Part shown: in pieces, positions 1-64,000 of the stretch
Layout of the letters: each line of letters begins with the position of its first letter
Position numbering within the stretch: the stretch's first letter is position 1
Source of the DNA: Mageeibacillus sp.
Lineage (GTDB): Bacteria; Bacillota; Clostridia; Saccharofermentanales; Saccharofermentanaceae
Assembly (NCBI GenBank): GCA_022484595.1
Contig: JAKVLB010000007.1
Location: 1 to 64,000 of the forward strand
Length of the DNA stretch: 64,000 bases
Reading direction: 5' to 3'
Notes under the pieces: generated by a model
The model's database searches: none
Told to the model about the DNA's origin: nothing
Seen by the model: the letters and a program-made list of their open reading frames with translations, nothing else
Made by a program: the position numbers and the translations under genes

Positions 1-383
1 ACTGTGCCATTATTGTATGCGACACAATCGAGACCGCCATTGATTTCTCCGAGGAGATAGCGCCGGAACATCTGGAACTTTGCGTCAGAAATCCCGAGGA
101 AACGCTGAAGAGCATTAAGAACTGCGGCGCAGCTTTTCTCGGAAACTATTCACCGGAACCTTTGGGAGATTATTTTGCAGGCCCCAATCACACATTGCCG
201 ACCAGCGGCACCGCGAGATTTTTCTCACCGCTCAACACGGGTGACTTCTACAAGAAAATGAGCGTTATAAACTATAACCGCGAATCGCTTGAACAGACCT
301 ATAAGGATGTCGCGGCATTCGCGGACAGCGAGGGCCTGACCTGCCATGCAGCGGCTGCCAGAGCCAGATTCGAGGAAAAATGA
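1..383 (+). CDS. hisD: Histidinol dehydrogenase, 3' end
   Basis: C-terminal part of HisD, which oxidises L-histidinol to L-histidine in two NAD-dependent steps, the last reaction of histidine synthesis in the cytoplasm. The gene enters from the left edge; its frame begins at base 3, so the ATG-like start in the ORF track is only internal. The retained part carries the family blocks APEHLEL and GPNHTLPT, and the reading frame ends at a TGA that overlaps the hisC start as ATGA, which implies translational coupling. The N-terminus and most of the zinc and NAD site lie outside the window. Confidence 0.96.
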   Translation, partial: CAIIVCDTIETAIDFSEEIAPEHLELCVRNPEETLKSIKNCGAAFLGNYSPEPLGDYFAGPNHTLPTSGTARFFSPLNTGDFYKKMSVINYNRESLEQTYKDVAAFADSEGLTCHAAAARARFEEK

Positions 384-1507
384 GCAGATTCTGGAACAGA
401 AAAATTAATGAGATAGTACCTTATGTGGCCGGAGAACAGCCGCGCCGCGGGACAAAAGTTATAAAACTCAATACCAACGAGAATCCTTTTCCGCCGTCAC
501 CGAAGGTCGCGGAATCGATAGCTCAGTTTGATATTGCGGATCTTCGATTGTATCCCGATACCGATGCGACTCTTGTGGCGGAGGCAATTGCTGCACAGGA
601 AGGCGTGTCTCCGGAACAGATATTTGTGGGAAACGGTTCTGACGAAGTCCTGGCGCTTTGTTTCCAGACTTTTTTTGAGACGCGGGACAACAGCGTGCTG
701 CCTGTTCTTACGCCGGAGTTCTCATACAGCTTCTATCCTGTTTTCGAAGAATTCTATAATATCAAGGCGGCGAAAATACCGCTTCACGAGGAATACAGGC
801 TGGACGCTTCCGACTATGTCGATGTTGCCAATTGCGGAATCTGCATAGCGAATCCGAATGCGCCTACATCCCGTGCAATCGCGCTGGAAGACATCGCCCT
901 GATCTGCAGGAGCAATCCAGACAGTGTTGTAATCATTGACGAAGCCTATGCTTATTTTGAAGAGAAGTATGAGACAGCTGTGAGCCTGCTCGGGCAGTTC
1001 CCCAACCTTTGTGTAGTCAGAACCCTGTCGAAGTCATACAGCCTTGCCGGGCTCAGAGTAGGGTATGCAATTGCTTCGGAAGAGCTGATAGAAGGTCTGA
1101 AGAGAGCGAGGGATTCATTTAACTCCTATCCTATAGACAGGCTCGCGCAGACCGCGGCGGCAGCGGCGATAAATGACCGGAAGTATCACGAGATATGCAG
1201 AGTAAAAATTATTGAGGCGCGTGAGTATACGGTTCGTGAACTGACAAGACTGGGATTTGCCATGCCTGAGTCATCGGCGAATTTCGTTTTCGCAAAACCG
1301 CCTGCAATAATAAGCGCTGAAACACTGTACAAAAATCTTCGCGCAAAGGGTATACTTGTTAGGTATTTCGGCACGCCCGGAATCAGCGATCACTTAAGGA
1401 TAGCGATAGGTACCCGAGAGGAGATGGAACAGTTCATATCGCAGGTTGAGAAGGAGGTAACGGATGTCCAGGATTGCAACAGTTGCAAGGAAGACCAAAG
1501 AGACTGA
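380..1507 (+). CDS. hisC: Histidinol-phosphate aminotransferase
   Basis: PLP-dependent class I/II aminotransferase that converts imidazole acetol phosphate plus glutamate to histidinol phosphate. Visible family features are TNENPFPPSP near residue 31, the GNGSDE motif near residue 85, the DEAYAYF block and the lysine in TLSKSYSLAGLRVGY, which is expected to bind PLP. The 375-residue length is normal. The start overlaps hisD as ATGA. The last about 15 codons overlap hisB, so the C-terminal tail (about 20 residues past the family core) is probably dispensable. Assignment within the aminotransferase family is secure because of the operon. Confidence 0.96.
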   Translation: MSRFWNRKINEIVPYVAGEQPRRGTKVIKLNTNENPFPPSPKVAESIAQFDIADLRLYPDTDATLVAEAIAAQEGVSPEQIFVGNGSDEVLALCFQTFFETRDNSVLPVLTPEFSYSFYPVFEEFYNIKAAKIPLHEEYRLDASDYVDVANCGICIANPNAPTSRAIALEDIALICRSNPDSVVIIDEAYAYFEEKYETAVSLLGQFPNLCVVRTLSKSYSLAGLRVGYAIASEELIEGLKRARDSFNSYPIDRLAQTAAAAAINDRKYHEICRVKIIEAREYTVRELTRLGFAMPESSANFVFAKPPAIISAETLYKNLRAKGILVRYFGTPGISDHLRIAIGTREEMEQFISQVEKEVTDVQDCNSCKEDQRD

Positions 1508-2054
1508 CATCAAGGTTGAAATCAATCTTGACGGAACCGGCAGAAGCAATATCGATACGGGAATAGGCTTTTTCGACCACATGCTTACGGCACTGGCGAA
1601 GCACTCCGGCATTGACATGAATGTTGCCTGCATAGGAGACCTCGACGTTGACAGTCATCACTCCGTCGAAGATACAGGAATTGTGCTCGGAACAGCCGTA
1701 GCACAGGCGCTGGGGGATAAGACCGGAATCAGAAGATTCGGAAGTGCCGCAATTCCTATGGATGAGGCGCTCGGTAAGGCGATAATTGATATATCCGGAA
1801 GACCGTTTATCGTTTTTGATTGCGAATTTGCAGGAGATATGTGCGGACAGATGGATACCCAGCTGTTCGAGGAGTTCTTCAGGAGCTTCGCTTTCAATGC
1901 GGGAATTACGCTTCATATAAGCGCGCCGTACGGAAATAATGATCACCACAAGGCAGAGGCGATGTTCAAAGCCCTTGCCCGCGCACTCCGTGAAGCATGT
2001 GAAGAGGATCCGAGGTTCAAAGGCCAGATTGTGTCCACCAAGGGCAGTCTGTAA
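1464..2054 (+). CDS. hisB: Imidazoleglycerol-phosphate dehydratase
   Basis: Dehydrates imidazole glycerol phosphate to imidazole acetol phosphate; a manganese enzyme in the cytoplasm. The metal-binding histidine blocks FFDHML and DSHHSVED are both present, as is the second half motif NDHHKAEA. This is the monofunctional 196-residue form with no phosphatase domain. The start lies 44 bases inside hisC, but it is well supported: AAGGAGGT stands six bases upstream and the protein begins with the usual RxAxVxRxTKET sequence. The large overlap is unusual and suggests tight coupling to hisC. Confidence 0.97.
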   Translation: MSRIATVARKTKETDIKVEINLDGTGRSNIDTGIGFFDHMLTALAKHSGIDMNVACIGDLDVDSHHSVEDTGIVLGTAVAQALGDKTGIRRFGSAAIPMDEALGKAIIDISGRPFIVFDCEFAGDMCGQMDTQLFEEFFRSFAFNAGITLHISAPYGNNDHHKAEAMFKALARALREACEEDPRFKGQIVSTKGSL

Positions 2055-2085
2055 ATCAGTTATTACAATATCGGGAGGATATTTT

Positions 2086-2967
2086 ATGTTAATCAAAGAC
2101 ACAAGTTTCATCGACATGCCGGTTTTTGCGCAGGGCAAGGTCAGGAATATTTACGATCTGGGCGATTCGCTTCTCATGGTTGTAACAGACAGAATATCGG
2201 CGTTTGACGTCATTTTCGACGAGCTGATTCCTGACAAGGGAAGGGTGCTCAGCTCGATTTCAGCGTTCTGGTTCGACTACACCAAAGATATAATCCCCAA
2301 CCATGTTATTTCCACAAATCCCGCCGAGTATCCCAATGGCTTTGACAAATACAGGGAAGAGCTTGAAGGCAGATCAATGCTCGTCAAAAAGGTTGCAATG
2401 CTTCCTGCCGAGTGTATTGTAAGAGGCTACCTCGAAGGTTCCGCGCTCAAGGAATACAGACAGTCCGGCACAGTCGGCGGCGTATTGATGCCGGAAGGCC
2501 TCGTTCAGGCTGATAAGCTTCCTGAGCCTGTCTTCACTCCGTCAACAAAAGAAGAGACCGGTCACGATATCAACATTACATACGACAGACTTGTTGAAAT
2601 ACTTGGCGAAGATACTGCAAAGCAGCTTCGCGACGCTTCGCTCAACCTCTACAGGAAGGTCTCTGATTTCGCACTGACAAAGGGTCTTATACTTGCAGAT
2701 ACGAAGTTTGAGTTCGGCAAGATTGACGGCAAGCTCGTCGTGGCAGATGAGATGTTCACTCCTGATTCCTCCAGATTCTGGGATGCCGCGGATTATCAGC
2801 CGGGAAGAGCGCAGAAGAGCTTTGACAAGCAGTTCTTAAGAGAATGGCTTGAGACACTGGATTGGGATAAGACATATCCGGCTCCGCACCTTCCGAAGGA
2901 AATCATTGACAAGACCGCGGACAAATACAGGGAGTGCTACAGCCGTATAACCGGAAAGGAAATCTGA
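2086..2967 (+). CDS. purC: SAICAR synthetase (phosphoribosylaminoimidazole-succinocarboxamide synthase)
   Basis: Joins CAIR and aspartate with ATP to make SAICAR in purine synthesis. The ATG at 2086 follows GGGAGGA with ideal spacing and gives 293 residues beginning MLIKDTSF; the upstream extension in the ORF track reads through hisB and is false. Family blocks include GKVRNIYDLGD (nucleotide loop), TDRISAFDVIF, ECIVRGYLEGSALKEY and DTKFEFG. It sits in the same direction between hisB and hisH, so it is very likely in the histidine transcript. The link is chemical: HisF releases AICAR, which is also made just downstream of PurC. Confidence 0.97.
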   Translation: MLIKDTSFIDMPVFAQGKVRNIYDLGDSLLMVVTDRISAFDVIFDELIPDKGRVLSSISAFWFDYTKDIIPNHVISTNPAEYPNGFDKYREELEGRSMLVKKVAMLPAECIVRGYLEGSALKEYRQSGTVGGVLMPEGLVQADKLPEPVFTPSTKEETGHDINITYDRLVEILGEDTAKQLRDASLNLYRKVSDFALTKGLILADTKFEFGKIDGKLVVADEMFTPDSSRFWDAADYQPGRAQKSFDKQFLREWLETLDWDKTYPAPHLPKEIIDKTADKYRECYSRITGKEI

Positions 2968-2968
2968 T

Positions 2969-3571
2969 TTGATAGCCATAATTGACTACAAAATGGGTAA
3001 TCTCGGATCGGTGAGGAAAGCGCTGACGCACCTTCACTATGATTCGGTCATAACATCCGATCCGTCAGTGATAGCAGCCGCATCCGGAGTGATTCTTCCG
3101 GGTGTCGGAGCGTTCGGACCCGCGATGAAGAACATCAGGGCCGCAGGACTCGATAATGTTATCAAAGGGATTGCAGAAAAGGGGACACCGTTTCTCGGAA
3201 TATGTCTGGGCATGCAGCTCCTGTTTGATTCATCTGAAGAGAGCGAGTCTGTAAAAGGACTCGGAATAATTCATGGCAGAGTCCTGAGATTTCCATCAGA
3301 GCGCGGACTTAAGGTTCCGCAGATGGGGTGGAACAGGCTAACGAAGGTAACAGGATCACTTCTCACCGAAGGCGACTATGTTTACTTTGTTCATTCCTTT
3401 TATTGCTGCCCCGACAATGAGTCAGATTGTGCGGCATATACCGACTACAGCGTCAGATATTGCAGCGCCGTTGAGCGCGGCAATATTTTCGCCACACAGT
3501 TCCATCCGGAGAAGAGCGGCGAGGCCGGTCTTGAGATTCTGAACAGATTTGCCGGGAGGACGAGACAATGA
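2969..3571 (+). CDS. hisH: Imidazole glycerol phosphate synthase, glutaminase subunit
   Basis: Class I glutamine amidotransferase subunit that supplies ammonia to HisF. The nucleophile is the cysteine in GICLGMQ (about residue 78), and the His and Glu of the triad lie in FHPEKS near the end; the N-terminus IIDYKMGNLGS is typical. The start is TTG, two bases after the purC stop, with GGAAAGGA upstream; no better ATG exists. The 200-residue length fits the stand-alone subunit. The stop overlaps hisA as ATGA. Its partner is encoded as the N-terminal half of the hisF-hisI fusion two genes downstream. Confidence 0.97.
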   Translation: MIAIIDYKMGNLGSVRKALTHLHYDSVITSDPSVIAAASGVILPGVGAFGPAMKNIRAAGLDNVIKGIAEKGTPFLGICLGMQLLFDSSEESESVKGLGIIHGRVLRFPSERGLKVPQMGWNRLTKVTGSLLTEGDYVYFVHSFYCCPDNESDCAAYTDYSVRYCSAVERGNIFATQFHPEKSGEAGLEILNRFAGRTRQ

Positions 3572-4281
3572 TAATTCTTCCTGCAATCGACCTGATAGGC
3601 GGCAAATGTGTCCGGCTGAGACAGGGCAGATATGATGATGTTACTGTTTACAGTGATGACCCGGTTTCGCAGGCGGAAAGTTTTCGCGACGCAGGTGCGC
3701 AATGGATTCACATCGTCGACCTTGACGCAGCCAAAAGCGGCATTCCGGAAAACTTCAGAATAATCTCCGAGATTGCCCGCACAACCGGGCTTAAAGTTGA
3801 TACCGGAGGCGGAGTGCGCAACATGGATACCCTGAGCCGCTGGATTGAAGATTACTCGGTGTCACGCGTTGTGCTCGGCACGGCGGCGGTTAAGGATCCG
3901 GAATTTACGAGACTTGCGATCGAGCGTTATCATGAGAAGGTCGCAATCGGAATAGATGCCCACGACGGTTTCGTTTCTGTTGACGGCTGGACTTCGGATT
4001 CAAAGCTTTGCGCTATTGACTTTGCCCTCATGATGAAGGATATAGGCGCTTCAACGGTTGTATTCACCGACATAGGAAGAGACGGCATGCTTACAGGTCC
4101 GGCAGTTGAAGCTACGGCTGAGATGGTCGCCAGAACCGGGTTAGACGTCATAGCGTCAGGCGGAATCGGCTGTGACGAGGATATTTCCGCGATAAAAGAG
4201 TCGGGGTGTGCCGGAGTCATTGTCGGGAAAGCCATTTACGAGGGAAGGGTGAATCTTAGAAAATGCTTACAAAACGTATAA
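3568..4281 (+). CDS. hisA: ProFAR isomerase
   Basis: Isomerises ProFAR to PRFAR, a (beta/alpha)8 barrel enzyme of histidine synthesis. The N-terminal [14 protein letters not shown] contains the catalytic aspartate; the second catalytic aspartate is in TDIGRDGM, and phosphate-binding loops GGGVRN and ASGGIG are visible. Length (237 residues) is standard. It overlaps hisH by four bases at the start and hisF by 19 bases at its end, so the three genes are probably translated as a coupled set. Confidence 0.97.
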
Positions 4282-5381
4282 TCCCCTGCCTGGACGTCAA
4301 AGACGGCAGAGTCGTCAAGGGCGTAAATTTTGTGTCGCTTCGAGATGCCGGAGATCCTGTCGAGTGTGCGAAAACATATAATCTTTCAGGTGCCGACGAA
4401 CTGGTTTTTCTTGATATCACCGCCACATTGGAATCGCGCGACACCACGGTTGATATGGTCAGGCGTGTTGCATCGGAGGTTTTCATTCCGTTTACTGTGG
4501 GCGGAGGAATCAGGACCTGCGACGATATAAGGCTGATGCTCAATGCGGGTGCCGATAAAGTATCGCTCAACTCCGCAGCTGTCAGCAATCACGGATTTGT
4601 CCGGGAGGCTGCCCGGATGTTCGGGTCACAGTGCATCGTAGTTGCGATAGATGTCAAGGCGAGAGATTACGGGTTTGCTTCAGGCTATGAGGTTGTAATT
4701 GCGGGCGGAACACAGCCCACAGGTATAGATGCACTGGAATGGGCGCACCGCGTCGTTGAGCTCGGATGTGGCGAGATTCTGCTTACATCGATGGACAAAG
4801 ACGGAACCAAATCCGGTTATGACAACAGAATCACCTCGATGATTTCCGGCTCTGTAGGGGTTCCGGTTATAGCGTCAGGCGGAGCGGGTTCACTTGAAGA
4901 TTTCGCGGAAGCCATCAATACAGGCAAGGCTGACGCGGTTCTCGCGGCGAGTCTCTTTCATTTCGGCGAGATTAAAATCAACGATCTGAAAGATTATCTG
5001 AGCGGACGTGATATACCGGTCAGACAGATACCGCGAACTCTTGATATGTGGTCGCACATGAAGAAAAACAGTGACGGTATGGTTGTTGCGATAACACAGG
5101 ACTTTGCAAGCGGCGAAGTTCTTATGACGGCATATATGAACTACGAGGCCTTTAAACTTACATGCGAGACGGGATACATGCACTACTATTCGCGTTCGCG
5201 CAAGCAGCTGTGGAAGAAAGGCGAGACTTCGGGTCATGTCCAGAGAGTCGACAGCTGCCGGATTGACTGCGACAGAGATACTCTGCTATACAGGATAGAT
5301 CAGACAGGCGCCGCGTGCCATACCGGGAACAGATCGTGTTTCTATACCCCGCTGGACACATGGGATCTTGGCACCGATTAG
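4263..5381 (+). CDS. hisFI: HisF-HisI fusion: IGP synthase cyclase plus phosphoribosyl-AMP cyclohydrolase
   Basis: One unbroken frame of 372 residues encodes two enzymes. Residues 1 to about 250 are His[18 protein letters not shown] at the start, TVGGGIRT, and [12 protein letters not shown] with the second catalytic aspartate, ending with LFHFGE. Residues about 265 to 370 are His[37 protein letters not shown], and the zinc-ligand region DCDRDTLL and [13 protein letters not shown] short linker near [17 protein letters not shown] joins them. HisI acts early (PRA-CH) and HisF later in the pathway, so the fusion joins non-consecutive steps. HisE is separate just downstream, unlike the common HisIE fusion. 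Confidence 0.94.
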
Positions 5382-5456
5382 TGACAGACCTGACGCCCGG
5401 CTTCAGGCATTTCCCAAACCGGTACAGATATACAAACGAAGCAGGAGGATATACAG

Positions 5457-5735
5457 ATGGATATCATGAGAGAACTTTACAGCGTAATTGCCGACCGCAA
5501 GGCAAACCCGGTGGAGGGTTCGTATACGAATTATCTTTTCGACAAGGGCACGGACAAGATATCGAAAAAACTCGGTGAAGAAGCCGTCGAGACTGTTATC
5601 GCCGCGTCCCAGCGTGACCGCAAGGCTACGATTCAGGAGATTGCAGATCTTGAATATCATCTTCTTGTGCTCATGGTCGACAGGGGCATTACACTCGATG
5701 ATGTTGAAGCAGAATTAAGATCAAGAAGAAGTTGA
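5457..5735 (+). CDS. hisE: Phosphoribosyl-ATP pyrophosphatase
   Basis: Removes pyrophosphate from phosphoribosyl-ATP, the second step of histidine synthesis. The 92-residue all-helical protein shows the MazG-like metal motif KLGEEAVETVIAA and the later EIADLEYHLLVLM helix. Start ATG follows GCAGGAGGA with eight-base spacing. It stands alone because its usual fusion partner HisI is attached to HisF here. It is the last gene of the histidine operon in the window; the following promoter begins directly at its stop codon. Confidence 0.96.
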   Translation: MDIMRELYSVIADRKANPVEGSYTNYLFDKGTDKISKKLGEEAVETVIAASQRDRKATIQEIADLEYHLLVLMVDRGITLDDVEAELRSRRS

Positions 5736-5765
5736 TTGACTTTTGCAGTAGGACTGTGATACAAT
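5736..5765 (+). promoter_or_regulatory. Sigma-70-type promoter for rpmG-secE-nusG
   Basis: TTGACT, an 18-base spacer and TACAAT lie immediately after the hisE stop codon and about 100 bases before rpmG. This separates the translation gene cluster from the histidine operon. Seen directly; activity is inferred. Confidence 0.75.
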
Positions 5766-5868
5766 CTTCAAGCTAAACCCATAGAGGTCTTCTTTTAGTG
5801 CGCAAATTTGCGCCGCCTAAGACCGTGATTAATAGGGGCTCGGACAATAATTTCGGAGGTATCAGACC

Positions 5869-6033
5869 ATGGCAAAGGCCGGTGCGCGTGATAAGATCAC
5901 TCTTGCATGCACAGAATGCAAGCAGAGAAACTATCAGACATTTAAGAACAAGAAGAACGATACAGAAAGGCTTGAGCTGAAGAAGTACTGCCCTTTCTGC
6001 CGTAAGCACACGATTCATAGAGAATCCAAGTAA
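5869..6033 (+). CDS. rpmG: Ribosomal protein bL33
   Basis: 54-residue large-subunit protein, too short for the ORF track. The product starts [17 protein letters not shown] and carries two CxxC pairs (CTEC and CPFC), so it is the zinc-binding form. The start is preceded by TCGGAGGT. It is followed after 18 bases by secE, the usual rpmG-secE-nusG order in Firmicutes. The upstream spacer contains the promoter. Confidence 0.95.
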
Positions 6034-6051
6034 TTTCGAAGGATAAATGCA

Positions 6052-6393
6052 ATGGCGGATAAGAAAGCTAACATCTTTAAGCGTACAGGCAAGAAGTTCG
6101 GCGAGGTGATTGCGGAGCTTAAGCGGGTCGTATGGCCCACTAAGGAGAAGCTCGCAAAGACTTCCGCTGTTGTTCTGCTTGTTATTGTATTCTTCGCTGT
6201 ATATCTGACACTCATTGGCCAGGGCGGCCGCTGGGTTCTGGATAAGATCGGTTTCTACGATACAGTCGAGACATCTGCTACCGAGAGTTCCGCTTCCGAT
6301 ACAGTTGCCTCTGAATCTGCAACAGCGTCAGAGACCGCAGCTTCCGCGGAGTCCGTAACAGAATCCGTGGTTAACGAGAGCAGCGAAGGCTGA
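6052..6393 (+). CDS. secE: Preprotein translocase subunit SecE with acidic C-terminal tail
   Basis: Essential membrane subunit that clamps SecY. The amphipathic helix and hinge motif AELKRVVWPTKEK (about residues 22 to 34) and one membrane helix, SAVVLLVIVFFAVYLTLI, are typical. After the core ends near residue 70 there is a tail of about 40 residues made almost only of Ser, Thr, Ala, Glu, Val and Asp. Most Firmicute SecE proteins of this type are 60 to 75 residues and lack it. With the helix orientation of SecE, the tail should be outside the cell. Its role is unknown. Confidence 0.94.
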   Translation: MADKKANIFKRTGKKFGEVIAELKRVVWPTKEKLAKTSAVVLLVIVFFAVYLTLIGQGGRWVLDKIGFYDTVETSATESSASDTVASESATASETAASAESVTESVVNESSEG

Positions 6394-6411
6394 TTTACAG
6401 GAGTAATATAA

Positions 6412-6960
6412 ATGCCGGAGAATAACGAGGCCAAGTGGTATATAATACACACTTTTGGCGGATATGAGAAGAAAGTAAAGATGTCCATTGAGAGCTATGC
6501 GCAGGCGCAGGGTATGCAGGACATCATTCAGGAGGTTTTCCTTCCGACTGACGTGGTTGTCGAGACTAAGAACGGCAAACGCAAGGAGAAGGAAGTGCTT
6601 CGTTTTCCCAATTATCTATTTCTCAAGCTCGTGTACGGCAACAATGATAAGCTTGATAAGGAACTCTGGTACAGAATCCGCAACACCAACGGCGTTACGG
6701 GATTTGTAGCACCTGATCCCAACAAGCCGATTCCGATGACGGAAGAGGACCAGATCAAGATGGGTCTTATCGTTCCTACAGTGGTTGAGGTTGATTACCA
6801 GATCGGCGATCTTATCATTATTACTGACGGTCCGTTCAAGGACAACAAGGCAGTGGTCAAGGATATCAACGCCGAGAAGCAGCAGGTTACGGTCACAGTA
6901 TCAATGTTCGGTCGTGAGACGCCTGTCACACTTGATTTCATCAAGGTGAGAAAGGTCTGA
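6412..6960 (+). CDS. nusG: Transcription termination/antitermination factor NusG
   Basis: Elongation factor that binds RNA polymerase and couples transcription to translation or Rho. The N-terminal NGN domain begins KWYIIHTFGGYEKKVK and includes NTNGVTGFV; the C-terminal KOW domain spans about residues 125 to 180 with GDLIIITDGPFKDNKAVVKDI. Length of 182 is standard. It follows secE after 18 bases with GGAG upstream. The gene is part of the rpmG-secE-nusG transcript and probably continues into rplK. Confidence 0.96.
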   Translation: MPENNEAKWYIIHTFGGYEKKVKMSIESYAQAQGMQDIIQEVFLPTDVVVETKNGKRKEKEVLRFPNYLFLKLVYGNNDKLDKELWYRIRNTNGVTGFVAPDPNKPIPMTEEDQIKMGLIVPTVVEVDYQIGDLIIITDGPFKDNKAVVKDINAEKQQVTVTVSMFGRETPVTLDFIKVRKV

Positions 6961-7021
6961 TTAAGGTTTATTGGAGTGCATACTGCACTTTATATAAAAA
7001 TATTTTTGGGAGGTGGCCAAT

Positions 7022-7447
7022 ATGGCTAAGAAAGTCACAGGCTATGTAAAATTACAGATCCCTGCAGGCAAAGCAACACCAGCGCCGCCGGTAGGACCAG
7101 CTCTTGGACAGCACGGTATCAACATCGCGCAGTTTGTCAAAGAGTTTAATGAGAGAACAGCGAAGGATGCAGGACTCGTTATTCCTGTAATTATTACGGT
7201 TTATGCAGACCGTTCCTTTACATTCATCACAAAGACTCCGCCGGTACCCGTTTTGCTTAAGAAGACTGCAAAGATCGAGAAAGCATCCGGCAGACCTAAT
7301 ACAGAAAAGGTTGCTACGGTATCTATGGATGATTGCAGACAGATTGCACAGATTAAGATGCCTGATGTAAATGCAGCAGACGTTGAGGCTTGCGCAAGAA
7401 TGGTTGCAGGCACGGCACGTTCCATGGGAATTGTCGTTAAGGACTGA
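7022..7447 (+). CDS. rplK: Ribosomal protein uL11
   Basis: Large-subunit protein of the GTPase-associated centre. The true start is the ATG in GGGAGGTGGCCAATATG, giving 141 residues beginning [20 protein letters not shown]; the earlier GTG in the ORF track lies in the Shine-Dalgarno region. The [13 protein letters not shown] block and the C-terminal RNA-binding domain ending MGIVV are typical. A small hairpin (AGTGCA-TAC-TGCACT) lies in the 61-base leader after nusG; no terminator is evident there. Confidence 0.97.
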
Positions 7448-7462
7448 GAAAGGAGATAGAGC

Positions 7463-8155
7463 ATGAAGACTGGTAAAAGATATGCTGAAATAGCAAAGTT
7501 CGTAGACCGCACTACACTCTATGATCCTTCTGAAGCCGTAAAGCTTGTTGTTGCAACAGGCAAGGCAAAGTTCGATGAGACTGTAGAGCTTCACGTACGC
7601 CTGGGCGTAGATTCACGTCATGCTGACCAGCAGGTCAGAGGCGCTGTAGTACTTCCTTACGGTACAGGCCGTACAAAGAAGGTTCTCGTACTTGCAAAGG
7701 GTCCCAAGGCTGATGAAGCTAAGGCAGCCGGCGCTGAGTATGTAGGCGATGATGACATGATTGAGAAGATCCAGAAAGAGAACTGGTTTGATTTTGACGT
7801 AATCATTGCAACACCTGATATGATGGGCAAGTTAGGCCGTCTTGGTAAGGTCTTGGGTCCTAAGGGCCTGATGCCTAACCCTAAGGCAGGAACAGTAACG
7901 ATGGATGTTACAAAGGCTGTTAACGAAGTTAAGGCCGGTAAGATCGAGTACAGACTTGACAAGGCTAACATTATTCACTGCCCGATCGGCAAGGTTTCCT
8001 TCGGTGAAGAGAAGCTCGCCGAGAACCTTAAGGCAATAATGGATGCAATCGTTAAGGCAAAGCCGTCCGCAGCAAAGGGACAGTACATCAAGAACTGTTC
8101 AATTGCTTCAACAATGGGCCCCGGAATCAAGGTTAACGCCCAGAAGTTCGGCTGA
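7463..8155 (+). CDS. rplA: Ribosomal protein uL1
   Basis: 230-residue L1 stalk protein, and in many bacteria the translational repressor of its own operon. It starts [17 protein letters not shown] after AAAGGAGAT and carries the hallmark [19 protein letters not shown] segment. It follows rplK by 15 bases. Downstream is a 200-base leader ahead of rplJ rather than direct continuation. Confidence 0.97.
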
Positions 8156-8174
8156 TAAAAAACAATTAAATACC

Positions 8175-8323
8175 AATCTGCCAAAGACAGCAGGTGAACG
8201 CAGGCTTAACCGCGTTCTTAAATGTGCCACTTAACAGCGGGCATAGCCGGCCGAGGAAGATGAGATACTTTTCGCGAAGTACTATTCTGCCCCTGCGCTG
8301 CTGTTTTTGGCGCAGGGGTTTTT
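8175..8323 (+). promoter_or_regulatory. L10 leader (L10-L12 autoregulatory RNA) with attenuator
   Basis: The spacer before rplJ contains the conserved sequences of the ribosomal L10 leader RNA, including CAAAGACAGCAGGTG, the AGCGGGCATAGCC region and CCGAGGAAG. It ends in a terminator hairpin. In the known family, the L10-(L12)4 complex binds the leader and lowers rplJ-rplL expression. Recognised by sequence pattern; a covariance model search (Rfam L10_leader) would confirm it. Confidence 0.88.
8290..8323 (+). terminator. Attenuator terminator ahead of rplJ
   Basis: A nine-pair stem CCCCTGCGC/GCGCAGGGG with an 11-base loop is followed by TTTTT, only 35 bases before the rplJ start. It belongs to the L10 leader and is expected to reduce read-through when L10 is in excess. 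Confidence 0.88.
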
Positions 8324-8357
8324 AATAGCAAAAATAACACAAGGAGGAAAACCGAAT

Positions 8358-8915
8358 ATGGCAAGTGACAAAATTCTTGCAGCTAAGCAGAAGCACGTAG
8401 AAGAGCTTGTAGAGGCGCTCAAAGGTTCGACAACATATGTTTTCGTATCTTCACGCGGACTCACAGTGGAACAGGACACAGTCCTCAGATCTGATCTTCG
8501 TAAAGCAGGCGTTCAGTTCAAGGTAATTAAGAACACAACTCTTAAGCTGGTTTTCGAGAAACTCGGATTCAGCGGTCTTGAGGATACTTTCAAGGGTCCT
8601 ACGACAGTTGCATTCTCAAACGACCTTATCGCACCCGCAAAGGTAATTGCTAAGTATGCAGAAGATTACGAGCCTTTGGAGATCAAGTCCGCTATTATTG
8701 ATGGCAAGATATCAACAGCAGCAGACGTTATCGCTCTTTCCAAGGTACCGGATCCGACAACACTTTACACACAGGTTGCTTATTCTATGCTTTTCCCTTT
8801 CACAAAGCTCGCTATGCTGGTCAAGGCAGTTGCAGAGAAGAATGAAGAGAACAGCGGAGCATCCGCACCGGCAGCTGAAGAAGCTGCAGCACCTGCAGAA
8901 ACACCTGCAGAGTAA
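8358..8915 (+). CDS. rplJ: Ribosomal protein uL10
   Basis: Base of the L7/L12 stalk. The correct start is the ATG after AAGGAGGAAA, giving 185 residues beginning MASDKILAAKQKHVEELVEAL; the longer ORF starts inside the attenuator hairpin and is rejected. The C-terminal helix region that binds L12 dimers is followed by an Ala/Glu/Pro-rich end. It is paired with rplL 30 bases downstream. Confidence 0.96.
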   Translation: MASDKILAAKQKHVEELVEALKGSTTYVFVSSRGLTVEQDTVLRSDLRKAGVQFKVIKNTTLKLVFEKLGFSGLEDTFKGPTTVAFSNDLIAPAKVIAKYAEDYEPLEIKSAIIDGKISTAADVIALSKVPDPTTLYTQVAYSMLFPFTKLAMLVKAVAEKNEENSGASAPAAEEAAAPAETPAE

Positions 8916-8945
8916 TCAATCGACTTTCATTAGGAGGAAAACAAA

Positions 8946-9320
8946 ATGGCTAGTGAGAAAATTACAAACATTCTTGAAGAAATCAAGACATTGTCAGTTA
9001 TGGAGCTCTTCGATCTCGAGAAGGCTATCGAAGACGAGTTTGGTGTATCTGCAGCTTCTGTTGCAGTAGCAGCACCTGCAGGCGGCGCAGCAGCTGCTGC
9101 TGAGGAGCAGACTGAATTTACAGTTATGCTCAAGAGCTTCGGTGATTCCAAGATGGGTGTCATCAAGGCTGTCAAGGATGCACTCGGCATGGGTCTTAAG
9201 GATGCCAAGGAGCTCGTTGAGAAGGCACCTGTTGCCCTCAAGGAGAATGTTTCCAAGGACGAGGCTGATGAGCTTATGAAGAAGCTTGACGGCTGCGGCG
9301 GCGAGCTTGAGATCAAGTAA
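8946..9320 (+). CDS. rplL: Ribosomal protein bL12 (L7/L12)
   Basis: 124-residue stalk protein that recruits translation factors. The N-terminal dimerisation domain is followed by an Ala/Gly-rich hinge (near residues 38 to 55) and the globular domain with [13 protein letters not shown]. It starts after TAGGAGGAAA. A strong terminator follows 26 bases after the stop; the usual downstream rpoB is absent. Confidence 0.97.
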
Positions 9321-9346
9321 TCGGTTACTGAATAATTGCTGATTGG

Positions 9347-9377
9347 AATCCCGGCCTTTTATCGGCCGGGATTTTTT
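9347..9377 (+). terminator. Rho-independent terminator after rplL
   Basis: Ten-pair stem AATCCCGGCC/GGCCGGGATT with a seven-base loop and a run of six T. It closes the rplJL transcript. Confidence 0.93.
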
Positions 9378-9465
9378 ATATCAGGCAAGGACATGATACT
9401 TCGCTCTGATTAGTCAGGTGGGGCTTCTTCTGAAACTTTTTGCTTCATTCGGAGTAACAATATTC

Positions 9466-9494
9466 TTGACAATCCGGGACATAGCCGATATAAT
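9466..9494 (+). promoter_or_regulatory. Consensus promoter for the tRNA cluster
   Basis: Perfect TTGACA and TATAAT hexamers with a 17-base spacer, ending 16 bases before the first tRNA. Such consensus promoters are usual for stable RNA genes. Confidence 0.9.
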
Positions 9495-9510
9495 CTTTTA
9501 GCATTGTCGT

Positions 9511-9587
9511 GGCGGCATAGCTCAGCTGGCTAGAGCGTCCGGTTCATACCCGGCAGGTCGTAGGTTCAAATCCCACTGCCGCTACCA
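9511..9587 (+). tRNA. tRNA-Met (CAT)
   Basis: Full cloverleaf with acceptor GGCGGCA/TGCCGCT, loop TTCATAC giving anticodon CAT, T-loop TTCAAAT, and encoded CCA. The 5' GGCGG and paired first base point to elongator tRNA-Met rather than the initiator; a tRNA-Ile(CAT) identity cannot be fully excluded. Confidence 0.93.
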
Positions 9588-9595
9588 TTATATAA

Positions 9596-9670
9596 GGCCC
9601 GTTGGTCAACCGGCTAAGACGTCGCCCTTTCACGGCGGAGTAACGAGTTCAACTCTCGTACGGGTCACCA
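9596..9670 (+). tRNA. tRNA-Glu (TTC)
   Basis: 75-base cloverleaf with 5' GGCCCGTTGGTCAA, anticodon loop CTTTCAC (TTC), T-loop TTCAACT and encoded CCA. It lies nine bases after tRNA-Met in the same transcript. Confidence 0.95.
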
Positions 9671-9672
9671 AT

Positions 9673-9747
9673 GGTACCATAGCCAAGTGGTAAGGCAAGG
9701 GTCTGCAAAACCCTGATGCCCCGGTTCAAATCCGGGTGGTACCTCCA
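9673..9747 (+). tRNA. tRNA-Cys (GCA)
   Basis: Acceptor GGTACCA/TGGTACC, anticodon loop CTGCAAA (GCA) and discriminator T before CCA, which is the usual U73 identity base of tRNA-Cys. Last gene of the three-tRNA transcript. Confidence 0.94.
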
Positions 9748-9775
9748 CAATAACATCGCGATGGCGGTGACGAAC

Positions 9776-9808
9776 AAGCCGAGAGAGTATTATCTCTCGG
9801 CTTTTTTT
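9776..9808 (+). terminator. Terminator after tRNA cluster
   Basis: Stem AAGCCGAGAGA/TCTCTCGGCTT with a six-base loop followed by T7. Confidence 0.93.
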
Positions 9809-9846
9809 GAGTAAACAATGACGTATCGGTCCTAATCTGATACCGA

Positions 9847-9875
9847 TTGCAAACGAGTCAGGCGTTGGATACAAT
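9847..9875 (+). promoter_or_regulatory. Promoter for HEAT-like gene
   Basis: TTGCAA, 17-base spacer, TACAAT, about 45 bases before the HEAT-like gene. An inverted repeat ATCGGT/ACCGAT lies at its upstream edge and could be an operator. Confidence 0.65.
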
Positions 9876-9919
9876 ACGAGTTATTGGCTACCATAAGGAT
9901 AAAAGGAAGGCGTGATTAT

Positions 9920-10924
9920 ATGAACGATGAATTAAGAGACAACCTGAAGCGATATGACGAGATTGCCGGAATAATCCTCGAGAGCAAGCTTGATGAATTC
10001 TCATCAAAAATGGGACAGAAGCCTGAAGATGTTGATGACGAGACATTTGATGAGTATATTCAGCGTTCAGCGATGAGCGAGGTAGAGAGTCAGTCGAGGA
10101 AACTCGAAGAAGAGCCGGATGACAGACTCGGCGGCATGTCGATGCACGAGTATATAGACGAACTGGAACTCGATGAGAAGCTTGAAGCCCTTGAGTACTG
10201 CGCGCTTCATCTTGACCGTGACATTCCCGGATGCCTGATTGCCAGCATCGCAGAGGAAGACAATCATGAGAAGGTTAAGGAGTACTGCGCAAACGTTATA
10301 GGCGACTGTGCGTGGTGCGAAGGCGAGCACAAGGATAAAGATACGCTTTTCGAGATGGAGTTTCAGAAGGTCAAGGCGGCGCTTAAAGTGCTGACGCAGA
10401 TGAAGGAACCGTGTTTCGTAAAGGCCGTGCTTGACAGATTTATGAGCTACAGTGAGACAACGGAGTTCGTTGCTGATTCCATTGCGAGCTATATTGAGGC
10501 ATTTCCTGATGTGTCAGTGCCTTATCTTGTCAAAATAATCAGCGATAACGAGGATACCGGGCTTGAAGGACCTTGTGAGGATGCAGTTATTATGCTTACT
10601 ACTATTGGCCTGGAGCATCCGTCGGAAGAAATATATGAGTCCCTGCGCCACGCGTTCAGATTCATGAACAATAAGATTTACGCGGTCATCTGTCTCGCAA
10701 ATTACGGCGACAAGAGAGCGGCTGCTCTGCTGAAGAATTATATAAACCGCAATACAGGCTCGATTGACCGTGAACTGTTCTATGAAATGATGTCGGCAAT
10801 TCAAAACCTCGGAGGAGATATTTCTGACATACACGATCCGTTCGGTGATTTCCGCAAGAAGATGAATCCGGCGGACAGTGAGGGAAAAAAGAGCAGACAC
10901 GCAGGATATAACGGGAACAGATAA
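9920..10924 (+). CDS. HEAT-like alpha-helical protein, unknown function
   Basis: Acidic soluble protein of 334 residues from the ATG preceded by AAAAGGAAGG; the earlier start in the ORF track lies in the leader. It is predicted largely helical. The middle and C-terminal part (about residues 130 to 300) reads as repeated helical pairs such as VKAALKVLTQMKEPCFVKAVL, FVADSIASYIEAFPDVSVPYLVKII and AVICLANYGDKRAAALL, typical of HEAT or PBS-lyase-like scaffolds. No catalytic motif, signal peptide or membrane segment is visible. It is followed by a GH26-type enzyme after one base, so the two are probably co-transcribed, but no shared function is evident. Confidence 0.7.
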   Translation: MNDELRDNLKRYDEIAGIILESKLDEFSSKMGQKPEDVDDETFDEYIQRSAMSEVESQSRKLEEEPDDRLGGMSMHEYIDELELDEKLEALEYCALHLDRDIPGCLIASIAEEDNHEKVKEYCANVIGDCAWCEGEHKDKDTLFEMEFQKVKAALKVLTQMKEPCFVKAVLDRFMSYSETTEFVADSIASYIEAFPDVSVPYLVKIISDNEDTGLEGPCEDAVIMLTTIGLEHPSEEIYESLRHAFRFMNNKIYAVICLANYGDKRAAALLKNYINRNTGSIDRELFYEMMSAIQNLGGDISDIHDPFGDFRKKMNPADSEGKKSRHAGYNGNR

Positions 10925-10925
10925 A

Positions 10926-12035
10926 ATGGAAAGCAAATATGTTAAGGGACCTCAGCTAGAGAAACTGATGTCGCTGATGGAAGATTTCTCATATTCAGAC
11001 AAGATACTGTTCGGGCATCAGAATGCCGGACACATAGGGGTAACGATAGAGACACACGACGGTTCTGATTCTGACTGTAAGGAACTGTGCGGAAGTCAGC
11101 CGGCATTCGTCGGGGTAGATACTCTGAGTTTTCTGGGTTACGAAGGCAAAATGCCGGAACTCATAAAGATTGTAAAGAATCTGCACAGGCAGGGATGCAT
11201 TGTCACGTTGTCTGCTCATATGCCGAATTTCTCACTGGGAGGAGACAGTTTCTATGACTACTCTCCGAATTCAACTGCAGGTGACTGCGGAAAACGCATC
11301 ATGCCTGGGGGAGATCTTAACGCGAAATACCTGCGCTTTCTGGATATGATCGCCGAATTTGCGAACAAGTGTGTTGATCTTGAGGGCGAGCCGATTCCTA
11401 TGATATTCAGACCGTTCCATGAGTGCAACGGCGACTGGTTCTGGTGGGGAGAGAAATATCTTTCTGATGAGGATTACGTGGCATTGTTCAGATATACGAT
11501 TGATTACCTTTTCGGAGAGTGCAAGATAGATAATTTTGCGGTTGCTTATTCGCCTAACGGACCGATAACCGACAAGAAAGAATATCTTTCACGCTATCCC
11601 GGAGATGATATCGTTGATATCCTGGGAATAGATTACTATAATGACGCACCGCACAAAGGCGATGCGTTCTGCCGCAAGCTTCAGACGTCAATGGATCTGA
11701 TGTTTCAGATTGCTCAGGTGCACGGTAAACTGACGGCATTAACAGAGACGGGATACAGGGCTCTCGATACAGAAGAGGGATACTTTGAAGGGCTTGCACC
11801 GTCGGGGAATACTGACAAGACATGGTTTACCGATTTGCTTGCAGCGCTGCTGTCCTGTGAAGGCGGAAGACGATGCGTCTATATGCTTGTCTGGTCAAAT
11901 TTTTCGGATACGCAGTTCTGGCTTCCGTACAGAAAGGAAAACTTTGAACACGAGCTCTGTCAGGATTTTGTTGAGTTCGTGCAGAATCCGCATATCGTTA
12001 TGGCACCGGTTCTTGGAATCGACAGCGTTGTTTGA
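10926..12035 (+). CDS. GH26-family beta-mannanase-like enzyme, apparently cytoplasmic
   Basis: 369-residue (beta/alpha)8 glycoside hydrolase of clan A. The acid/base glutamate is in RPFHECNGDWFWWG (about residue 165), and a likely nucleophile is the glutamate of LTETG (about residue 275). N-terminal FGHQN and later SAHMPNFS also fit GH26. Known GH26 enzymes mostly cleave beta-1,4-mannan or related glycans. There is no signal peptide, so an intracellular substrate such as imported oligosaccharides is inferred. The start ATG is one base past the upstream stop; its Shine-Dalgarno is weak, suggesting coupling to the HEAT-like gene. Confidence 0.86.
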   Translation: MESKYVKGPQLEKLMSLMEDFSYSDKILFGHQNAGHIGVTIETHDGSDSDCKELCGSQPAFVGVDTLSFLGYEGKMPELIKIVKNLHRQGCIVTLSAHMPNFSLGGDSFYDYSPNSTAGDCGKRIMPGGDLNAKYLRFLDMIAEFANKCVDLEGEPIPMIFRPFHECNGDWFWWGEKYLSDEDYVALFRYTIDYLFGECKIDNFAVAYSPNGPITDKKEYLSRYPGDDIVDILGIDYYNDAPHKGDAFCRKLQTSMDLMFQIAQVHGKLTALTETGYRALDTEEGYFEGLAPSGNTDKTWFTDLLAALLSCEGGRRCVYMLVWSNFSDTQFWLPYRKENFEHELCQDFVEFVQNPHIVMAPVLGIDSVV

Positions 12036-12060
12036 CATTTCTTCCCGTGTGCATTAATAT
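12032..12060 (+). promoter_or_regulatory. Promoter for tRNA-Gly(CCC)
   Basis: TTGACA overlapping the stop codon of the GH26 gene, a 17-base spacer and TAATAT, ending 18 bases before the tRNA. Confidence 0.78.
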
Positions 12061-12078
12061 TTGCTGTACATCGGTGAT

Positions 12079-12154
<76 letters not shown>

Positions 12155-12166
12155 GATTACTGTATC

Positions 12167-12204
12167 GGTCATATCTTCAATCTTTCGAAGATATGACCTT
12201 TATT
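12167..12204 (+). terminator. Terminator after tRNA-Gly(CCC)
   Basis: Twelve-pair stem GGTCATATCTTC/GAAGATATGACC with an eight-base loop, followed by TTTATT. Confidence 0.85.
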
Positions 12205-12277
12205 ATGCAAAGCTTGCACGATTGATATATAATTTATAAGAAATTTGATTGTGTGCATATTTGCAGGAGGGGAATAG

Positions 12278-13168
12278 TTGAGAGTAGCGGTTTTAGGAAG
12301 TACCGGGTATCTGGGCCGTAAGCTTATCCCGGAATTAATCGGGGATGGACATGAGATTTTCTGTATACATCGTGCCGATTCGGATATCGGCTGTTTTGAC
12401 GGCATTAAGGATAAGCTTCATTTCTGTCTGAGTGATTATAATTCACTGAGAAGTCTGCTTTCCGGCGAAGGCGAATTCGAAGGCTCCCAGCCTTTCGACT
12501 GCCTGATTAACGCCTCATGCTCTTATATGTACAACAGGACCAGTGAGCAGATTACGGAATCGAACCTTGTTTTCCCGCTGCGCGCTCTCAACCTCGCGAT
12601 AGAGCATCCGAAGAACAACGGCAACCTCAGATATATCAGTCTCGGAACAGGTCTTCCGGATGATTTCAACATATACACTTTTGCAAAGGCGAAGCTCAAC
12701 TCATTCGGACACTTCCTCGGGGCAGAGAAGCGTGAGGTTCATTTTATCAATCTGGAACTTCAGAATTTCTATGGCCCGGGAGAGCCTGATAAGCGTTTTA
12801 TCGCTTCAAGCATCGCGAAAATGAGGCGCAATGAGCCTGTTGAACTCACTACGGGAATTCAGCTCAGAGACTTTGTCTATATCGATGATGTTGTTGACGC
12901 GATAAGACTGGTAATGAACCACAAGGAACTGCCTAGATATCTTGACGTTCCGATAGGAAGCGGTGTGGCACCGTCGATAAGGGAGATAATGACCTATATA
13001 AAGGAATATCTCCATTCGGATTCGGAGCTGAGATTTGGCGCGATTCCATTAAGAATCAATGAGCCGAGTATATGGGCTGATCTGTCGACATATCATATGC
13101 TGGGCGGACAAATCAGGTATACATGGAAAGAAGGAATCGCAAAGGTGATTGACGGAGGCAACAAATGA
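12278..13168 (+). CDS. Extended SDR, nucleotide-sugar reductase/epimerase family
   Basis: 296-residue NAD(P)-dependent protein starting at TTG behind AGGAGGGG. The N-terminal LGSTGYLGRKL is the Rossmann dinucleotide loop, and YTFAK (about residue 132) is the YxxxK catalytic pair; FYGPGEPDKRF and RDFVYIDDVVDAI are extended-SDR substrate-side motifs. It overlaps by four bases the gene for a CDP-paratose 2-epimerase-like protein. In that setting it may act as the 4-keto reductase (CDP-paratose synthase role), but that is inference; other nucleotide-sugar substrates are possible. A weak AT-rich promoter with TGATATATAAT lies about 50 bases upstream. Confidence 0.82.
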   Translation: MRVAVLGSTGYLGRKLIPELIGDGHEIFCIHRADSDIGCFDGIKDKLHFCLSDYNSLRSLLSGEGEFEGSQPFDCLINASCSYMYNRTSEQITESNLVFPLRALNLAIEHPKNNGNLRYISLGTGLPDDFNIYTFAKAKLNSFGHFLGAEKREVHFINLELQNFYGPGEPDKRFIASSIAKMRRNEPVELTTGIQLRDFVYIDDVVDAIRLVMNHKELPRYLDVPIGSGVAPSIREIMTYIKEYLHSDSELRFGAIPLRINEPSIWADLSTYHMLGGQIRYTWKEGIAKVIDGGNK

Positions 13169-14193
13169 AACGTTTACTGATTAACGGAGGATGCGGATTT
13201 CTCGGAAGCAATCTTGCATCATATGGAATAGCGAACGGTTATGACGTAACGGTTTTCGACAACCTGTCGCGGCCGGGAAGTTCCAAGAACCTGGAATGGC
13301 TGAGAACTCTCGGGAGCTTTGAGTTCATACCCGGTGACACACGGGTCAAGAACGACATAGAGACTGTCATAAAGGACGGACATTATGACGCGGTGTTCCA
13401 CCTGGCAGGTCAGGTTGCCATGACCACATCCATAGCCAATCCTTACAAAGATTTTGAGACAAATGCCATGGGTGCGCTGAACCTGCTTGATTCTATTCGC
13501 AAGTACAGTCCGCAGACAGCGGTTTTCTTCTCTTCCACAAACAAGGTTTACGGAGACCTCGAGCAATATACCTATGATGAGACGGCAACGCGATATAAGT
13601 GCCGTGAATTTCCGGATGGCTTTGACGAGAGTGTTCCGCTTGATTTCAGGTCGCCGTACGGCTGTTCAAAAGGCGCGGCGGATCAGTATATGCTGGATTA
13701 CTCGCGAATATTCGGAGTCAGGGCGACTGTGTTCAGACACTCGTCAATGTACGGGAGCAGGCAGTTCGCGACGTACGATCAGGGCTGGGTCGGCTGGTTT
13801 GTCGCCAAAGCTCTCGAAAAGAAAAACAATCCGGGCTGCGATCCCTTTACAATCTCCGGAAACGGCAAGCAGGTGCGAGATATTCTGCATGCGGATGACA
13901 TGATATCTCTTTATTTTACGGCACTTGAGAACACTGAGAAGGTCTATGGACAGGCTTACAATGTAGGCGGTTCCATGGCACAGTCGCTTTCTTTGCTTGA
14001 ACTTTTCGATATGCTGGGCGAGAAGCTCGGAATAAAAATGGAATACAGGCAGCTTGAGCCGAGAATCAGTGATCAGAAGGTATTTGTTGCAGATATCGGC
14101 AAAATCAGTTCAAGGATCGGATGGCAGCCGAAGGTGACTGCGGACGAAGGCATCTCAAGGATGCTTGAATGGGTTGGTGGAATAGAGCAGTGA
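13165..14193 (+). CDS. CDP-paratose 2-epimerase-like (tyvelose epimerase family)
   Basis: 342-residue extended SDR. It carries INGGCGFLGSNLA, the SSTNKVYGD active-site block, SPYGCSKGAADQY with the YxxxK pair, FRHSSMYGSRQFATYDQGWVGWF and GKQVRDILHADD. These match the RfbE subgroup closely. RfbE converts CDP-paratose to CDP-tyvelose by 2-epimerisation with tightly bound NAD. The genes that make the CDP-3,6-dideoxy sugar precursor are not in the window, so the true substrate is uncertain. It overlaps the neighbours on both sides and is in an operon with the SDR, a GT2 and a membrane protein. Confidence 0.88.
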   Translation: MKRLLINGGCGFLGSNLASYGIANGYDVTVFDNLSRPGSSKNLEWLRTLGSFEFIPGDTRVKNDIETVIKDGHYDAVFHLAGQVAMTTSIANPYKDFETNAMGALNLLDSIRKYSPQTAVFFSSTNKVYGDLEQYTYDETATRYKCREFPDGFDESVPLDFRSPYGCSKGAADQYMLDYSRIFGVRATVFRHSSMYGSRQFATYDQGWVGWFVAKALEKKNNPGCDPFTISGNGKQVRDILHADDMISLYFTALENTEKVYGQAYNVGGSMAQSLSLLELFDMLGEKLGIKMEYRQLEPRISDQKVFVADIGKISSRIGWQPKVTADEGISRMLEWVGGIEQ

Positions 14194-14933
14194 CAGGCTT
14201 ATCAGTTGTGATTCCGGCATACAGAGAAGCCGAGAACCTTAAAAGTATACTTCCCAGGCTTGTCCGGACATTAAAGGCCGCATGCAGCGAGTGGGAAATC
14301 CTGATTGTTGATACAATGGAGCCTACCGGGGACGGGACAGAGGAAGTATGCCTCGCGAACGGGGCAACGTATGTGAACAGAAAAGGCGGGAATCTCTACG
14401 GCGACGCTATCAGAACCGGGTTTGCAGCGGCGCGCTTTGAACGGATATGTGTTATGGACGCTGACGGTTCGCACAATCCGGATGACATTACGCGCATGAT
14501 AGATACTGCGAATCTGCAGAATGCTGACCTTGTTATAGGTTCAAGATACACAAAGGGAGGACATACCGAGAACCCGTCTGTCCTCATTGCGATGTCTTAT
14601 ATGCTTAATGTAACATACAGAATTTTGTTCGGTATTAAAGTAAAGGATGTGTCTGACAGCTTCAGACTTTATGATGCAGCCAAGGTCAAGAGCATCGGAC
14701 TTGAATGCGATAATTTTGATATTGTTGAAGAGATTCTTATTCTGCTCGGGTCACGGTATCCGAATCTTCGGATTGTTGAGATACCTATTACTTTCGATAA
14801 ACGGGACAAGGGCGAATCCAAGCGGGATCTAAAAAAATTCGTCAGGTCGTATATTAAGACAATAAGAAAACTCATGAGAATAAGGATTAAGAACAGGAAG
14901 AACAGGAGCGCAGACACGGGGGATAATGTATAA
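14190..14933 (+). CDS. GT2 glycosyltransferase, dolichol-phosphate-mannose synthase-like
   Basis: 247 residues from GTG, whose last bases overlap the stop of the upstream epimerase gene (GTGA); the ORF-track start lies seven codons earlier. GT-A fold motifs are VVIPAYREAENL, the first acidic motif in DTMEPTGDGT, MDADGSHNP (DxD) and GSRYTKGG, as in polyprenyl-phosphate sugar transferases. No C-terminal membrane helices are present. The probable role is to load the sugar made by the two upstream enzymes onto a polyprenyl phosphate carrier, to be used by the membrane protein downstream. Confidence 0.85.
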   Translation: MTGLSVVIPAYREAENLKSILPRLVRTLKAACSEWEILIVDTMEPTGDGTEEVCLANGATYVNRKGGNLYGDAIRTGFAAARFERICVMDADGSHNPDDITRMIDTANLQNADLVIGSRYTKGGHTENPSVLIAMSYMLNVTYRILFGIKVKDVSDSFRLYDAAKVKSIGLECDNFDIVEEILILLGSRYPNLRIVEIPITFDKRDKGESKRDLKKFVRSYIKTIRKLMRIRIKNRKNRSADTGDNV

Positions 14934-16400
14934 ATGACCGAAGGCAGACACAAACTCAGATCCGGTGCGGGGCCGATGACACCGATGCTGTTGCTGGCAT
15001 TGCTCGCTATCTATCTTTGTTACACATATTGCTACCGCGATATTCTTTGGACGATGGAACACGGGCTGGAGTTCTGGAATGCGCTGTTTGACGGACAGAT
15101 AATGGATTTTTACCAGCGGTGCATAGATAAATGCACTGTTCCGGCGGTATATAACATGAGCCTTTACATTGTTTTCGCAGTGTGGAACCTGCCTTGCTGG
15201 ATTATCGGACGAATTACGCATACCAACCCAATGTCGTCCGGACTGGCTCTGTATTACTGCAAGACTATGGTGCTGGTCGCTTATTTCTATTCACTAAAGA
15301 TTATGAAACGTATTTTCACGGCGACCGACAAAGAGAATGATAAGCCGCTTTCTCCGGATACCAAGATGTATTTCTACGCGACATCGCTGTTTATGCTGAT
15401 TTACGCACTTTTCGTGGGGCAATACGACATTATCAGTCTTCTCTTCATACTTCTCGGAATCGAGGCGTTCCTAGGCGGCAGACAGCTCAAGTGCTTCGTA
15501 TTTTTCGCGATTGCCGTGAGCATGAAGTATTTCGCAGTATTCCTCATTATCCCGGTAATATTGCTGTATGAAAAAAGGATTCTCTACATTGTGAGAAATC
15601 TTCTGGCAGTGCTGTCTGTCGATGCGGTCGAAAAGTTTATCTTCAGGCCTGATCAGGTAAACAGCGCAACGGAATACGGCAGCAGGTATACGGCGGCTCA
15701 TCTCATACAGGGGCTCGGCAGCTACGGGACGACGGTGAATACAGGCACCGGCGTTGTATCGGCGTTCATATGTATCTATGCGGCTGTCTGCATATACTGT
15801 TATCTTTGCAGCGCTTCATCAGGCAGAAAGCTTACCGACAACCTTATATATGTTTCTTTTGTAGTCTGGGGCTCTCTGTTCCTGATATACGGCTGCTGCT
15901 CATACTGGCTGGTGCTCTGGGTTCCGTTTATATGTCTGCTTATGCTGCGCAGCAGGAAGCTTCTGAGCATAAATATACTTCTGGAGATGCTCATGACGGT
16001 ATCGCTTTTTACGGTGAAGCTATATTCGGAAGACTGGGTTGTAGGAAATGAGCGTACCATTCGCGGAGACAACCACGCTATCGTCAATATGTTTCTGAGC
16101 GGTGTTCTAGGATGGAAGACTCCGGCGGTCATTGAGAACCTCGGACAGGTCATAATGAACGTCAATGACAATTCGTTCCCGTTTATGAATATAGTATCTT
16201 CGTTTGTGATTGTTTCATTCATCGCGCTGTGCGTTATAAATTTTCCCGGCGATGCAATACAAAGCCGTATTCACGGCATTGATGCCAAAGTAATTGACCC
16301 GAATAAGCTGATTATAATCCGCAACGCAATAGAGGTGGTTATTGCACTGATTCCAATGTCACTGTACTTCATACAATACGCTGCTGCCAATATATATTGA
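14934..16400 (+). CDS. Polytopic membrane protein, GT-C-like
   Basis: 488-residue integral membrane protein with about 10 hydrophobic segments, starting with MLLLALLAIYLCYTYCY, and a charged loop containing TMEHGLEFWNALFDGQIMDFY after the first helix. The overall shape resembles GT-C enzymes that use polyprenyl-phosphate sugars outside the membrane, but no diagnostic family motif was recognised. It directly follows the DPM-like GT2 without a gap, which supports a role in transferring the same sugar. Its start has only a GGGGGA-type ribosome site. Confidence 0.68.
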   Translation: MTEGRHKLRSGAGPMTPMLLLALLAIYLCYTYCYRDILWTMEHGLEFWNALFDGQIMDFYQRCIDKCTVPAVYNMSLYIVFAVWNLPCWIIGRITHTNPMSSGLALYYCKTMVLVAYFYSLKIMKRIFTATDKENDKPLSPDTKMYFYATSLFMLIYALFVGQYDIISLLFILLGIEAFLGGRQLKCFVFFAIAVSMKYFAVFLIIPVILLYEKRILYIVRNLLAVLSVDAVEKFIFRPDQVNSATEYGSRYTAAHLIQGLGSYGTTVNTGTGVVSAFICIYAAVCIYCYLCSASSGRKLTDNLIYVSFVVWGSLFLIYGCCSYWLVLWVPFICLLMLRSRKLLSINILLEMLMTVSLFTVKLYSEDWVVGNERTIRGDNHAIVNMFLSGVLGWKTPAVIENLGQVIMNVNDNSFPFMNIVSSFVIVSFIALCVINFPGDAIQSRIHGIDAKVIDPNKLIIIRNAIEVVIALIPMSLYFIQYAAANIY

Positions 16401-16414
16401 AATTACGCTGCAGG

Positions 16415-16933
16415 TCAGGAAAGTCTTTTCCTGCGGACCTGATCCATCTCTTCTTCACTGATTTTCTTGTTAGCAATCATTGTATCGACCCAGAGCTGCA
16501 TCGTATTTGACGTTACCGCAATGTCTGCGAGAGCGTCCTTGATTGCCACAAATTCCGGGAGCTCACCGTCGTCGATTCTGTTGTCTATAGCGATATCTAT
16601 AAGTCTGTTCTTGCGCTCGTCAAGCTCGTTGAGCGACTTGAGCATGGACAGAGCTATCTGTGACAGGTCTCTCGGATTAATCGGAATTACAGTGCGCCGG
16701 CCTATGGGACAAGCTCCGGAACAGTACATGTTGAGCAGTTCAGGACGTTTATAGGCATCTGCCATCAGAAGAATATCTTCCGGGCGCGGCACGCATTTCT
16801 CGGACTCAATCTTCTCGATCCGGTCCGGTCCCATTCCCGGCATAAGTCCGGCGGCAGCTTCCCGTGTCAGCCCGGCGTCCTCACGGCATAAGAAGTATAT
16901 GTTCTTGTTCTCTTTTGTAGACTGTCTGCCCAT
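16415..16933 (-). CDS. XRE-family helix-turn-helix regulator
   Basis: 172-residue protein. Residues about 10 to 65 form a Cro/C1-type HTH: YFLCREDAGLTREAAAGLM, then GMGPDRIEKIESEKCVPRPEDILLMADAY. The rest is a helical region with a cysteine-containing segment NMYCSGACPIG and a possible coiled coil (LKSLNELDERKNRL). The ATG has GGCAGG upstream; a TTG two codons earlier is possible. It is convergent with the sugar operon. Its targets are unknown; it faces away from the broken surface protein gene across a 530-base gap. Confidence 0.8.
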   Translation of the reverse strand: MGRQSTKENKNIYFLCREDAGLTREAAAGLMPGMGPDRIEKIESEKCVPRPEDILLMADAYKRPELLNMYCSGACPIGRRTVIPINPRDLSQIALSMLKSLNELDERKNRLIDIAIDNRIDDGELPEFVAIKDALADIAVTSNTMQLWVDTMIANKKISEEEMDQVRRKRLS

Positions 16934-16939
16934 AATCAA

Positions 16940-17465
16940 TACCTGCCTATCTTGCCAAGCTCGCGAAAAAACATGCAGCTAAACTGCCGATTGTGTCATT
17001 TTTCTTCTGTAAGTACAAATATATCATTAACACAACGGCAAGAAAACACCACTCTCCATCTTGCCTCAGGTTATGGAATAGGGATTAATTGAGAACTGAG
17101 AAGGATCTGCGCAACATAAAACGCAGGTCCTTTTTAGTTTATGATGATGCAATTGTATTATTGAAAAACTGTTAGATAGTTAAACTATCCAAAAGGATAA
17201 AAAGTTATTCGGAAATATGCAAAATTATCGTTTTTGCCGCTTTATCAGAATAAATGAACTTTATTTTACTAAACAAAAATCATCGTTTTTTAAAGAAATT
17301 TGTGCAATTTTACTATCAAAATCAATACATATCCGTAGTTTTTGAGGCACAAAGTAAAAAGACTTGACATTTCTAGGGATAAAAAGATGTTTTACAATCT
17401 CGGTAGTTGGTTAGAACACGGAAATAAATGTGTAGAAGTGTGACTGAAGGAAAGGAAGGAAAGAA
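16940..17465. other. AT-rich intergenic region with orphan terminator and dyad
   Basis: About 530 bases without a convincing coding region. It contains a terminator-like hairpin reading rightwards, a dyad GATAGT-TAA-ACTATC at about 17175 to 17189 that could be an operator, and a TTGACA (17364) with TACAAT (17393) whose 23-base spacing is too long for an ordinary promoter. The last 25 bases are purine-rich and provide the ribosome site of the following gene. Confidence 0.6.
17101..17135 (+). terminator. Orphan rho-independent terminator
   Basis: Stem AAGGATCTGCG/CGCAGGTCCTT (one G-T pair) with a short loop followed by T5. No gene on this strand ends just upstream, so it may close a small RNA or long read-through from the sugar operon. 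Confidence 0.65.
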
Positions 17466-20400
17466 ATGAAGATTAATGGATTTAAAACTTTAGTCAGTAT
17501 GGCAGCAGCGTTATCAATATTGCTTTCAAACGGAATACCGTTTGTGTGTACGCCGGTTAACGCGGATACCGTATCGGCAAACGGAACGCACAATGTGGAG
17601 ATTGACGTTCCCGATGAAAGCGAGGGGAGCGATTACTGCCAGATTGCAGGACAGTATTACTACAGAATTGACACGAGCAACGTAGGTGGCAACTGCACTG
17701 TCTATTACGACTATGCGGCACACGATGCAGATTCTGATACATGGTGGTATGCCGAGGCACCTGACGGCCAGGATAACAGAAGAGGCAACACGTGGATTGC
17801 TAACGATGATGATATGAAGTCTTTTGTATTCTCGTTCACGGTTGTTCCTGATGCCGGTTATCAGCTCTCGGATTATGAACTTAATTACGGTACCTCGATC
17901 GGCGGCTGGGAGAAATGCACAGACGATAATAACAGCGGCTGGATTGAAGTAAGCATCCAGTACAGCAATAATTATCATAGTGCGGCCATGATTAAGGCCA
18001 GCGCAGAGGTAATTCCTGTTACGTACACTGTTACATACGATGAGGGAGAACACGGAACAATCTATTCGTGGATCTCAAAGTCTTCCACGGTAAATTCTTC
18101 ATCATCAATACTTCTCCTGTCGTCATTCGCTGTCAAAGCCGATTCAGATTACACTTTTACAGGCTGGCTTGATGCAAACACCGGCAGTACTTATTCGGCA
18201 GGCAGCTGGATTACGGTGTCAGGAAATATGAACCTTGTGGCTCAGTATAAGATAAAGAGCAGACTTCATGACATAAAGTATGATAATGTCGATGGAACTG
18301 ACAACAGTCAGATCAATCCGTCAACATAAAACGAGTATGAGGGCATTACACTCAAAGATCCTACAAAGGAAGGCAGTATTTTTACAGGATGGTCATTGAG
18401 AACAGGAAGACGGGGCAATTATGTATATACCAATGTCGGGAAGAACTACACAATTGCCAAAGGTACAACTTTTACAGTCAATCTGCGTGCCAACTGGCAG
18501 GATGCACCTGTAACATACACAGTCACGCTTGAAGACGCCAGCGGCAGCAATTTATCAGTCGTATCCGGCGCAATAAATGCAGGCGGAACATACAGACTTG
18601 ACGCAGGCTTTACGAGAGAAAACTACACTCTTGCGGGATGGACCGAATCGGACGGTTCCGCAGCGCAATATCAACCCGGCGAATCCATAACCGTAAATCG
18701 TGATATTACGCTTTATGCAGTATGGACGGCAAATACCTATACTGTAACTTATAATGCCGGCAGCGGTTCAGGAACCGAGTATTCCGTAAGTGCAGCATAT
18801 CTTGAAGATGTTATCGTGCCGACATTCAGCGACAGCGGATTCACTCCCGCCGAGGGACACGAGTTCTCATACTGGTCAGACCGCGCTGACGGCACAGGCA
18901 CAGTATACGCCGAGAACGAGGAGCTCTATGTTGAAGGCGATATTACACTGTATGCTCAGTATGGTGCTTTGAATTATACCGTCAGATACAGTTGTTATTT
19001 GAACACGTATGAGGAAGCTGCTGTGTACGGAGAGCAGCACCAGTTAATGGATGCTGCTGTTGAGGCTCCCGAGGGGTATTATCTTGCCGCATGGAAGTCG
19101 GGCAGCAACAGCTATATTCCGGGCGGAACAGCTGAGATTAAAGGAGACCTGAATCTTACAGCCGATTACGTACAGCATCACATATGACGGTCTGGAAGAC
19201 GCGACATTTGGCGGAGATCAGACAAATCCGAACCCGGAGAGCTATACAATCGAAGATTCAATTGAAATTGTAAATCCCGAGAGGTCAGGATATGAATTTA
19301 TCGGATGGTCAAGTTCGACAAGTCCCGATATGAATATGAACTATAGTATCGATAAAATGTTTGGCGATATCGAATTAACTGCGAACTGGATGAAGAACTG
19401 CACAGTCAGTTTTGACGGAAACGGCGCAACTCTTCCGTCTGACATATTCGCTGATGTGCATACACATGTAGGCGATTCTGTTAAGATTCCGTTACAGGAA
19501 CCGACAAGAACAGGCTTCGCATTTTGTGGCTGGTCAGTGAATGCTGCCAGTACCATTGTGGATTATTATCCCGATCAGGAGCTTCAGGCTGATGACGATA
19601 CTACTCTTTACGCCATCTGGGCTCTTGAATACTACAATATAGATTATGTAGGTGCCGGCGATCTGTACGAGCCTGATTACATTTCATTTACAGTTAATGA
19701 TACGATAACCATCAACAATCCGACTCTGGATGACAAGACATTTATCGGATGGACGATTGAAGGTTCAAATGAGCGGCCGAATAAAAATCTGACAATCTCC
19801 AATCACGCAGGCAACATTAAGCTTGTTGCGAACTGGCAGGACAAGGTATCAGTCATTTATGAAGCTGACGGAAATATACTTGATTACGGTGATTATGTGA
19901 CAAGTATGTATGATCTTGGTACGGAAGTCTCTGTTGCCGGCGCAGTAGAGAAAGAGAATTTCACTTTTGTTGAGTGGCTCGGCTCTGACGGAAATGCATA
20001 TAATCCCGGCGACAGCATTAATCTGAACGGTAACATTACCCTTACAGCAGTCTATAAAGCAGAAGCGAGAACAATAACGTATCATGACAGTCTCGGTGTC
20101 AATGCTGATGTAGTTGTAAATACATATTACGGAGCTGAAGTCAGCGTGAACAAAGGATCGATCTTTGACAATCCCGGTTACGAATTTTTCAACTGGTATG
20201 ATGACAATAACAATGAAACATATGATGGAGACCAGAACATACATGTCGCAGACAGTCTTATATTGAACGCTCAGTGGACTGAAATTGAATACAACATTAC
20301 ATATGAAGGAAATGATTGTTTTGTCACAGGGAATCCTGATCATTATACAGTTACAGATTCAATAGCAATCGGCAACCCGGAACGTGAAGGATATGAGTTT

Positions 20401-21728
20401 GCCGGCTGGACGACAGGAAACAGCAGTACACCGGTAAAGAATATGTCAATTGCAGCTGGTACAACGGGCGACATAACTCTTACAGCCAACTGGTCAGCCG
20501 TAGATTATCAGCTTAACGTTGATCTGAACGGCGGTTCGGTATTGTCTTTAGCTCCGACAAGCTATAACATTGAATCCCCAAATATAGAGCTTGAGACACC
20601 GGTTCAGGCAGGACATACATTCATAGGATGGAGCGGCACCGGTATTCCGGAGAATACAACTTCACAGACGTTTGTATCGGGTCAGGAAGCACAGGCGACA
20701 GAAGCTACAAGGCCAACTGGCAGATCAACTCGTATTCACTCACGTTAGTTTCCAATAACAATTCCGGATATTGTATTACAAATTCGTATGATTACAATGC
20801 ACTGGTTACTCTTGATTCTGCGATGTTCAGCTTTGAAGGACATGATTTCGTGGAGTATAACAGCAAGCCTGACGGAACCGGCGATTCATATGCCAATCCG
20901 GGTGTTGTAAGTGTCACTGGCGATTTGACGCTTTACGCTATCTGGATCCCGGATTACGCAATTATAGAAGGTAACGATACACAAATTACACACGGATCTG
21001 ATTCTTACACGAGACTCAATCAGGATGGCATACGCGAAAATGCAGGCGGTCGTAGTCCGTCATTTACATCGAATGCACCGTTCAGTCTCTTTAAGGGCGT
21101 CTGCATTGACGATGTGGATCTTAATCAGGATCAGTTCTCTTCTGACGAAGGTTGCACGATAGTAACAATTTCAAGAAATATTCTTGAAGGGTATGGTGTA
21201 GGCTCTCACAAAATAACAATAAAGAGTACTGACGGTTCTGCTTCGACAACGTTTACGATATTCGCAGCGGCAGCAACACCTACGGCGGCTCCTACATCGA
21301 CTGTTACGCCAACACCTACGGCGGCTCCTACATCGACTGTTACGCCAACACCTACGGCGGCTCCGACATCGACTGTTACGCCAACACCTACGGCGGCTCC
21401 TACATCGACTGTTACGTCGGCACCTACGGCGGTTCCAACGGCTGCTGTTACATCAGCTCCTACGGCTGCAGTGACAGCCGCACCTACTGCGGCAACTGCT
21501 GCTCCGACTGTGGTAGCCGGCGCATCAAGGTCTTCACACGCAACGGTTGTAGCGGGTGCAACGAGGCTTAACAATGCAGGTGCGTCAGTTGCAAATGCTT
21601 CCGTAACTGCAACGGGTGAAGTTATGTCATCGTCGATATACGCCGCAGTAGCATTAATAACTATGGCGGCTGCAGGGTTCATCGTAGCGATTGCGAGAAG
21701 ACATCGCGAGGATGGCAGCAAGAATTAA
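17466..21728 (+). pseudogene. Broken InlB B-repeat cell-surface protein gene
   Basis: About 1420 codons split into four ORFs. The product would have a signal peptide (MKINGFKTLVSMAAALSILL), many tandem InlB-type beta-grasp repeats with the GYxFxGW and LTANW signatures, a Thr/Pro/Ala-rich stalk near the end, a membrane helix (SIYAAVALITMAAAGFIVAI) and a basic tail. Three lesions interrupt it: an in-frame TAA at 18327 where related repeats have Tyr (NPxxY); a frameshift between about 19165 and 19185; and a one-base loss near 20685 in a G run, after which GSTGDRSYKANW resumes. The sequence on each side stays repeat-like, so the lesions look recent. It would have been a wall-attached adhesin-like protein. 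Confidence 0.85.
21274..21417 (+). repeat. Four 36-base tandem repeats (Thr/Pro/Ala stalk)
   Basis: Four head-to-tail copies of a 36-base unit beginning CAACACCTACGGCGGCTCC, differing at one or two positions. Each codes for TPTAAPTSTVTP-type 12-residue units, so copy-number change keeps the frame. They form the stalk before the wall anchor of the surface protein. Confidence 0.95.
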
Positions 21729-21752
21729 TCAAGCATAATTCCCTTCCCAAAC

Positions 21753-21786
21753 AAAGGACGGCAATCAGAAATGGTTACCGTCCTTT
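21753..21786. terminator. Bidirectional terminator
   Basis: Nine-pair stem AAAGGACGG/CCGTCCTTT between the converging surface protein gene and the TVP38 gene. The flanking T and A bases could serve both strands, although the T tract is short. Confidence 0.6.
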
Positions 21787-21807
21787 ATGTATTTACAAAT
21801 ATTAAAA

Positions 21808-22539
21808 TCAGCGCCTGCTCTGTTTGTCCAGAAATTTCCCGAGTCTGTCGCGATTGGCATACATGATAACGCATGCCACATACTCGATGAGCGCAATGGC
21901 GCCGGAAAGAACGTAACCTCCGCGAATAAGAACATGACCGATTATGCAGTAAAGCAACACCTGAAGCCAGCTTGAGAGTATCAGAGCGAGAGCGAAATCT
22001 TTGAATTTGAGACCCATGAAGGCAGCGAGATACGGACAAAGGCCATTTGGAATACCAGGCAGAAGATTCGCGAGAAACACTATGACGCCGGGATTCGCGG
22101 CTTTTACTTTGTCCATAATTTTCTCGAATCTGCCGTTCTCGGCAAGCCTTGCCTCAAATGCTTTTCCTATTGTGCGGGCGAAAAGATACACTGCGAAATT
22201 AGCTCCAAGAAACGCACTCCAACATACTATAAAAGCTTCAAACCAGTGATATATCATACCGGAAGCAACATAGATGACATTGCCTGACAGGAAAATGCTG
22301 ACGACCTGTATGGCGTTCATCAGCGATATGCAGAAATAACCCTTCCAGCGCCCCTGTGAAGTTATGTATTCTGCAATAGCCTTCTCGTTGTGAGGTTTAA
22401 ATATCTCTATCAGTCCCGGGAACAGATTTATGAAGATTAAGACTGTAAGTACTGCAAGCAGAACGCAGATTGTTACGAGCAGAATCAGATATGTCCTTGT
22501 TGCAATTGTCTTTGAAGAAGTTTCTTTTCTATCCAACAT
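21808..22539 (-). CDS. TVP38/TMEM64-family membrane protein
   Basis: 243-residue integral membrane protein of the DedA/VTT superfamily. The N-terminal helix (YLILLVTICVLLAVLTVLIFI) is followed by the VTT core: SIFLSGNVIYVASGMIYHWFEAF, the AFLGANFAVYLFARTIG glycine-rich segment and LANLLPGIPNGLCPYLAAF with the re-entrant Pro/Gly motif. Members are implicated in lipid scrambling or undecaprenyl phosphate recycling in other bacteria; the exact role here is not known. The start has GAGGAA upstream. It is transcribed away from the rubredoxin gene. Confidence 0.87.
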   Translation of the reverse strand: MLDRKETSSKTIATRTYLILLVTICVLLAVLTVLIFINLFPGLIEIFKPHNEKAIAEYITSQGRWKGYFCISLMNAIQVVSIFLSGNVIYVASGMIYHWFEAFIVCWSAFLGANFAVYLFARTIGKAFEARLAENGRFEKIMDKVKAANPGVIVFLANLLPGIPNGLCPYLAAFMGLKFKDFALALILSSWLQVLLYCIIGHVLIRGGYVLSGAIALIEYVACVIMYANRDRLGKFLDKQSRR

Positions 22540-22669
22540 ATAGTTCCTCGCTTTTTAATACATTATATCTTTATTGATTAAAGTTACAAAATGTTCATCT
22601 TAAAATACTTTGATTATTCAGAATGAATAGTATTATAGAAACATTAATACTACATGGAGGTACAGACCT

Positions 22670-22828
22670 ATGCAGCAGTTTCAATGTAACACTTGTGGAT
22701 ATATTTATGATCCGGAAGTTGGAGACCCGGAAGGCGGGATTGCACCCGGCACGGCATTTGAGGATATTCCCGAGGATTGGGTATGTCCCATATGCGGAGT
22801 ATCAAAGGCAGAATTCAGTCCTTTGTAA
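22670..22828 (+). CDS. Rubredoxin
   Basis: 52-residue electron carrier missed by the ORF track. The four iron ligands are in CNTCGY (residues 6 and 9) and CPICGV (residues 39 and 42), with the standard [16 protein letters not shown] and the aromatic WVCP before the second pair. The start follows ATGGAGGT with nine-base spacing. It is monocistronic, with its own terminator. Such proteins pass electrons in oxygen or peroxide detoxification of anaerobes, which fits a strict anaerobe. Confidence 0.96.
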
Positions 22829-22857
22829 TAAGTAAGCTAATTTCACCTGTAAAGGTA

Positions 22858-22894
22858 AGGCCGCGTCGGTATTGTTCCGGCGTGGTTTTATTTT
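22858..22894 (+). terminator. Terminator after rubredoxin
   Basis: Stem CCGCGTCGG/CCGGCGTGG (including G-T pairs), then TTTTATTTTA. Confidence 0.8.
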
Positions 22895-22977
22895 AGGGGC
22901 TGTTTTGAGCGGGATTCGGTCTATATACCGATTGCGCGAAAATATAGTATAATAACCAAGTCTACGGGAGAGTTAAG

Positions 22978-24099
22978 ATGGCATCGGAACAGAGGGAAAG
23001 CATTATTTTCAAGACAGGGGTTGTCGGAATTGTCGCAAATGTTTTGCTTGCGTCGTTCAAGGCTGTTGTCGGTCTATCTGTAAATTCCATCGCGATGGTA
23101 CTTGACGCTGTGAACAATCTGAGTGACGTACTGTCGTCAGTTGTCACAATAGTCGGAACGAAGATTGCAGGAAAGAAGCCTGACAAGAAACACCCGATGG
23201 GTCATGGACGTGTGGAATATCTGAGCGAAATGATTGTCGCGGCAATAATTCTCTACGCCGGCGCGACAGCCCTTATTGAGTCTGTAAAGAAGATAATCGC
23301 GCCGGAACAGGCAGACTACAATAAAGTATCACTTGCGGTCATCGGCATTGCAATCGCAGTTAAGATTTTCCTCGGTCTGTACGTAAAGAAACAAGGCGTG
23401 AGAACTAATTCTGAACTGCTGAAGGCTTCAGGATCAGATGCGCTTTTCGATGCACTTCTGTCCTCTGCGGTACTTGCATCGGCAATTATTTATATAGTTA
23501 CGGACATAAGTCTTGAAGCTTATGTCAGCGTCCTGATTTCAGGGTTCATTATTAAGGCCGGTTTTACGATGATTGCGGGCGCAGTAGACGAGATGCTCGG
23601 ACACCGCGTCGAGGGCGAGATAATCCGCAACATTAAGGAAATCGTAACACAGATTGACGGTGTCCACGGGGCTTACGACATAATTCTTCACAACTACGGA
23701 CCGGAACATTATCTGGGATCGCTCCATGTCGAGGTTGATGATACGATGACCGCGGCGCAGTTTGATGCACTTACGCGTGACATTGAAGAGGAAGTCTACT
23801 GCAAGACAAAGGTAATACTGACCGCAGTCGGGCTGTATTCACGCAACACCGGCGATGATTCCCAGCTTGCTGTACGCTCGGAGATTACGAGACTTGTAAT
23901 GAGCCATGAGAATATAATACAGATGCATGGTTTTTATATTGACGAGAAACGGAAGAGAATCACATTTGACATAATCATAGACTTCGACGACGAGGATCGC
24001 GAAGCCCTGTACAGTCACATTCTTGAGGATGTCCGCAAGGCGGCACCCGGCTATGATATCCGTATCACACTGGACAGGGACGTGAGTGATATAGAATGA
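22978..24099 (+). CDS. Cation diffusion facilitator, probable manganese-type
   Basis: 373-residue CDF exporter with six membrane helices and a C-terminal cytoplasmic domain (about residues 215 to 370, longer than usual). HPMGHGRVEYLSEM after helix II is a family hallmark. The binding-site quartet appears to be N and D in NNLSD (helix II) and two Asp in DALFD (helix V), the pattern associated with manganese CDFs; that substrate call is inference. A TATAAT lies 25 bases before the start without a clear -35. It overlaps the next gene as ATGA although the two have no obvious shared role. Confidence 0.88.
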   Translation: MASEQRESIIFKTGVVGIVANVLLASFKAVVGLSVNSIAMVLDAVNNLSDVLSSVVTIVGTKIAGKKPDKKHPMGHGRVEYLSEMIVAAIILYAGATALIESVKKIIAPEQADYNKVSLAVIGIAIAVKIFLGLYVKKQGVRTNSELLKASGSDALFDALLSSAVLASAIIYIVTDISLEAYVSVLISGFIIKAGFTMIAGAVDEMLGHRVEGEIIRNIKEIVTQIDGVHGAYDIILHNYGPEHYLGSLHVEVDDTMTAAQFDALTRDIEEEVYCKTKVILTAVGLYSRNTGDDSQLAVRSEITRLVMSHENIIQMHGFYIDEKRKRITFDIIIDFDDEDREALYSHILEDVRKAAPGYDIRITLDRDVSDIE

Positions 24100-25187
24100 A
24101 CCCGTTTATTCCGATAATTATTCCGACATTTCAGCCGGATGCTCATTTGCTTGAGCTGGTTGCGGCCCTCGCGGAAGGCGGCGCCGATGCAATTGTTATA
24201 GTGGACGACGGCAGTGGTGACGACTTCAGTGAAGTAATCAATTCCGCGCGCGAGCTTGCGGGCGACCGCGGCTGTGTTCTGACACATAAGAAGAATATGG
24301 GCAAAGGTGCGTCTTTCAAAACTGCGTTCGCGTATATACTCGAGAACTATCCTCAGGCAACCGGTGTTGTCACCGCGGATTCCGACGGTCAGCATTCGCC
24401 GGCCTGTGTATTGAAAATAGCCAGGTGCCTTAGTGCGAATCCACAGTCGTTTGTTCTTGGCGTCAGAACTTTTGACAGCAGAGGGATTCCGTGGAAGAGC
24501 AAATTTGGCAACACACTGACAATAAAAGTGCTTCGTTATGTCACAGGTATCCGTATTCAGGACACCCAGACAGGACTTCGAGGTATTCCAAGAGATTTTA
24601 TGCAGTACCTTTTGGCTGTCAGGGGTGAAAGATTTGAGTTTGAGATGCAGATGCTGCTGGAGAGTGTCGGCCGCTGTCCCATACTTGAGGTTCCGATTGA
24701 GACCATATATGAACCGAAAGAGAGTTATCAGACGCATTTTAATCCGGTGGCGGATTCTATAAAGATATACAGGATACTGGGTAAGAAATTCTTCCGTTTT
24801 ATATTCGCTTCGATGTTCTGCTTTGCTATTGACCTTACGCTGTTTACGTTATTCTGCCGATTTTTTGACACGCGTGTTCCGGGTTACTATGTCGCACTGT
24901 CGACTCTGGCGGCAAGATTTGTTTCGGCCTCAATTAATTACACTATAAATTATAAGATGGTCTTTAAGCCGGATGCCAAGGCAGGTATAGCCGGACTCAG
25001 GTTTCTTCTGACTTCTGTAGCTCAGATGTCTTTATCTGCAGGATTTACGACTCTTGGAGTAATCGCATTTCATCACGTTCCGGAAACCATCATAAAGGCG
25101 ATTGTAGATATGGTATTGTTTTTCGTAAACTACAAGGTTCAACAGAAATTTGTATTCAGAACGACGCCTCCCAAGACACAAAAATGA
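24096..25187 (+). CDS. GT2 glycosyltransferase fused to GtrA-like membrane domain
   Basis: Two domains in 363 residues. Residues 1 to about 230 are a polyprenyl-phosphate sugar transferase type GT2: IPTFQPD, VDDGSGD, KGASFKTAF, TADSDGQHS and RDTQTGLR-like QDTQTGLRG. Residues about 235 to 360 are a four-helix GtrA domain (FIFASMFCFAIDLTLF to VDMVLFFVNYKVQQKFVF), a family thought to move lipid-linked sugars across the membrane. The fusion would couple loading of the carrier with its flipping. It overlaps the CDF gene by four bases and is followed by tRNA-Gly(GCC). Confidence 0.9.
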   Translation: MNPFIPIIIPTFQPDAHLLELVAALAEGGADAIVIVDDGSGDDFSEVINSARELAGDRGCVLTHKKNMGKGASFKTAFAYILENYPQATGVVTADSDGQHSPACVLKIARCLSANPQSFVLGVRTFDSRGIPWKSKFGNTLTIKVLRYVTGIRIQDTQTGLRGIPRDFMQYLLAVRGERFEFEMQMLLESVGRCPILEVPIETIYEPKESYQTHFNPVADSIKIYRILGKKFFRFIFASMFCFAIDLTLFTLFCRFFDTRVPGYYVALSTLAARFVSASINYTINYKMVFKPDAKAGIAGLRFLLTSVAQMSLSAGFTTLGVIAFHHVPETIIKAIVDMVLFFVNYKVQQKFVFRTTPPKTQK

Positions 25188-25209
25188 AAATACAAATGCA
25201 AATTTGTGG

Positions 25210-25238
25210 TTGACAAACAGAGGCCTCATAAATATAAT
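25210..25238 (+). promoter_or_regulatory. Consensus promoter for tRNA-Gly(GCC)
   Basis: Perfect TTGACA and TATAAT with a 17-base spacer, 10 bases before the tRNA. Confidence 0.92.
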
Positions 25239-25248
25239 AATCAAGCAC

Positions 25249-25323
25249 GCGGGATTAACTCAGTGGTAGAGTGTCACCTTGCCAAGGTGAAAGTCGCGAG
25301 TTCGAGTCTCGTATCCCGCTCCA
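25249..25323 (+). tRNA. tRNA-Gly (GCC)
   Basis: 75-base cloverleaf: acceptor GCGGGAT/ATCCCGC, anticodon stem TCACC/GGTGA around TTGCCAA (anticodon GCC), T-loop TTCGAGT, encoded TCCA. It borders the AT-richer acyl/sugar operon. Confidence 0.95.
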
Positions 25324-25325
25324 GT

Positions 25326-25359
25326 AACGACGTTTCCAATAGGGAACGTCGTTTTTTTT
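25326..25359 (+). terminator. Terminator after tRNA-Gly(GCC)
   Basis: Stem AACGACGTT/AACGTCGTT with inner CC/GG pairing, followed by a long T run. Confidence 0.93.
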
Positions 25360-25471
25360 AATTATTTTCAAGTTTTAAAATATGAGCATTTTTATTGCCT
25401 TAACTATTATTTCTGTGCCTAAAGCTGACAACAGAATAAGATTAGTTGGAGAGTAGCTAAAGCTGCGGTCG

Positions 25472-25499
25472 TTGCAATAATGCGTGTAAATGCTATAAT
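25472..25499 (+). promoter_or_regulatory. Promoter of the LuxCE/transketolase operon
   Basis: TTGCAA, 16-base spacer, TATAAT, 89 bases before the first gene. No terminator is seen between the genes that follow until 33780, so this may drive the whole set. Confidence 0.7.
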
Positions 25500-25588
25500 T
25501 AATTGCAAAAATTCTTATGCAAGAGCATGTTTGTCATGGTAAGTTGCTAACAAGAGTCGGGAAATTTGAGAGGGAGACATTATTAGTG

Positions 25589-26521
25589 ATGAAGATATTA
25601 TCATTCGTAATACCGTGTTATGGTTCAGAAGATACGATTGAGACCGTGATTAGTAGTGTTGTTGCGAAAGTAAGAGAGAGAGAAGATTTTGATTATGAGA
25701 TTATTACTGTAAATGATTGCTCTCCTGACAATGTACTGATTAAACTCAAGAATTTGGCTGCAGATGATCCCAATATTAAAGTTGTAAATTTGGCGAGAAA
25801 CTTTGGCAAGCATCCGGCACTAATGGCGGGTTTCTCTATTGTTACTGGGGATTACATAGTTCTTATTGATGATGACGGACAATGTCCGGTAGAGAATCTG
25901 TGGGAACTCATCGATCCGTTGGAGAATGAGACTTACGACGTTTCGATGGCAAAGTATGTTGAGAAGAAACAGTCTGCATTTAAGAACTTTGGAAGCAGAG
26001 TCAATTCATGGATGTCGCGTACAATGATTGGTAAACCAAAGGAATTGGAGTTCACTAATTTTCTTGTTATGAGAAGATTTGTTCTTGATGAGATAGTAAG
26101 ATATAAGAATCCTTATCCTTACATGGAAGGATTAGTATTAAGGGTTACAAGGAAGATTAAGAATGTAACTATGGAAGAGCACGAACGGTTTGCAGGAGAA
26201 GGAAACTTTAACTTCAATAAATCCCTGGAACTTTGGGTAAACGGTTTTACGGCTTTTTCTGTTAAACCGTTGCGTGTATCCTCATTTATCGGAATGATGT
26301 GCGCAGTAATCGGGTTCATCTTTGGATTTGTAACAATAGTTAGAAAGTTGATTATTCCCAATATCAGCGTAGGCTGGAGTTCGATAATAGCCATCTTAAT
26401 GTTTGTAGGCGGTTTAATTATGATTATGCTTGGACTTATTGGTGAGTATATCGGCAGAATATATATCAGTTTGAATAACTCGCCACAGTATGTCATTAAA
26501 GAAACTATAAATGTTAAGTGA
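25589..26521 (+). CDS. GtrB-like polyprenyl-phosphate glycosyltransferase
   Basis: 310 residues from the ATG giving MKILSFVIPCYGSEDT; the longer ORF-track start has no ribosome site. GT2 motifs: VNDCSPDN, NLARNFGKHPALMAG and DDDGQCP (the DxD region). Two C-terminal membrane helices (MCAVIGFIFGFVTIV and SIIAILMFVGGLIMIMLGLIG) and IGRIYISLNNSPQYVIKE are typical of GtrB/ArnC-type enzymes that move a sugar from a nucleotide to undecaprenyl phosphate at the inner face. It opens an AT-richer operon, so its sugar is probably made or altered by the following genes. A decayed relative is at 61203. Confidence 0.88.
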   Translation: MKILSFVIPCYGSEDTIETVISSVVAKVREREDFDYEIITVNDCSPDNVLIKLKNLAADDPNIKVVNLARNFGKHPALMAGFSIVTGDYIVLIDDDGQCPVENLWELIDPLENETYDVSMAKYVEKKQSAFKNFGSRVNSWMSRTMIGKPKELEFTNFLVMRRFVLDEIVRYKNPYPYMEGLVLRVTRKIKNVTMEEHERFAGEGNFNFNKSLELWVNGFTAFSVKPLRVSSFIGMMCAVIGFIFGFVTIVRKLIIPNISVGWSSIIAILMFVGGLIMIMLGLIGEYIGRIYISLNNSPQYVIKETINVK

Positions 26522-26544
26522 TTCTGCACGGAGGATAACAACAG

Positions 26545-27268
26545 ATGAGAATAGTTGATGCTGTATGGGAAAAACGAAATCTTGGCGTGGACACAGTTGA
26601 AATAGCTTTGGACGAAGACGACGATGTTAATGTTTTTGAAGAAATCAATACATTGAAGCAACCATATCAAGTCTTGAAAATTCCCAATGGAAGAATTGAT
26701 ATTTCTTCAGCTGCACAGAAAAAATGGGTTTTATCTGATTGAGACACAATTGAACTTGATTTCACGTTTTAGCGAACCAAATTTTTCTCCACTTGTGAAA
26801 AGATTTTTAGACAGTATCAATTTCGAAGATGCAAATGATGTTGAAACCGAATTGGTGCTTTCGGAAATAGCATCCGGTGAGATTTTTAAAACAGATCGAA
26901 TCGCACTTGATCCACATTTTGGCTGCAAAATTGCAGGTGTCAGATACGCGAACTGGATTAGAGATACCCTAAATTGCAGTGGTCATTTACTTGTGGCAAA
27001 GAAAAACGGCGCTCTGTCGGGGTTTGTTTCCGTTGCGTTGAAAGATGACTACGCAGATGCAATTCTGGGAGGTGCCTTGTCGTCAAATAGAATTCCATCT
27101 ATTGGGGTAATGTGTTCATATGCGGGAGTAACATTTGCAAGAGAAACGGGTGCAAAATATGTCATTACTTCGGTTTCCTCAAACAACATACCGGCCATGA
27201 AAATTAATCTTGCTGCTGGATATGAAATTAAAGATTCACTTTATGTACTTGTAAGACATATCAGCTGA
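26545..27268 (+). pseudogene. WecD-like GNAT acetyltransferase, frameshifted at an A6 run
   Basis: Two overlapping ORFs form one protein of about 240 residues. The first begins MRIVDAVWEKRNLGVDTVEI, like sugar-amine acetyltransferases of the WecD type, and runs to SSAAQK; the frame then changes within GAAAAAATGGG and continues NGFYLIETQLNLI to the acetyl-CoA domain (HLLVAKKNGALSGFVSV, GVTFARETGAKYVITSVSSNNIPAMKI). One A fewer would restore a single frame. It may be an inactivated gene, a slippery or phase-variable tract, or a sequence error. An intact protein would acylate an amino sugar made elsewhere. Confidence 0.78.
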
Positions 27269-27286
27269 GAACTTTGGGAGGAAATG

Positions 27287-28032
27287 ATGTTATTAGAAGG
27301 AAAAACAGCTTTTATTACCGGAACCAATCGTGGAATTGGATTTGCTCTGGTGGAGAAATTTTCCCAAGAAGGCGCAACAGTCATTGCCCATGCACGCAAA
27401 ACTAATGCTGAACATGAGGACAATTTATTGAAAATTTCCAACAAATATAATAATTCTATAATTCCTGTTTATTTTGATATGCAAGATATTGCAGGAATGA
27501 GAGCAGAGGTTAAAGCTGTTCTTTCAAAAGTTGATAATATTGATTTTCTTGTTAATAATGCAGGAGTATCCTCATGGCAGCTTTTCCCCATGACTAAAGT
27601 GCAAACAATCAGAGATGAATTTGAAGTGAATTTGTTTTCACCTATGGAGTTGACACAAATTGTACTGCGAAAAATGATGAAGCAGGGATATGGATCAATA
27701 GTCAATATGCGTTCAATCGCGGCGATAGAGATTTGTCCGGGCAATTGTGCATATGGTGTGTCAAAGGCGGCAGTAAAAATGTGGACAGAGGTCCTTGCTT
27801 CTGAGGTAGGACAATTTGGAATCAGAGTAAATGCAGTTGTTCTTGGTATGACAAATACTGATATGGCACGACAGATTGAAGAAAAAAGCAGGACAAGAGA
27901 TGCTTCGTTCGTGTCTGCCCTAAAGAGATTGGATGAGCCGGAAGAGATTGCAAATGCGGTTATTTTTTGTGTTCTGACAATGCTTCGTTTGTTAATGGAC
28001 ATACGTTAGTTGTTAATGGTGGGGAGACATAA
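27287..28032 (+). pseudogene. SDR-family oxidoreductase, frameshifted near the 3' end
   Basis: Classical SDR: GTNRGIGFALVEKF (NADP loop), NNAGVSSW, and YGVSK (YxxxK). The ORF ends abnormally as VLTMLRLLMDIR, but the other frame gives SDNASFVNGHTLVVNGGET and a stop, the standard SDR C-terminus. Seven T in place of six near 27963 would join them as VIFLCSDNAS. So about 18 C-terminal residues are out of frame. The start ATG is the second of two tandem ATGs, five bases after GGGAGG. The intact enzyme would reduce a keto group or oxidise an alcohol in the operon's pathway. Confidence 0.82.
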
Positions 28033-28036
28033 CGAA

Positions 28037-28843
28037 ATGAGCAGCAATGAGATTAGAGGTATCTGTAAAAAAATGAGACAGGACTGTCTAATAATGGCAG
28101 ATTCTGCAGGTTCAACAGGATTTCATTTTGGCGGTACTTTTTCGATGATAGAGATTGTTGCTACACTATATTTTAGTGTTATGCATATTGATAAGGATGA
28201 TTTTAATAGTAACAACCGTGACAGACTTATTATAAGCAAAGGACATGGTATACCTGCAGTGTATGCTGCATTAAAGGAAATGGGAGCATTAACTGAAGAG
28301 AACTTGAGGACTTATAAGAGCGATGATACGATACTGTACGGTCATCCGGTAATGAATGAGAGTATTGGCATAGAATTCTCAACCGGAAGCCTTGGACAGG
28401 GACTGTCTCAAGGAACAGGTTGTGCATTGGCATTGAAACATTTTAATAATGCTGCACGTGTATACGTCGTGATTGGTGACGGAGAATGTGATGAGGGATC
28501 AATTTGGGAAGCTGCAATGTCAGCTTCAAAGTTCGGTTTGGATAATTTAGTGGTTATAGTTGATAAGAACAAGATTCAGTACGACGGAGATACAGAGAAC
28601 GTAATGCCTCTCCTGTCACTGGAAGACAAATTCAACAGCTTTGGATGGAATGTATGCACCATTGATGGTCATGATATTGATGCATGTGAAACCGCATTTT
28701 CAAACCAATCCGATAAGCCTATGGTGGTTATTGCGAACACAGTTAAAGGAAAAGGCATTTCTTTTATGGAAAACGATCCTGCTTGGCATCATGCAAGAAT
28801 GACAGCAGCACAACGTCTGGCTGCAGTAAAGGAGCTTGAATAA
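28037..28843 (+). CDS. Transketolase, N-terminal (TPP-binding) subunit
   Basis: 268-residue split transketolase subunit. It holds the TPP pyrophosphate motif GDGECDEGSIWEAAMSASK with DKNKIQYDG, and the active-site blocks SKGHGIPAVYAAL and STGSLGQGLSQGTG. The start MSSNEIRGI follows GGGGAGA; the ORF-track start is upstream in the SDR tail. Split transketolases are common in metabolism, but here the pair lies inside an acyl-activation and glycosylation operon, so it probably serves a special substrate rather than the pentose phosphate pathway. It pairs with the next gene. Confidence 0.92.
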   Translation: MSSNEIRGICKKMRQDCLIMADSAGSTGFHFGGTFSMIEIVATLYFSVMHIDKDDFNSNNRDRLIISKGHGIPAVYAALKEMGALTEENLRTYKSDDTILYGHPVMNESIGIEFSTGSLGQGLSQGTGCALALKHFNNAARVYVVIGDGECDEGSIWEAAMSASKFGLDNLVVIVDKNKIQYDGDTENVMPLLSLEDKFNSFGWNVCTIDGHDIDACETAFSNQSDKPMVVIANTVKGKGISFMENDPAWHHARMTAAQRLAAVKELE

Positions 28844-28844
28844 C

Positions 28845-29816
28845 ATGGAATTCAACAAAATGAATATTCGTACATGGTCTATGCTTGGTCCTTCAGGCGC
28901 ATTTGGTTTAGCTGCATGTGAGCTGGCAAAGAATGATAAGGATTTTGCAGTTCTAACAGCGGATTTGTGTAATTTCTCTGGTTTGGATAGATTTGCAAAA
29001 AATTACCCCCAACAGTTTTATAATATAGGTATTGCTGAACAGAATATGATTGGCGTGGCTGCAGGAATGACAAAGGAGGGAATGAACACATTTGTAACAA
29101 CATATGCATCTTTCATATCTACACGAGTTATGGATCAAGTAAAAGTCAATTTAGGATATATGGGACTCCCTGTTAAACTTGTAGGTTTAACTTCTGGATT
29201 CTCAGCAGGGATACTTGGCGCAACGCACATGGCACTGGAGGATATTGCTATTATTCGAGCTATCCCTAATATAGTGATTTTGTCACCGGCAGATGCTGCT
29301 GAAACAATGAAATCTGTTTTGGCTGCTGCGCAGTTGAGTGTACCAGTGTATATTAGAATGAGCGGGGCGTCAAGGTCACCTGTATTACATAATGGAGATT
29401 TTGATTTTGAAATTGGAAAGGCAATCAGGCTTAAGGATGGCAAAGATATCGCTATCTTTGCTACTGGCACTATGGTAAGTGAAGCAATGACAGTTGCCGA
29501 TAGATTCAGCGACATTGGCATCTCGTGTGAGGTTACTGATATACATACCATAAAGCCAATAGATTATGAAGCGATTGGAAAAGCATGTAGTAAGAAACTA
29601 ATCGTTACTGTTGAAGAACATAGCAGAATCGGAGGTTTAGGCTCTACGGTCGCTGAAGTATTAGCACCGATTAGTTGCGTTCCGCCACAGCTGCTAATAG
29701 GGACGGATGATACATACTTGCATGCTGCTTCATATAGTACGCTTATGGAACGTAGCGGGTTAACAGCAGAGCAAATATATAATCAGATTTTTAAATTTTA
29801 TAAGGAGAACATATAA
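28845..29816 (+). CDS. Transketolase, C-terminal (Pyr plus C-terminal) subunit
   Basis: 323 residues. The pyrimidine-binding domain includes YNIGIAEQNMIGVAAGM, where the glutamate activates TPP, and TTYASFISTRVMDQVKVN; the C-terminal domain includes VEEHSRIGGLGSTVAEVL. Begins at ATG, after AAAGGAG in the end of the partner gene. Together the two subunits would move a two-carbon ketol unit onto an aldehyde acceptor. The LuxC-like reductase encoded downstream would make an aldehyde, so a shared path is plausible but unproven. Confidence 0.92.
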   Translation: MEFNKMNIRTWSMLGPSGAFGLAACELAKNDKDFAVLTADLCNFSGLDRFAKNYPQQFYNIGIAEQNMIGVAAGMTKEGMNTFVTTYASFISTRVMDQVKVNLGYMGLPVKLVGLTSGFSAGILGATHMALEDIAIIRAIPNIVILSPADAAETMKSVLAAAQLSVPVYIRMSGASRSPVLHNGDFDFEIGKAIRLKDGKDIAIFATGTMVSEAMTVADRFSDIGISCEVTDIHTIKPIDYEAIGKACSKKLIVTVEEHSRIGGLGSTVAEVLAPISCVPPQLLIGTDDTYLHAASYSTLMERSGLTAEQIYNQIFKFYKENI

Positions 29817-29817
29817 C

Positions 29818-30057
29818 ATGACAAACGCAGAGAAGTATACAAACGCATTTACGGAGACTTTTGAAATCTCACCAGAGCAGACGGAAGGTCTTGTTTACAC
29901 TGGAATTCCAGCATGGGATTCAATAGGGCATATGCGCCTTATTGCAGCAATTGAGGATGCCTTTGATATAATGATGGATACTGACGATATCATAGATTTC
30001 AGCTCTTTCGAGAAGGGAAAGGAAATACTCGCTAATAATTATGATTTGGAATTTTGA
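29818..30057 (+). CDS. Acyl carrier protein
   Basis: 79-residue acidic helical protein. The serine in AWDSIGHMRLI (about residue 36) is the expected 4'-phosphopantetheine site (DSxGHM, a common dedicated-ACP variant). It starts one base after the transketolase stop, behind AAGGAG, and overlaps the AMP-ligase gene by 17 bases. Its use as the carrier for an acid activated by that ligase is inferred from the overlap. Confidence 0.92.
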   Translation: MTNAEKYTNAFTETFEISPEQTEGLVYTGIPAWDSIGHMRLIAAIEDAFDIMMDTDDIIDFSSFEKGKEILANNYDLEF

Positions 30058-31456
30058 GCAATTTGCAGATAGAATTGCTCTTACCGATGATGCGGGAGCA
30101 AGTATAAGTTACAGCGAACTTCAGAGTGAAACAGATGCGCTTGCAGGGAAGATCGGCAGGCGGTGTCTTGTATTTTCACTTTGTAGCAATACTATAGATT
30201 CTGTAGTAGGGTATGTGGCATTTGTTAATAACAGAATTGTCCCGGCACTGCTTAACTCGCAACTTGATTCGGGGTTGCTTTTGTCTTTGATTGATACATA
30301 TAAACCATCATATATATGGTTGCCGGATGGAGATTTATCTAAATATAGAAATTTTGAAAAGGTCTTCAGTGGCAGAACTTATTGTCTTTTGAAGACAGGA
30401 TATCCAAATGAATACACACTTCACAGTGATTTAGCACTGTTGCTTACTACATCAGGATCTACTGGCAGTCCTAAATTTGTACGTCAGATGTACAAGAATA
30501 TTGAGATTAACACGAAGCAGATTGTTGATTATCTTCAGTTGGACGAATCAGAGAAACCCATTACTACTCTGCCGATGAATTATACATACGGTTGTTCGAT
30601 AATCAACACACATCTTTTGGTTGGTGCTGAGATACTGTTGACGGACAAGACTTTTTTTCAAAGAGAATTTTGGAATTTCTTTAAGGAGAAAGGGGCAACA
30701 TCATTCGGAGGAGTTCCATATACTTATGAGATGCTTGAGAAACTCAGATTTTTTAGAATGAAATTGCCTTCGCTGCGTTCTATGACGCAGGCAGGCGGGA
30801 AACTTGATCCGGAACTTCACAAGAAATTTGCTGAGTATGCTATTGAGAACAATAAGCACTTTGTTGTTATGTACGGAGCGTGTGAAGCAACGGCAAGAAT
30901 GGGGTATCTGCCTTATGATAAGGCACTTGTGAAAATAGGCAGTATGGGAATACCAGTTCCTGGCGGTAAATTTGCAATTATTGATACCGAGAATAATGAA
31001 ATCAAAGATGCTGGTATCGCAGGAGAACTTGTATACAGTGGCGATAATGTCACTATGGGGTATGCAGTTTGCGGCGATGATCTTGCAAGAGGAGATGAAC
31101 GTGGCGGAATTCTTCATACAGGAGATGTGGCTAAACGTGACGATGATGGATATTATTATATTGTTGGTAGATTGAAGCGTTTTCTCAAGATATATGGAAA
31201 CAGAGTGAATCTTGATGAAATAGAACAATTAATCAAATCACAATTTGATTGTTTGAATTGTGCAGTAGGTGGAGTAGATGATCTTGTTTATATTTTTATT
31301 ACTGATAGTGTAAAGGCTGATGCTGTAAGAAAATATATATCAGAGAAGACTGTACTCAATGTAGCTGCATTTAAGATTGTTACTCTGGATAGTATTCCAA
31401 AGAGTGATTCTGGAAAGACGTTATACAGGGAACTCGAAAAGTATTACAGTAAATAG
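30041..31456 (+). CDS. AMP-forming acyl-acid ligase (adenylating enzyme)
   Basis: 471-residue ANL-superfamily enzyme. The P-loop is LLTTSGSTGSPKFVRQ (about residue 140), followed by TYGCSI, YGACEATARMGYLP (A5-like), LHTGDVAKRDDDGYYYIVGR (A7-A8) and the C-terminal lysine in PKSDSGKTLYREL (A10). It would make an acyl adenylate and load it on the overlapping ACP. The acid is not predictable from the sequence. It is somewhat shorter than typical acyl-CoA synthetases and has no extra domain. Confidence 0.9.
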   Translation: MIWNFEQFADRIALTDDAGASISYSELQSETDALAGKIGRRCLVFSLCSNTIDSVVGYVAFVNNRIVPALLNSQLDSGLLLSLIDTYKPSYIWLPDGDLSKYRNFEKVFSGRTYCLLKTGYPNEYTLHSDLALLLTTSGSTGSPKFVRQMYKNIEINTKQIVDYLQLDESEKPITTLPMNYTYGCSIINTHLLVGAEILLTDKTFFQREFWNFFKEKGATSFGGVPYTYEMLEKLRFFRMKLPSLRSMTQAGGKLDPELHKKFAEYAIENNKHFVVMYGACEATARMGYLPYDKALVKIGSMGIPVPGGKFAIIDTENNEIKDAGIAGELVYSGDNVTMGYAVCGDDLARGDERGGILHTGDVAKRDDDGYYYIVGRLKRFLKIYGNRVNLDEIEQLIKSQFDCLNCAVGGVDDLVYIFITDSVKADAVRKYISEKTVLNVAAFKIVTLDSIPKSDSGKTLYRELEKYYSK

Positions 31457-31469
31457 GAGTTGAATTAAG

Positions 31470-32561
31470 TTGGATTATAAAGATATATTGGAAATCTCAC
31501 CATATTCTTTGAATAGAATAGAGAAAGGACGACTTCTAACCGATAGGTTGAAAGAACTCAGCTCGTATCATATGGAGAACTGCCTTGAATACAGAGCTAT
31601 GATGAAGAGTATCAACTTTGATTCAGAAAGAATTGAATCATATTATGATATTCCGTTTCTTCCTGTGAGGCTATTCAAAGAGATGGAACTCAAAAGCGTG
31701 ACGGATGGAGATGTATTTAAAGTGATAACGTCATCTGGAACGACAGGACAGGCTGTATCAAAGATATATCTTGACAGGTTGACATCTAGCAATCAGCAGA
31801 AAACACTAGTAAAAATTGTTTCATCTTTCACGGGAGCAGCAAGGATGCCAATGTTGATTATTGATTGTCCTTCTGTTGTGAAGAATCGACTGATGTTTTC
31901 AGCGAGAGGTGCAGGCATACTTGGTTTTTCAATCTTTGGACGAGATGTAACCTATGCACTTGATGATGATATGAATCTAAACGTAGAAGGAGTGTTGGAA
32001 TTTCTCGAGAATCACAAAGGAGAGAATATTCTAATGTTCGGTTTTACTTTTATAATATGGCAGCACTTTTATAAGGAATTGTTGCGTCTCAGAGAGGATA
32101 AGATAGAATTTGATTTTTCAAAGGGAATACTGATACATGGTGGCGGTTGGAAAAAACTTGTGACTGAAGCGGTATCTCAGCAAGATTTTCATAACAGGCT
32201 TCATGAAGTCTGTGGTTTGGATTCGATTCATGACTATTATGGTATGGTAGAGCAGACAGGCTGTATTTATATGCAGTGCGAATATGGGCATCTGCATGCA
32301 AGTGTTTTTTCTGATATTATTACGCGAAGAGCAGGTGACTTCTCAGTATGTGATTATGGTGAACCAGGCATAATACAGGTGCTTTCTATGATACCTCATT
32401 CATATCCGGGACATTCATTACTTACTGAGGATGAAGGAGTTGTGCTTGGCGAAGATGATTGTCCTTGTGGCAGAAAAGGGAAGTACTTCAAAGTTATTGG
32501 AAGGCTCAAGAATGCTGAAATAAGGGGGTGTAGTGATACCTATGCAGCAAAATTTAAATGA
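31470..32561 (+). CDS. LuxE-like acyl-protein synthetase
   Basis: 363 residues starting at TTG behind TAGGAG. It has the LuxE fold signatures: IPFLPVRLFKE, the nucleotide motif TSSGTTGQAVSKI (about residue 88), DCPSVV and the Cys/His-rich end CPCGRKGKYFKVIGRLKNAEIRGCSD. In luminous bacteria LuxE activates a fatty acid and hands it to LuxC. Here the following LuxC-like gene overlaps by 29 bases, so a LuxE-LuxC complex is likely. No luciferase genes (luxAB) are in the window, so light emission is not suggested. Confidence 0.9.
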   Translation: MDYKDILEISPYSLNRIEKGRLLTDRLKELSSYHMENCLEYRAMMKSINFDSERIESYYDIPFLPVRLFKEMELKSVTDGDVFKVITSSGTTGQAVSKIYLDRLTSSNQQKTLVKIVSSFTGAARMPMLIIDCPSVVKNRLMFSARGAGILGFSIFGRDVTYALDDDMNLNVEGVLEFLENHKGENILMFGFTFIIWQHFYKELLRLREDKIEFDFSKGILIHGGGWKKLVTEAVSQQDFHNRLHEVCGLDSIHDYYGMVEQTGCIYMQCEYGHLHASVFSDIITRRAGDFSVCDYGEPGIIQVLSMIPHSYPGHSLLTEDEGVVLGEDDCPCGRKGKYFKVIGRLKNAEIRGCSDTYAAKFK

Positions 32562-33750
32562 TATTTCTGTGCTTCCGATAGATTTCTATTCAGGGAGTCG
32601 AGAGATTATAGCGGGAATGAATGAGATAAATTCTATGGAAACGTTTTCAGATGAAATTATTGATTTCATGAATAGCGTTTCAAGAGAAATACTGGCAGAT
32701 GTTTCAGCACGAGAATTCCCGGATGTAATTACTCTGGCATTCTGGTTGAGGAAAGCTTCGATTATGAAACAGAAGGAGCGCTTTGTTGTTTCAACGAAAG
32801 CTATCCGTCGAGGTCGTGGTATCGTGCTTCATATTGCACCTTCGAATGTTCCTGTGAACTACGCATATTCACTGTTTACAGGCCTTGTCTGCGGGAATGC
32901 GAATATCGTTAGGATTCCGACAAAGAATTTTCCGCAGGTAGAATTGATTAATTGCGCAATCAATAAAGCTCTTGAGAATCATGAGAATATAAAACCATAT
33001 ATTGCTCTAATAAAATATGGTCATAGTGCTGAGACAAACAGGTATTTATCGTCTATTGCAGACGTGAGAGTTATTTGGGGCGGAGATGAAACTATCAGGG
33101 AGATTCGAGAGTTTTCACTAAAACCAAGAGCTACAGAGATTACGTTCGCAGATCGTTATTCACTTGCTGTTATTGATTCGGATACATACATGGCTATGGA
33201 TAATAAAGATAGAATTGCTAATGATTTTTACAATGATACATTTCTTACCGATCAGAATGCCTGTACTTCACCAAGAGCAGTGATTTGGATTGGCAAGAGA
33301 AAGAAAGAGGCACAAGATGTCTTTTGGAGTGAGCTCCACTCAATTGTTGAGAAGAAGTATGAGCTTCAGGGTGTTCAGGCAGTAAACAAACTGACAAGTG
33401 GTTATTTACTGGCAGTTGATCGTAGCTGCCACAGAATTCCTATGGCGGATAATCTTATAGTTAGAATGAAGGTGGAAAAGCTTGACAGTGAGATTATGAA
33501 CCTCAAGGATAATTCAGGATATTTTTTCGAGTATGATTGTAATAATGTTGTGGATATGCGTGAAGTTTGTAATAATGAGCGTTGTCAGACGATATCATAT
33601 ATAGGAAATACAGAAGTCCTCTTGCCACTTATCAGAAGTGGCATAAAAGGTGTAGATAGAATAGTCGAGATAGGAAAGTCTATGAATTTTGATTTTATAT
33701 GGGATGGATATGACTTGGTTGAAAGACTGACGAGATATACTACCTATTGA
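32533..33750 (+). CDS. LuxC-like acyl-CoA/acyl-protein reductase
   Basis: 405-residue member of the LuxC aldehyde dehydrogenase-like family. Features: RGIVLHIAPSNVPVNYAYSLFTGLVCGNANIVRIP (NADP and substrate region), VIWGGDETIREIR, and the catalytic cysteine in DQNACTSPRAVIW (about residue 240). It reduces an activated acyl group to the aldehyde. Start is GTG close to AGGGGG, or the ATG three codons later. It is last in the operon and is followed by a terminator. Confidence 0.9.
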   Translation: MIPMQQNLNDISVLPIDFYSGSREIIAGMNEINSMETFSDEIIDFMNSVSREILADVSAREFPDVITLAFWLRKASIMKQKERFVVSTKAIRRGRGIVLHIAPSNVPVNYAYSLFTGLVCGNANIVRIPTKNFPQVELINCAINKALENHENIKPYIALIKYGHSAETNRYLSSIADVRVIWGGDETIREIREFSLKPRATEITFADRYSLAVIDSDTYMAMDNKDRIANDFYNDTFLTDQNACTSPRAVIWIGKRKKEAQDVFWSELHSIVEKKYELQGVQAVNKLTSGYLLAVDRSCHRIPMADNLIVRMKVEKLDSEIMNLKDNSGYFFEYDCNNVVDMREVCNNERCQTISYIGNTEVLLPLIRSGIKGVDRIVEIGKSMNFDFIWDGYDLVERLTRYTTY

Positions 33751-33779
33751 TTGGTTTTACGAATTTATACTAAATAGTA

Positions 33780-33821
33780 GCGCAGGTAGGTGATTTACCT
33801 GCGCCACTTTGTTTTTAGAAG
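33780..33821 (+). terminator. Terminator at end of LuxCE operon
   Basis: Stem GCGCAGGTA/TACCTGCGC with a seven-base loop, followed by CACTTTGTTTTT. The T tract is broken, so strength is uncertain. Confidence 0.72.
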
Positions 33822-33865
33822 TTTATGTTGTTATATTGTCCCAAAAAGTAAATAGACACGAAACA

Positions 33866-33894
33866 GCCCCTTCTCCGGTATCAGGAAAAGGGGC
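33866..33894 (-). terminator. Terminator for the CAP-domain gene
   Basis: Stem GCCCCTTTTCC/GGAGAAGGGGC reading leftwards, followed by TGTTTCGTG. It lies 42 bases past the stop of the minus-strand gene. Confidence 0.65.
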
Positions 33895-33935
33895 ATGAAT
33901 TCTGAATATTCGCATTCAGCCGCAACGAAGACTTG

Positions 33936-35612
33936 TCAGCGGGAGACGAGGCTATAGTATGTCTGCGCACGGCTGAGCGCGCTTGCGGCATCGGCAACAT
34001 ACTGGTTGAACGCGGTCTTGTATGCTGAAGGCGTCATCGAGTTGGCGGCGCTGATGCTGCCAAACATTTCCTCGGCCACGTTAGACATGTATCCGGTCTC
34101 ACTGAATGACGCAAAGGCAAATCCTGACTGAGTGTAAACCGGATTGATGATGTTCACATAATGTCCGCCTTTGCTGGCCTTCTCGTCGGTGTACCAGCCG
34201 GTGAACGGATCGGCGTAGCCCCAGGCGAGGTTCTCTGCGCGATAGCCGCCAAGGTCTGAGAAATAGCCGTTGTGGAACGCAATGTGGTCATATGTCTTGG
34301 ACGATATGACAGCTGAACCTATGGACGCTGCCATAAGTGCCGAGTTGACCTGAAGAGGAGCAATACCTTCTGATGCGCGAAGGCTGTTGCACTCTGCGAT
34401 ATAGTCCACCGATTTGTTGATGTTGTCTGCCGTCAGGAATCTTGTGTAGATGCTTAAGTCAGTTCCCGGAACCAGATTGTCTGAAGCTGCTTTGTTCACG
34501 TAGTATTCAACAGTGTGACCGCCGGCTGCAGTTGACTGAGTATCGATCCAGTCGAGAACGACCTCGTTGTAATGCTTCTGTGCGTCAGCAAGTGCTGCGG
34601 CAGCTGCGTCTGCGGTGGACTTGTCTATGAACGAAAGTGAGACAGAGCCGGGAGCGGAGGAGCCTTTGGCTACGAGCTCTATCTGGATTGCCTCGAGACG
34701 GTATGAGAAACCTGATGTGCCCGCGCTCGCACCGTTGCAGGCCCAGTCGAGCCAGCCGAAATTCTGAGAGTGAACGCGGTAGTAGATGTCGTAATGATCA
34801 GCTATATCGCCGGTGAGCTTTATCTGGATTGCCTCAAGCCGTTTACCTTCGCCCTGTGTTCCGGAAAGCGTGCCGTCTGATACCCAGTCCTGCCAGCCGT
34901 AGTCCTGAACGTGTGTTTTGTAAGAGATTGACCCTTTGTATGCCGCGCCTGTGAGAGCGATTGAAATTGCTTCAAGTCTCTTGGAGCTCCCGGTTGTGCC
35001 GGATACAGCGCCGTCGGCAGACCACGCCGATTCCCAGCCGTAATCCTGGCAATGGACGCGGTATGCTACGCCTTCGTTGCTGCTGTATCCTATCGGGACT
35101 ATCTTTATCTGGACTTCTTCAAGCCTTTTGGATTCGCCTGTGGTTCCGGCAAGCGCACCGTCTGAGACCCATCCCTGTGCGTCGCCGTAGTCCTGTATGT
35201 GGACGTGGTACATTATTGTATAGTGGTTTGCGAGTTCACCTGTCAGGCGCATTCTCAGTCCTTCGAGTCTTAAACTTTGATGCGATGTACCGGCAGTCTC
35301 TCCTGCATTCACCCAGTTCATCCATCCTATATTCTGAACGTGCACCTGGTATTGGATTGTTCCGTCATATCCGAGCTGATTGTCAAAATTTACGCATATA
35401 GATTCTACGCGCTTGCTGTTTCCCCGGGTTCCGAGTGTTAAGGTACCCGACGAAAATGAGCCTTCAGTGTCCCCGTAATCCTGGACATGCGCTGTACCGT
35501 TAAGAGTGTAGGAAGCGCCAGCCGAAGCTGTGTTAGGAATCGCGGTGGCGATTGAGAAAGCCATTACTGCGGATATGCAGGCCGACAGTATTTTCTGTAG
35601 TGTTTTATTCAT
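33936..35612 (-). CDS. Secreted ChW-repeat and CAP-domain protein
   Basis: 558-residue exported protein. The start MNKTLQKILSACISAVMAFSIA follows AAAGGAGGGG, which rules out the ORF-track start nine codons earlier; a signal peptide ends near NTASAGA. Six ChW-type repeats of about 45 residues occupy about residues 35 to 310 (VHIQDYG, W, G, GTTGxSKRLExxxI), the first without the central Trp. After a helical linker, a CAP/SCP-like domain (about 410 to 510) includes LRASEGIAPL, DHIAFHNGYF and AENLAWG. ChW repeats are typical of clostridial surface proteins; CAP proteins vary in role. It is divergent from the phosphoglycerol transferase gene. Confidence 0.9.
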   Translation of the reverse strand: MNKTLQKILSACISAVMAFSIATAIPNTASAGASYTLNGTAHVQDYGDTEGSFSSGTLTLGTRGNSKRVESICVNFDNQLGYDGTIQYQVHVQNIGWMNWVNAGETAGTSHQSLRLEGLRMRLTGELANHYTIMYHVHIQDYGDAQGWVSDGALAGTTGESKRLEEVQIKIVPIGYSSNEGVAYRVHCQDYGWESAWSADGAVSGTTGSSKRLEAISIALTGAAYKGSISYKTHVQDYGWQDWVSDGTLSGTQGEGKRLEAIQIKLTGDIADHYDIYYRVHSQNFGWLDWACNGASAGTSGFSYRLEAIQIELVAKGSSAPGSVSLSFIDKSTADAAAAALADAQKHYNEVVLDWIDTQSTAAGGHTVEYYVNKAASDNLVPGTDLSIYTRFLTADNINKSVDYIAECNSLRASEGIAPLQVNSALMAASIGSAVISSKTYDHIAFHNGYFSDLGGYRAENLAWGYADPFTGWYTDEKASKGGHYVNIINPVYTQSGFAFASFSETGYMSNVAEEMFGSISAANSMTPSAYKTAFNQYVADAASALSRAQTYYSLVSR

Positions 35613-35738
35613 GGTCAACCCCTCCTTTGAATATATCAAATGATAGCCTTTAGTGAGACATTTTTCTATGGTTTGTTAGCAAATTTCACATAAAAATAAA
35701 AAAAAAATCCAAATAAATCTGTATAAAGCCCAAGGAAA

Positions 35739-38513
35739 TTGAAAATTTACAGGCGTATTATACTCGATTGTATGAAACGCATAGTTCACATCTTTCTATA
35801 TTTTCTTCTGGCAGCGGCTGTTTTCGGCCTCCTTCTTGCGTCATTTGCAATGATCTGGACAATGGATGTCTGGAGACATATTACTTTCGATGAGATTATT
35901 TATCATCTGTCCGCGCCTATTGAAGGAACCAATCCCAGTGTAATACTGAGCTTTGTTTTGAGAAATCTTATTCCCGCTGCAGTTGTGGGACTTGGATTAT
36001 GGGGACTTAATATAGTTAATATATTAAAGAGAATCAAGAAAGCTAAACTCGTTAAGCAGATAAATGCCATAGCAGTAATTGTTTCTGTGGCGGTAATCGT
36101 TGTTGTTGCGGCACTTTTTATAAACAAGTATGACGCAATCGGGTATTACAAGGCTATGAACGAGAATTCGGATTTTGTCAAGGATAACTACGTGAAGCCG
36201 ACTGATGTTGATATTCAGTTTCCTGAGAAGAAGCGCAATGTTGTTTATATTTTTCTGGAGTCGATGGAGATGTCATATGCTGATAAGTCCGTCGGAGGCG
36301 CATTTGATGAGAATTACATCCCGGAGCTTACGGATCTGGCGCTTGGTGATAACGCCGAGTGCTTCGCCGGCAATGATGAGACGCTGAACGGCGCGGTGCC
36401 TATGCATGGAGCTACGTTCACATCCGGTGCCATGGTGGCGCAGACTTCCGGACTTCCGGCAATGGAGGAGATAGGCAACGCTGCGGGAACTCAGTCGAGT
36501 TTCTACCCGGGAGCTACCACAATCGGCGATATCCTGGGAGCTCAGGGCTACAATCAGGAGCTCATGGTTGGTTCGGACGCGGTTTTCGGCGGAAGAGCAC
36601 AGTATTTTTCCGGTCACGGCGGATACAAAATTTTCGATTATAATTACGCGCTTAATAACGGTTATATTCCCGCAGGCTATAAGGTATGGTGGGGATACGA
36701 GGACCAGAAGCTTTTTCAGTTCGCAAAGTCAGAGATACTGGCGCTGGCCGATGAAGATCAGCCTTTCAATTTTACGATGCTGACCGTGGACACACACTTT
36801 GAGGATGGCTATGTATGCCCGCTTTGCAGAGACGAGTGCGGCGACAACCAGTACGGCAACGTTATGCACTGCTCTTCACGTCAGGTTACAGAGTTCGTTG
36901 CATGGCTTCAGCAGCAGGATTTCTATGACAACACGACTATTGTCATTTGCGGCGACCACACAACGATGGATTCGAATTTCTGCTCCAGTGTGGATGATGG
37001 TTTCCTCAGACGCACATATATGACGATTCTTAATTCTGCCGCGACATGTGACAGTACCGAGCAGCGTCTTTATTCTACTTTTGACATGTTTCCTACGACG
37101 CTCGCGGCTATGGGCTGCCAGATTGAAGGCGACCGCCTCGGACTTGGAGTGAATCTGTATTCCGGGCAGAAGACGCTGCTCGAACAGTATGGCATTCAGT
37201 ATGTAAATACGGAGCTGTCGAAAAACTCCGACTTTATAAAGAACGATATCGCAGGTTATAAGTCCTTTGACGAGGCGGTTTTTGAGACAAATGCCGTTCT
37301 TGACACAAAGTACACGCCTGTCGTCGATGACGGCAAATTTACGGGTGTCGAATTCTCACTGTCGGGTCTCGAGACTACGGATGAACCCATACAGGCGATT
37401 CAACTGGATGTGTCAACACCGGGAGGGACATGGTCAACATCTTCACAGATGCAGCGAAATGAAGATCTTTCCTACTCAACTGTGTTCAGCGTCGACGGGC
37501 TTACTGACAGACAGCTTCTTAACCTGACGGTTACAGTAACAGATTCCAACGGAGATCAATATGAGATCTACAAAGATACGGGCTACCTGGGTAATATTTT
37601 TCACTACCTGCACTATGACATAAACGAGTACATAGACTCGGTGATGAATCTTGATAACGTGGTAGTTTTCGCCGCCGCATGCGACGACTGTTCGGGTGCA
37701 ATTTCGGATTCTACACTTGAGCTGCTGAGGGAACACGGTCTCGAAGCCAAATTCGACGAATCTGAGGGACTAAGCTGGTACGGAGTTGTGGCAAACGGTC
37801 ATGCCGAGCACGAAGATTGTTCAGACAGTCTTTTAAGTTACGGAGGAAGTCTGCCAAACGGCGATTTCTTCAGTCTTGAGAGCCTCGGAAGTGCCGGAGT
37901 TGCGGCGCAGATTGCCGCTCAGACCGAGAGTGTCCGCGAGAATGAGTCCATCGGGAATGAGAGCAACTCTCTTGTTAACGGAGTCGTCGATACGTTCCCG
38001 CAGGTAGCGGCCGTTACCAACGATGTTTTGGATGGCGATGTTCCGAAGCCGATGAGTTCTATAGTCGTAAACGGCAAAGAATACTCACCCAGCAACCGCG
38101 GTCTGCTTTTCGTTGTGTATGATCTCAATGAGGGCTGCGTGATTGATGCTGCTTCGTTCGATACGGCGCGCGACAGTTTCACCGGTGAGCAGTCAAAGGG
38201 TACTCTGGACTACGAGATATCTTCGTTCATGGGTTCTTCGAGACTTTCAGTGTCAGTGTCTGATATTGCGAGCCTTATTAACCTCAACAATACAGGAACC
38301 GCGGATCTTTATATCTGGGACGCCTCGACGATTGATACGCCGAAGCACTACGCACTGTCACTTGAGAACGGAAGCAACGGATACACTTATACCAAATCGG
38401 TGGATATCGATGATCTTGATCTGAGCACTGCGCATATGTCGATTTATATCAAGAAGGCCGGCGGAAGAATTCTGCTGAGATACAATGTACCGATCACATC
38501 AACTCAGAATTAA
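35739..38513 (+). CDS. OpgB/LtaS-like phosphoglycerol transferase with C-terminal extension (copy 1)
   Basis: 924 residues. Three N-terminal membrane helices lead to an extracellular alkaline-phosphatase-fold domain. The metal and nucleophile motifs are IFLESMEMSYAD (about 170), ATFTSGAMVAQTSGLP (about 230, with the nucleophile Thr) and VICGDHTTMDSN (about 403). GAMVAQTSGLP and DTHFEDGY look most like OpgB/MdoB, which transfers phosphoglycerol. After about residue 530 come a beta-sandwich and two blocks resembling halves of an ILEI/FAM3 domain (VVVFAAACDD near 640; GLLFVVYDLNEGCVIDAASFDT near 785). The start may be TTG as given or ATG 11 codons later. It probably decorates the polysaccharide of this locus. 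Confidence 0.85.
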   Translation: MKIYRRIILDCMKRIVHIFLYFLLAAAVFGLLLASFAMIWTMDVWRHITFDEIIYHLSAPIEGTNPSVILSFVLRNLIPAAVVGLGLWGLNIVNILKRIKKAKLVKQINAIAVIVSVAVIVVVAALFINKYDAIGYYKAMNENSDFVKDNYVKPTDVDIQFPEKKRNVVYIFLESMEMSYADKSVGGAFDENYIPELTDLALGDNAECFAGNDETLNGAVPMHGATFTSGAMVAQTSGLPAMEEIGNAAGTQSSFYPGATTIGDILGAQGYNQELMVGSDAVFGGRAQYFSGHGGYKIFDYNYALNNGYIPAGYKVWWGYEDQKLFQFAKSEILALADEDQPFNFTMLTVDTHFEDGYVCPLCRDECGDNQYGNVMHCSSRQVTEFVAWLQQQDFYDNTTIVICGDHTTMDSNFCSSVDDGFLRRTYMTILNSAATCDSTEQRLYSTFDMFPTTLAAMGCQIEGDRLGLGVNLYSGQKTLLEQYGIQYVNTELSKNSDFIKNDIAGYKSFDEAVFETNAVLDTKYTPVVDDGKFTGVEFSLSGLETTDEPIQAIQLDVSTPGGTWSTSSQMQRNEDLSYSTVFSVDGLTDRQLLNLTVTVTDSNGDQYEIYKDTGYLGNIFHYLHYDINEYIDSVMNLDNVVVFAAACDDCSGAISDSTLELLREHGLEAKFDESEGLSWYGVVANGHAEHEDCSDSLLSYGGSLPNGDFFSLESLGSAGVAAQIAAQTESVRENESIGNESNSLVNGVVDTFPQVAAVTNDVLDGDVPKPMSSIVVNGKEYSPSNRGLLFVVYDLNEGCVIDAASFDTARDSFTGEQSKGTLDYEISSFMGSSRLSVSVSDIASLINLNNTGTADLYIWDASTIDTPKHYALSLENGSNGYTYTKSVDIDDLDLSTAHMSIYIKKAGGRILLRYNVPITSTQN

Positions 38514-38577
38514 TGAGCTGTTAGTTTGATTGCAATTGGTTTAAAATATGGGCAAATATGCGGAGGATTTACACAGA

Positions 38578-39645
38578 ATGCCCGACAATGCGGATTCATT
38601 ACCGACAGTTACTATTGTTATGCCCGTGTATAACGGCGAATGTTGCCTGAACGATTCCATCGGGGATATTTTCGCGCAGAGTTACAGAAATATCGAGCTT
38701 ATCGCAGTTAATGACGGGTCGTCGGACGATTCCGGCGAAATTCTTGCGAAGCTCTGTGAGAAGCAGCCGGAAGGCATTGAGATCAAGGCGGTCACTCAGA
38801 TAAACTCCGGTATATGCTCGGCAAGAAATCGCGGACTTGATCTGGCACGCGGCAGGTATATTGCATTTATGGATCAGGACGACAGAATGCCTGAAGATTA
38901 TGTCATGCATCTCGTAAAAGAGATGGAGGGTACGGAAGACGGATCCGCAAAGCCGGACGCGGTAATCGGCGGCAATGTCGAGATGCGAAAAGGTCTGCGG
39001 ACAAACCGGGACCTTGAGCCGGATATGACGTGGAGCCTTTACCGTAATAACGCGCCATGGGGAAGAATGTTCAGAAGGACTGTGATTGAGGAGAATCACA
39101 TAAGGTTTTACGACACCAGAATAAGCGAGGATTTTTACTTCAATTTTGTTTATTTGAGTTTTTGTCGTAAGGTAAAGGTAGTCGCTCAGACGGGATATGT
39201 CTGGCGGATAGACGAGCGGTCGGAGTCGCACTCGGGCATGAGACGGTATTCGCCGGAACGTGATGTGACAGAGATGTTAGGCAGGCTTCTGGCTGATATG
39301 AGGACGATTGATGACAGTTCTGTTCTGGACAAAGAACTTTTCGAGTACCTGATAATAAAACACATTGTGTGGTATCTGCTGTTTATATCGGAAGGTTCGT
39401 CCTCGCGGGATGTCAGGGAGGCATATGACAGGGCGTTTGGCTGGCTCAAGTCAAATTTCCCGGACTACCGGCATAACAGTCAGGTCAGATGGGGAAAGCC
39501 GGAGGGAGAGAGCGCGGGAGTCAGGCACATTGTGACAATCGCTGTAATGATGCAGAAGATGAATCTGTTTAAGCCATTTTTGGCTTTAAGGAGTATAAGA
39601 GGGTCGAAAGAAGGACAATGCTATGACAGACAAAGTGACAAATAA
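38578..39645 (+). CDS. GT2 glycosyltransferase, LgtD/capsular type
   Basis: 355 residues from the ATG behind CGGAGGA; the ORF-track ATG 10 codons earlier has no ribosome site. The GT-A core shows TIVMPVYNGECCL, AVNDGSSDDSGEIL, INSGICSARNRGLDLARGRYIAFMDQDDRM (DxD as DQDD) and later ISEDFYFNFVYL. No membrane helices, so it is a cytoplasmic transferase acting on a lipid-linked acceptor. It overlaps the next gene by 23 bases. Confidence 0.85.
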   Translation: MPDNADSLPTVTIVMPVYNGECCLNDSIGDIFAQSYRNIELIAVNDGSSDDSGEILAKLCEKQPEGIEIKAVTQINSGICSARNRGLDLARGRYIAFMDQDDRMPEDYVMHLVKEMEGTEDGSAKPDAVIGGNVEMRKGLRTNRDLEPDMTWSLYRNNAPWGRMFRRTVIEENHIRFYDTRISEDFYFNFVYLSFCRKVKVVAQTGYVWRIDERSESHSGMRRYSPERDVTEMLGRLLADMRTIDDSSVLDKELFEYLIIKHIVWYLLFISEGSSSRDVREAYDRAFGWLKSNFPDYRHNSQVRWGKPEGESAGVRHIVTIAVMMQKMNLFKPFLALRSIRGSKEGQCYDRQSDK

Positions 39646-41932
39646 CACGGCAGGAATAAAGAACAGGACAGGCCTGAAAGAGAGAATTTCCGCGTTGGCT
39701 GTTTATGCGGTTGTTATCTGCGTTATGACCGCTGTATTCTGCCACAGTATCGGGAAAACCGAGAAGTATGACTATCAGGATAATTACTGGGGAATGAGCG
39801 CGACAGACACTGTGGACCTTAAGGATGGAACAGTGCTGACGGAGGTGCTTCCCGCAGCGTGTTTCAGTTTTGACGGGATTACACTGAGAGATTTCAACAG
39901 CAACGGCAGTTACAGCGGCAATGAGAAGCTTCATGTTGTGCTGAGTGACGATGCGACAGGTGAGGTTTTCGACAACTGCGTTTATCCGCTCCGCAATCAT
40001 CAGTTTGACGACGCAACAGTGTTCATTCCCTGTAAGTTTGCAAACGATAAGCCGGTAGCGCTTCAGATTGATGTCTATACCGAAGGCCTGACAGACAAAT
40101 TTGTCACAGTGTCACTGTCTGATTCATCAGCGGTGGGCGGAGCATTCTTTATAAACGATGTGGCACAGCCGGCTCAGCATTTCTGCATGAATTCAGTTGT
40201 TATTACTCCGGTTCAGGATAATGCCGCCTGCATTGTGTATTACGTTGCGGGAATTCTGGCGGCGAGCGCACTGCTTGTGCTGTGTCTTACCGGAAAAATC
40301 CGGCTGGCGTCGGGAAATAACTGCGGCGACACTGAAAGTGCAACCGACAGGAAGATTGCTGCCCGTAAGAGATTTCCGTTGTATCTGACGGTTTTCATAG
40401 TTATGAATCTTGTGTTTCTGCTTTTCTATTATGTTGTCCTCAAATCAATTGAACCGGATGGCAGCTCGCTTCGCAAATATTACGTAATCATCGGACTTAT
40501 TGCGGTTGCCGGTGCTAATATAACTCTCGCACTCGTGGCTTGGGGAAGAGCAAAGATTACGACTGTTTATATCGTGTCTGCCCTGATACTCGGTACAGCG
40601 TTCTGTTTTCTTATTCCGTCCTACTGCGTGCAGGATGAGAGATTCCATTTTGATCAGGCCTATATTATGTCGAATGAGTGGATGGGAATTGATGATACGG
40701 GTTATCCTGACAGAATTTACAAAAGAAGCTGCGATATTGACGGGTCTATTCCGGCGACTATGGAAATTACAGAGCTTGAGTATTCGGTTATCTGCGGAAG
40801 ACTGTTTGATAAAGTTGACGGTGATGACACCGAGCTTCAGCCGGCTTACGCGGTAACTGACGGCGTGAGAACCGCACCTGAGGTGAGCTATCTGCCGCAG
40901 GCCATAGGAATTACCGTGGCGCGAGTAATGAACTTCAATATGATAACAATGACGTTCTTTGCGAGAATGGCAAACCTTGTGGCAATCACACTGCTAATGG
41001 CACTGGCACTTCGCAGAATGCCTTTTGGCAAAAGCGCACTTGCCGTTACCATGCTCCTGCCCATGACACTGCTGCTGTCGGCTTCGGCGTCGTACGACGG
41101 CTTTATTCTGGCATCAGCGTTCCTGTTTACGGCGTATTGTCTCGATGCGGTGTATCACCCTGAATCAATATCGGCATTGAACCTCGGTGTATTAATTGTT
41201 TCAGCGCTGCTTCTGGCCATGAGCAAGGGCGGAGTCTATATACCGATGCTTTGTCTTGTGTTTATGCTTTTGAAGAACCCTGTCAGGGATTCCAAATCCG
41301 CATTGTTACGCCGTGTTGCCATTGCAGTTTTTGCTCTGGCTGTTGTGGGAGCCGCGGCAATAAAACTATATCCTACGGTCAAAGAGACGCTTGATGCGAC
41401 AGGGTTCAACAACGAGAATATCTATGAGGCAAGGACTCTGTACAATGTTCCTTACGCCTTGGATAACATAGGCCGCGTTGTGAGGCTTGTTTTCTGGAGC
41501 CTTGCACGCAAAAGCTACAGTTATTGCAGGGGAATGTTGGGAACGCAGCTCGGACTGTCTGTAAGGCTTCCGGTTATGCTGTCTGCTGTATATCTGTTTC
41601 TGCTTGTCATATCGTCATTCAAGCATAAGGCACAGGAGCTGTCGCTTACTGTCAGCCGCAAAATACTGGCCGCTGTTATAGCTGTTGTCTGTATTCTTCT
41701 TATCATGGTGTCGATGCTTTTCGCTGTCACGGATATTACCGATAAGACAATAAGAGGAGTTCAGGGCAGATACTTCCTGCCGTTTCTGCCACTTGTGCTT
41801 CTGCTGTTCAGAAACAGAAAAACAGTAACGACAGGTATCAGCGAGGGTGATATGATACTTGCGGTAACGATCGTAAATACAATTACGATAGGGCTTGCAA
41901 TGAGTGTTATTGTGGCAATTGAGGCTTTTTAG
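39623..41932 (+). CDS. DUF2142-type polytopic membrane protein
   Basis: 769 residues with a first helix near residues 25 to 43, a long extracytoplasmic beta-rich region (about 50 to 200), then about 12 more membrane segments. The segment PSYCVQDERFHFDQAYIMSN resembles the DUF2142 hallmark (PxDExxHFxxAY), which in GT-C-like proteins places acidic residues in the first outside loop. Start ATG follows AAGGACA. A role in transferring a lipid-linked sugar to the outer polymer is inferred from context and topology. Confidence 0.75.
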   Translation: MTDKVTNNTAGIKNRTGLKERISALAVYAVVICVMTAVFCHSIGKTEKYDYQDNYWGMSATDTVDLKDGTVLTEVLPAACFSFDGITLRDFNSNGSYSGNEKLHVVLSDDATGEVFDNCVYPLRNHQFDDATVFIPCKFANDKPVALQIDVYTEGLTDKFVTVSLSDSSAVGGAFFINDVAQPAQHFCMNSVVITPVQDNAACIVYYVAGILAASALLVLCLTGKIRLASGNNCGDTESATDRKIAARKRFPLYLTVFIVMNLVFLLFYYVVLKSIEPDGSSLRKYYVIIGLIAVAGANITLALVAWGRAKITTVYIVSALILGTAFCFLIPSYCVQDERFHFDQAYIMSNEWMGIDDTGYPDRIYKRSCDIDGSIPATMEITELEYSVICGRLFDKVDGDDTELQPAYAVTDGVRTAPEVSYLPQAIGITVARVMNFNMITMTFFARMANLVAITLLMALALRRMPFGKSALAVTMLLPMTLLLSASASYDGFILASAFLFTAYCLDAVYHPESISALNLGVLIVSALLLAMSKGGVYIPMLCLVFMLLKNPVRDSKSALLRRVAIAVFALAVVGAAAIKLYPTVKETLDATGFNNENIYEARTLYNVPYALDNIGRVVRLVFWSLARKSYSYCRGMLGTQLGLSVRLPVMLSAVYLFLLVISSFKHKAQELSLTVSRKILAAVIAVVCILLIMVSMLFAVTDITDKTIRGVQGRYFLPFLPLVLLLFRNRKTVTTGISEGDMILAVTIVNTITIGLAMSVIVAIEAF

Positions 41933-41949
41933 TGTAAAATACAGCTACT

Positions 41950-42648
41950 ATGAAAAAAATCGTAATTATTCCTGCTTTCAATGAGAGCAAAGTCATAATA
42001 GACACGATAAATGACATCAGGGCAAAGGCTCCTGATTTTGATTTTGTCGTTGTAAACGACCATTCAAAAGACGATACACACAGGCTTCTGGCCCGTGAGG
42101 GAATTCCGGCGCTTAATCTGCCGGTCAATCTCGGTATCGGAGGTGCGGTCCAGACGGGCTATCTCTATGCATACCGAAACGGGTATGATATCGCGGTTCA
42201 GCTCGACGGAGACGGTCAGCATGACCCGGCTTTCCTGCATGATATGGTGACATTTATGCAGAAGAACGAATCGGATATGGTTATAGGCTCGAGATACATA
42301 ACGAAGGAAGGTTTTCAGTCCACATCGCTGAGAAGGACGGGAATCAGATTTTTCTCGTGGCTCATAAGGCTCATTACCGGTAAGCGTATCACCGACCCGA
42401 CTTCGGGGTACCGTATGATCAACAGGAGGATAATGAAGATTTTCGCGAAGGATTATCCGCGGGATTTTCCGGAGCCTGAGAGCGTGGTGACTGTCCTTAA
42501 GAACGGATTCCGTGTTGACGAGCTCCAGGTGATAATGCGTGGCCGTCAGAGCGGCAAGTCATCTATCAACCTTATCAAGTCACCTTACTATATGATTAAG
42601 GTTACTTTTGCCATTATTCTGGAAGGAGTTCGCAAACATGCTGACTGA
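41950..42648 (+). CDS. GT2 glycosyltransferase, DPM1-like
   Basis: 232-residue soluble GT2: VIIPAFNESKVI, VVNDHSKDDT, NLGIGGAVQTGYLYAY, QLDGDGQHDP (DxD) and GSRYI, ending after the TDPTSGYRMINRR segment. This set is typical of polyprenyl-phosphate mannose or glucose synthases that lack their own membrane helices. The next gene encodes a small DUF2304 membrane protein, a usual partner that likely tethers the enzyme. It overlaps that gene by 11 bases. Confidence 0.88.
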   Translation: MKKIVIIPAFNESKVIIDTINDIRAKAPDFDFVVVNDHSKDDTHRLLAREGIPALNLPVNLGIGGAVQTGYLYAYRNGYDIAVQLDGDGQHDPAFLHDMVTFMQKNESDMVIGSRYITKEGFQSTSLRRTGIRFFSWLIRLITGKRITDPTSGYRMINRRIMKIFAKDYPRDFPEPESVVTVLKNGFRVDELQVIMRGRQSGKSSINLIKSPYYMIKVTFAIILEGVRKHAD

Positions 42649-43000
42649 ACGAATACAGTTAATCGTCGCGGTTATGATTCTGGCGTTTTTAATTGTTCTG
42701 TTTGAACTCGCCAAGAAGAAATTTATGGACCCCAAGTATACTCTGGCGTGGTTTCTCGTGACAGTCGGCGTCATGATTCTGGATCTGATTCCTGACGCGA
42801 TGAAGTATCTGTCCAAACTTATCGGAATTTATAATCCTATGAACATGGTGTTCTTTATAGGGTTCATATATATGGCGTTCATTATTTTCGCGCTCTCTAT
42901 TGCAATGTCGAGAATGTCGGGAAGAGTCAAGAAACTCATTCAGGAAGTCGCGATACTCAACAGAGAACTCGAAGACCGCACGGGAAGCAAGCGGAAATGA
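42638..43000 (+). CDS. DUF2304-type small membrane protein
   Basis: 120 residues beginning MLTERIQLIVAVMILAFLIV after GGAAGGAG; the ORF-track start is 10 codons too early. It has three hydrophobic helices and a C-terminal helical tail (SGRVKKLIQEVAILNRELEDR). LELAKKKFMDPKYTLAWFLV-like sequence after the first helix is the DUF2304 pattern. These proteins usually neighbour DPM-type GT2 genes, as here. It overlaps the next gene as ATGA. Confidence 0.86.
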   Translation: MLTERIQLIVAVMILAFLIVLFELAKKKFMDPKYTLAWFLVTVGVMILDLIPDAMKYLSKLIGIYNPMNMVFFIGFIYMAFIIFALSIAMSRMSGRVKKLIQEVAILNRELEDRTGSKRK

Positions 43001-43854
43001 ATCCTCTCGTAAGTATATGCATACCGCTTTATAACAACGCTTCTACGATAGAAGAGACGGTGCGCTCGGTCATAAGCCAGACATACAGGCCGTTAGAGCT
43101 TGTCATAGTCGACGACAATTCAACAGACAATTCATACGACGTGGTTAACAGCATTCTTGCGGAGCTGCCGGAGAATCTTGACGTTCTGAGGCATCTGGAG
43201 CGCAACACGTCAAATCTCGGAATGTCCGGAAACTGGAACCGCTGCCTGTCTCTTTGCAACGGCAGATATATAAAGCTTCTTTGCGCAGACGATACCATAG
43301 ACAGCTCGCTTGTTGAGCGCGAGGTGGAGGTTCTGGAGCATTTTCCTGAAGTCCTCTCGGTAGAATCCGATACGGCTTTTGTAGACAGGAACGGCAAAAT
43401 CACAGGTCATTACAATCGTTACCGCAAGAGCGGAACGGTATCCGGGCGCGAGACTGCGAGATATTCTCTTTTTCACCGCGATTACCTCGGTGCACCCCTC
43501 GCCAACCTGTTTCGTCGCACGGCATATGAGCAATATGGCGGTTTCGACCCTGACTTCCATTACATTGTCGACTACGAGTTTTTTATGCGGCTTGCCTGCG
43601 CAGGAGACGTGTTTATTATTCATGAGCCGCTGAATTTCTTCAGGCTGCGTCATGATTCGAATACTTCACAGGTGTTGGGCGGCGACGAAGGCAGATGCTA
43701 TGTTGAAGAGCATCGCCGGCTCGCCGAAAAGTTTGCCGCAGAACTGTCGTTATCGCCGTCAGATATCCGCCGCAGTGTCAGAATCCGCCGGCTTATGAAC
43801 CTGCTTGGCGGCATATACCTTAAGCTTCATATCGGGGGGAGGCAGAATGTCTGA
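42997..43854 (+). CDS. GT2 glycosyltransferase
   Basis: 285 residues, GT-A fold: VSICIPLYNNASTIEETVRSVISQTYRPLELVIVDDNSTDNS, then NRCLSLCNGRYIKLLCADDTI (DxD-like ADD) and a later YIVDYEFFMRLA acceptor-domain motif. No membrane segment. It overlaps the upstream DUF2304 gene and the downstream exporter permease gene, so all are probably one transcript. Sugar specificity cannot be read from sequence. Confidence 0.86.
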   Translation: MNPLVSICIPLYNNASTIEETVRSVISQTYRPLELVIVDDNSTDNSYDVVNSILAELPENLDVLRHLERNTSNLGMSGNWNRCLSLCNGRYIKLLCADDTIDSSLVEREVEVLEHFPEVLSVESDTAFVDRNGKITGHYNRYRKSGTVSGRETARYSLFHRDYLGAPLANLFRRTAYEQYGGFDPDFHYIVDYEFFMRLACAGDVFIIHEPLNFFRLRHDSNTSQVLGGDEGRCYVEEHRRLAEKFAAELSLSPSDIRRSVRIRRLMNLLGGIYLKLHIGGRQNV

Positions 43855-45277
43855 TAACAGGCGGCACCGTTATTCTTTTAAACAGTTCGAAAAGATGGTA
43901 GAATTACACAATATGCAAAAGAACAGATTGATCATCAGCTTATTACTTATTATTTTTGCGGCAGCGGTTAACGTTGCCGTTTGTGTGAGACCGGAATCGT
44001 ATGATGACGCGACTGTCTCGCTAAATGTCACACTGGAATCGGATTCAAATCTCAGTACTCAGGTCTTCTATGCCGACACCAAAGATGCCGCAGGTCCTGA
44101 ATTTACCGAGGATAATTCGGTAAAGGCGGCGTATGCGGCAGGCAGCGGCGAAGCGACTTTATCATACGCAATTCCTGTAAGCGCCGTTTATGTCAGATTT
44201 GACCCTGCAACAGAAGCCGGAGTTACAGTCCTGATCAGGAAAATAACAGTATCATATGGTGATACTGTCATAGATACTCTTTCAGGCGAACAGACGGTTA
44301 CCGCCAAGGACAGCGACCCGTATATTCTCTTAGGCGAGCTTGATACAGATTTGGAGACGGCGGCAATTATACCGGCCGTTCACCGCAGGACACTTATCAG
44401 AAATATTGCAGAGTGTCTGGCGGTAGACCTGATAATTCTGCTTCTAATAATCAAGTGGTATTCTGTTGTTCCTGTTCCGAGGGAAATATGGCAGAACAGG
44501 GTACTTACGATGTCTCTCGCAAAAAACGATTTCAAGACAAGGTTCGCGGGTTCCTATCTCGGAATTGTCTGGGCATTCGTTCAGCCGGTCGTAACGATAC
44601 TTCTGTTCTGGCTCGTGTTCGAGAAGGCGATGCACGCAGGTCCGCAGCCAGCTGCCAATGGTACGACAGTGCCTTATGTACTCTGGCTTACAGCCGGTCT
44701 TGTTCCGTGGTTCTTCTTTCAGGACGCTCTTAATTCCGGAACATCGACATTTATGGAATACGCTTATCTTGTTAAGAAAGTGGTCTTCAACATAGGTATT
44801 CTTCCGGTGGTCAAGGTAATATCGAATCTATTTGTTCACCTGGCATTTGTGGCATTCATGTTTGTAATGTATCTGGCGCTTGGTCAGCCTGTCACGGTTC
44901 ATGCCGTACAGATTCTCTACTACTCTGTGGCAATGATCTGCTATGTTACGGCTCTGGTATACGTAACAAGTGCACTGTGCGTCTTTTTCCGGGATCTGTC
45001 ACAGATAATCGGAATCTTTATGCAGGTTTTCATGTGGTCCACGCCGATTATGTGGAACCTCGACAGTATGAGCGTATCGGCACCGGTCGGGCTGATCCTC
45101 AGACTCAATCCGATGTTCTACATTGTCCAGGGCTATCGTGACGCCATGATAAACCGGATATGGTTTACTCAGCGTCTTGATATTACCGTTTATTTCTGGA
45201 CGCTTACAGTGCTTCTGTTTATCTTAGGTACGACGATATACAGAAAGCTTAAAGTTCATTTTGCAGATGTTCTCTGA
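43847..45277 (+). CDS. ABC-2 polysaccharide exporter permease with N-terminal outside domain
   Basis: 476 residues from the ATG behind GGGGGAGG. The C-terminal part (about 225 to 476) is a Wzm/TagG-type permease with six helices: TRFAGSYLGIVWAFVQPVVTILLFWLVF, GLVPWFFFQDAL, and FMWSTPIMW. The N-terminal 220 residues are extra: one helix (LIISLLLIIFAAAVNVAVCV), a beta-rich extracytoplasmic region of about 140 residues, and a second helix (LAVDLIILLLIIKWY). Standard Wzm permeases have about 260 residues and lack this. The partner ATPase gene follows after 14 bases. Confidence 0.9.
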   Translation: MSDNRRHRYSFKQFEKMVELHNMQKNRLIISLLLIIFAAAVNVAVCVRPESYDDATVSLNVTLESDSNLSTQVFYADTKDAAGPEFTEDNSVKAAYAAGSGEATLSYAIPVSAVYVRFDPATEAGVTVLIRKITVSYGDTVIDTLSGEQTVTAKDSDPYILLGELDTDLETAAIIPAVHRRTLIRNIAECLAVDLIILLLIIKWYSVVPVPREIWQNRVLTMSLAKNDFKTRFAGSYLGIVWAFVQPVVTILLFWLVFEKAMHAGPQPAANGTTVPYVLWLTAGLVPWFFFQDALNSGTSTFMEYAYLVKKVVFNIGILPVVKVISNLFVHLAFVAFMFVMYLALGQPVTVHAVQILYYSVAMICYVTALVYVTSALCVFFRDLSQIIGIFMQVFMWSTPIMWNLDSMSVSAPVGLILRLNPMFYIVQGYRDAMINRIWFTQRLDITVYFWTLTVLLFILGTTIYRKLKVHFADVL

Positions 45278-45291
45278 CAAAGGGTGTTGAT

Positions 45292-46557
45292 ATGGATAAT
45301 GATTACGCTATTAGAGTTAAAAATGTAACCAAGATTTACAAGCTTTTCGAGAAAAACACAGACAGAATCAAGGAGAGCCTGGGACTGAGCCGCAAGAAAC
45401 TGTACAGGGAGCACTATGCCCTGCGCAATCTGTCGTTTGATGTCCATCGCGGCGAAGCTGTAGGTATAATCGGTGTAAACGGTGCAGGCAAGTCCACAAT
45501 ATTGAAAATTATTACCGGAGTTCTCAATCCGACAGAGGGAGAAGTTGAAATCAACGGAAGAATATCCGCGCTTCTCGAACTCGGCGCAGGTTTCAATATG
45601 GAATACACCGGCATTCAGAATGTATACCTCAACGGAACGATGATCGGATTCACGAAGGAAGAGATTGACGCCAAGCTCAAAGATATTCTTGAGTTCGCAG
45701 ACATTGGCGATTTTGTCTACCAGCCGTGCAAGACTTACTCTTCAGGTATGTTTGTGCGTCTGGCGTTCGCGGTTGCGATTAACATCGATCCGGAGATACT
45801 GATTGTAGACGAGGCACTGTCTGTGGGAGATGTGTTCTTCCAGACGAAATGTTTTCGCAAGTTTGAAGAATTCAGAAAGAACGGCAAGACGATACTGTTT
45901 GTCAGCCATGACTTGAGCTCCATACGCAAATACTGCGACAAGGCAATATTGCTTGCTCACGGCGAGAAGGTCGGGGAGGGAACTCCGGCCGAGGTCATCG
46001 ACATGTATAAGAGGGTTCTTGTCGGACAGTTTGAGGATGATGACGAGAAGGCTCAAAGTGCGGCCGCGGCTCCTGCCGTAACCGGCGAGTGGAAGAAGAA
46101 TTACGTTATCAATCCGTCGTTTGATGAATATGGGGACAGAGACGCGGAGATTGTAGACTTCGCGATTGTTGACAGCCGCGGCAAGTACACAAGTGTTCTT
46201 GCAAAGGGAGACGATTTCCAGATCAAAATCAGGATAAGGGCGAACAGAACCGTTGAAGAACCTATTGTCGCCTATACGATAAAGACGCTAAAGGGCACGG
46301 ATATAACCGGAACCAACACGATGTTCGAGAAATATAGTCTGGGGACGATGAATCCCGGCGACGAGAAGACCGTAACCTTTACACAGAAGCTCGACATTCA
46401 GGGCGGACAGTATCTGATGTCATTCGGATGTACCAGATACGAGAACAATGATTTCAAGGTGTTCCACAGGCTCTATGATATAATCAATCTGTCGATAGTG
46501 TCTGAGAAAAATACCGTCGGCTATTATGATATGAATTCTGTTATTGAAGTGAAATGA
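45292..46557 (+). CDS. ABC exporter ATPase with Wzt-type C-terminal domain
   Basis: 421 residues. The ATPase core has Walker A GVNGAGKST (about residue 66), YSSGMFVRLAFAVAI (signature, TSSGM type) and ILIVDEALSVGDVFF (Walker B). Residues about 260 to 421 form a beta-sandwich like the Wzt_C carbohydrate-binding domain (EIVDFAIVDSRGK, FQIKIRIRANRTVEEPIVAYTIKTLKGTDI). In O9a-type systems that domain recognises the modified non-reducing end of the chain before export. With a methyltransferase gene immediately downstream (ATGA overlap), recognition of a capped end is plausible. Confidence 0.93.
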   Translation: MDNDYAIRVKNVTKIYKLFEKNTDRIKESLGLSRKKLYREHYALRNLSFDVHRGEAVGIIGVNGAGKSTILKIITGVLNPTEGEVEINGRISALLELGAGFNMEYTGIQNVYLNGTMIGFTKEEIDAKLKDILEFADIGDFVYQPCKTYSSGMFVRLAFAVAINIDPEILIVDEALSVGDVFFQTKCFRKFEEFRKNGKTILFVSHDLSSIRKYCDKAILLAHGEKVGEGTPAEVIDMYKRVLVGQFEDDDEKAQSAAAAPAVTGEWKKNYVINPSFDEYGDRDAEIVDFAIVDSRGKYTSVLAKGDDFQIKIRIRANRTVEEPIVAYTIKTLKGTDITGTNTMFEKYSLGTMNPGDEKTVTFTQKLDIQGGQYLMSFGCTRYENNDFKVFHRLYDIINLSIVSEKNTVGYYDMNSVIEVK

Positions 46558-47471
46558 GAACTATGGATACAAGAATTGGCAAAGTAAAGCTCAACTGCGA
46601 TTTCTACAGCGGTACGGATACATATTCTGACGGGGATATTGAGAACAGGCTTCTCGATATCGTCAAATCCGGCAAAGACCTCGAAGAAGTGTTGATTGAG
46701 GACACGGATTGGCCGGTGCTGTATCATCTGTCTGACATAAGAAAGAACATTGTCTCATGGTATGATTTTAACAGCAAGGGAACCGTTCTTGAGATAGGAT
46801 CAGGATGCGGCGCGATTACCGGGGCCCTGTGCGAAAAGACATCCAGAGTCGTCGCCATTGATCTGTCGAAGAGACGTTCAGAAATTAACGCTTACCGCAA
46901 TAATTACGATAATCTTGAGATTATCGTCGGTAATTTCGAAGATATAAAAACTGACGAGAAGTTTGATTACGTCACGCTGATCGGCGTTCTTGAGTATTCA
47001 ATCTATTATATTAATTCACCGGAGCCGTTTCTCGATATGCTCAGAAAAGCAAGGGAATATCTTAAACCCGGCGGGCAGCTCATCATTGCAATAGAGAACA
47101 AGTACGGCCTTAAGTACTGGGCCGGCGCCAAGGAGGATCACACCGGCGTGGAATTCGACGGAATACAGAATTATTCGGGCGTAGACAGAGTGAGGACCTT
47201 CTCAAGGGGCACTCTTGACAGACTTCTTTGTGAGGCCGGATTTAAAGATAACGATTTCTACTATCCGTTTCCTGATTATAAGCTCCCGCTGGAGATTTAC
47301 TCACCTGAGCATCTTCCGGGTACCGGTGAGCTCTTATCGTATTCTCCGGCATATGACAGAGACAGAGTGGTTCTGTTTGATGAAGCCAAGGCGGCGGAAG
47401 CGCTGGTGCAGGACGGTCTGTTCGAGGAATTCGCCAACTCATTCCTGGTTATCAGCAGGAGGGCCGACTGA
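46554..47471 (+). CDS. Class I SAM methyltransferase
   Basis: 305 residues. Motif I VLEIGSGCGAITGALCE (about residue 80), VVAIDLSKRRSEI, post-I acidic, then FDYVTLIGVLEYS and LKPGGQLIIAIENKYGLKYW (motif post III). It begins at an ATGA overlap with the exporter ATPase, or at ATG three codons later. It ends two bases before the kinase-like/coiled-coil/GT2 giant. In WbdD of E. coli O9a a methyltransferase and kinase form one protein that caps the O-antigen; here the two parts are adjacent genes. Methylation of the glycan end is inferred. Confidence 0.88.
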   Translation: MRTMDTRIGKVKLNCDFYSGTDTYSDGDIENRLLDIVKSGKDLEEVLIEDTDWPVLYHLSDIRKNIVSWYDFNSKGTVLEIGSGCGAITGALCEKTSRVVAIDLSKRRSEINAYRNNYDNLEIIVGNFEDIKTDEKFDYVTLIGVLEYSIYYINSPEPFLDMLRKAREYLKPGGQLIIAIENKYGLKYWAGAKEDHTGVEFDGIQNYSGVDRVRTFSRGTLDRLLCEAGFKDNDFYYPFPDYKLPLEIYSPEHLPGTGELLSYSPAYDRDRVVLFDEAKAAEALVQDGLFEEFANSFLVISRRAD

Positions 47472-47473
47472 TT

Positions 47474-50400
47474 ATGGACAAGATGATTTACATAAAATAC
47501 AACTCACTCAGGAAGCCGGAATACAGGGTAAGCACAGAGATCCGTGAGAATGATGACGGCATGCGCAGCGTCGTGAAAAGACCGATGAACCGGGCTTCAG
47601 CTGCTCAGATCAATACAATCAAGAGCAACTTTACAAAGCTGTCCGGACTCTATCGCAATGTCGGTATTATTCCTTTTACCGAAAACGGTGACGTGTTGGT
47701 ATTCCCGTTTATCTTCGGCAGACCTCTTGCGGCAGACATTGATCTGCAGCACATGTCAACAGACGAGATATACGGCAGGATAGATGAAGCATTGAAGATT
47801 ATCTACGATTTCAGAGAGGATGCCGGTAATTTTGTCATTACAGACAGATTCAAGTCGGCGTTCCCGGGACTTGTTCCGGGTGAGAACGAACCGGCGTATT
47901 CCGTCACCAACATCGATTCCAATATTGATAATTTTCTTGTGTCGGAGGGCAAAGTATGGTGCATAGATTATGAATGGGTATTCGATTTTCCTGTGCCCGT
48001 CAGATATGTCAGATTCAGAACTCTCCTGTATTACTATGCTAAGCAGAATGCCTTCATCGCCGACAGAATCAGCGCCGATGAATTCTATTCCCACTTTGGA
48101 TACACTAACGAAGATGTCAGACTGTTTACCGAAATGGAGGACTGCTTCCAACAGTATGTACACGGTACAAACCGCAGATACATAGTTACTTCTCACTACG
48201 AGAAGACACACAGAAGCTTTGCTGAGATAAGCGAGCTCGCGACAAAGCTTCCGGAAGAAATCAGGCTCAAGGACGCGCACATAGGAAATCTTAATGAGAT
48301 TATTAGTAGCGACAAGGAACTGCTTACGGAGAAGGATTCCCACATAGGTAATCTAAATGAGATTATACATACCGACGAAGAAGCCATCACTTCATTGAGA
48401 GGCGATGTGGATATGCTCAACAACACGGTGAGTGAATGCAATAGTACAATCAGTAAGCTCAACTCAGATATCTGGGAACTCAACTCAACCGCCTTTTCAC
48501 TCAAGTCAAAAGTCAGAAGACAGCAGGAGCTGCTTGACTGTGACAGAAGGACAATCGAGAGCAAGGATAACCACATCGGCAATCTCGAAGCTATAATTTC
48601 CAACCGGGAGGATATTATTTCCATCCGTGAAGAACAGTTAAGCCAGCGCGATGCGTATATAAGTGAGATCATGCACGCCATAAAGAATCCGTTCTACGGA
48701 ATGTATCTTGTCTGCAGGAAGATTAAGAACAGAATTGTACCCGCAGCAGGTGATAAAACTGCAAAGCAAAATTCCGAATCTGCCGCGGGCGATGCCGCAG
48801 ACAATCAGAGCGGAATGAATGTTAAGACAGAGAACTGCACAGCTGGCGGTTCGGAAGCTCCGAGTATTGCGGTAAATGATTATGAGGAATGGATAACAAA
48901 GATAGAATCAGGTCAGACCTATGACGACAAGTTCGATTATATGCCGACAATATCGGTCATAGTTCCAGTCTATAACGTGCTGGACAAGCACCTGGTTCCA
49001 TGCATTGAATCAGTGCTTAACCAGATATATCCTAACTTCGAGCTCTGCATGGCAGACGATTGCTCCACATGGGACAACGTCAGGACTACGCTGAAGAGGT
49101 ACGAGGACAATCCGAAGGTAAAGATAGTCTACAGGAAAGAGAACGGCCATATTTCACGGAGTACCAATTCCGCAATGGAACTCGCGACAGGCGAATTCGT
49201 AGCGTTCCTCGACTGCGATGATACGTTAAGCCCCAACGCCCTGTATGAGGTGGTGAAAGAACTCAACAGGAACAACAAGCTTGACTTCATCTACAGTGAT
49301 GAGGACAAGACAGATGACGACGGAAAGAACCGTCACAGTCCGTTCTTTAAGCCTGACTGGTCTCCGGATACACTTATGTCTCTTATGTATACCTGCCATC
49401 TCGGCGTATACAGGACTTCGATTGCCAGGGAGATAGGCGGTTTAAGGACAGGCTTCGAAGGCTCACAGGACTACGATTTTGTTCTTAGATTCACGGAGAA
49501 TCTCGCGCGCGACCACATAGCGCATATTCCGAAGATTCTCTACCACTGGCTTGAGCGCAAGGAATCGACTTCCGTCAATCCTGAATCCAAGCCTTATATA
49601 TTGGAAGCTGCACTGAAGGCAAAGCAGGAAGCGGTCGAACGCCGCGGTCTTACGGCAAATATAGAGCTGATCAGGGAACAGTATCAGTACAGAGTGGATT
49701 ATGTAAGCCGCACCAATTCCAAGGTGAGCATAATTATGCCTTCAAAGGATAATCCGGAAGTAATAAGACGCTGCATAGAATCGGTCAGGTATCTCACCAG
49801 ATATCGCAACTATGAGATTATTGTAGTCGACAACGGAAGCTCCGATGAGAACAGGGCTCTGTATCAGAAGCTGGTCTCCGAGGTGAACGGAAAGTATATA
49901 TATTTCCCCGAACAGTTCAACTTCTCTCACATGTGCAATCTCGGTGCGGCAAATTCTGAAGGCGAGTATTATCTGTTCCTCAATGATGACACAGAAGTGC
50001 TTGACGGAGAATGGCTCGGCAGGATGCTGGGACAGGCTGAGCTGGCTCATACAGGTGCCGTCGGAGTCAAGCTTATATATCCGCAGAACAATCTGATTCA
50101 GCATTGCGGAGTGATCAACACAGGTACAGGCCCGGTGCATGCATTCGGCATGATGAGCGATGAGCCAAGCTATTACTACGGCCGCAACAAGCTGACCTAT
50201 AATTATCTTGCGGTTACGGCAGCCTGCCTCATGGTATCGCGGGCTAAGTTCGAAGAGATCGGAGGCTTCAACGAGAATCTCGCTGTCGCCTATAACGACA
50301 TGGATTTCTGTTTCAAACTTGCGGAAGCCGGATACTATAATGTCGTTAGAAATGACGTCGTGCTCTATCACTATGAGTCTCTGTCAAGAGGCGATGACAG

Positions 50401-50911
50401 AGCTGACGAGGCTAAGATGATAAGACTCGGCAAAGAGAGAGAACATTTATACAGCATTCACCCGGATTATTATTATACCGATCCGTACTACAACGAGAAC
50501 CTCAACCAATATGCGAATGATTTCTCGATTAACTTTCTCAAGCTTACCGAGAACGTATGCAGGATTGAGGCCGCTTCACAGGAGTATGAAGAATCTGATG
50601 AAGTTTGCGGATACCTTGATTCCGTCTATAACAACCGTCGTATCTTCATCCAGGGCTGGGGCTTTCTCAAAGGTCATTGCGGGAGCGTGCCGGCAAAGAT
50701 TCTTTTCTCAGGCGGCAGCATAAGCTACGTTATCTCGACGGAAGCTATGCCGAGACCGGATCTCGCAGTGCCCTTCGCTCAGGAACAGGGCGTAGCATCA
50801 TCCGGATTCAGAGCACTTATAGACAAAAGCAAACTTAATCCGGGAACATACAGTCTGTCAATTGTATGCGGCGACCTGAGAGTTGACGCTAAGAGAACGG
50901 TAGAGATATAA
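47474..50911 (+). CDS. Kinase-like, coiled-coil and tandem GT2 multidomain protein
   Basis: 1145 residues in four parts. About 1 to 245 is a protein-kinase/choline-kinase-like fold with NIDSNIDNFLV (catalytic loop, N in place of H) and WCIDYEWVFDFPVP (metal loop). About 255 to 405 is a predicted coiled coil with three copies of HIGNLxxII. Residues about 490 to 720 and 750 to 1010 are two GT2 domains (VIVPVYNVLDKHLVPC and DCDDTLSP; then IIMPSKDNPEVI and LNDDTEVLDG), and a C-terminal beta-rich domain follows. Tandem GT2 proteins often polymerise rhamnose- or galactose-rich chains. The whole could couple chain synthesis to end modification and length control. Confidence 0.85.
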   Translation: MDKMIYIKYNSLRKPEYRVSTEIRENDDGMRSVVKRPMNRASAAQINTIKSNFTKLSGLYRNVGIIPFTENGDVLVFPFIFGRPLAADIDLQHMSTDEIYGRIDEALKIIYDFREDAGNFVITDRFKSAFPGLVPGENEPAYSVTNIDSNIDNFLVSEGKVWCIDYEWVFDFPVPVRYVRFRTLLYYYAKQNAFIADRISADEFYSHFGYTNEDVRLFTEMEDCFQQYVHGTNRRYIVTSHYEKTHRSFAEISELATKLPEEIRLKDAHIGNLNEIISSDKELLTEKDSHIGNLNEIIHTDEEAITSLRGDVDMLNNTVSECNSTISKLNSDIWELNSTAFSLKSKVRRQQELLDCDRRTIESKDNHIGNLEAIISNREDIISIREEQLSQRDAYISEIMHAIKNPFYGMYLVCRKIKNRIVPAAGDKTAKQNSESAAGDAADNQSGMNVKTENCTAGGSEAPSIAVNDYEEWITKIESGQTYDDKFDYMPTISVIVPVYNVLDKHLVPCIESVLNQIYPNFELCMADDCSTWDNVRTTLKRYEDNPKVKIVYRKENGHISRSTNSAMELATGEFVAFLDCDDTLSPNALYEVVKELNRNNKLDFIYSDEDKTDDDGKNRHSPFFKPDWSPDTLMSLMYTCHLGVYRTSIAREIGGLRTGFEGSQDYDFVLRFTENLARDHIAHIPKILYHWLERKESTSVNPESKPYILEAALKAKQEAVERRGLTANIELIREQYQYRVDYVSRTNSKVSIIMPSKDNPEVIRRCIESVRYLTRYRNYEIIVVDNGSSDENRALYQKLVSEVNGKYIYFPEQFNFSHMCNLGAANSEGEYYLFLNDDTEVLDGEWLGRMLGQAELAHTGAVGVKLIYPQNNLIQHCGVINTGTGPVHAFGMMSDEPSYYYGRNKLTYNYLAVTAACLMVSRAKFEEIGGFNENLAVAYNDMDFCFKLAEAGYYNVVRNDVVLYHYESLSRGDDRADEAKMIRLGKEREHLYSIHPDYYYTDPYYNENLNQYANDFSINFLKLTENVCRIEAASQEYEESDEVCGYLDSVYNNRRIFIQGWGFLKGHCGSVPAKILFSGGSISYVISTEAMPRPDLAVPFAQEQGVASSGFRALIDKSKLNPGTYSLSIVCGDLRVDAKRTVEI
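48275..48604 (+). repeat. HIGNLxxII coding repeats in coiled coil
   Basis: Three in-frame copies coding for (D/S/N)xHIGNL(N/E)xII, two close together and one about 230 bases later, inside the predicted coiled coil. The DNA has diverged while the protein motif is kept, suggesting a structural heptad-linked element. Confidence 0.75.
48914..49337 (+). repeat. Near-identical 424-base block, copy A
   Basis: Coding for the start of the first GT2 domain. It matches 51091 to 51514 at a constant offset of 2177 bases with only two visible differences, while flanking coding sequence differs much more. A second identical stretch at 49538 to 49613 has the same offset. Confidence 0.95.
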
Positions 50912-50913
50912 GA

Positions 50914-52731
50914 ATGATCAATTTATTCGCCAAGATTGCAAGAGTCATCTATGTATTCAGAATGAACTGGAAACAGGGCATCTATTACATCAGAAAATTC
51001 GGCATCAGAGTGACATATGCCAAAGTAGTTTCGTGCTTCAAGGCTGTAAAAACCGATTACGCTGACTGGATTGAAAGCGTGGAGGCAAAGCAGACCTATG
51101 ACGACAAGTTCGATTATATGCCGACAATATCGGTCATAGTTCCAGTCTATAACGTGCTGGACAAGCACCTGGTTCCATGCATTGAATCAGTGCTTAACCA
51201 GATATATCCTAACTTCGAGCTCTGCATGGCAGACGATTGCTCCACATGGGACAACGTCAGGGCTACGCTGAAGAGGTACGAGGACAATCCGAAGGTAAAG
51301 ATAGTCTACAGGAAAGAGAACGGCCATATTTCACGGAGTTCCAATTCCGCAATGGAACTCGCGACAGGCGAATTCGTAGCGTTCCTCGACTGCGATGATA
51401 CGTTAAGCCCCAACGCCCTGTATGAGGTGGTGAAAGAACTCAACAGGAACAACAAGCTTGACTTCATCTACAGTGATGAGGACAAGACAGATGACGACGG
51501 AAAGAACCGTCACATGCCGCACTTCAAGCCCGACTGGTCTCCGGACACTCTGATGTCCAACATGTACACCTGCCATCTCGGAGTATACAGGACTTCAATC
51601 GCCAGGGAGATAGGAGGTCTTCGCGTCGGTTACGAGGGGTCACAGGACTATGATTTTGCCCTGAGATTCACGGAGAACCTCTCGCGCGACCACATAGCGC
51701 ACATTCCGAAGATCCTCTACCACTGGCTTGAGCGCAAGGAATCGACTTCCGTCAATCCTGAATCCAAGCCTTATATATTGGAAGCTGCACGAAAAGCAAA
51801 AGCCGATGCTATCTCACGCCGGGGACTTGAAGCTGATATCGAGCTTGTCGATATCATGTATCAGTGGCGCGTAAATTATAAGGTTCAGGGCAATCCTAAA
51901 GTCAGCATAATTATTCCTTCAAAGGACAATCCGGAGATAATCGAGCGATGCATTAATTCTGTGGTTAATCTTACGGACTACAGGAATTATGAGATTATTG
52001 TCGTTGACAACGGCAGCAACGGGGCAAACCGCGCAGTTTATGAAGCACTTATCGGCAGAGCCGGAGGAAGGTATATTTATCAGCCGGAGGTTTTCAATTT
52101 TCCTCATATGTGCAATACCGGGGCAGCTGCCGCTACAGGCGATTATTATCTGTTCCTCAATGACGATACCGAAGTCACCGAGGGGCAATGGCTGCAGCGG
52201 ATGCTGGGTCACGCTCAGATCCCGCACGCCGGTGCGGTCGGGGCCAAGTTGCTCTATCCTGACAGTAAGAAAATCCAGCACTGCGGAGTCATTAATATCG
52301 GCAACGGACCTGTGCATGCCTTCGGCGGAATGACGGATGAGTATACGTATTTCTTCGGCCGCAACAGAATTGATTACAACTGGATCGCGGTAACCGCCGC
52401 GTGTCTCATGGTCGGTGCCGACAAATTTGCCAAGGTGTCAGGCTTTGATGAAGAGCTGGCAGTGGCATATAATGATGTGGATTTATGCTTTAAGCTTTAC
52501 GAAGCCGGTTACTATAACATAGTCAGAAATGATGTTATTCTCAGACATTATGAATCCGTCAGCCGCGGCGACGACAGAGCCGATGCAGAAAAAATGGAGC
52601 GCCTTAACAACGAACGAAGCAGTCTCTATTCCAGACATCCGTCAATTGGCTGCGGTGATCCGCTGTATAACATTAATCTCAACCAGCACGCTAATGATTT
52701 CTCTTTAAATTATGAACTGGAACAATACTGA
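50914..52731 (+). CDS. Tandem GT2 glycosyltransferase, paralogue of the preceding gene
   Basis: 605 residues: a 60-residue basic helical N-terminus, then two GT2 domains matching those of the upstream giant (VIVPVYNVLDKHLVPC near residue 70, DCDDTLSP, then IIIPSKDNPEII near 330 and LNDDTEVTEG). It lacks the kinase-like, coiled-coil and C-terminal domains. The start is two bases after the upstream stop. Two polymerase-type tandem GT2 proteins imply a repeat unit needing two linkages, or one chain-builder and one side-chain or adaptor enzyme. Confidence 0.9.
   Translation: MINLFAKIARVIYVFRMNWKQGIYYIRKFGIRVTYAKVVSCFKAVKTDYADWIESVEAKQTYDDKFDYMPTISVIVPVYNVLDKHLVPCIESVLNQIYPNFELCMADDCSTWDNVRATLKRYEDNPKVKIVYRKENGHISRSSNSAMELATGEFVAFLDCDDTLSPNALYEVVKELNRNNKLDFIYSDEDKTDDDGKNRHMPHFKPDWSPDTLMSNMYTCHLGVYRTSIAREIGGLRVGYEGSQDYDFALRFTENLSRDHIAHIPKILYHWLERKESTSVNPESKPYILEAARKAKADAISRRGLEADIELVDIMYQWRVNYKVQGNPKVSIIIPSKDNPEIIERCINSVVNLTDYRNYEIIVVDNGSNGANRAVYEALIGRAGGRYIYQPEVFNFPHMCNTGAAAATGDYYLFLNDDTEVTEGQWLQRMLGHAQIPHAGAVGAKLLYPDSKKIQHCGVINIGNGPVHAFGGMTDEYTYFFGRNRIDYNWIAVTAACLMVGADKFAKVSGFDEELAVAYNDVDLCFKLYEAGYYNIVRNDVILRHYESVSRGDDRADAEKMERLNNERSSLYSRHPSIGCGDPLYNINLNQHANDFSLNYELEQY
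51091..51514 (+). repeat. Near-identical 424-base block, copy B
   Basis: Second copy of the block at 48914, in the paralogous GT2 gene. Sharp edges and same-frame match suggest recent gene conversion; a further identical stretch is at 51715 to 51790. Confidence 0.95.
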
Positions 52732-52746
52732 AGGAGACATTGAACA

Positions 52747-54375
52747 ATGACTGATAAACCGAGACTCACGAGCAAGATTTACTTATGGTGGAACGATAAC
52801 GGGCGTTTCAAAATCCAGACAATTATACTGTTCGCAATGTTTCTTATTACACATATTCTGTTCTTGTGGGCGCCTGTTTTCGCTGCCGATGAGGAGGACG
52901 TAACACTCGGAGGCAAGGCAATCGCCCGAGGATATCTGCTCTACAGGGACTTTACCTCGCAACATATGCCGGTGACTTATTACATAAGTGCGCTCTTTGA
53001 CTTTCTGGGCGCTCACTCCATCTATCAACAGCGCATAGCTTTCTATATTTTCTATTCGCTGATGTGGACATTTATATTTGTCAGATACCGTAAAGACTTT
53101 GATGCCAAGGCACTCGCACTGTTCCCGTTTCTGTTTATGTGTGTAACCTGTTCTTATGATATGGGAACGCAGATACTTTCCGAGCACGTTGCCGGCATCG
53201 GTTTTGTACTTATCTTCCTGGAATATCTCAGATTTAAGAGCTTTAAGGATATGACGCTCAGCAGCTGCATCATCTTAAGCGTCTCGATACTTCTGACGTT
53301 CGGCACAATCTTCGTTGCCGCGTACGCGCTGGCGGTAATTGTAATAGCTGTATTTATCAAGGAGATCATGTCGATTGTCAAAGACTTAAGGACTTCAGGC
53401 AGACCGGAAATGAAGAAGAGACTTGCCGGATTTGCAAAACTTGCCGGAATAATCATTCTGCCTTGGGCTATATATTTAGTCTACCTGTTGGCGACAGGTA
53501 CGCTATATGAATTCTATTTCTCAGCCTATGAGATGAATCGTACCATATATCCAAAGTATATGGGCGGAGGTCTTGGCACAAGCGCCCTCATGACACTCGG
53601 GTCGAGCTTCATATCCGGATTCATGTGGTTTACAGAATACTGCAACATTCTTACCGGAACCGACGCTGTCACGGTGACGCATGTTATCACAATTGTGCTG
53701 TTTCTCGGCGGACTTGTACATATCTTCAAGAAATACGGAGCTTACGATATGGTTATGACATTCGGCTTTGTGATCTATCTCGCGGGAGTGCGCGGAATGT
53801 TCAATTTCCACGGAACACACTGCGTTGAAGTAATGTGTCTTCTCGGCGCCATTTTCTTTATAGAAGTGGTATGCAAGAACTGCAGAAACGTTCGCGAAGC
53901 CGGTGCCATTACGCTTCTTATTACTGCAATCTGCGCAGTCTGGATGCTTAAGCCGATGTCTGCAATGGTGGGTTATCTGGGCGGTCTGTTCTCTCCTGAG
54001 CCGCATAACAGCACAGACATCCTTCTTAATGAACTGACCGACAAAGACGAGGCAATCTGGAACTGCTCATGTGAGAATGACCTGTTTATGAGAGCCGACC
54101 GCACCGCGATGTACAGCATAGCTTTTACACCGTGGGGCTACGAAGCTCACGAAGAAAGAATTATGGATATGTTCAAAGAGAACGGCGCGCCGAGAATCTG
54201 CGTCCTTGATACCGGATATAACACATGGGAGTATGAGGTTGACGATTATGCTGCCGATATGATTGATTATATTCATGAGAACTACACACTGATTCCGGCT
54301 GAAGGTTCTTGCGGCAGAATATACGTGAGGAATGATATGGTTGATACAATTCCTGAGAAGTATATGGAGAAATAG
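52747..54375 (+). CDS. GT-C / ArnT-like membrane glycosyltransferase
   Basis: 542 residues with about 11 membrane helices and a C-terminal outside domain of about 120 residues. The first outside loop has ADEEDVTLGGKAIARGYLLYRDFTSQHMPVTYYISALF, which fits the acidic metal-site and GxLLYxDF pattern of PMT/ArnT-type GT-C enzymes using polyprenyl-phosphate sugars. It starts after AAGGAGACATTGAACA-type spacing, 15 bases after the tandem GT2 gene. The donor is unknown; DPM-like GT2s of this locus could provide it. Confidence 0.82.
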   Translation: MTDKPRLTSKIYLWWNDNGRFKIQTIILFAMFLITHILFLWAPVFAADEEDVTLGGKAIARGYLLYRDFTSQHMPVTYYISALFDFLGAHSIYQQRIAFYIFYSLMWTFIFVRYRKDFDAKALALFPFLFMCVTCSYDMGTQILSEHVAGIGFVLIFLEYLRFKSFKDMTLSSCIILSVSILLTFGTIFVAAYALAVIVIAVFIKEIMSIVKDLRTSGRPEMKKRLAGFAKLAGIIILPWAIYLVYLLATGTLYEFYFSAYEMNRTIYPKYMGGGLGTSALMTLGSSFISGFMWFTEYCNILTGTDAVTVTHVITIVLFLGGLVHIFKKYGAYDMVMTFGFVIYLAGVRGMFNFHGTHCVEVMCLLGAIFFIEVVCKNCRNVREAGAITLLITAICAVWMLKPMSAMVGYLGGLFSPEPHNSTDILLNELTDKDEAIWNCSCENDLFMRADRTAMYSIAFTPWGYEAHEERIMDMFKENGAPRICVLDTGYNTWEYEVDDYAADMIDYIHENYTLIPAEGSCGRIYVRNDMVDTIPEKYMEK

Positions 54376-54448
54376 AAGGTACTTCAAGCAAGTATATCAT
54401 TACAGATTTGAATAGAATAAATGCATATTACAAAGGGACGGCACATTG

Positions 54449-57010
54449 ATGGAGAAATATAAGTGTAAAGCACATATAATCTCTACTCATATATTATGTT
54501 TTTTCCTTGTTACAGTATTACTAACGCTGACACTTACTTTATTCTGGACGATGAGAATCTGGAAAACAATAACATTCTCTGAGATTGCTTATTATCTGAC
54601 ATCCAATATAGAAGGAACAAACTCCGATGTAATTAACAGCTTTTTTATGCAAAACCTTTTGCCATCAGTAATCATTGCGGCTGTTTGGGCTATTTTAAGA
54701 ATAGTCTGGATAAGATATGGACACAATGCAAAGCTGTTTACTGCAGCAACATTTGTTTTAGTTTCCGTTTTATTTGTCTGTTCATTGATTATATTTACTA
54801 TAAAATACCGGGTAATCGATTACATCAAGAACTGTGGTGAGAATTCTGATTTCGTTGAACAGGTATATGTTGATCCTGAACAGACTATTATTACGTTCCC
54901 CGAGAAGAAACGTAACATTATTTATATCTTTCTCGAGTCCATGGAAATGACGTATGCCGATCAAAATGACGGCGGAGCATTTGAATCAAATTGTATTCCG
55001 GGACTGACGGCACTTGCTGAGTCAAATGAATGTTTTTCTGATTCAAATGAAAGTCTTAATGGTGCTTCTACGGTTTATGGATGTACATATACGATGGGAG
55101 GCATGGTGGCACAGACATCAGGGCTTCCGATATTCAGCGGCGTTGGAAATGCAATGGGAACAAAAACAGAGTTTTATCCCGGTGTAACTGCTATCGGCGA
55201 CATACTGGAAGATAATGGCTACAATCAAGAGCTTATGATTGGTTCACCGGCAGAATTTGGCGGAAGAAACCAATACTTCAAAGAACACGGTAATTACAAA
55301 ATATTCGATTATGATTATGCTATAGCAAACGGATATATACCTGAAGATTATTCTGTCTGGTGGGGTTATGAGGATGCGAAGTTATTCTGCTTTGCCAAAG
55401 AAGAAATTACTAATCTGGCATCGGAAGACGAGCCGTTTAATTTCACTATGCTTACTGCGGATACTCACTTTGAAGACGGCTATTGTTGTGAACTGTGCCA
55501 AGATGAGTTTGACAGCCAATATGCAAATGTTATGGCATGTTCAAGTCAACAGGTTTGTGAGTTTGTAACGTGGATTAAAGAACAGAGCTTCTATGAAGAT
55601 ACGACTGTTGTTATTTGTGGCGATCATTTAACCATGGACTCTGATTTCTGCGATGATGTTGACAGCGATTATCAGAGAAGAACTTATGTAAGTATTATTA
55701 ATTCTGCAGCCGACCTAGAAGATGATGACAACGCAAGACAGTATACAACGCTTGACATGTTTCCTACGACGCTTGCTGCTATGGGGTGTGATATAGATGG
55801 AAACAGACTTGCTCTTGGTGTTAATCTGTATTCATCGTCCCCAACTTTGCTTGAACAATATGGAATCAATTATCTGAATGAAGAGTTATCTAAAAGTTCT
55901 GAATTTGTAAACGAGAATATTGCAAGTATCGATTCTTTTGACACGGATATTATTGCAGCCGGTAATCTATTGAATCTTGTCATAAGTCCAAGTATTTATA
56001 ATTCTGATGGGAAGGTGGAATTATCGCTAAGCGGACTTGAGAACATTGAGTCCGCGATTCAATGTGTCTACGTGGAGATATATGACGAGAATGGAAACCT
56101 TGTGGACACTATGGAAATGGAAAGATACCCCGATCTCACATACAATGCCCTGATTGATTCTTATAAATACAGAGACAGCGAAGATTACATAATGAGATTC
56201 TTTGTTACCGATGAGAGTGATGAGAAACATTTTGTATATTCTTACACATGCAGATTGGGAAATGACTTTTGCTGCTGTCACTCGGATATAAACGCGTATT
56301 TGAGATTACTTCGGCAGACCAAAGACATTGTTATATTTGGAGCAGTAAAGGATGACGCCGCTGTCAGTCTGGGTACATCCACAATCAATTATATGCATTT
56401 ACTTGGTTTCAAGGCAAAATTTGCAGGTTCATATAGATCCGTATGGGTAGGAACTAATTGCAATCAGTACAGCGAACAGATTGGAACAGCAGAAGAGTGC
56501 GTCAGCTTCGGAGGTCATCTTGAGGACGGAACAAAATATTCACTCGTCAGCTCCGGGTATGATAGAGATAATTATTGTTCAATTGCAATTGATGGAGTTG
56601 AATATGCAGTGTGTGAGCGTGGAATTAACCTTGTAATATATGATACTCGTAAAGGCAGAGTAGTTGACAGCGTTGCTTTTGATACATATGGTTCATATAT
56701 GACTTGCGACGAGCAGCCAGGATATCTGATAAACTCCATTCATGGAGAGACTATCGATATTTGTCTGACTGACTTAAAGAGAAATATGAATGTCTCAAAC
56801 ATCAGCGAAGTTTACGCATATATTTGGGATAAGGACACTGAAGGATGTCCAACAAAGGTTTCATTATCTGTTGACAGTAACTTTAATTTTATGTATACAT
56901 GTAGTATTGTTGATATGGACAGACAGTCCATGTACATTTCTGTATATATAAGAGCCAATGGCGGTTGTGTAATTTGGAGAGAAATTCAGAGGGTGAATTA
57001 TGGTAATTAA
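54449..57010 (+). CDS. OpgB/LtaS-like phosphoglycerol transferase with C-terminal extension (copy 2)
   Basis: 853-residue paralogue of the protein at 35739, in AT-richer DNA. Membrane helices at the N-terminus, then IFLESMEMTYAD (about 160), TYTMGGMVAQTSGLP (about 220) and VICGDHLTMDSD (about 388) supply the expected metal and nucleophile residues. The C-terminal extension has DIVIFGAVKDDAAVSLG (about 625) and GVEYAVCERGINLVIYDTRKGRVVDSVAFDT (about 720), which read like the second and first halves of an ILEI/FAM3 domain in swapped order. The ATG after AAGGGACGG is preferred over the TTG one codon earlier. The end overlaps the next gene by 11 bases. Confidence 0.86.
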   Translation: MEKYKCKAHIISTHILCFFLVTVLLTLTLTLFWTMRIWKTITFSEIAYYLTSNIEGTNSDVINSFFMQNLLPSVIIAAVWAILRIVWIRYGHNAKLFTAATFVLVSVLFVCSLIIFTIKYRVIDYIKNCGENSDFVEQVYVDPEQTIITFPEKKRNIIYIFLESMEMTYADQNDGGAFESNCIPGLTALAESNECFSDSNESLNGASTVYGCTYTMGGMVAQTSGLPIFSGVGNAMGTKTEFYPGVTAIGDILEDNGYNQELMIGSPAEFGGRNQYFKEHGNYKIFDYDYAIANGYIPEDYSVWWGYEDAKLFCFAKEEITNLASEDEPFNFTMLTADTHFEDGYCCELCQDEFDSQYANVMACSSQQVCEFVTWIKEQSFYEDTTVVICGDHLTMDSDFCDDVDSDYQRRTYVSIINSAADLEDDDNARQYTTLDMFPTTLAAMGCDIDGNRLALGVNLYSSSPTLLEQYGINYLNEELSKSSEFVNENIASIDSFDTDIIAAGNLLNLVISPSIYNSDGKVELSLSGLENIESAIQCVYVEIYDENGNLVDTMEMERYPDLTYNALIDSYKYRDSEDYIMRFFVTDESDEKHFVYSYTCRLGNDFCCCHSDINAYLRLLRQTKDIVIFGAVKDDAAVSLGTSTINYMHLLGFKAKFAGSYRSVWVGTNCNQYSEQIGTAEECVSFGGHLEDGTKYSLVSSGYDRDNYCSIAIDGVEYAVCERGINLVIYDTRKGRVVDSVAFDTYGSYMTCDEQPGYLINSIHGETIDICLTDLKRNMNVSNISEVYAYIWDKDTEGCPTKVSLSVDSNFNFMYTCSIVDMDRQSMYISVYIRANGGCVIWREIQRVNYGN

Positions 57011-58955
57011 TAATAAGAGAGTGTCGGATAGAGTGAAGTTGGTGGCAACGAAGATAATTGATTACAGGTGGATTATTGCGTTGCTGATATTTTGCGTATG
57101 TGTTTGTCTTCACCTAAACGGTTCTTCAATGAGCACTATCAGCGTTTATCTGCCTACTGTAACTGATGCATATGTGGATGAGAGCTACAACATCGTCGGC
57201 GAAGCACGAGGCGTACGTTCTGACGAATACGCTGTTCATACTCCGACTTACTTCTCACAGGAATATAATAACTATGCAAAACACAGCGACAGGATGGGAG
57301 TCGGGAAGACCAATATGGTTCTTGATTACTATGCGCCGACACGGGATGTTACAACTATCGGTAAGCCATTCAACTGGGGATATCTGATGTTCGGAAATGA
57401 AATAGGATTGAGCTGGTACTGGTGCGGTCTTATGATAATGTTGTTCATGACGGCATTCGAGATGTTCTGGATACTTACAAAGAAAGATGCTGTTTTGTCG
57501 TTGGCGGGAATGCTGTTGATAGGATTCTCTCCTGCAATGCAATGGTGGATGATACCTCATATTACGATAGTATTTGTTTACGCTATGGCACTGTTTGATA
57601 TTGGTTATTACTTTTTCTTTGCAAAGAAGAAATGGATAAAATGGCTAGTGACAGGGCTTGCTGTAATTGCAATTATTGGTTTTGCATTATCGATATTCCC
57701 TTCTTGTCAGTTGCCATGCGCGCTTGTTGTCTGCGCTCTTCTTGCAGGGTGTTTTATGAGAGACAAGGATGAGTTTATATTTGACAGATATTTAGCAGTC
57801 CGTATTGCGGTTGTTGTGCTTGTTGTCGGTGCGGTTCTTGGAGAGTTCCTTATCAGCTCAAGGGAAGACCTCAAATTGTTGATGAACACCGCCTATCCCG
57901 GACAACGTGTCAGTACCGGCGGAGAAATAACACTATATGGTTTATTCACAAATCTATCATCGGTCTATTTGTCTTATAAAGATTCAAATGTAATTAACAA
58001 CTGTGAAGTTGCAGGATTTGTCCATTTCGCACCATTGTTCCTGTTGCTGTATCCGCGAATTAACCAGAGACTTAGACAGGACAGAGACGGACAGATTTTT
58101 GTCGGCAGATCTCTCTTTGCAGCTTTGATTATTGAGATAATATTCATGTGTGCCGGTTTTCCCGAGACTCTTTCCAAGCTAACTATGTTCAAGTTCTGCA
58201 ACCGTATGTCGATTTGTTACGGATGGACAGCTGCAATTTTCACACTATGGTGTGTTTATGTAATTGTCAACAAGAAAGATATATTCCGGAAATTGGAGAT
58301 GATAGCATATCCGATTCTTTACGGAGCTATATATTGCACTTTTATAGATGCAACGGTGCTGGAATATCTTCCAATGAAGTATCAATTGCTTGAGATAGGT
58401 TGCTTTGTATTAATATTGATTCTTGCAATGACGAATCATAAGAGGTGTTTTTCCTGTGCAATGAGCGTCGTAATGATACTTGCGGGTTTTGGCGTTAATC
58501 CTATCAACCGCGGAATATCACCGATAACAAACCGCCCAATTAGCCACTATGTATCTGATACCGTCAAATCAGATCCTGACTCAAAGTGGCTGACAGTCAA
58601 CACGTCGTTTGTTGTAAGCAACTTAATTATGGCTAATGGCGCTCGTGTTCTTGATGCCACAAATTTCTACCCCGATAATGCAAAGTGGGAAATCTTAGAC
58701 CCAGACAAGGAATATGAGGATTGTTATAACCGTTATGCCAATATGGTATTTTTCTTTACTGATGGAGAGGAATATATGGAGAATCCAACACCGGATTCAA
58801 TCAATGTGTATATCTCTCCTTTGGAATTGGAAAAGCTTGGAGTAAAATACCTTGTAAGCGGCGGAGACTCATCATCAATTCTTGATAAATATGGCATAAA
58901 GTATACAGTCGAGTTTGTGCAAGACAATTACTTCGTTTATAATATTCAGTATTGA
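57000..58955 (+). CDS. Large polytopic membrane protein, GT-C-like
   Basis: 651 residues, about 12 membrane helices, a first outside loop of about 80 residues (with EARGVRSDEYAVHTPTYFSQ) and a C-terminal outside domain of about 120 residues (SDTVKSDPDSKWLTVNTSF, YISPLELEKLGVKYLVSGG). The layout is close to YfhO-like and other GT-C transferases that add side groups to wall polymers with polyprenyl-phosphate sugars. Specific family not certain. It overlaps the phosphoglycerol transferase gene and precedes a DPM-like GT2, which could supply its donor. Confidence 0.75.
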   Translation: MVINNKRVSDRVKLVATKIIDYRWIIALLIFCVCVCLHLNGSSMSTISVYLPTVTDAYVDESYNIVGEARGVRSDEYAVHTPTYFSQEYNNYAKHSDRMGVGKTNMVLDYYAPTRDVTTIGKPFNWGYLMFGNEIGLSWYWCGLMIMLFMTAFEMFWILTKKDAVLSLAGMLLIGFSPAMQWWMIPHITIVFVYAMALFDIGYYFFFAKKKWIKWLVTGLAVIAIIGFALSIFPSCQLPCALVVCALLAGCFMRDKDEFIFDRYLAVRIAVVVLVVGAVLGEFLISSREDLKLLMNTAYPGQRVSTGGEITLYGLFTNLSSVYLSYKDSNVINNCEVAGFVHFAPLFLLLYPRINQRLRQDRDGQIFVGRSLFAALIIEIIFMCAGFPETLSKLTMFKFCNRMSICYGWTAAIFTLWCVYVIVNKKDIFRKLEMIAYPILYGAIYCTFIDATVLEYLPMKYQLLEIGCFVLILILAMTNHKRCFSCAMSVVMILAGFGVNPINRGISPITNRPISHYVSDTVKSDPDSKWLTVNTSFVVSNLIMANGARVLDATNFYPDNAKWEILDPDKEYEDCYNRYANMVFFFTDGEEYMENPTPDSINVYISPLELEKLGVKYLVSGGDSSSILDKYGIKYTVEFVQDNYFVYNIQY

Positions 58956-58990
58956 TGGTATGACTATATGATTATTGGGAGAGAAGCTTA

Positions 58991-59920
58991 ATGGACAAAA
59001 TAGCAGTTCTTATTCCTTGCTACAATGAGGGAAAGACAATCAGGAAGGTTGTATCTGATTTTAAATTACACCTGCCACCGGAGGCGGTAATTTACGTATA
59101 TAATAATAATTCTACTGATAATACTGTAGATGAGGCTTTGGCTGCCGGTGCGACAGTACGCAGTGAGTATATGCAGGGAAAAGGTAACGTTATCCGAAGA
59201 ATGTTCCGTGAGATAGATGCGGACTGTTACATCATGGTTGACGGAGACGATACTTACCCGGCGGAAGCTGCCTATGATATGGCGAAGCTTGTTCTTGAAA
59301 AGAAGGTAGATATGGTTGTCGGAGATCGTCTGTCGAGCACATACTTTACAGAGAACAAAAGACCTTTCCATAATTTTGGAAACAGTCTGGTAAGATTCGC
59401 AATCAACAGAATATTCAAATCGGATATCAAAGACATTATGACCGGATACAGAGCTTTCAGCTATGAATTTGTTAAGACATATCCCGTTCTATCCAAAGGC
59501 TTTGAGATTGAGACTGAGATGACAATTCATTCGGTTCATCGCAACATGTATGTTGATAACTATGTAATTGATTACCGTGACAGACCGGAAGGATCGGTGT
59601 CAAAACTCAACACGTATTCTGACGGAATGAAAGTTCTGCGAACGATAGTAAGACTTTACAGAAATTATAAACCACTGTCATTCTTCAGCGTTATATCCGT
59701 GATTATGGCGGCAGTAAGTGTCGGGTTTGTTATTCCTATTTTTGTAACGTTTGCAAATACCGGTGAAGTTCCAAGATTTCCTACACTTATCGTGTGCGGA
59801 TTTTTGATGATAACGTCGATAATTACTTTTATAGCGGGTCTGATTCTTGAGAGTCTTCTCCAGCAGGACAGAAGTGATTTTGAGTTCAAACTACAACAGG
59901 CAAGTTATATGAAGAAGTAG
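58991..59920 (+). CDS. GT2 polyprenyl-phosphate glycosyltransferase with two C-terminal helices
   Basis: 309 residues: VLIPCYNEGKTIRKVV, VYNNNSTDNT, GKGNVIRRMF, MVDGDDTYP (DxD), GDRLSS and the DIMTGYRAFSYEF segment, followed by two membrane helices (FFSVISVIMAAVSVGFVI and LIVCGFLMITSIITFIAGLI). This is the common bacterial form that makes polyprenyl-phosphate-linked hexose at the inner membrane face. It follows the GT-C-like gene by 35 bases and is last in that run before a new promoter. Confidence 0.88.
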   Translation: MDKIAVLIPCYNEGKTIRKVVSDFKLHLPPEAVIYVYNNNSTDNTVDEALAAGATVRSEYMQGKGNVIRRMFREIDADCYIMVDGDDTYPAEAAYDMAKLVLEKKVDMVVGDRLSSTYFTENKRPFHNFGNSLVRFAINRIFKSDIKDIMTGYRAFSYEFVKTYPVLSKGFEIETEMTIHSVHRNMYVDNYVIDYRDRPEGSVSKLNTYSDGMKVLRTIVRLYRNYKPLSFFSVISVIMAAVSVGFVIPIFVTFANTGEVPRFPTLIVCGFLMITSIITFIAGLILESLLQQDRSDFEFKLQQASYMKK

Positions 59921-60003
59921 CATGATGTGGTTGCAGTAAGCATTGAGATAAGTGAGAACTGTATTAATTCAGGTGTCTTAAATCTATAGTTTGTAAGAAA
60001 GAA

Positions 60004-60032
60004 TTGTTTATAATTGTAGGCTGTGCTAATAT
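60004..60032 (+). promoter_or_regulatory. Possible promoter before the WecE-type gene
   Basis: TTGTTT, 17-base spacer, TAATAT, 32 bases before the aminotransferase gene, in a 144-base gap. A second TATAAT-like sequence overlaps it. Confidence 0.45.
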
Positions 60033-60064
60033 AACCATGGCTATTACAGGTTGGTTTACATTAT

Positions 60065-61213
60065 ATGTCAGGGAAAATGCAGATGATTAATTTTAATATT
60101 CCGCCTTATACAGGTAAAGAAATAGAGTATATTCAGCAGGCTGTTGCCAACAGGAAAATCTGCGGAGACGGGGAGTTTACAAAGAAATGTAACAAGTGGC
60201 TTGAAGACCGTTTCTGCGCTACCAAGGTTCTTCTTACAACAAGCGGAACAACGGCGCTTGATATGGCTATGCTGTTGTGCGACATTAAGCCGGGTGATGA
60301 AGTTATACTTCCAAGCTATACATTTTCGAGCACAGCAACATCAGCAGTATTGGCAGGTGCCAAGCTGGTGTTTGTAGATGTCCGGCCTGATACGATGAAC
60401 ATTGATGAGAGTAAAATTGAGCAGGCAATTACTGACAGAACCAGAGTGATTGTAGCAGTTCATTACGCAGGCGTAGCATGTGAGATGGATACCATCATGG
60501 GCATCGCCCGTCAACATGGAATTATGGTTATTGAAGATGCTGCCCAAGCTGTTATGAGTACATACAAAGGGGTTGCTCTAGGGACGATTGGCGATTTTGG
60601 ATGCTATTCATTCCACGAGACCAAGAACTATTCTATGGGCGAAGGTGGAGCCATATGCATTAACAGGCCCGAGTATATTGAGAAGGCTGAGATATTAAGG
60701 GAAAAAGGAACCAACAGGTCAAAATTCTTCAGAGGTCAGGTAGATAAATATACTTGGGTAGATTTTGGAGATTCTTATCTGCCGTCAGAGTTGAATGCCG
60801 CATATCTCTATGCACAGCTTGAGGTGGCTGACAAGATAAACAGTGACAGAATGAGGACATGGAACACATATTGGAACGCATTTAAGAAGCTTGAAGACAG
60901 CGGAAAAATCAAGCTTCCGACAGTGCCTGAAGGTTGCGTACATAATGCTCACATGTTTTATTTTAAGTGTAACAGCTTACAAGAGCGTACATCACTTATA
61001 AGTTATATGAAGGAGAATGGAATAATGCTGGTTTTTCACTATGTTCCGCTTCATTCTGCTCCTGCAGGTATAAAATTTGGAAGATTCAGCGGGGATGATG
61101 AGTATACGACTTCTGAGAGTGAAAAGCTTGTTAGACTTCCAATGTATTATGGTATTACTGATGAAGATAAGCAGAAAGTTATTAGGAAAGTAATGGAGTT
61201 CTATGGAGAGTAA
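60065..61213 (+). CDS. wecE: dTDP-4-amino-4,6-dideoxygalactose transaminase (WecE/RffA type)
   Basis: 382-residue PLP-dependent sugar aminotransferase of the DegT/DnrJ/EryC1/StrS family. It reads closely like enterobacterial RffA along its length: CGDGEFTKKC, SGTTALDMAMLL, PSYTFSSTATSAVLAGAKLVFVDVRPDTMNID, HYAGVACEMDTIM, EDAAQAVMSTYKG, FHETKNYSMGEGGA (PLP lysine) and REKGTNRSKFFRGQVDKYTW. The expected product is dTDP-Fuc4N from dTDP-4-keto-6-deoxyglucose. RffA is usually followed by an acetyltransferase, and a GNAT gene is nearby. The end overlaps the decayed GT2 by 11 bases. Confidence 0.92.
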   Translation: MSGKMQMINFNIPPYTGKEIEYIQQAVANRKICGDGEFTKKCNKWLEDRFCATKVLLTTSGTTALDMAMLLCDIKPGDEVILPSYTFSSTATSAVLAGAKLVFVDVRPDTMNIDESKIEQAITDRTRVIVAVHYAGVACEMDTIMGIARQHGIMVIEDAAQAVMSTYKGVALGTIGDFGCYSFHETKNYSMGEGGAICINRPEYIEKAEILREKGTNRSKFFRGQVDKYTWVDFGDSYLPSELNAAYLYAQLEVADKINSDRMRTWNTYWNAFKKLEDSGKIKLPTVPEGCVHNAHMFYFKCNSLQERTSLISYMKENGIMLVFHYVPLHSAPAGIKFGRFSGDDEYTTSESEKLVRLPMYYGITDEDKQKVIRKVMEFYGE

Positions 61214-61698
61214 TTTAAAAAGATGTCTGTCATATGTTATTCCGTGTTATTGTTCAGCTAAAACTATATCTTCAGTAGTAGATGAAATAGATTTAACTAT
61301 GAGGAAAATGTCAAGCCATTTTGATTATGAGATTGTTTTAGTCAATGACGGTTCTCCTGATAATACGGATGTTATTATTTCAAATCTTGCTAGAGCAAAG
61401 AAATATATAACATCGGTGAATCTCGCGCGTAATTTTGGTCAGCATGCGGCATTAATGGCCGGGTTAAAGCAAACCAGGGGTGACATAATATAACCATTAT
61501 AATCGCAAGGAAGGAGAATCATGATACAGTATAGAGAGACTGCTTAGTTTATGGTTGAATGGTTATATGTCTTTCTATACAACGGCAATTACTCTGATAA
61601 TGATTGGTGAATATGTCGGGAGAGTTATTGAGTGTACAAATTTAACTCCACAGTATGTCGTAAGAGAAGTAATAAAAGGGAATGATAAAGATGAATAG
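61203..61698 (+). pseudogene. Decayed GtrB-like glycosyltransferase with internal deletions
   Basis: The first 96 codons match the N-terminus of a GtrB-like GT2 (SYVIPCYCSAKTI, VNDGSPDN, NLARNFGQHAALMAGL) and stop at GDII where the DDDGQ motif should follow. Downstream, in another frame, fragments of the C-terminus remain: RLLSLWLNGYMSF, then ITLIMIGEYVGRVIECTNLTPQYVVREVIKG and a stop. About 100 codons of the catalytic domain and most of the membrane helices are missing. The closest full homologue in the window is at 25589. It cannot encode an active enzyme. Confidence 0.88.
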
Positions 61699-62209
61699 CA
61701 TAATTGAGGGTAATCTTGTCAGTTTACGAGAGATGGATGAGGGTGATATTGATAACATTATCCGTTGGAGGAACAATCCAAGGGTGAGGTGCAATTTCAT
61801 ATATAGAGAAGATTTCACCCGTGAAAGCCAGTTGAAGTGGATTGAAGATTATGTGAGAACCGGCAAGGTATTGCAGATGATAATATGCAGCAATGAGCTT
61901 AATCGGCCGGTTGGCTGTGTGTATTTCAAAGATATAGACAAGGATAGTTTGCAGGCAGAATATGGCATTTTCATAGGTGATGATGCAGCCGTAGGAAAAG
62001 GTTACGGAACTGAAACTGCAAAACTTGCGTTTGCTATTGCAAAGGAGAGACTCGGAATAAAGAGAGTTATTTTGAGAGTGTTTATGAGTAACAGATATGC
62101 GATTAAAAGTTATATGGCGGCGGGGTTTACAGTTGTAAAGAATATGCCTGGTATTGTTTGTTCTGATGGAACTGCTCAGGATATGGTACTGATGAAGTGT
62201 ATTCTTTAA
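61691..62209 (+). CDS. GNAT N-acetyltransferase, RimJ/PseH-like
   Basis: 172 residues from the second ATG, 10 bases after AAAAGGG, so that it overlaps the stop of the decayed GT2 remnant. NLVSLREMDEGDIDNIIRWRNNP at the start, EYGIFIGDDAAVGKGYGTETAKLAF (acetyl-CoA loop GKGYGT) and VFMSNRYAIKSYMAAGF near the end are typical of RimJ/RimL and PseH-like enzymes. Next to a WecE-type transaminase, N-acetylation of the 4-amino sugar is the best guess. Confidence 0.85.
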   Translation: MNSIIEGNLVSLREMDEGDIDNIIRWRNNPRVRCNFIYREDFTRESQLKWIEDYVRTGKVLQMIICSNELNRPVGCVYFKDIDKDSLQAEYGIFIGDDAAVGKGYGTETAKLAFAIAKERLGIKRVILRVFMSNRYAIKSYMAAGFTVVKNMPGIVCSDGTAQDMVLMKCIL

Positions 62210-62242
62210 CGCATGAACAGCACAATTAGCAGGAGACAATTT

Positions 62243-63409
62243 ATGAATCGAAGAGGTACATTTAGAAATGCAATTAAGAATGTGCTGATAATTGTAATAT
62301 TATGTGCATTTTTTGTGGCTTTGTTTTCCTTGCATTCAAGACAACTTAATCCTGATTTCTGGAGTAAAGGCATATACAGTTCTGATTTTCCTGCTCACAT
62401 GGGAGTGTTTACAAGCGGTAAAACTTACTCATGGCTTAGGTACCTGCTCCCTTTTGTACAGAAGTCATTTGGAAATAATGGAGTTGCGTTTGTTATTGCA
62501 TGTGCGGAGATACTTACTGTATTTGCGGTTGCATTATTGCTGTGTCAAACAATGAATAAAGTTAAAAGCTATTCTACTGCATTAATTTTGGGAGTTGCCT
62601 GCCTAATAGAGAAGTCGTTCTGGTATCCAAATGTGAAATATCTGTATTTTGGTTGCGCAGTAACAACTGTATTGCATAACACAACTTATATTTTTATGCT
62701 TCTCGCAGAAACGCTTGCGATCCTGTTTTTCTTTAAGATGGTTGAAGATGGGATAAGTGTAATTAAGTGGAAGTATTGGGTGGCATATACTTTGTTCCTG
62801 ACACTGGCAACCGGTATCAAGGGATCGTTTCTGACCTGTTTTGCACCGGTGCTTTTGGTGTTATTAATTGTGGATTTTATTAGGACAAGATGTAGAAATA
62901 TTACTAATGAAGTCCTGATTGGAATAAGTGTATTTCCAAGCTTACTAATATTGTATCTGCAGACATTGCAGCTATTTGACGATACTTCTAGAGTAATTTT
63001 CAAGCCATTTGCTCTTTGGCAAGATTATTTTCTATCGAGTCAATTGAGAAGCATACCTTTTGTACTGTGTGTAATGGTAATGTTTTTTAAGAAATATAAG
63101 GGTAAACTGTGGTACATTTTCTCATTGCTGATGGGATTTTGCGGATATGCTGAGTTTCTCCTGTTAGCAGAGTCTGGGCCAAGAATGATGCACGGGAACA
63201 TGGGATGGTCATGGTTTTCCGGGTATTTTGTGCTATTTTCAGCGTCAGTGTCAATATTCGCAAATGAATGGTCACTGTTTTTAAGAGAAGATCACAAGAA
63301 CAGAAAGAAGTTGGTATGTCTGGTGTTCTGTAGTTTACTACTTTGCTGGCATGTATTTTCAGGTGTTGTATATTTGCGACGGTTACTTAATGGATCTTAT
63401 TATTGTTAG
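62243..63409 (+). CDS. Polytopic membrane protein, unknown, GT-C-like layout
   Basis: 388 residues from the ATG seven bases after AGGAG; the ORF-track start 10 codons earlier has no ribosome site. It has about ten hydrophobic segments, a first outside loop with IYSSDFPAHMGVFTSG (Asp-His pair as in many GT-C proteins) and a later outside loop ESGPRMMHGNMGWSWF. No family was recognised with confidence. Position between the GNAT gene and an ArnE/F-like pair suggests a transferase for the amino-dideoxy sugar. Confidence 0.65.
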   Translation: MNRRGTFRNAIKNVLIIVILCAFFVALFSLHSRQLNPDFWSKGIYSSDFPAHMGVFTSGKTYSWLRYLLPFVQKSFGNNGVAFVIACAEILTVFAVALLLCQTMNKVKSYSTALILGVACLIEKSFWYPNVKYLYFGCAVTTVLHNTTYIFMLLAETLAILFFFKMVEDGISVIKWKYWVAYTLFLTLATGIKGSFLTCFAPVLLVLLIVDFIRTRCRNITNEVLIGISVFPSLLILYLQTLQLFDDTSRVIFKPFALWQDYFLSSQLRSIPFVLCVMVMFFKKYKGKLWYIFSLLMGFCGYAEFLLLAESGPRMMHGNMGWSWFSGYFVLFSASVSIFANEWSLFLREDHKNRKKLVCLVFCSLLLCWHVFSGVVYLRRLLNGSYYC

Positions 63410-63467
63410 CGTGTGATGGTAGCGGCTGTAAATGTGTTATTATGACTAATGGAACGAGAATTAATAT

Positions 63468-63857
63468 ATGAACAAGAAAAAAGTAATAACTATTGCTTTG
63501 CTTCACATAATGCTTATGGTTTACTCAATGAGCGGGATATGCAGCAAGATGGCATCAAAACAGGAATTCCTGAGCCTGAGATTTCTACTCTATTATGCTG
63601 GGGTCATTGTTTTGTTGGCAGTTTATGCTGTCGCATGGCAGCAGATAATCAAGCGAATTTCTCTCACTCTGGCATATGCTAACAGGGCTGTGACGGTTGT
63701 CTGGGGGCTTGTGTGGGGAATGATATTTTTCCACGAACAAGTAACAGTGGGCAAAGCTGTTGGTGCCATGCTGGTTGTAGCGGGAGTAGTTTTCTACGCA
63801 TTGGCAGACAATAAACAATCAGATGACAAAGCGGAGGAATGTAAACATAATGGATAA
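63468..63857 (+). CDS. Small EmrE/DMT-like protein, ArnE/ArnF-like subunit 1
   Basis: 129 residues with four membrane helices: ITIALLHIMLMVYSMSGICSKMAS, FLLYYAGVIVLLAVYAVAWQQII, ANRAVTVVWGLVWGMIFFHE and VGAMLVVAGVVFYALA. The IFFHEQVTVGKAVGAMLVVAGV ending is characteristic of the drug/metabolite transporter half-size proteins. The gene overlaps a second similar one by eight bases, as with ArnE and ArnF, which flip undecaprenyl-phosphate aminoarabinose. A flippase for a lipid-linked amino sugar is inferred. Confidence 0.8.
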   Translation: MNKKKVITIALLHIMLMVYSMSGICSKMASKQEFLSLRFLLYYAGVIVLLAVYAVAWQQIIKRISLTLAYANRAVTVVWGLVWGMIFFHEQVTVGKAVGAMLVVAGVVFYALADNKQSDDKAEECKHNG

Positions 63858-64000
63858 GTCAATCTTACTTTATTCTCTTGTTCTTCTCTGCGGTACCTTT
63901 GTCAGTTCAATCTCTCAGGTAATGCTAAAGAAAGCTTCACAGAAGCACTATTCTTCTTTACTGAAGGAGTATTTGAATCCTTTGGTCTTTTTTGCATATG
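63850..64000 (+). CDS. Small EmrE/DMT-like protein, ArnE/ArnF-like subunit 2, 5' part
   Basis: Fifty codons before the window ends: MDKSILLYSLVLLCGTFVSSISQVMLKKASQKHY, a first membrane helix with SQVMLKKAS, common in EamA/SMR half-transporters. It overlaps the upstream paralogue by eight bases. Not in the ORF track because it is cut by the right edge. Confidence 0.75.
   Translation, partial: MDKSILLYSLVLLCGTFVSSISQVMLKKASQKHYSSLLKEYLNPLVFFAY

Follow-up and report, generated by a model that had tools for sequence, protein, structure and literature searches.

Evidence for a circularly permuted ILEI/FAM3-type module in OpgB-like membrane proteins of a bacterial polysaccharide locus

The ILEI-type fold is familiar chiefly from human proteins involved in signalling and in muscular dystrophy. 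A 64,000-nucleotide stretch of Mageeibacillus sp. DNA (hereafter, the window) encodes a 924-residue membrane protein in whose C-terminal part two blocks resembling the halves of an ILEI domain appear in reversed order. This raises the question of whether the region is a circularly permuted domain or a set of shuffled pieces, and of what such a module might do on an enzyme. The reading frame lies in a polysaccharide locus that also encodes many glycosyltransferases, a methyltransferase and a Wzt_C-containing ABC exporter. Adjoining it on the opposite strand, at 33936-35639 (-), is a gene whose secreted-type product combines ChW repeats with a CAP domain. Positions 28010-33750, within the polysaccharide locus, hold Transketolase-N, AMP-binding enzyme and acyl-CoA-reductase-like reading frames, possibly a pathway for a special sugar or acyl precursor.

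We searched the 924-residue protein against Pfam and NCBIfam. The PF00884 domain was matched with 60.2 bits, and with 64.4 bits in a paralogue encoded in the same window, both above the cut-off of 25. The best NCBIfam models were those of phosphoglycerol transferase I (OpgB). Since the scores (159.5 bits for PRK12363, and 130.5 bits) are far under the equivalog cut-offs (572 for PRK12363, 574 for PRK03776), the name "OpgB-like" given to the protein by an earlier, sequence-only reading of the window is right, while identity with OpgB itself is not established. Judged by these matches, the protein belongs to the same superfamily as phosphoglycerol transferase I. Residues E174, T228, D406 and H407 are candidate metal ligands and nucleophile, which we take to be so by the LtaS/OpgB motif. 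The features of the protein and of its paralogue are as follows.

35739-38513 (+): open reading frame, 924 residues; OpgB-like phosphoglycerol-transferase-family membrane protein with a permuted ILEI module
35769-36143 (+): N-terminal transmembrane region by hydropathy scan, hydrophobic segments at about residues 11-45, 67-96 and 102-135
36234-37115 (+): sulfatase/LtaS-type catalytic domain, residues 166-459, by Pfam and by sequence match to the LtaS and VP1736 structures
37302-37586 (+): predicted beta-sandwich-like domain, about residues 522-616, from AlphaFold2 secondary structure
37608-38180 (+): permuted ILEI/FAM3-type module, about residues 624-814, scoring 115.8 bits against a profile built from 82 modules
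37608-37865 (+): canonical second half, placed first, plus connecting strand (helix, VVVFAAACDD strand, helix, SWYGVVANG strand)
37866-38177 (+): canonical first half, placed second (FFSLESLG, SSIVVNGKEY, RGLLFVVYD and GCVIDAASFDT strands)
37893-38048 (+): low-confidence insertion of about 52 residues within the first-half block, not in the other modules aligned
38202-38492 (+): predicted C-terminal beta-rich domain, about residues 822-918, from AlphaFold2 secondary structure
54446-57010 (+), ATG at 54449: paralogue of the same architecture, 854 residues, 44% identity to the 924-residue protein
56276-56707 (+): the paralogue's permuted ILEI module (its second half at 56279-56530 and its first at 56534-56713)

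Residues 530-924 had been proposed as the unit to be modelled. This delimitation does not hold: the module occupies residues 624-814 or so, and domains predicted to be beta-sandwich-like lie on both sides of it. The insertion at 37893-38048 is rich in Glu, Asn and Val and is missing from the paralogues; several SGNH-like relatives have acidic insertions close to, but not at, this site.

Within the module, the VVVFAAACDD block (residues 640-650, from nucleotide 37656) comes ahead of the RGLLFVVYDLNEGCVIDAASFDT block (residues 787-809, nucleotides 38097-38165). In both the 924-residue protein and the paralogue the second half of the ILEI domain comes before the first, and the canonical order is not observed. 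To see what this order does to recognition by the ILEI model (PF15711; length 90, gathering cut-off 27 bits), the module halves were exchanged and the search was repeated. In natural order, Pfam matched the whole 924-residue protein at ILEI positions 1-47 only, at its far end, with 17.3 bits, and the whole paralogue with 26.9 bits, both under the cut-off; the rotated module of the former (insertion removed) gave a contiguous match to positions 1-73 with 32.5 bits, over the cut-off, and that of the latter a contiguous match to positions 1-83 with 39.3 bits, gains that compare a whole protein with a rotated module and are due in part to excision. The excised modules in natural order scored 21.2 and 29.7 bits, respectively, each as two pieces. 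For relatives in which the same module was searched both ways, rotation raised the score from 38.4 to 50.1 bits (L008) and from 38.0 to 47.9 bits (L017). The place of the cut matters: the whole 190-residue module of the 924-residue protein gave 28.7-29.2 bits to ILEI when cut between the halves, and 17.6-21.2 bits in natural order or when cut inside either half. Of 21 rotated diverse modules, 20 matched ILEI at E<=1e-6. The swapped order claimed for the protein, and for the paralogue at 54449 as well, is thus borne out.

A profile was next built from 82 modules and compared, in natural order and rotated, with proteins of solved structure. The natural-order profile matched the structures of FAM3A/B/C and of POMGnT1 in two separate stretches, and in the two FAM3B alignments shown these stretches were in reversed order. 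The rotated profile matched FAM3A/B/C, POMGnT1 and TMEM2 each as a single stretch (E values of 7e-8 for FAM3B, 3e-6 for POMGnT1 and 3e-5 for TMEM2). A mirror-image control was provided by L155, a rare normal-order bacterial ILEI domain in a 227-residue membrane-anchored protein (G636:C25, around 210890-211150). It was matched as one stretch by the rotated profile and as two by the natural-order profile, and therefore the method is able to tell both orders apart. A reading frame neighbouring L155 encodes a membrane protein.

Structure prediction had been named as a check on the swapped halves. The paralogue module alone, modelled by AlphaFold2 with 82 sequences, is predicted to fold as one compact domain (pLDDT 93.4, pTM 0.89), with a helix-strand-helix followed by seven strands; two unrelated folds, the outcome that would speak against the claim, were not seen. 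A 459-residue model of the 924-residue protein's own region was of moderate quality (pLDDT 73.8, pTM 0.54), with the module blocks mostly at pLDDT 70-92 and the insertion at low confidence. In a Foldseek search the best PDB match of the paralogue module was the TMEM2 ectodomain, in which an ILEI domain is recognised by sequence; the match is weak (E 0.047, TMq 0.42) because Foldseek keeps chain order. Against the PDB and viral models no match of the compact module reached E<0.001, as expected of an order-dependent method and a permuted domain, and matches of the 459-residue model were swamped by multi-Ig proteins.

The same order recurs well beyond the two window copies. A third OpgB-like paralogue with a permuted module lies further along the contig, past the end of the window (G000:C7, about 80068-82677; L146, 16068-18677), and relatives are encoded in 104 contig stretches from GTDB species, including Oscillospiraceae, Lachnospiraceae, Saccharofermentans, Selenomonas, Solobacterium, Treponema and others. 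The suggestion that the swapped order is no accident is upheld. Among these 104 loci, 80 were read, and all 80 carry the order second half-first half (B-A) and match the natural-order profile. DUF58-like and other matches in the ILEI genome search (for example, L021 and L027) were recognised as false positives on reading the proteins. A scan of viral contigs and phage records revealed no relatives; plasmids gave one short match, and PHROGs weak unnamed matches alone.

About ten loci contain tandem copies (L064, L065, L068, L071, L083, L092, L096, L097, L109 and L111). Such B-A-B-A arrangements represent the intermediate through which duplication and loss usually proceed. In L065, the first half of copy 1 and the second half of copy 2 are together taken by Pfam for one normal ILEI domain (whole-protein score 76.7 bits), an arrangement that is the classical intermediate of circular permutation.

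With the module masked, the proteins that carry it fell into seven clusters and single cases with no detectable similarity between them. The clusters are SGNH-like proteins with weak similarity to GDSL hydrolases (31), OpgB-like proteins (17), polysaccharide pyruvyl transferases, mostly with Fe-S and FrhB domains (13), Treponema PMT_2-like proteins (3), GT2/citrate-lyase-ligase proteins (3), CDP-glycerol transferases (2) and GDPD proteins (2); a LicD partner is found by Pfam among the single cases. At least seven kinds of enzyme thus carry the module: OpgB-like, SGNH-like, polysaccharide pyruvyl transferase, CDP-glycerol transferase, LicD, GDPD and GT-C. They are mostly glycopolymer enzymes, acting on either side of the membrane. 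In pyruvyl transferase fusions the module is seen at either protein end (L057, L060, L079, L084, L088, L095 and L113). The module is mobile between enzymes: in a tree of modules, many forks of which are weakly supported, the partner label switches at least 16 times, with exported partners tending to group apart from cytosolic ones.

Three independent tests, i.e. Pfam rotation, natural versus rotated profiles and the single-domain AlphaFold2 model, support circular permutation, and we consider it highly probable that the C-terminal region is a true circular permutation of the ILEI/FAM3/POMGnT1-stem (GG-type lectin) domain. In the permuted module, the helix-strand-helix-strand of the canonical second half would be followed by a short connecting strand and then by the four strands that make up the canonical first half, the three parts closing into one domain. 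The sequence-only reading had left a choice between permutation and domain shuffling, and of these permutation stands. Independent insertion of two half-domains that do not form one ILEI-like fold would account for the separate partial matches given by Pfam in natural order. However, in the 80 loci tested the halves travel as a unit, always ordered alike and closely spaced, and they do so on partners that are unrelated; the rotated sequence fits the canonical profile end to end, and a single confident domain is predicted. Because the rotated match is contiguous and the module folds as one predicted domain, we conclude in favour of permutation and regard shuffling of unrelated pieces as extremely improbable. 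Nor is it at all probable that the likeness is superficial, with some other beta-beta-alpha fold having short motifs in common with ILEI: the failure of Foldseek to give a match at E<0.001 might be read this way, but rotated modules exceed the ILEI gathering cut-off and the rotated profile is contiguous on the three structures with the E values given above.

The direction of the change is a separate matter. Nearly all clear matches among the Bacillota sampled have the permuted order, normal-order bacterial copies being rare, and this preponderance would agree with the bacterial order being ancestral and the FAM3/POMGnT1 order being the permuted one. The existence of the normal-order bacterial copy L155 argues against this, as does a POMGnT1-stem-like carbohydrate-binding module (CBM) described for a phage (PMC9437275), and we find this direction doubtful. 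The occurrence of normal-order and permuted copies in one bacterial class makes the evolution of the permutation testable.

What the permuted domain does on its enzymes can be approached through ligand residues. According to PMC9802357, the POMGnT1 stem binds beta-GlcNAc via Arg129, Asp179 and Arg207, and sugars are bound by FAM3C too; the Arg/Asp pair of the POMGnT1 stem is also present in a CBM from a streptococcal phage tail (PMC9437275). Equivalents of the POMGnT1 residues were assigned from the rotated-profile alignment. The Arg129 equivalent is kept in 76 of the 82 modules (93%), that of Asp179 in 73 (89%) and that of Arg207 in just 26. Both window copies have the Arg129 and Asp179 equivalents. 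The paralogue has all three (R, D, R). The 924-residue protein, whose copy is among the most divergent permuted modules, has Gly at the Arg207 equivalent and Leu where 81 of the 82 modules (99%) have Asn.

Since ligand residues are kept and the locus combines polysaccharide genes with an exporter, the module may hold an exported glycopolymer for the catalytic domain; we regard a glycan-binding, substrate-holding role as the most plausible function and as reasonably probable. On the outer face, the module would keep an exported surface glycopolymer, or a repeat thereof, close to the OpgB-like catalytic domain. That domain would take phosphoglycerol or a similar group from a membrane lipid and transfer it to the held polymer. 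With partners in the cytosol (pyruvyl transferase, LicD, CDP-glycerol transferase), the module would likewise hold the lipid-linked precursor. The poor conservation of Arg207, the greater divergence of the copy in the 924-residue protein and the presence of the module on cytosolic as well as exported enzymes, for which protein-protein contacts could equally account, would fit dimerisation, anchoring or enzyme regulation. Such a role appears less likely, given that the Arg129 and Asp179 equivalents persist in most modules and that the identified partners are mostly glycopolymer enzymes. A wider view, which we put forward tentatively and with slightly more doubt than belief, is that the permuted GG-type lectin domain would serve the assembly of bacterial surface glycopolymers as a general module for substrate recognition, common to unrelated cytosolic and exported enzymes so that they all recognise one polymer, and would have displaced the canonical order in Bacillota.

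The module adds a natural circular permutant to the ILEI/FAM3/POMGnT1 fold and points to an unrecognised mobile module, probably glycan-binding, in gut and rumen bacteria. It is under-annotated because current profile libraries see broken halves. We found no description of a permuted or bacterial ILEI domain in the open-access literature searched.

Compared with ILEI/FAM3/PANDER (PF15711, FAM3A-C), the permuted module has matching strands and helices after rotation, the RGLN, KDD/E and FDT motifs and the equivalents of Arg129 and Asp179. It differs in its reversed halves, in its new ends between FDT and the first helix and in an extra connecting strand that joins the old ends. Like the POMGnT1 stem, it is an accessory domain, in its case a putative glycan-binding one, on an enzyme that modifies a glycan, and keeps two of the three ligand residues; unlike that stem, the bacterial module is permuted, is found on other enzyme classes and does not keep Arg207 in most copies. 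The CBM_1 of the Streptococcus phage TP-778L Tal is also POMGnT1-stem-like, conserves the Arg/Asp pair and represents a use of the fold in the prokaryotic world for binding cell-wall polysaccharide; its authors describe it as superimposing on the POMGnT1 stem, with permutation unmentioned in the part of the source consulted, and belongs to a phage tail, not to an enzyme (PMC9437275). With OpgB/MdoB and LtaS, finally, the 924-residue protein has in common the PF00884 catalytic domain and N-terminal transmembrane segments. It stands far under the OpgB/MdoB equivalog cut-offs, and it differs from all of these enzymes in the addition of C-terminal beta domains and the permuted ILEI module.
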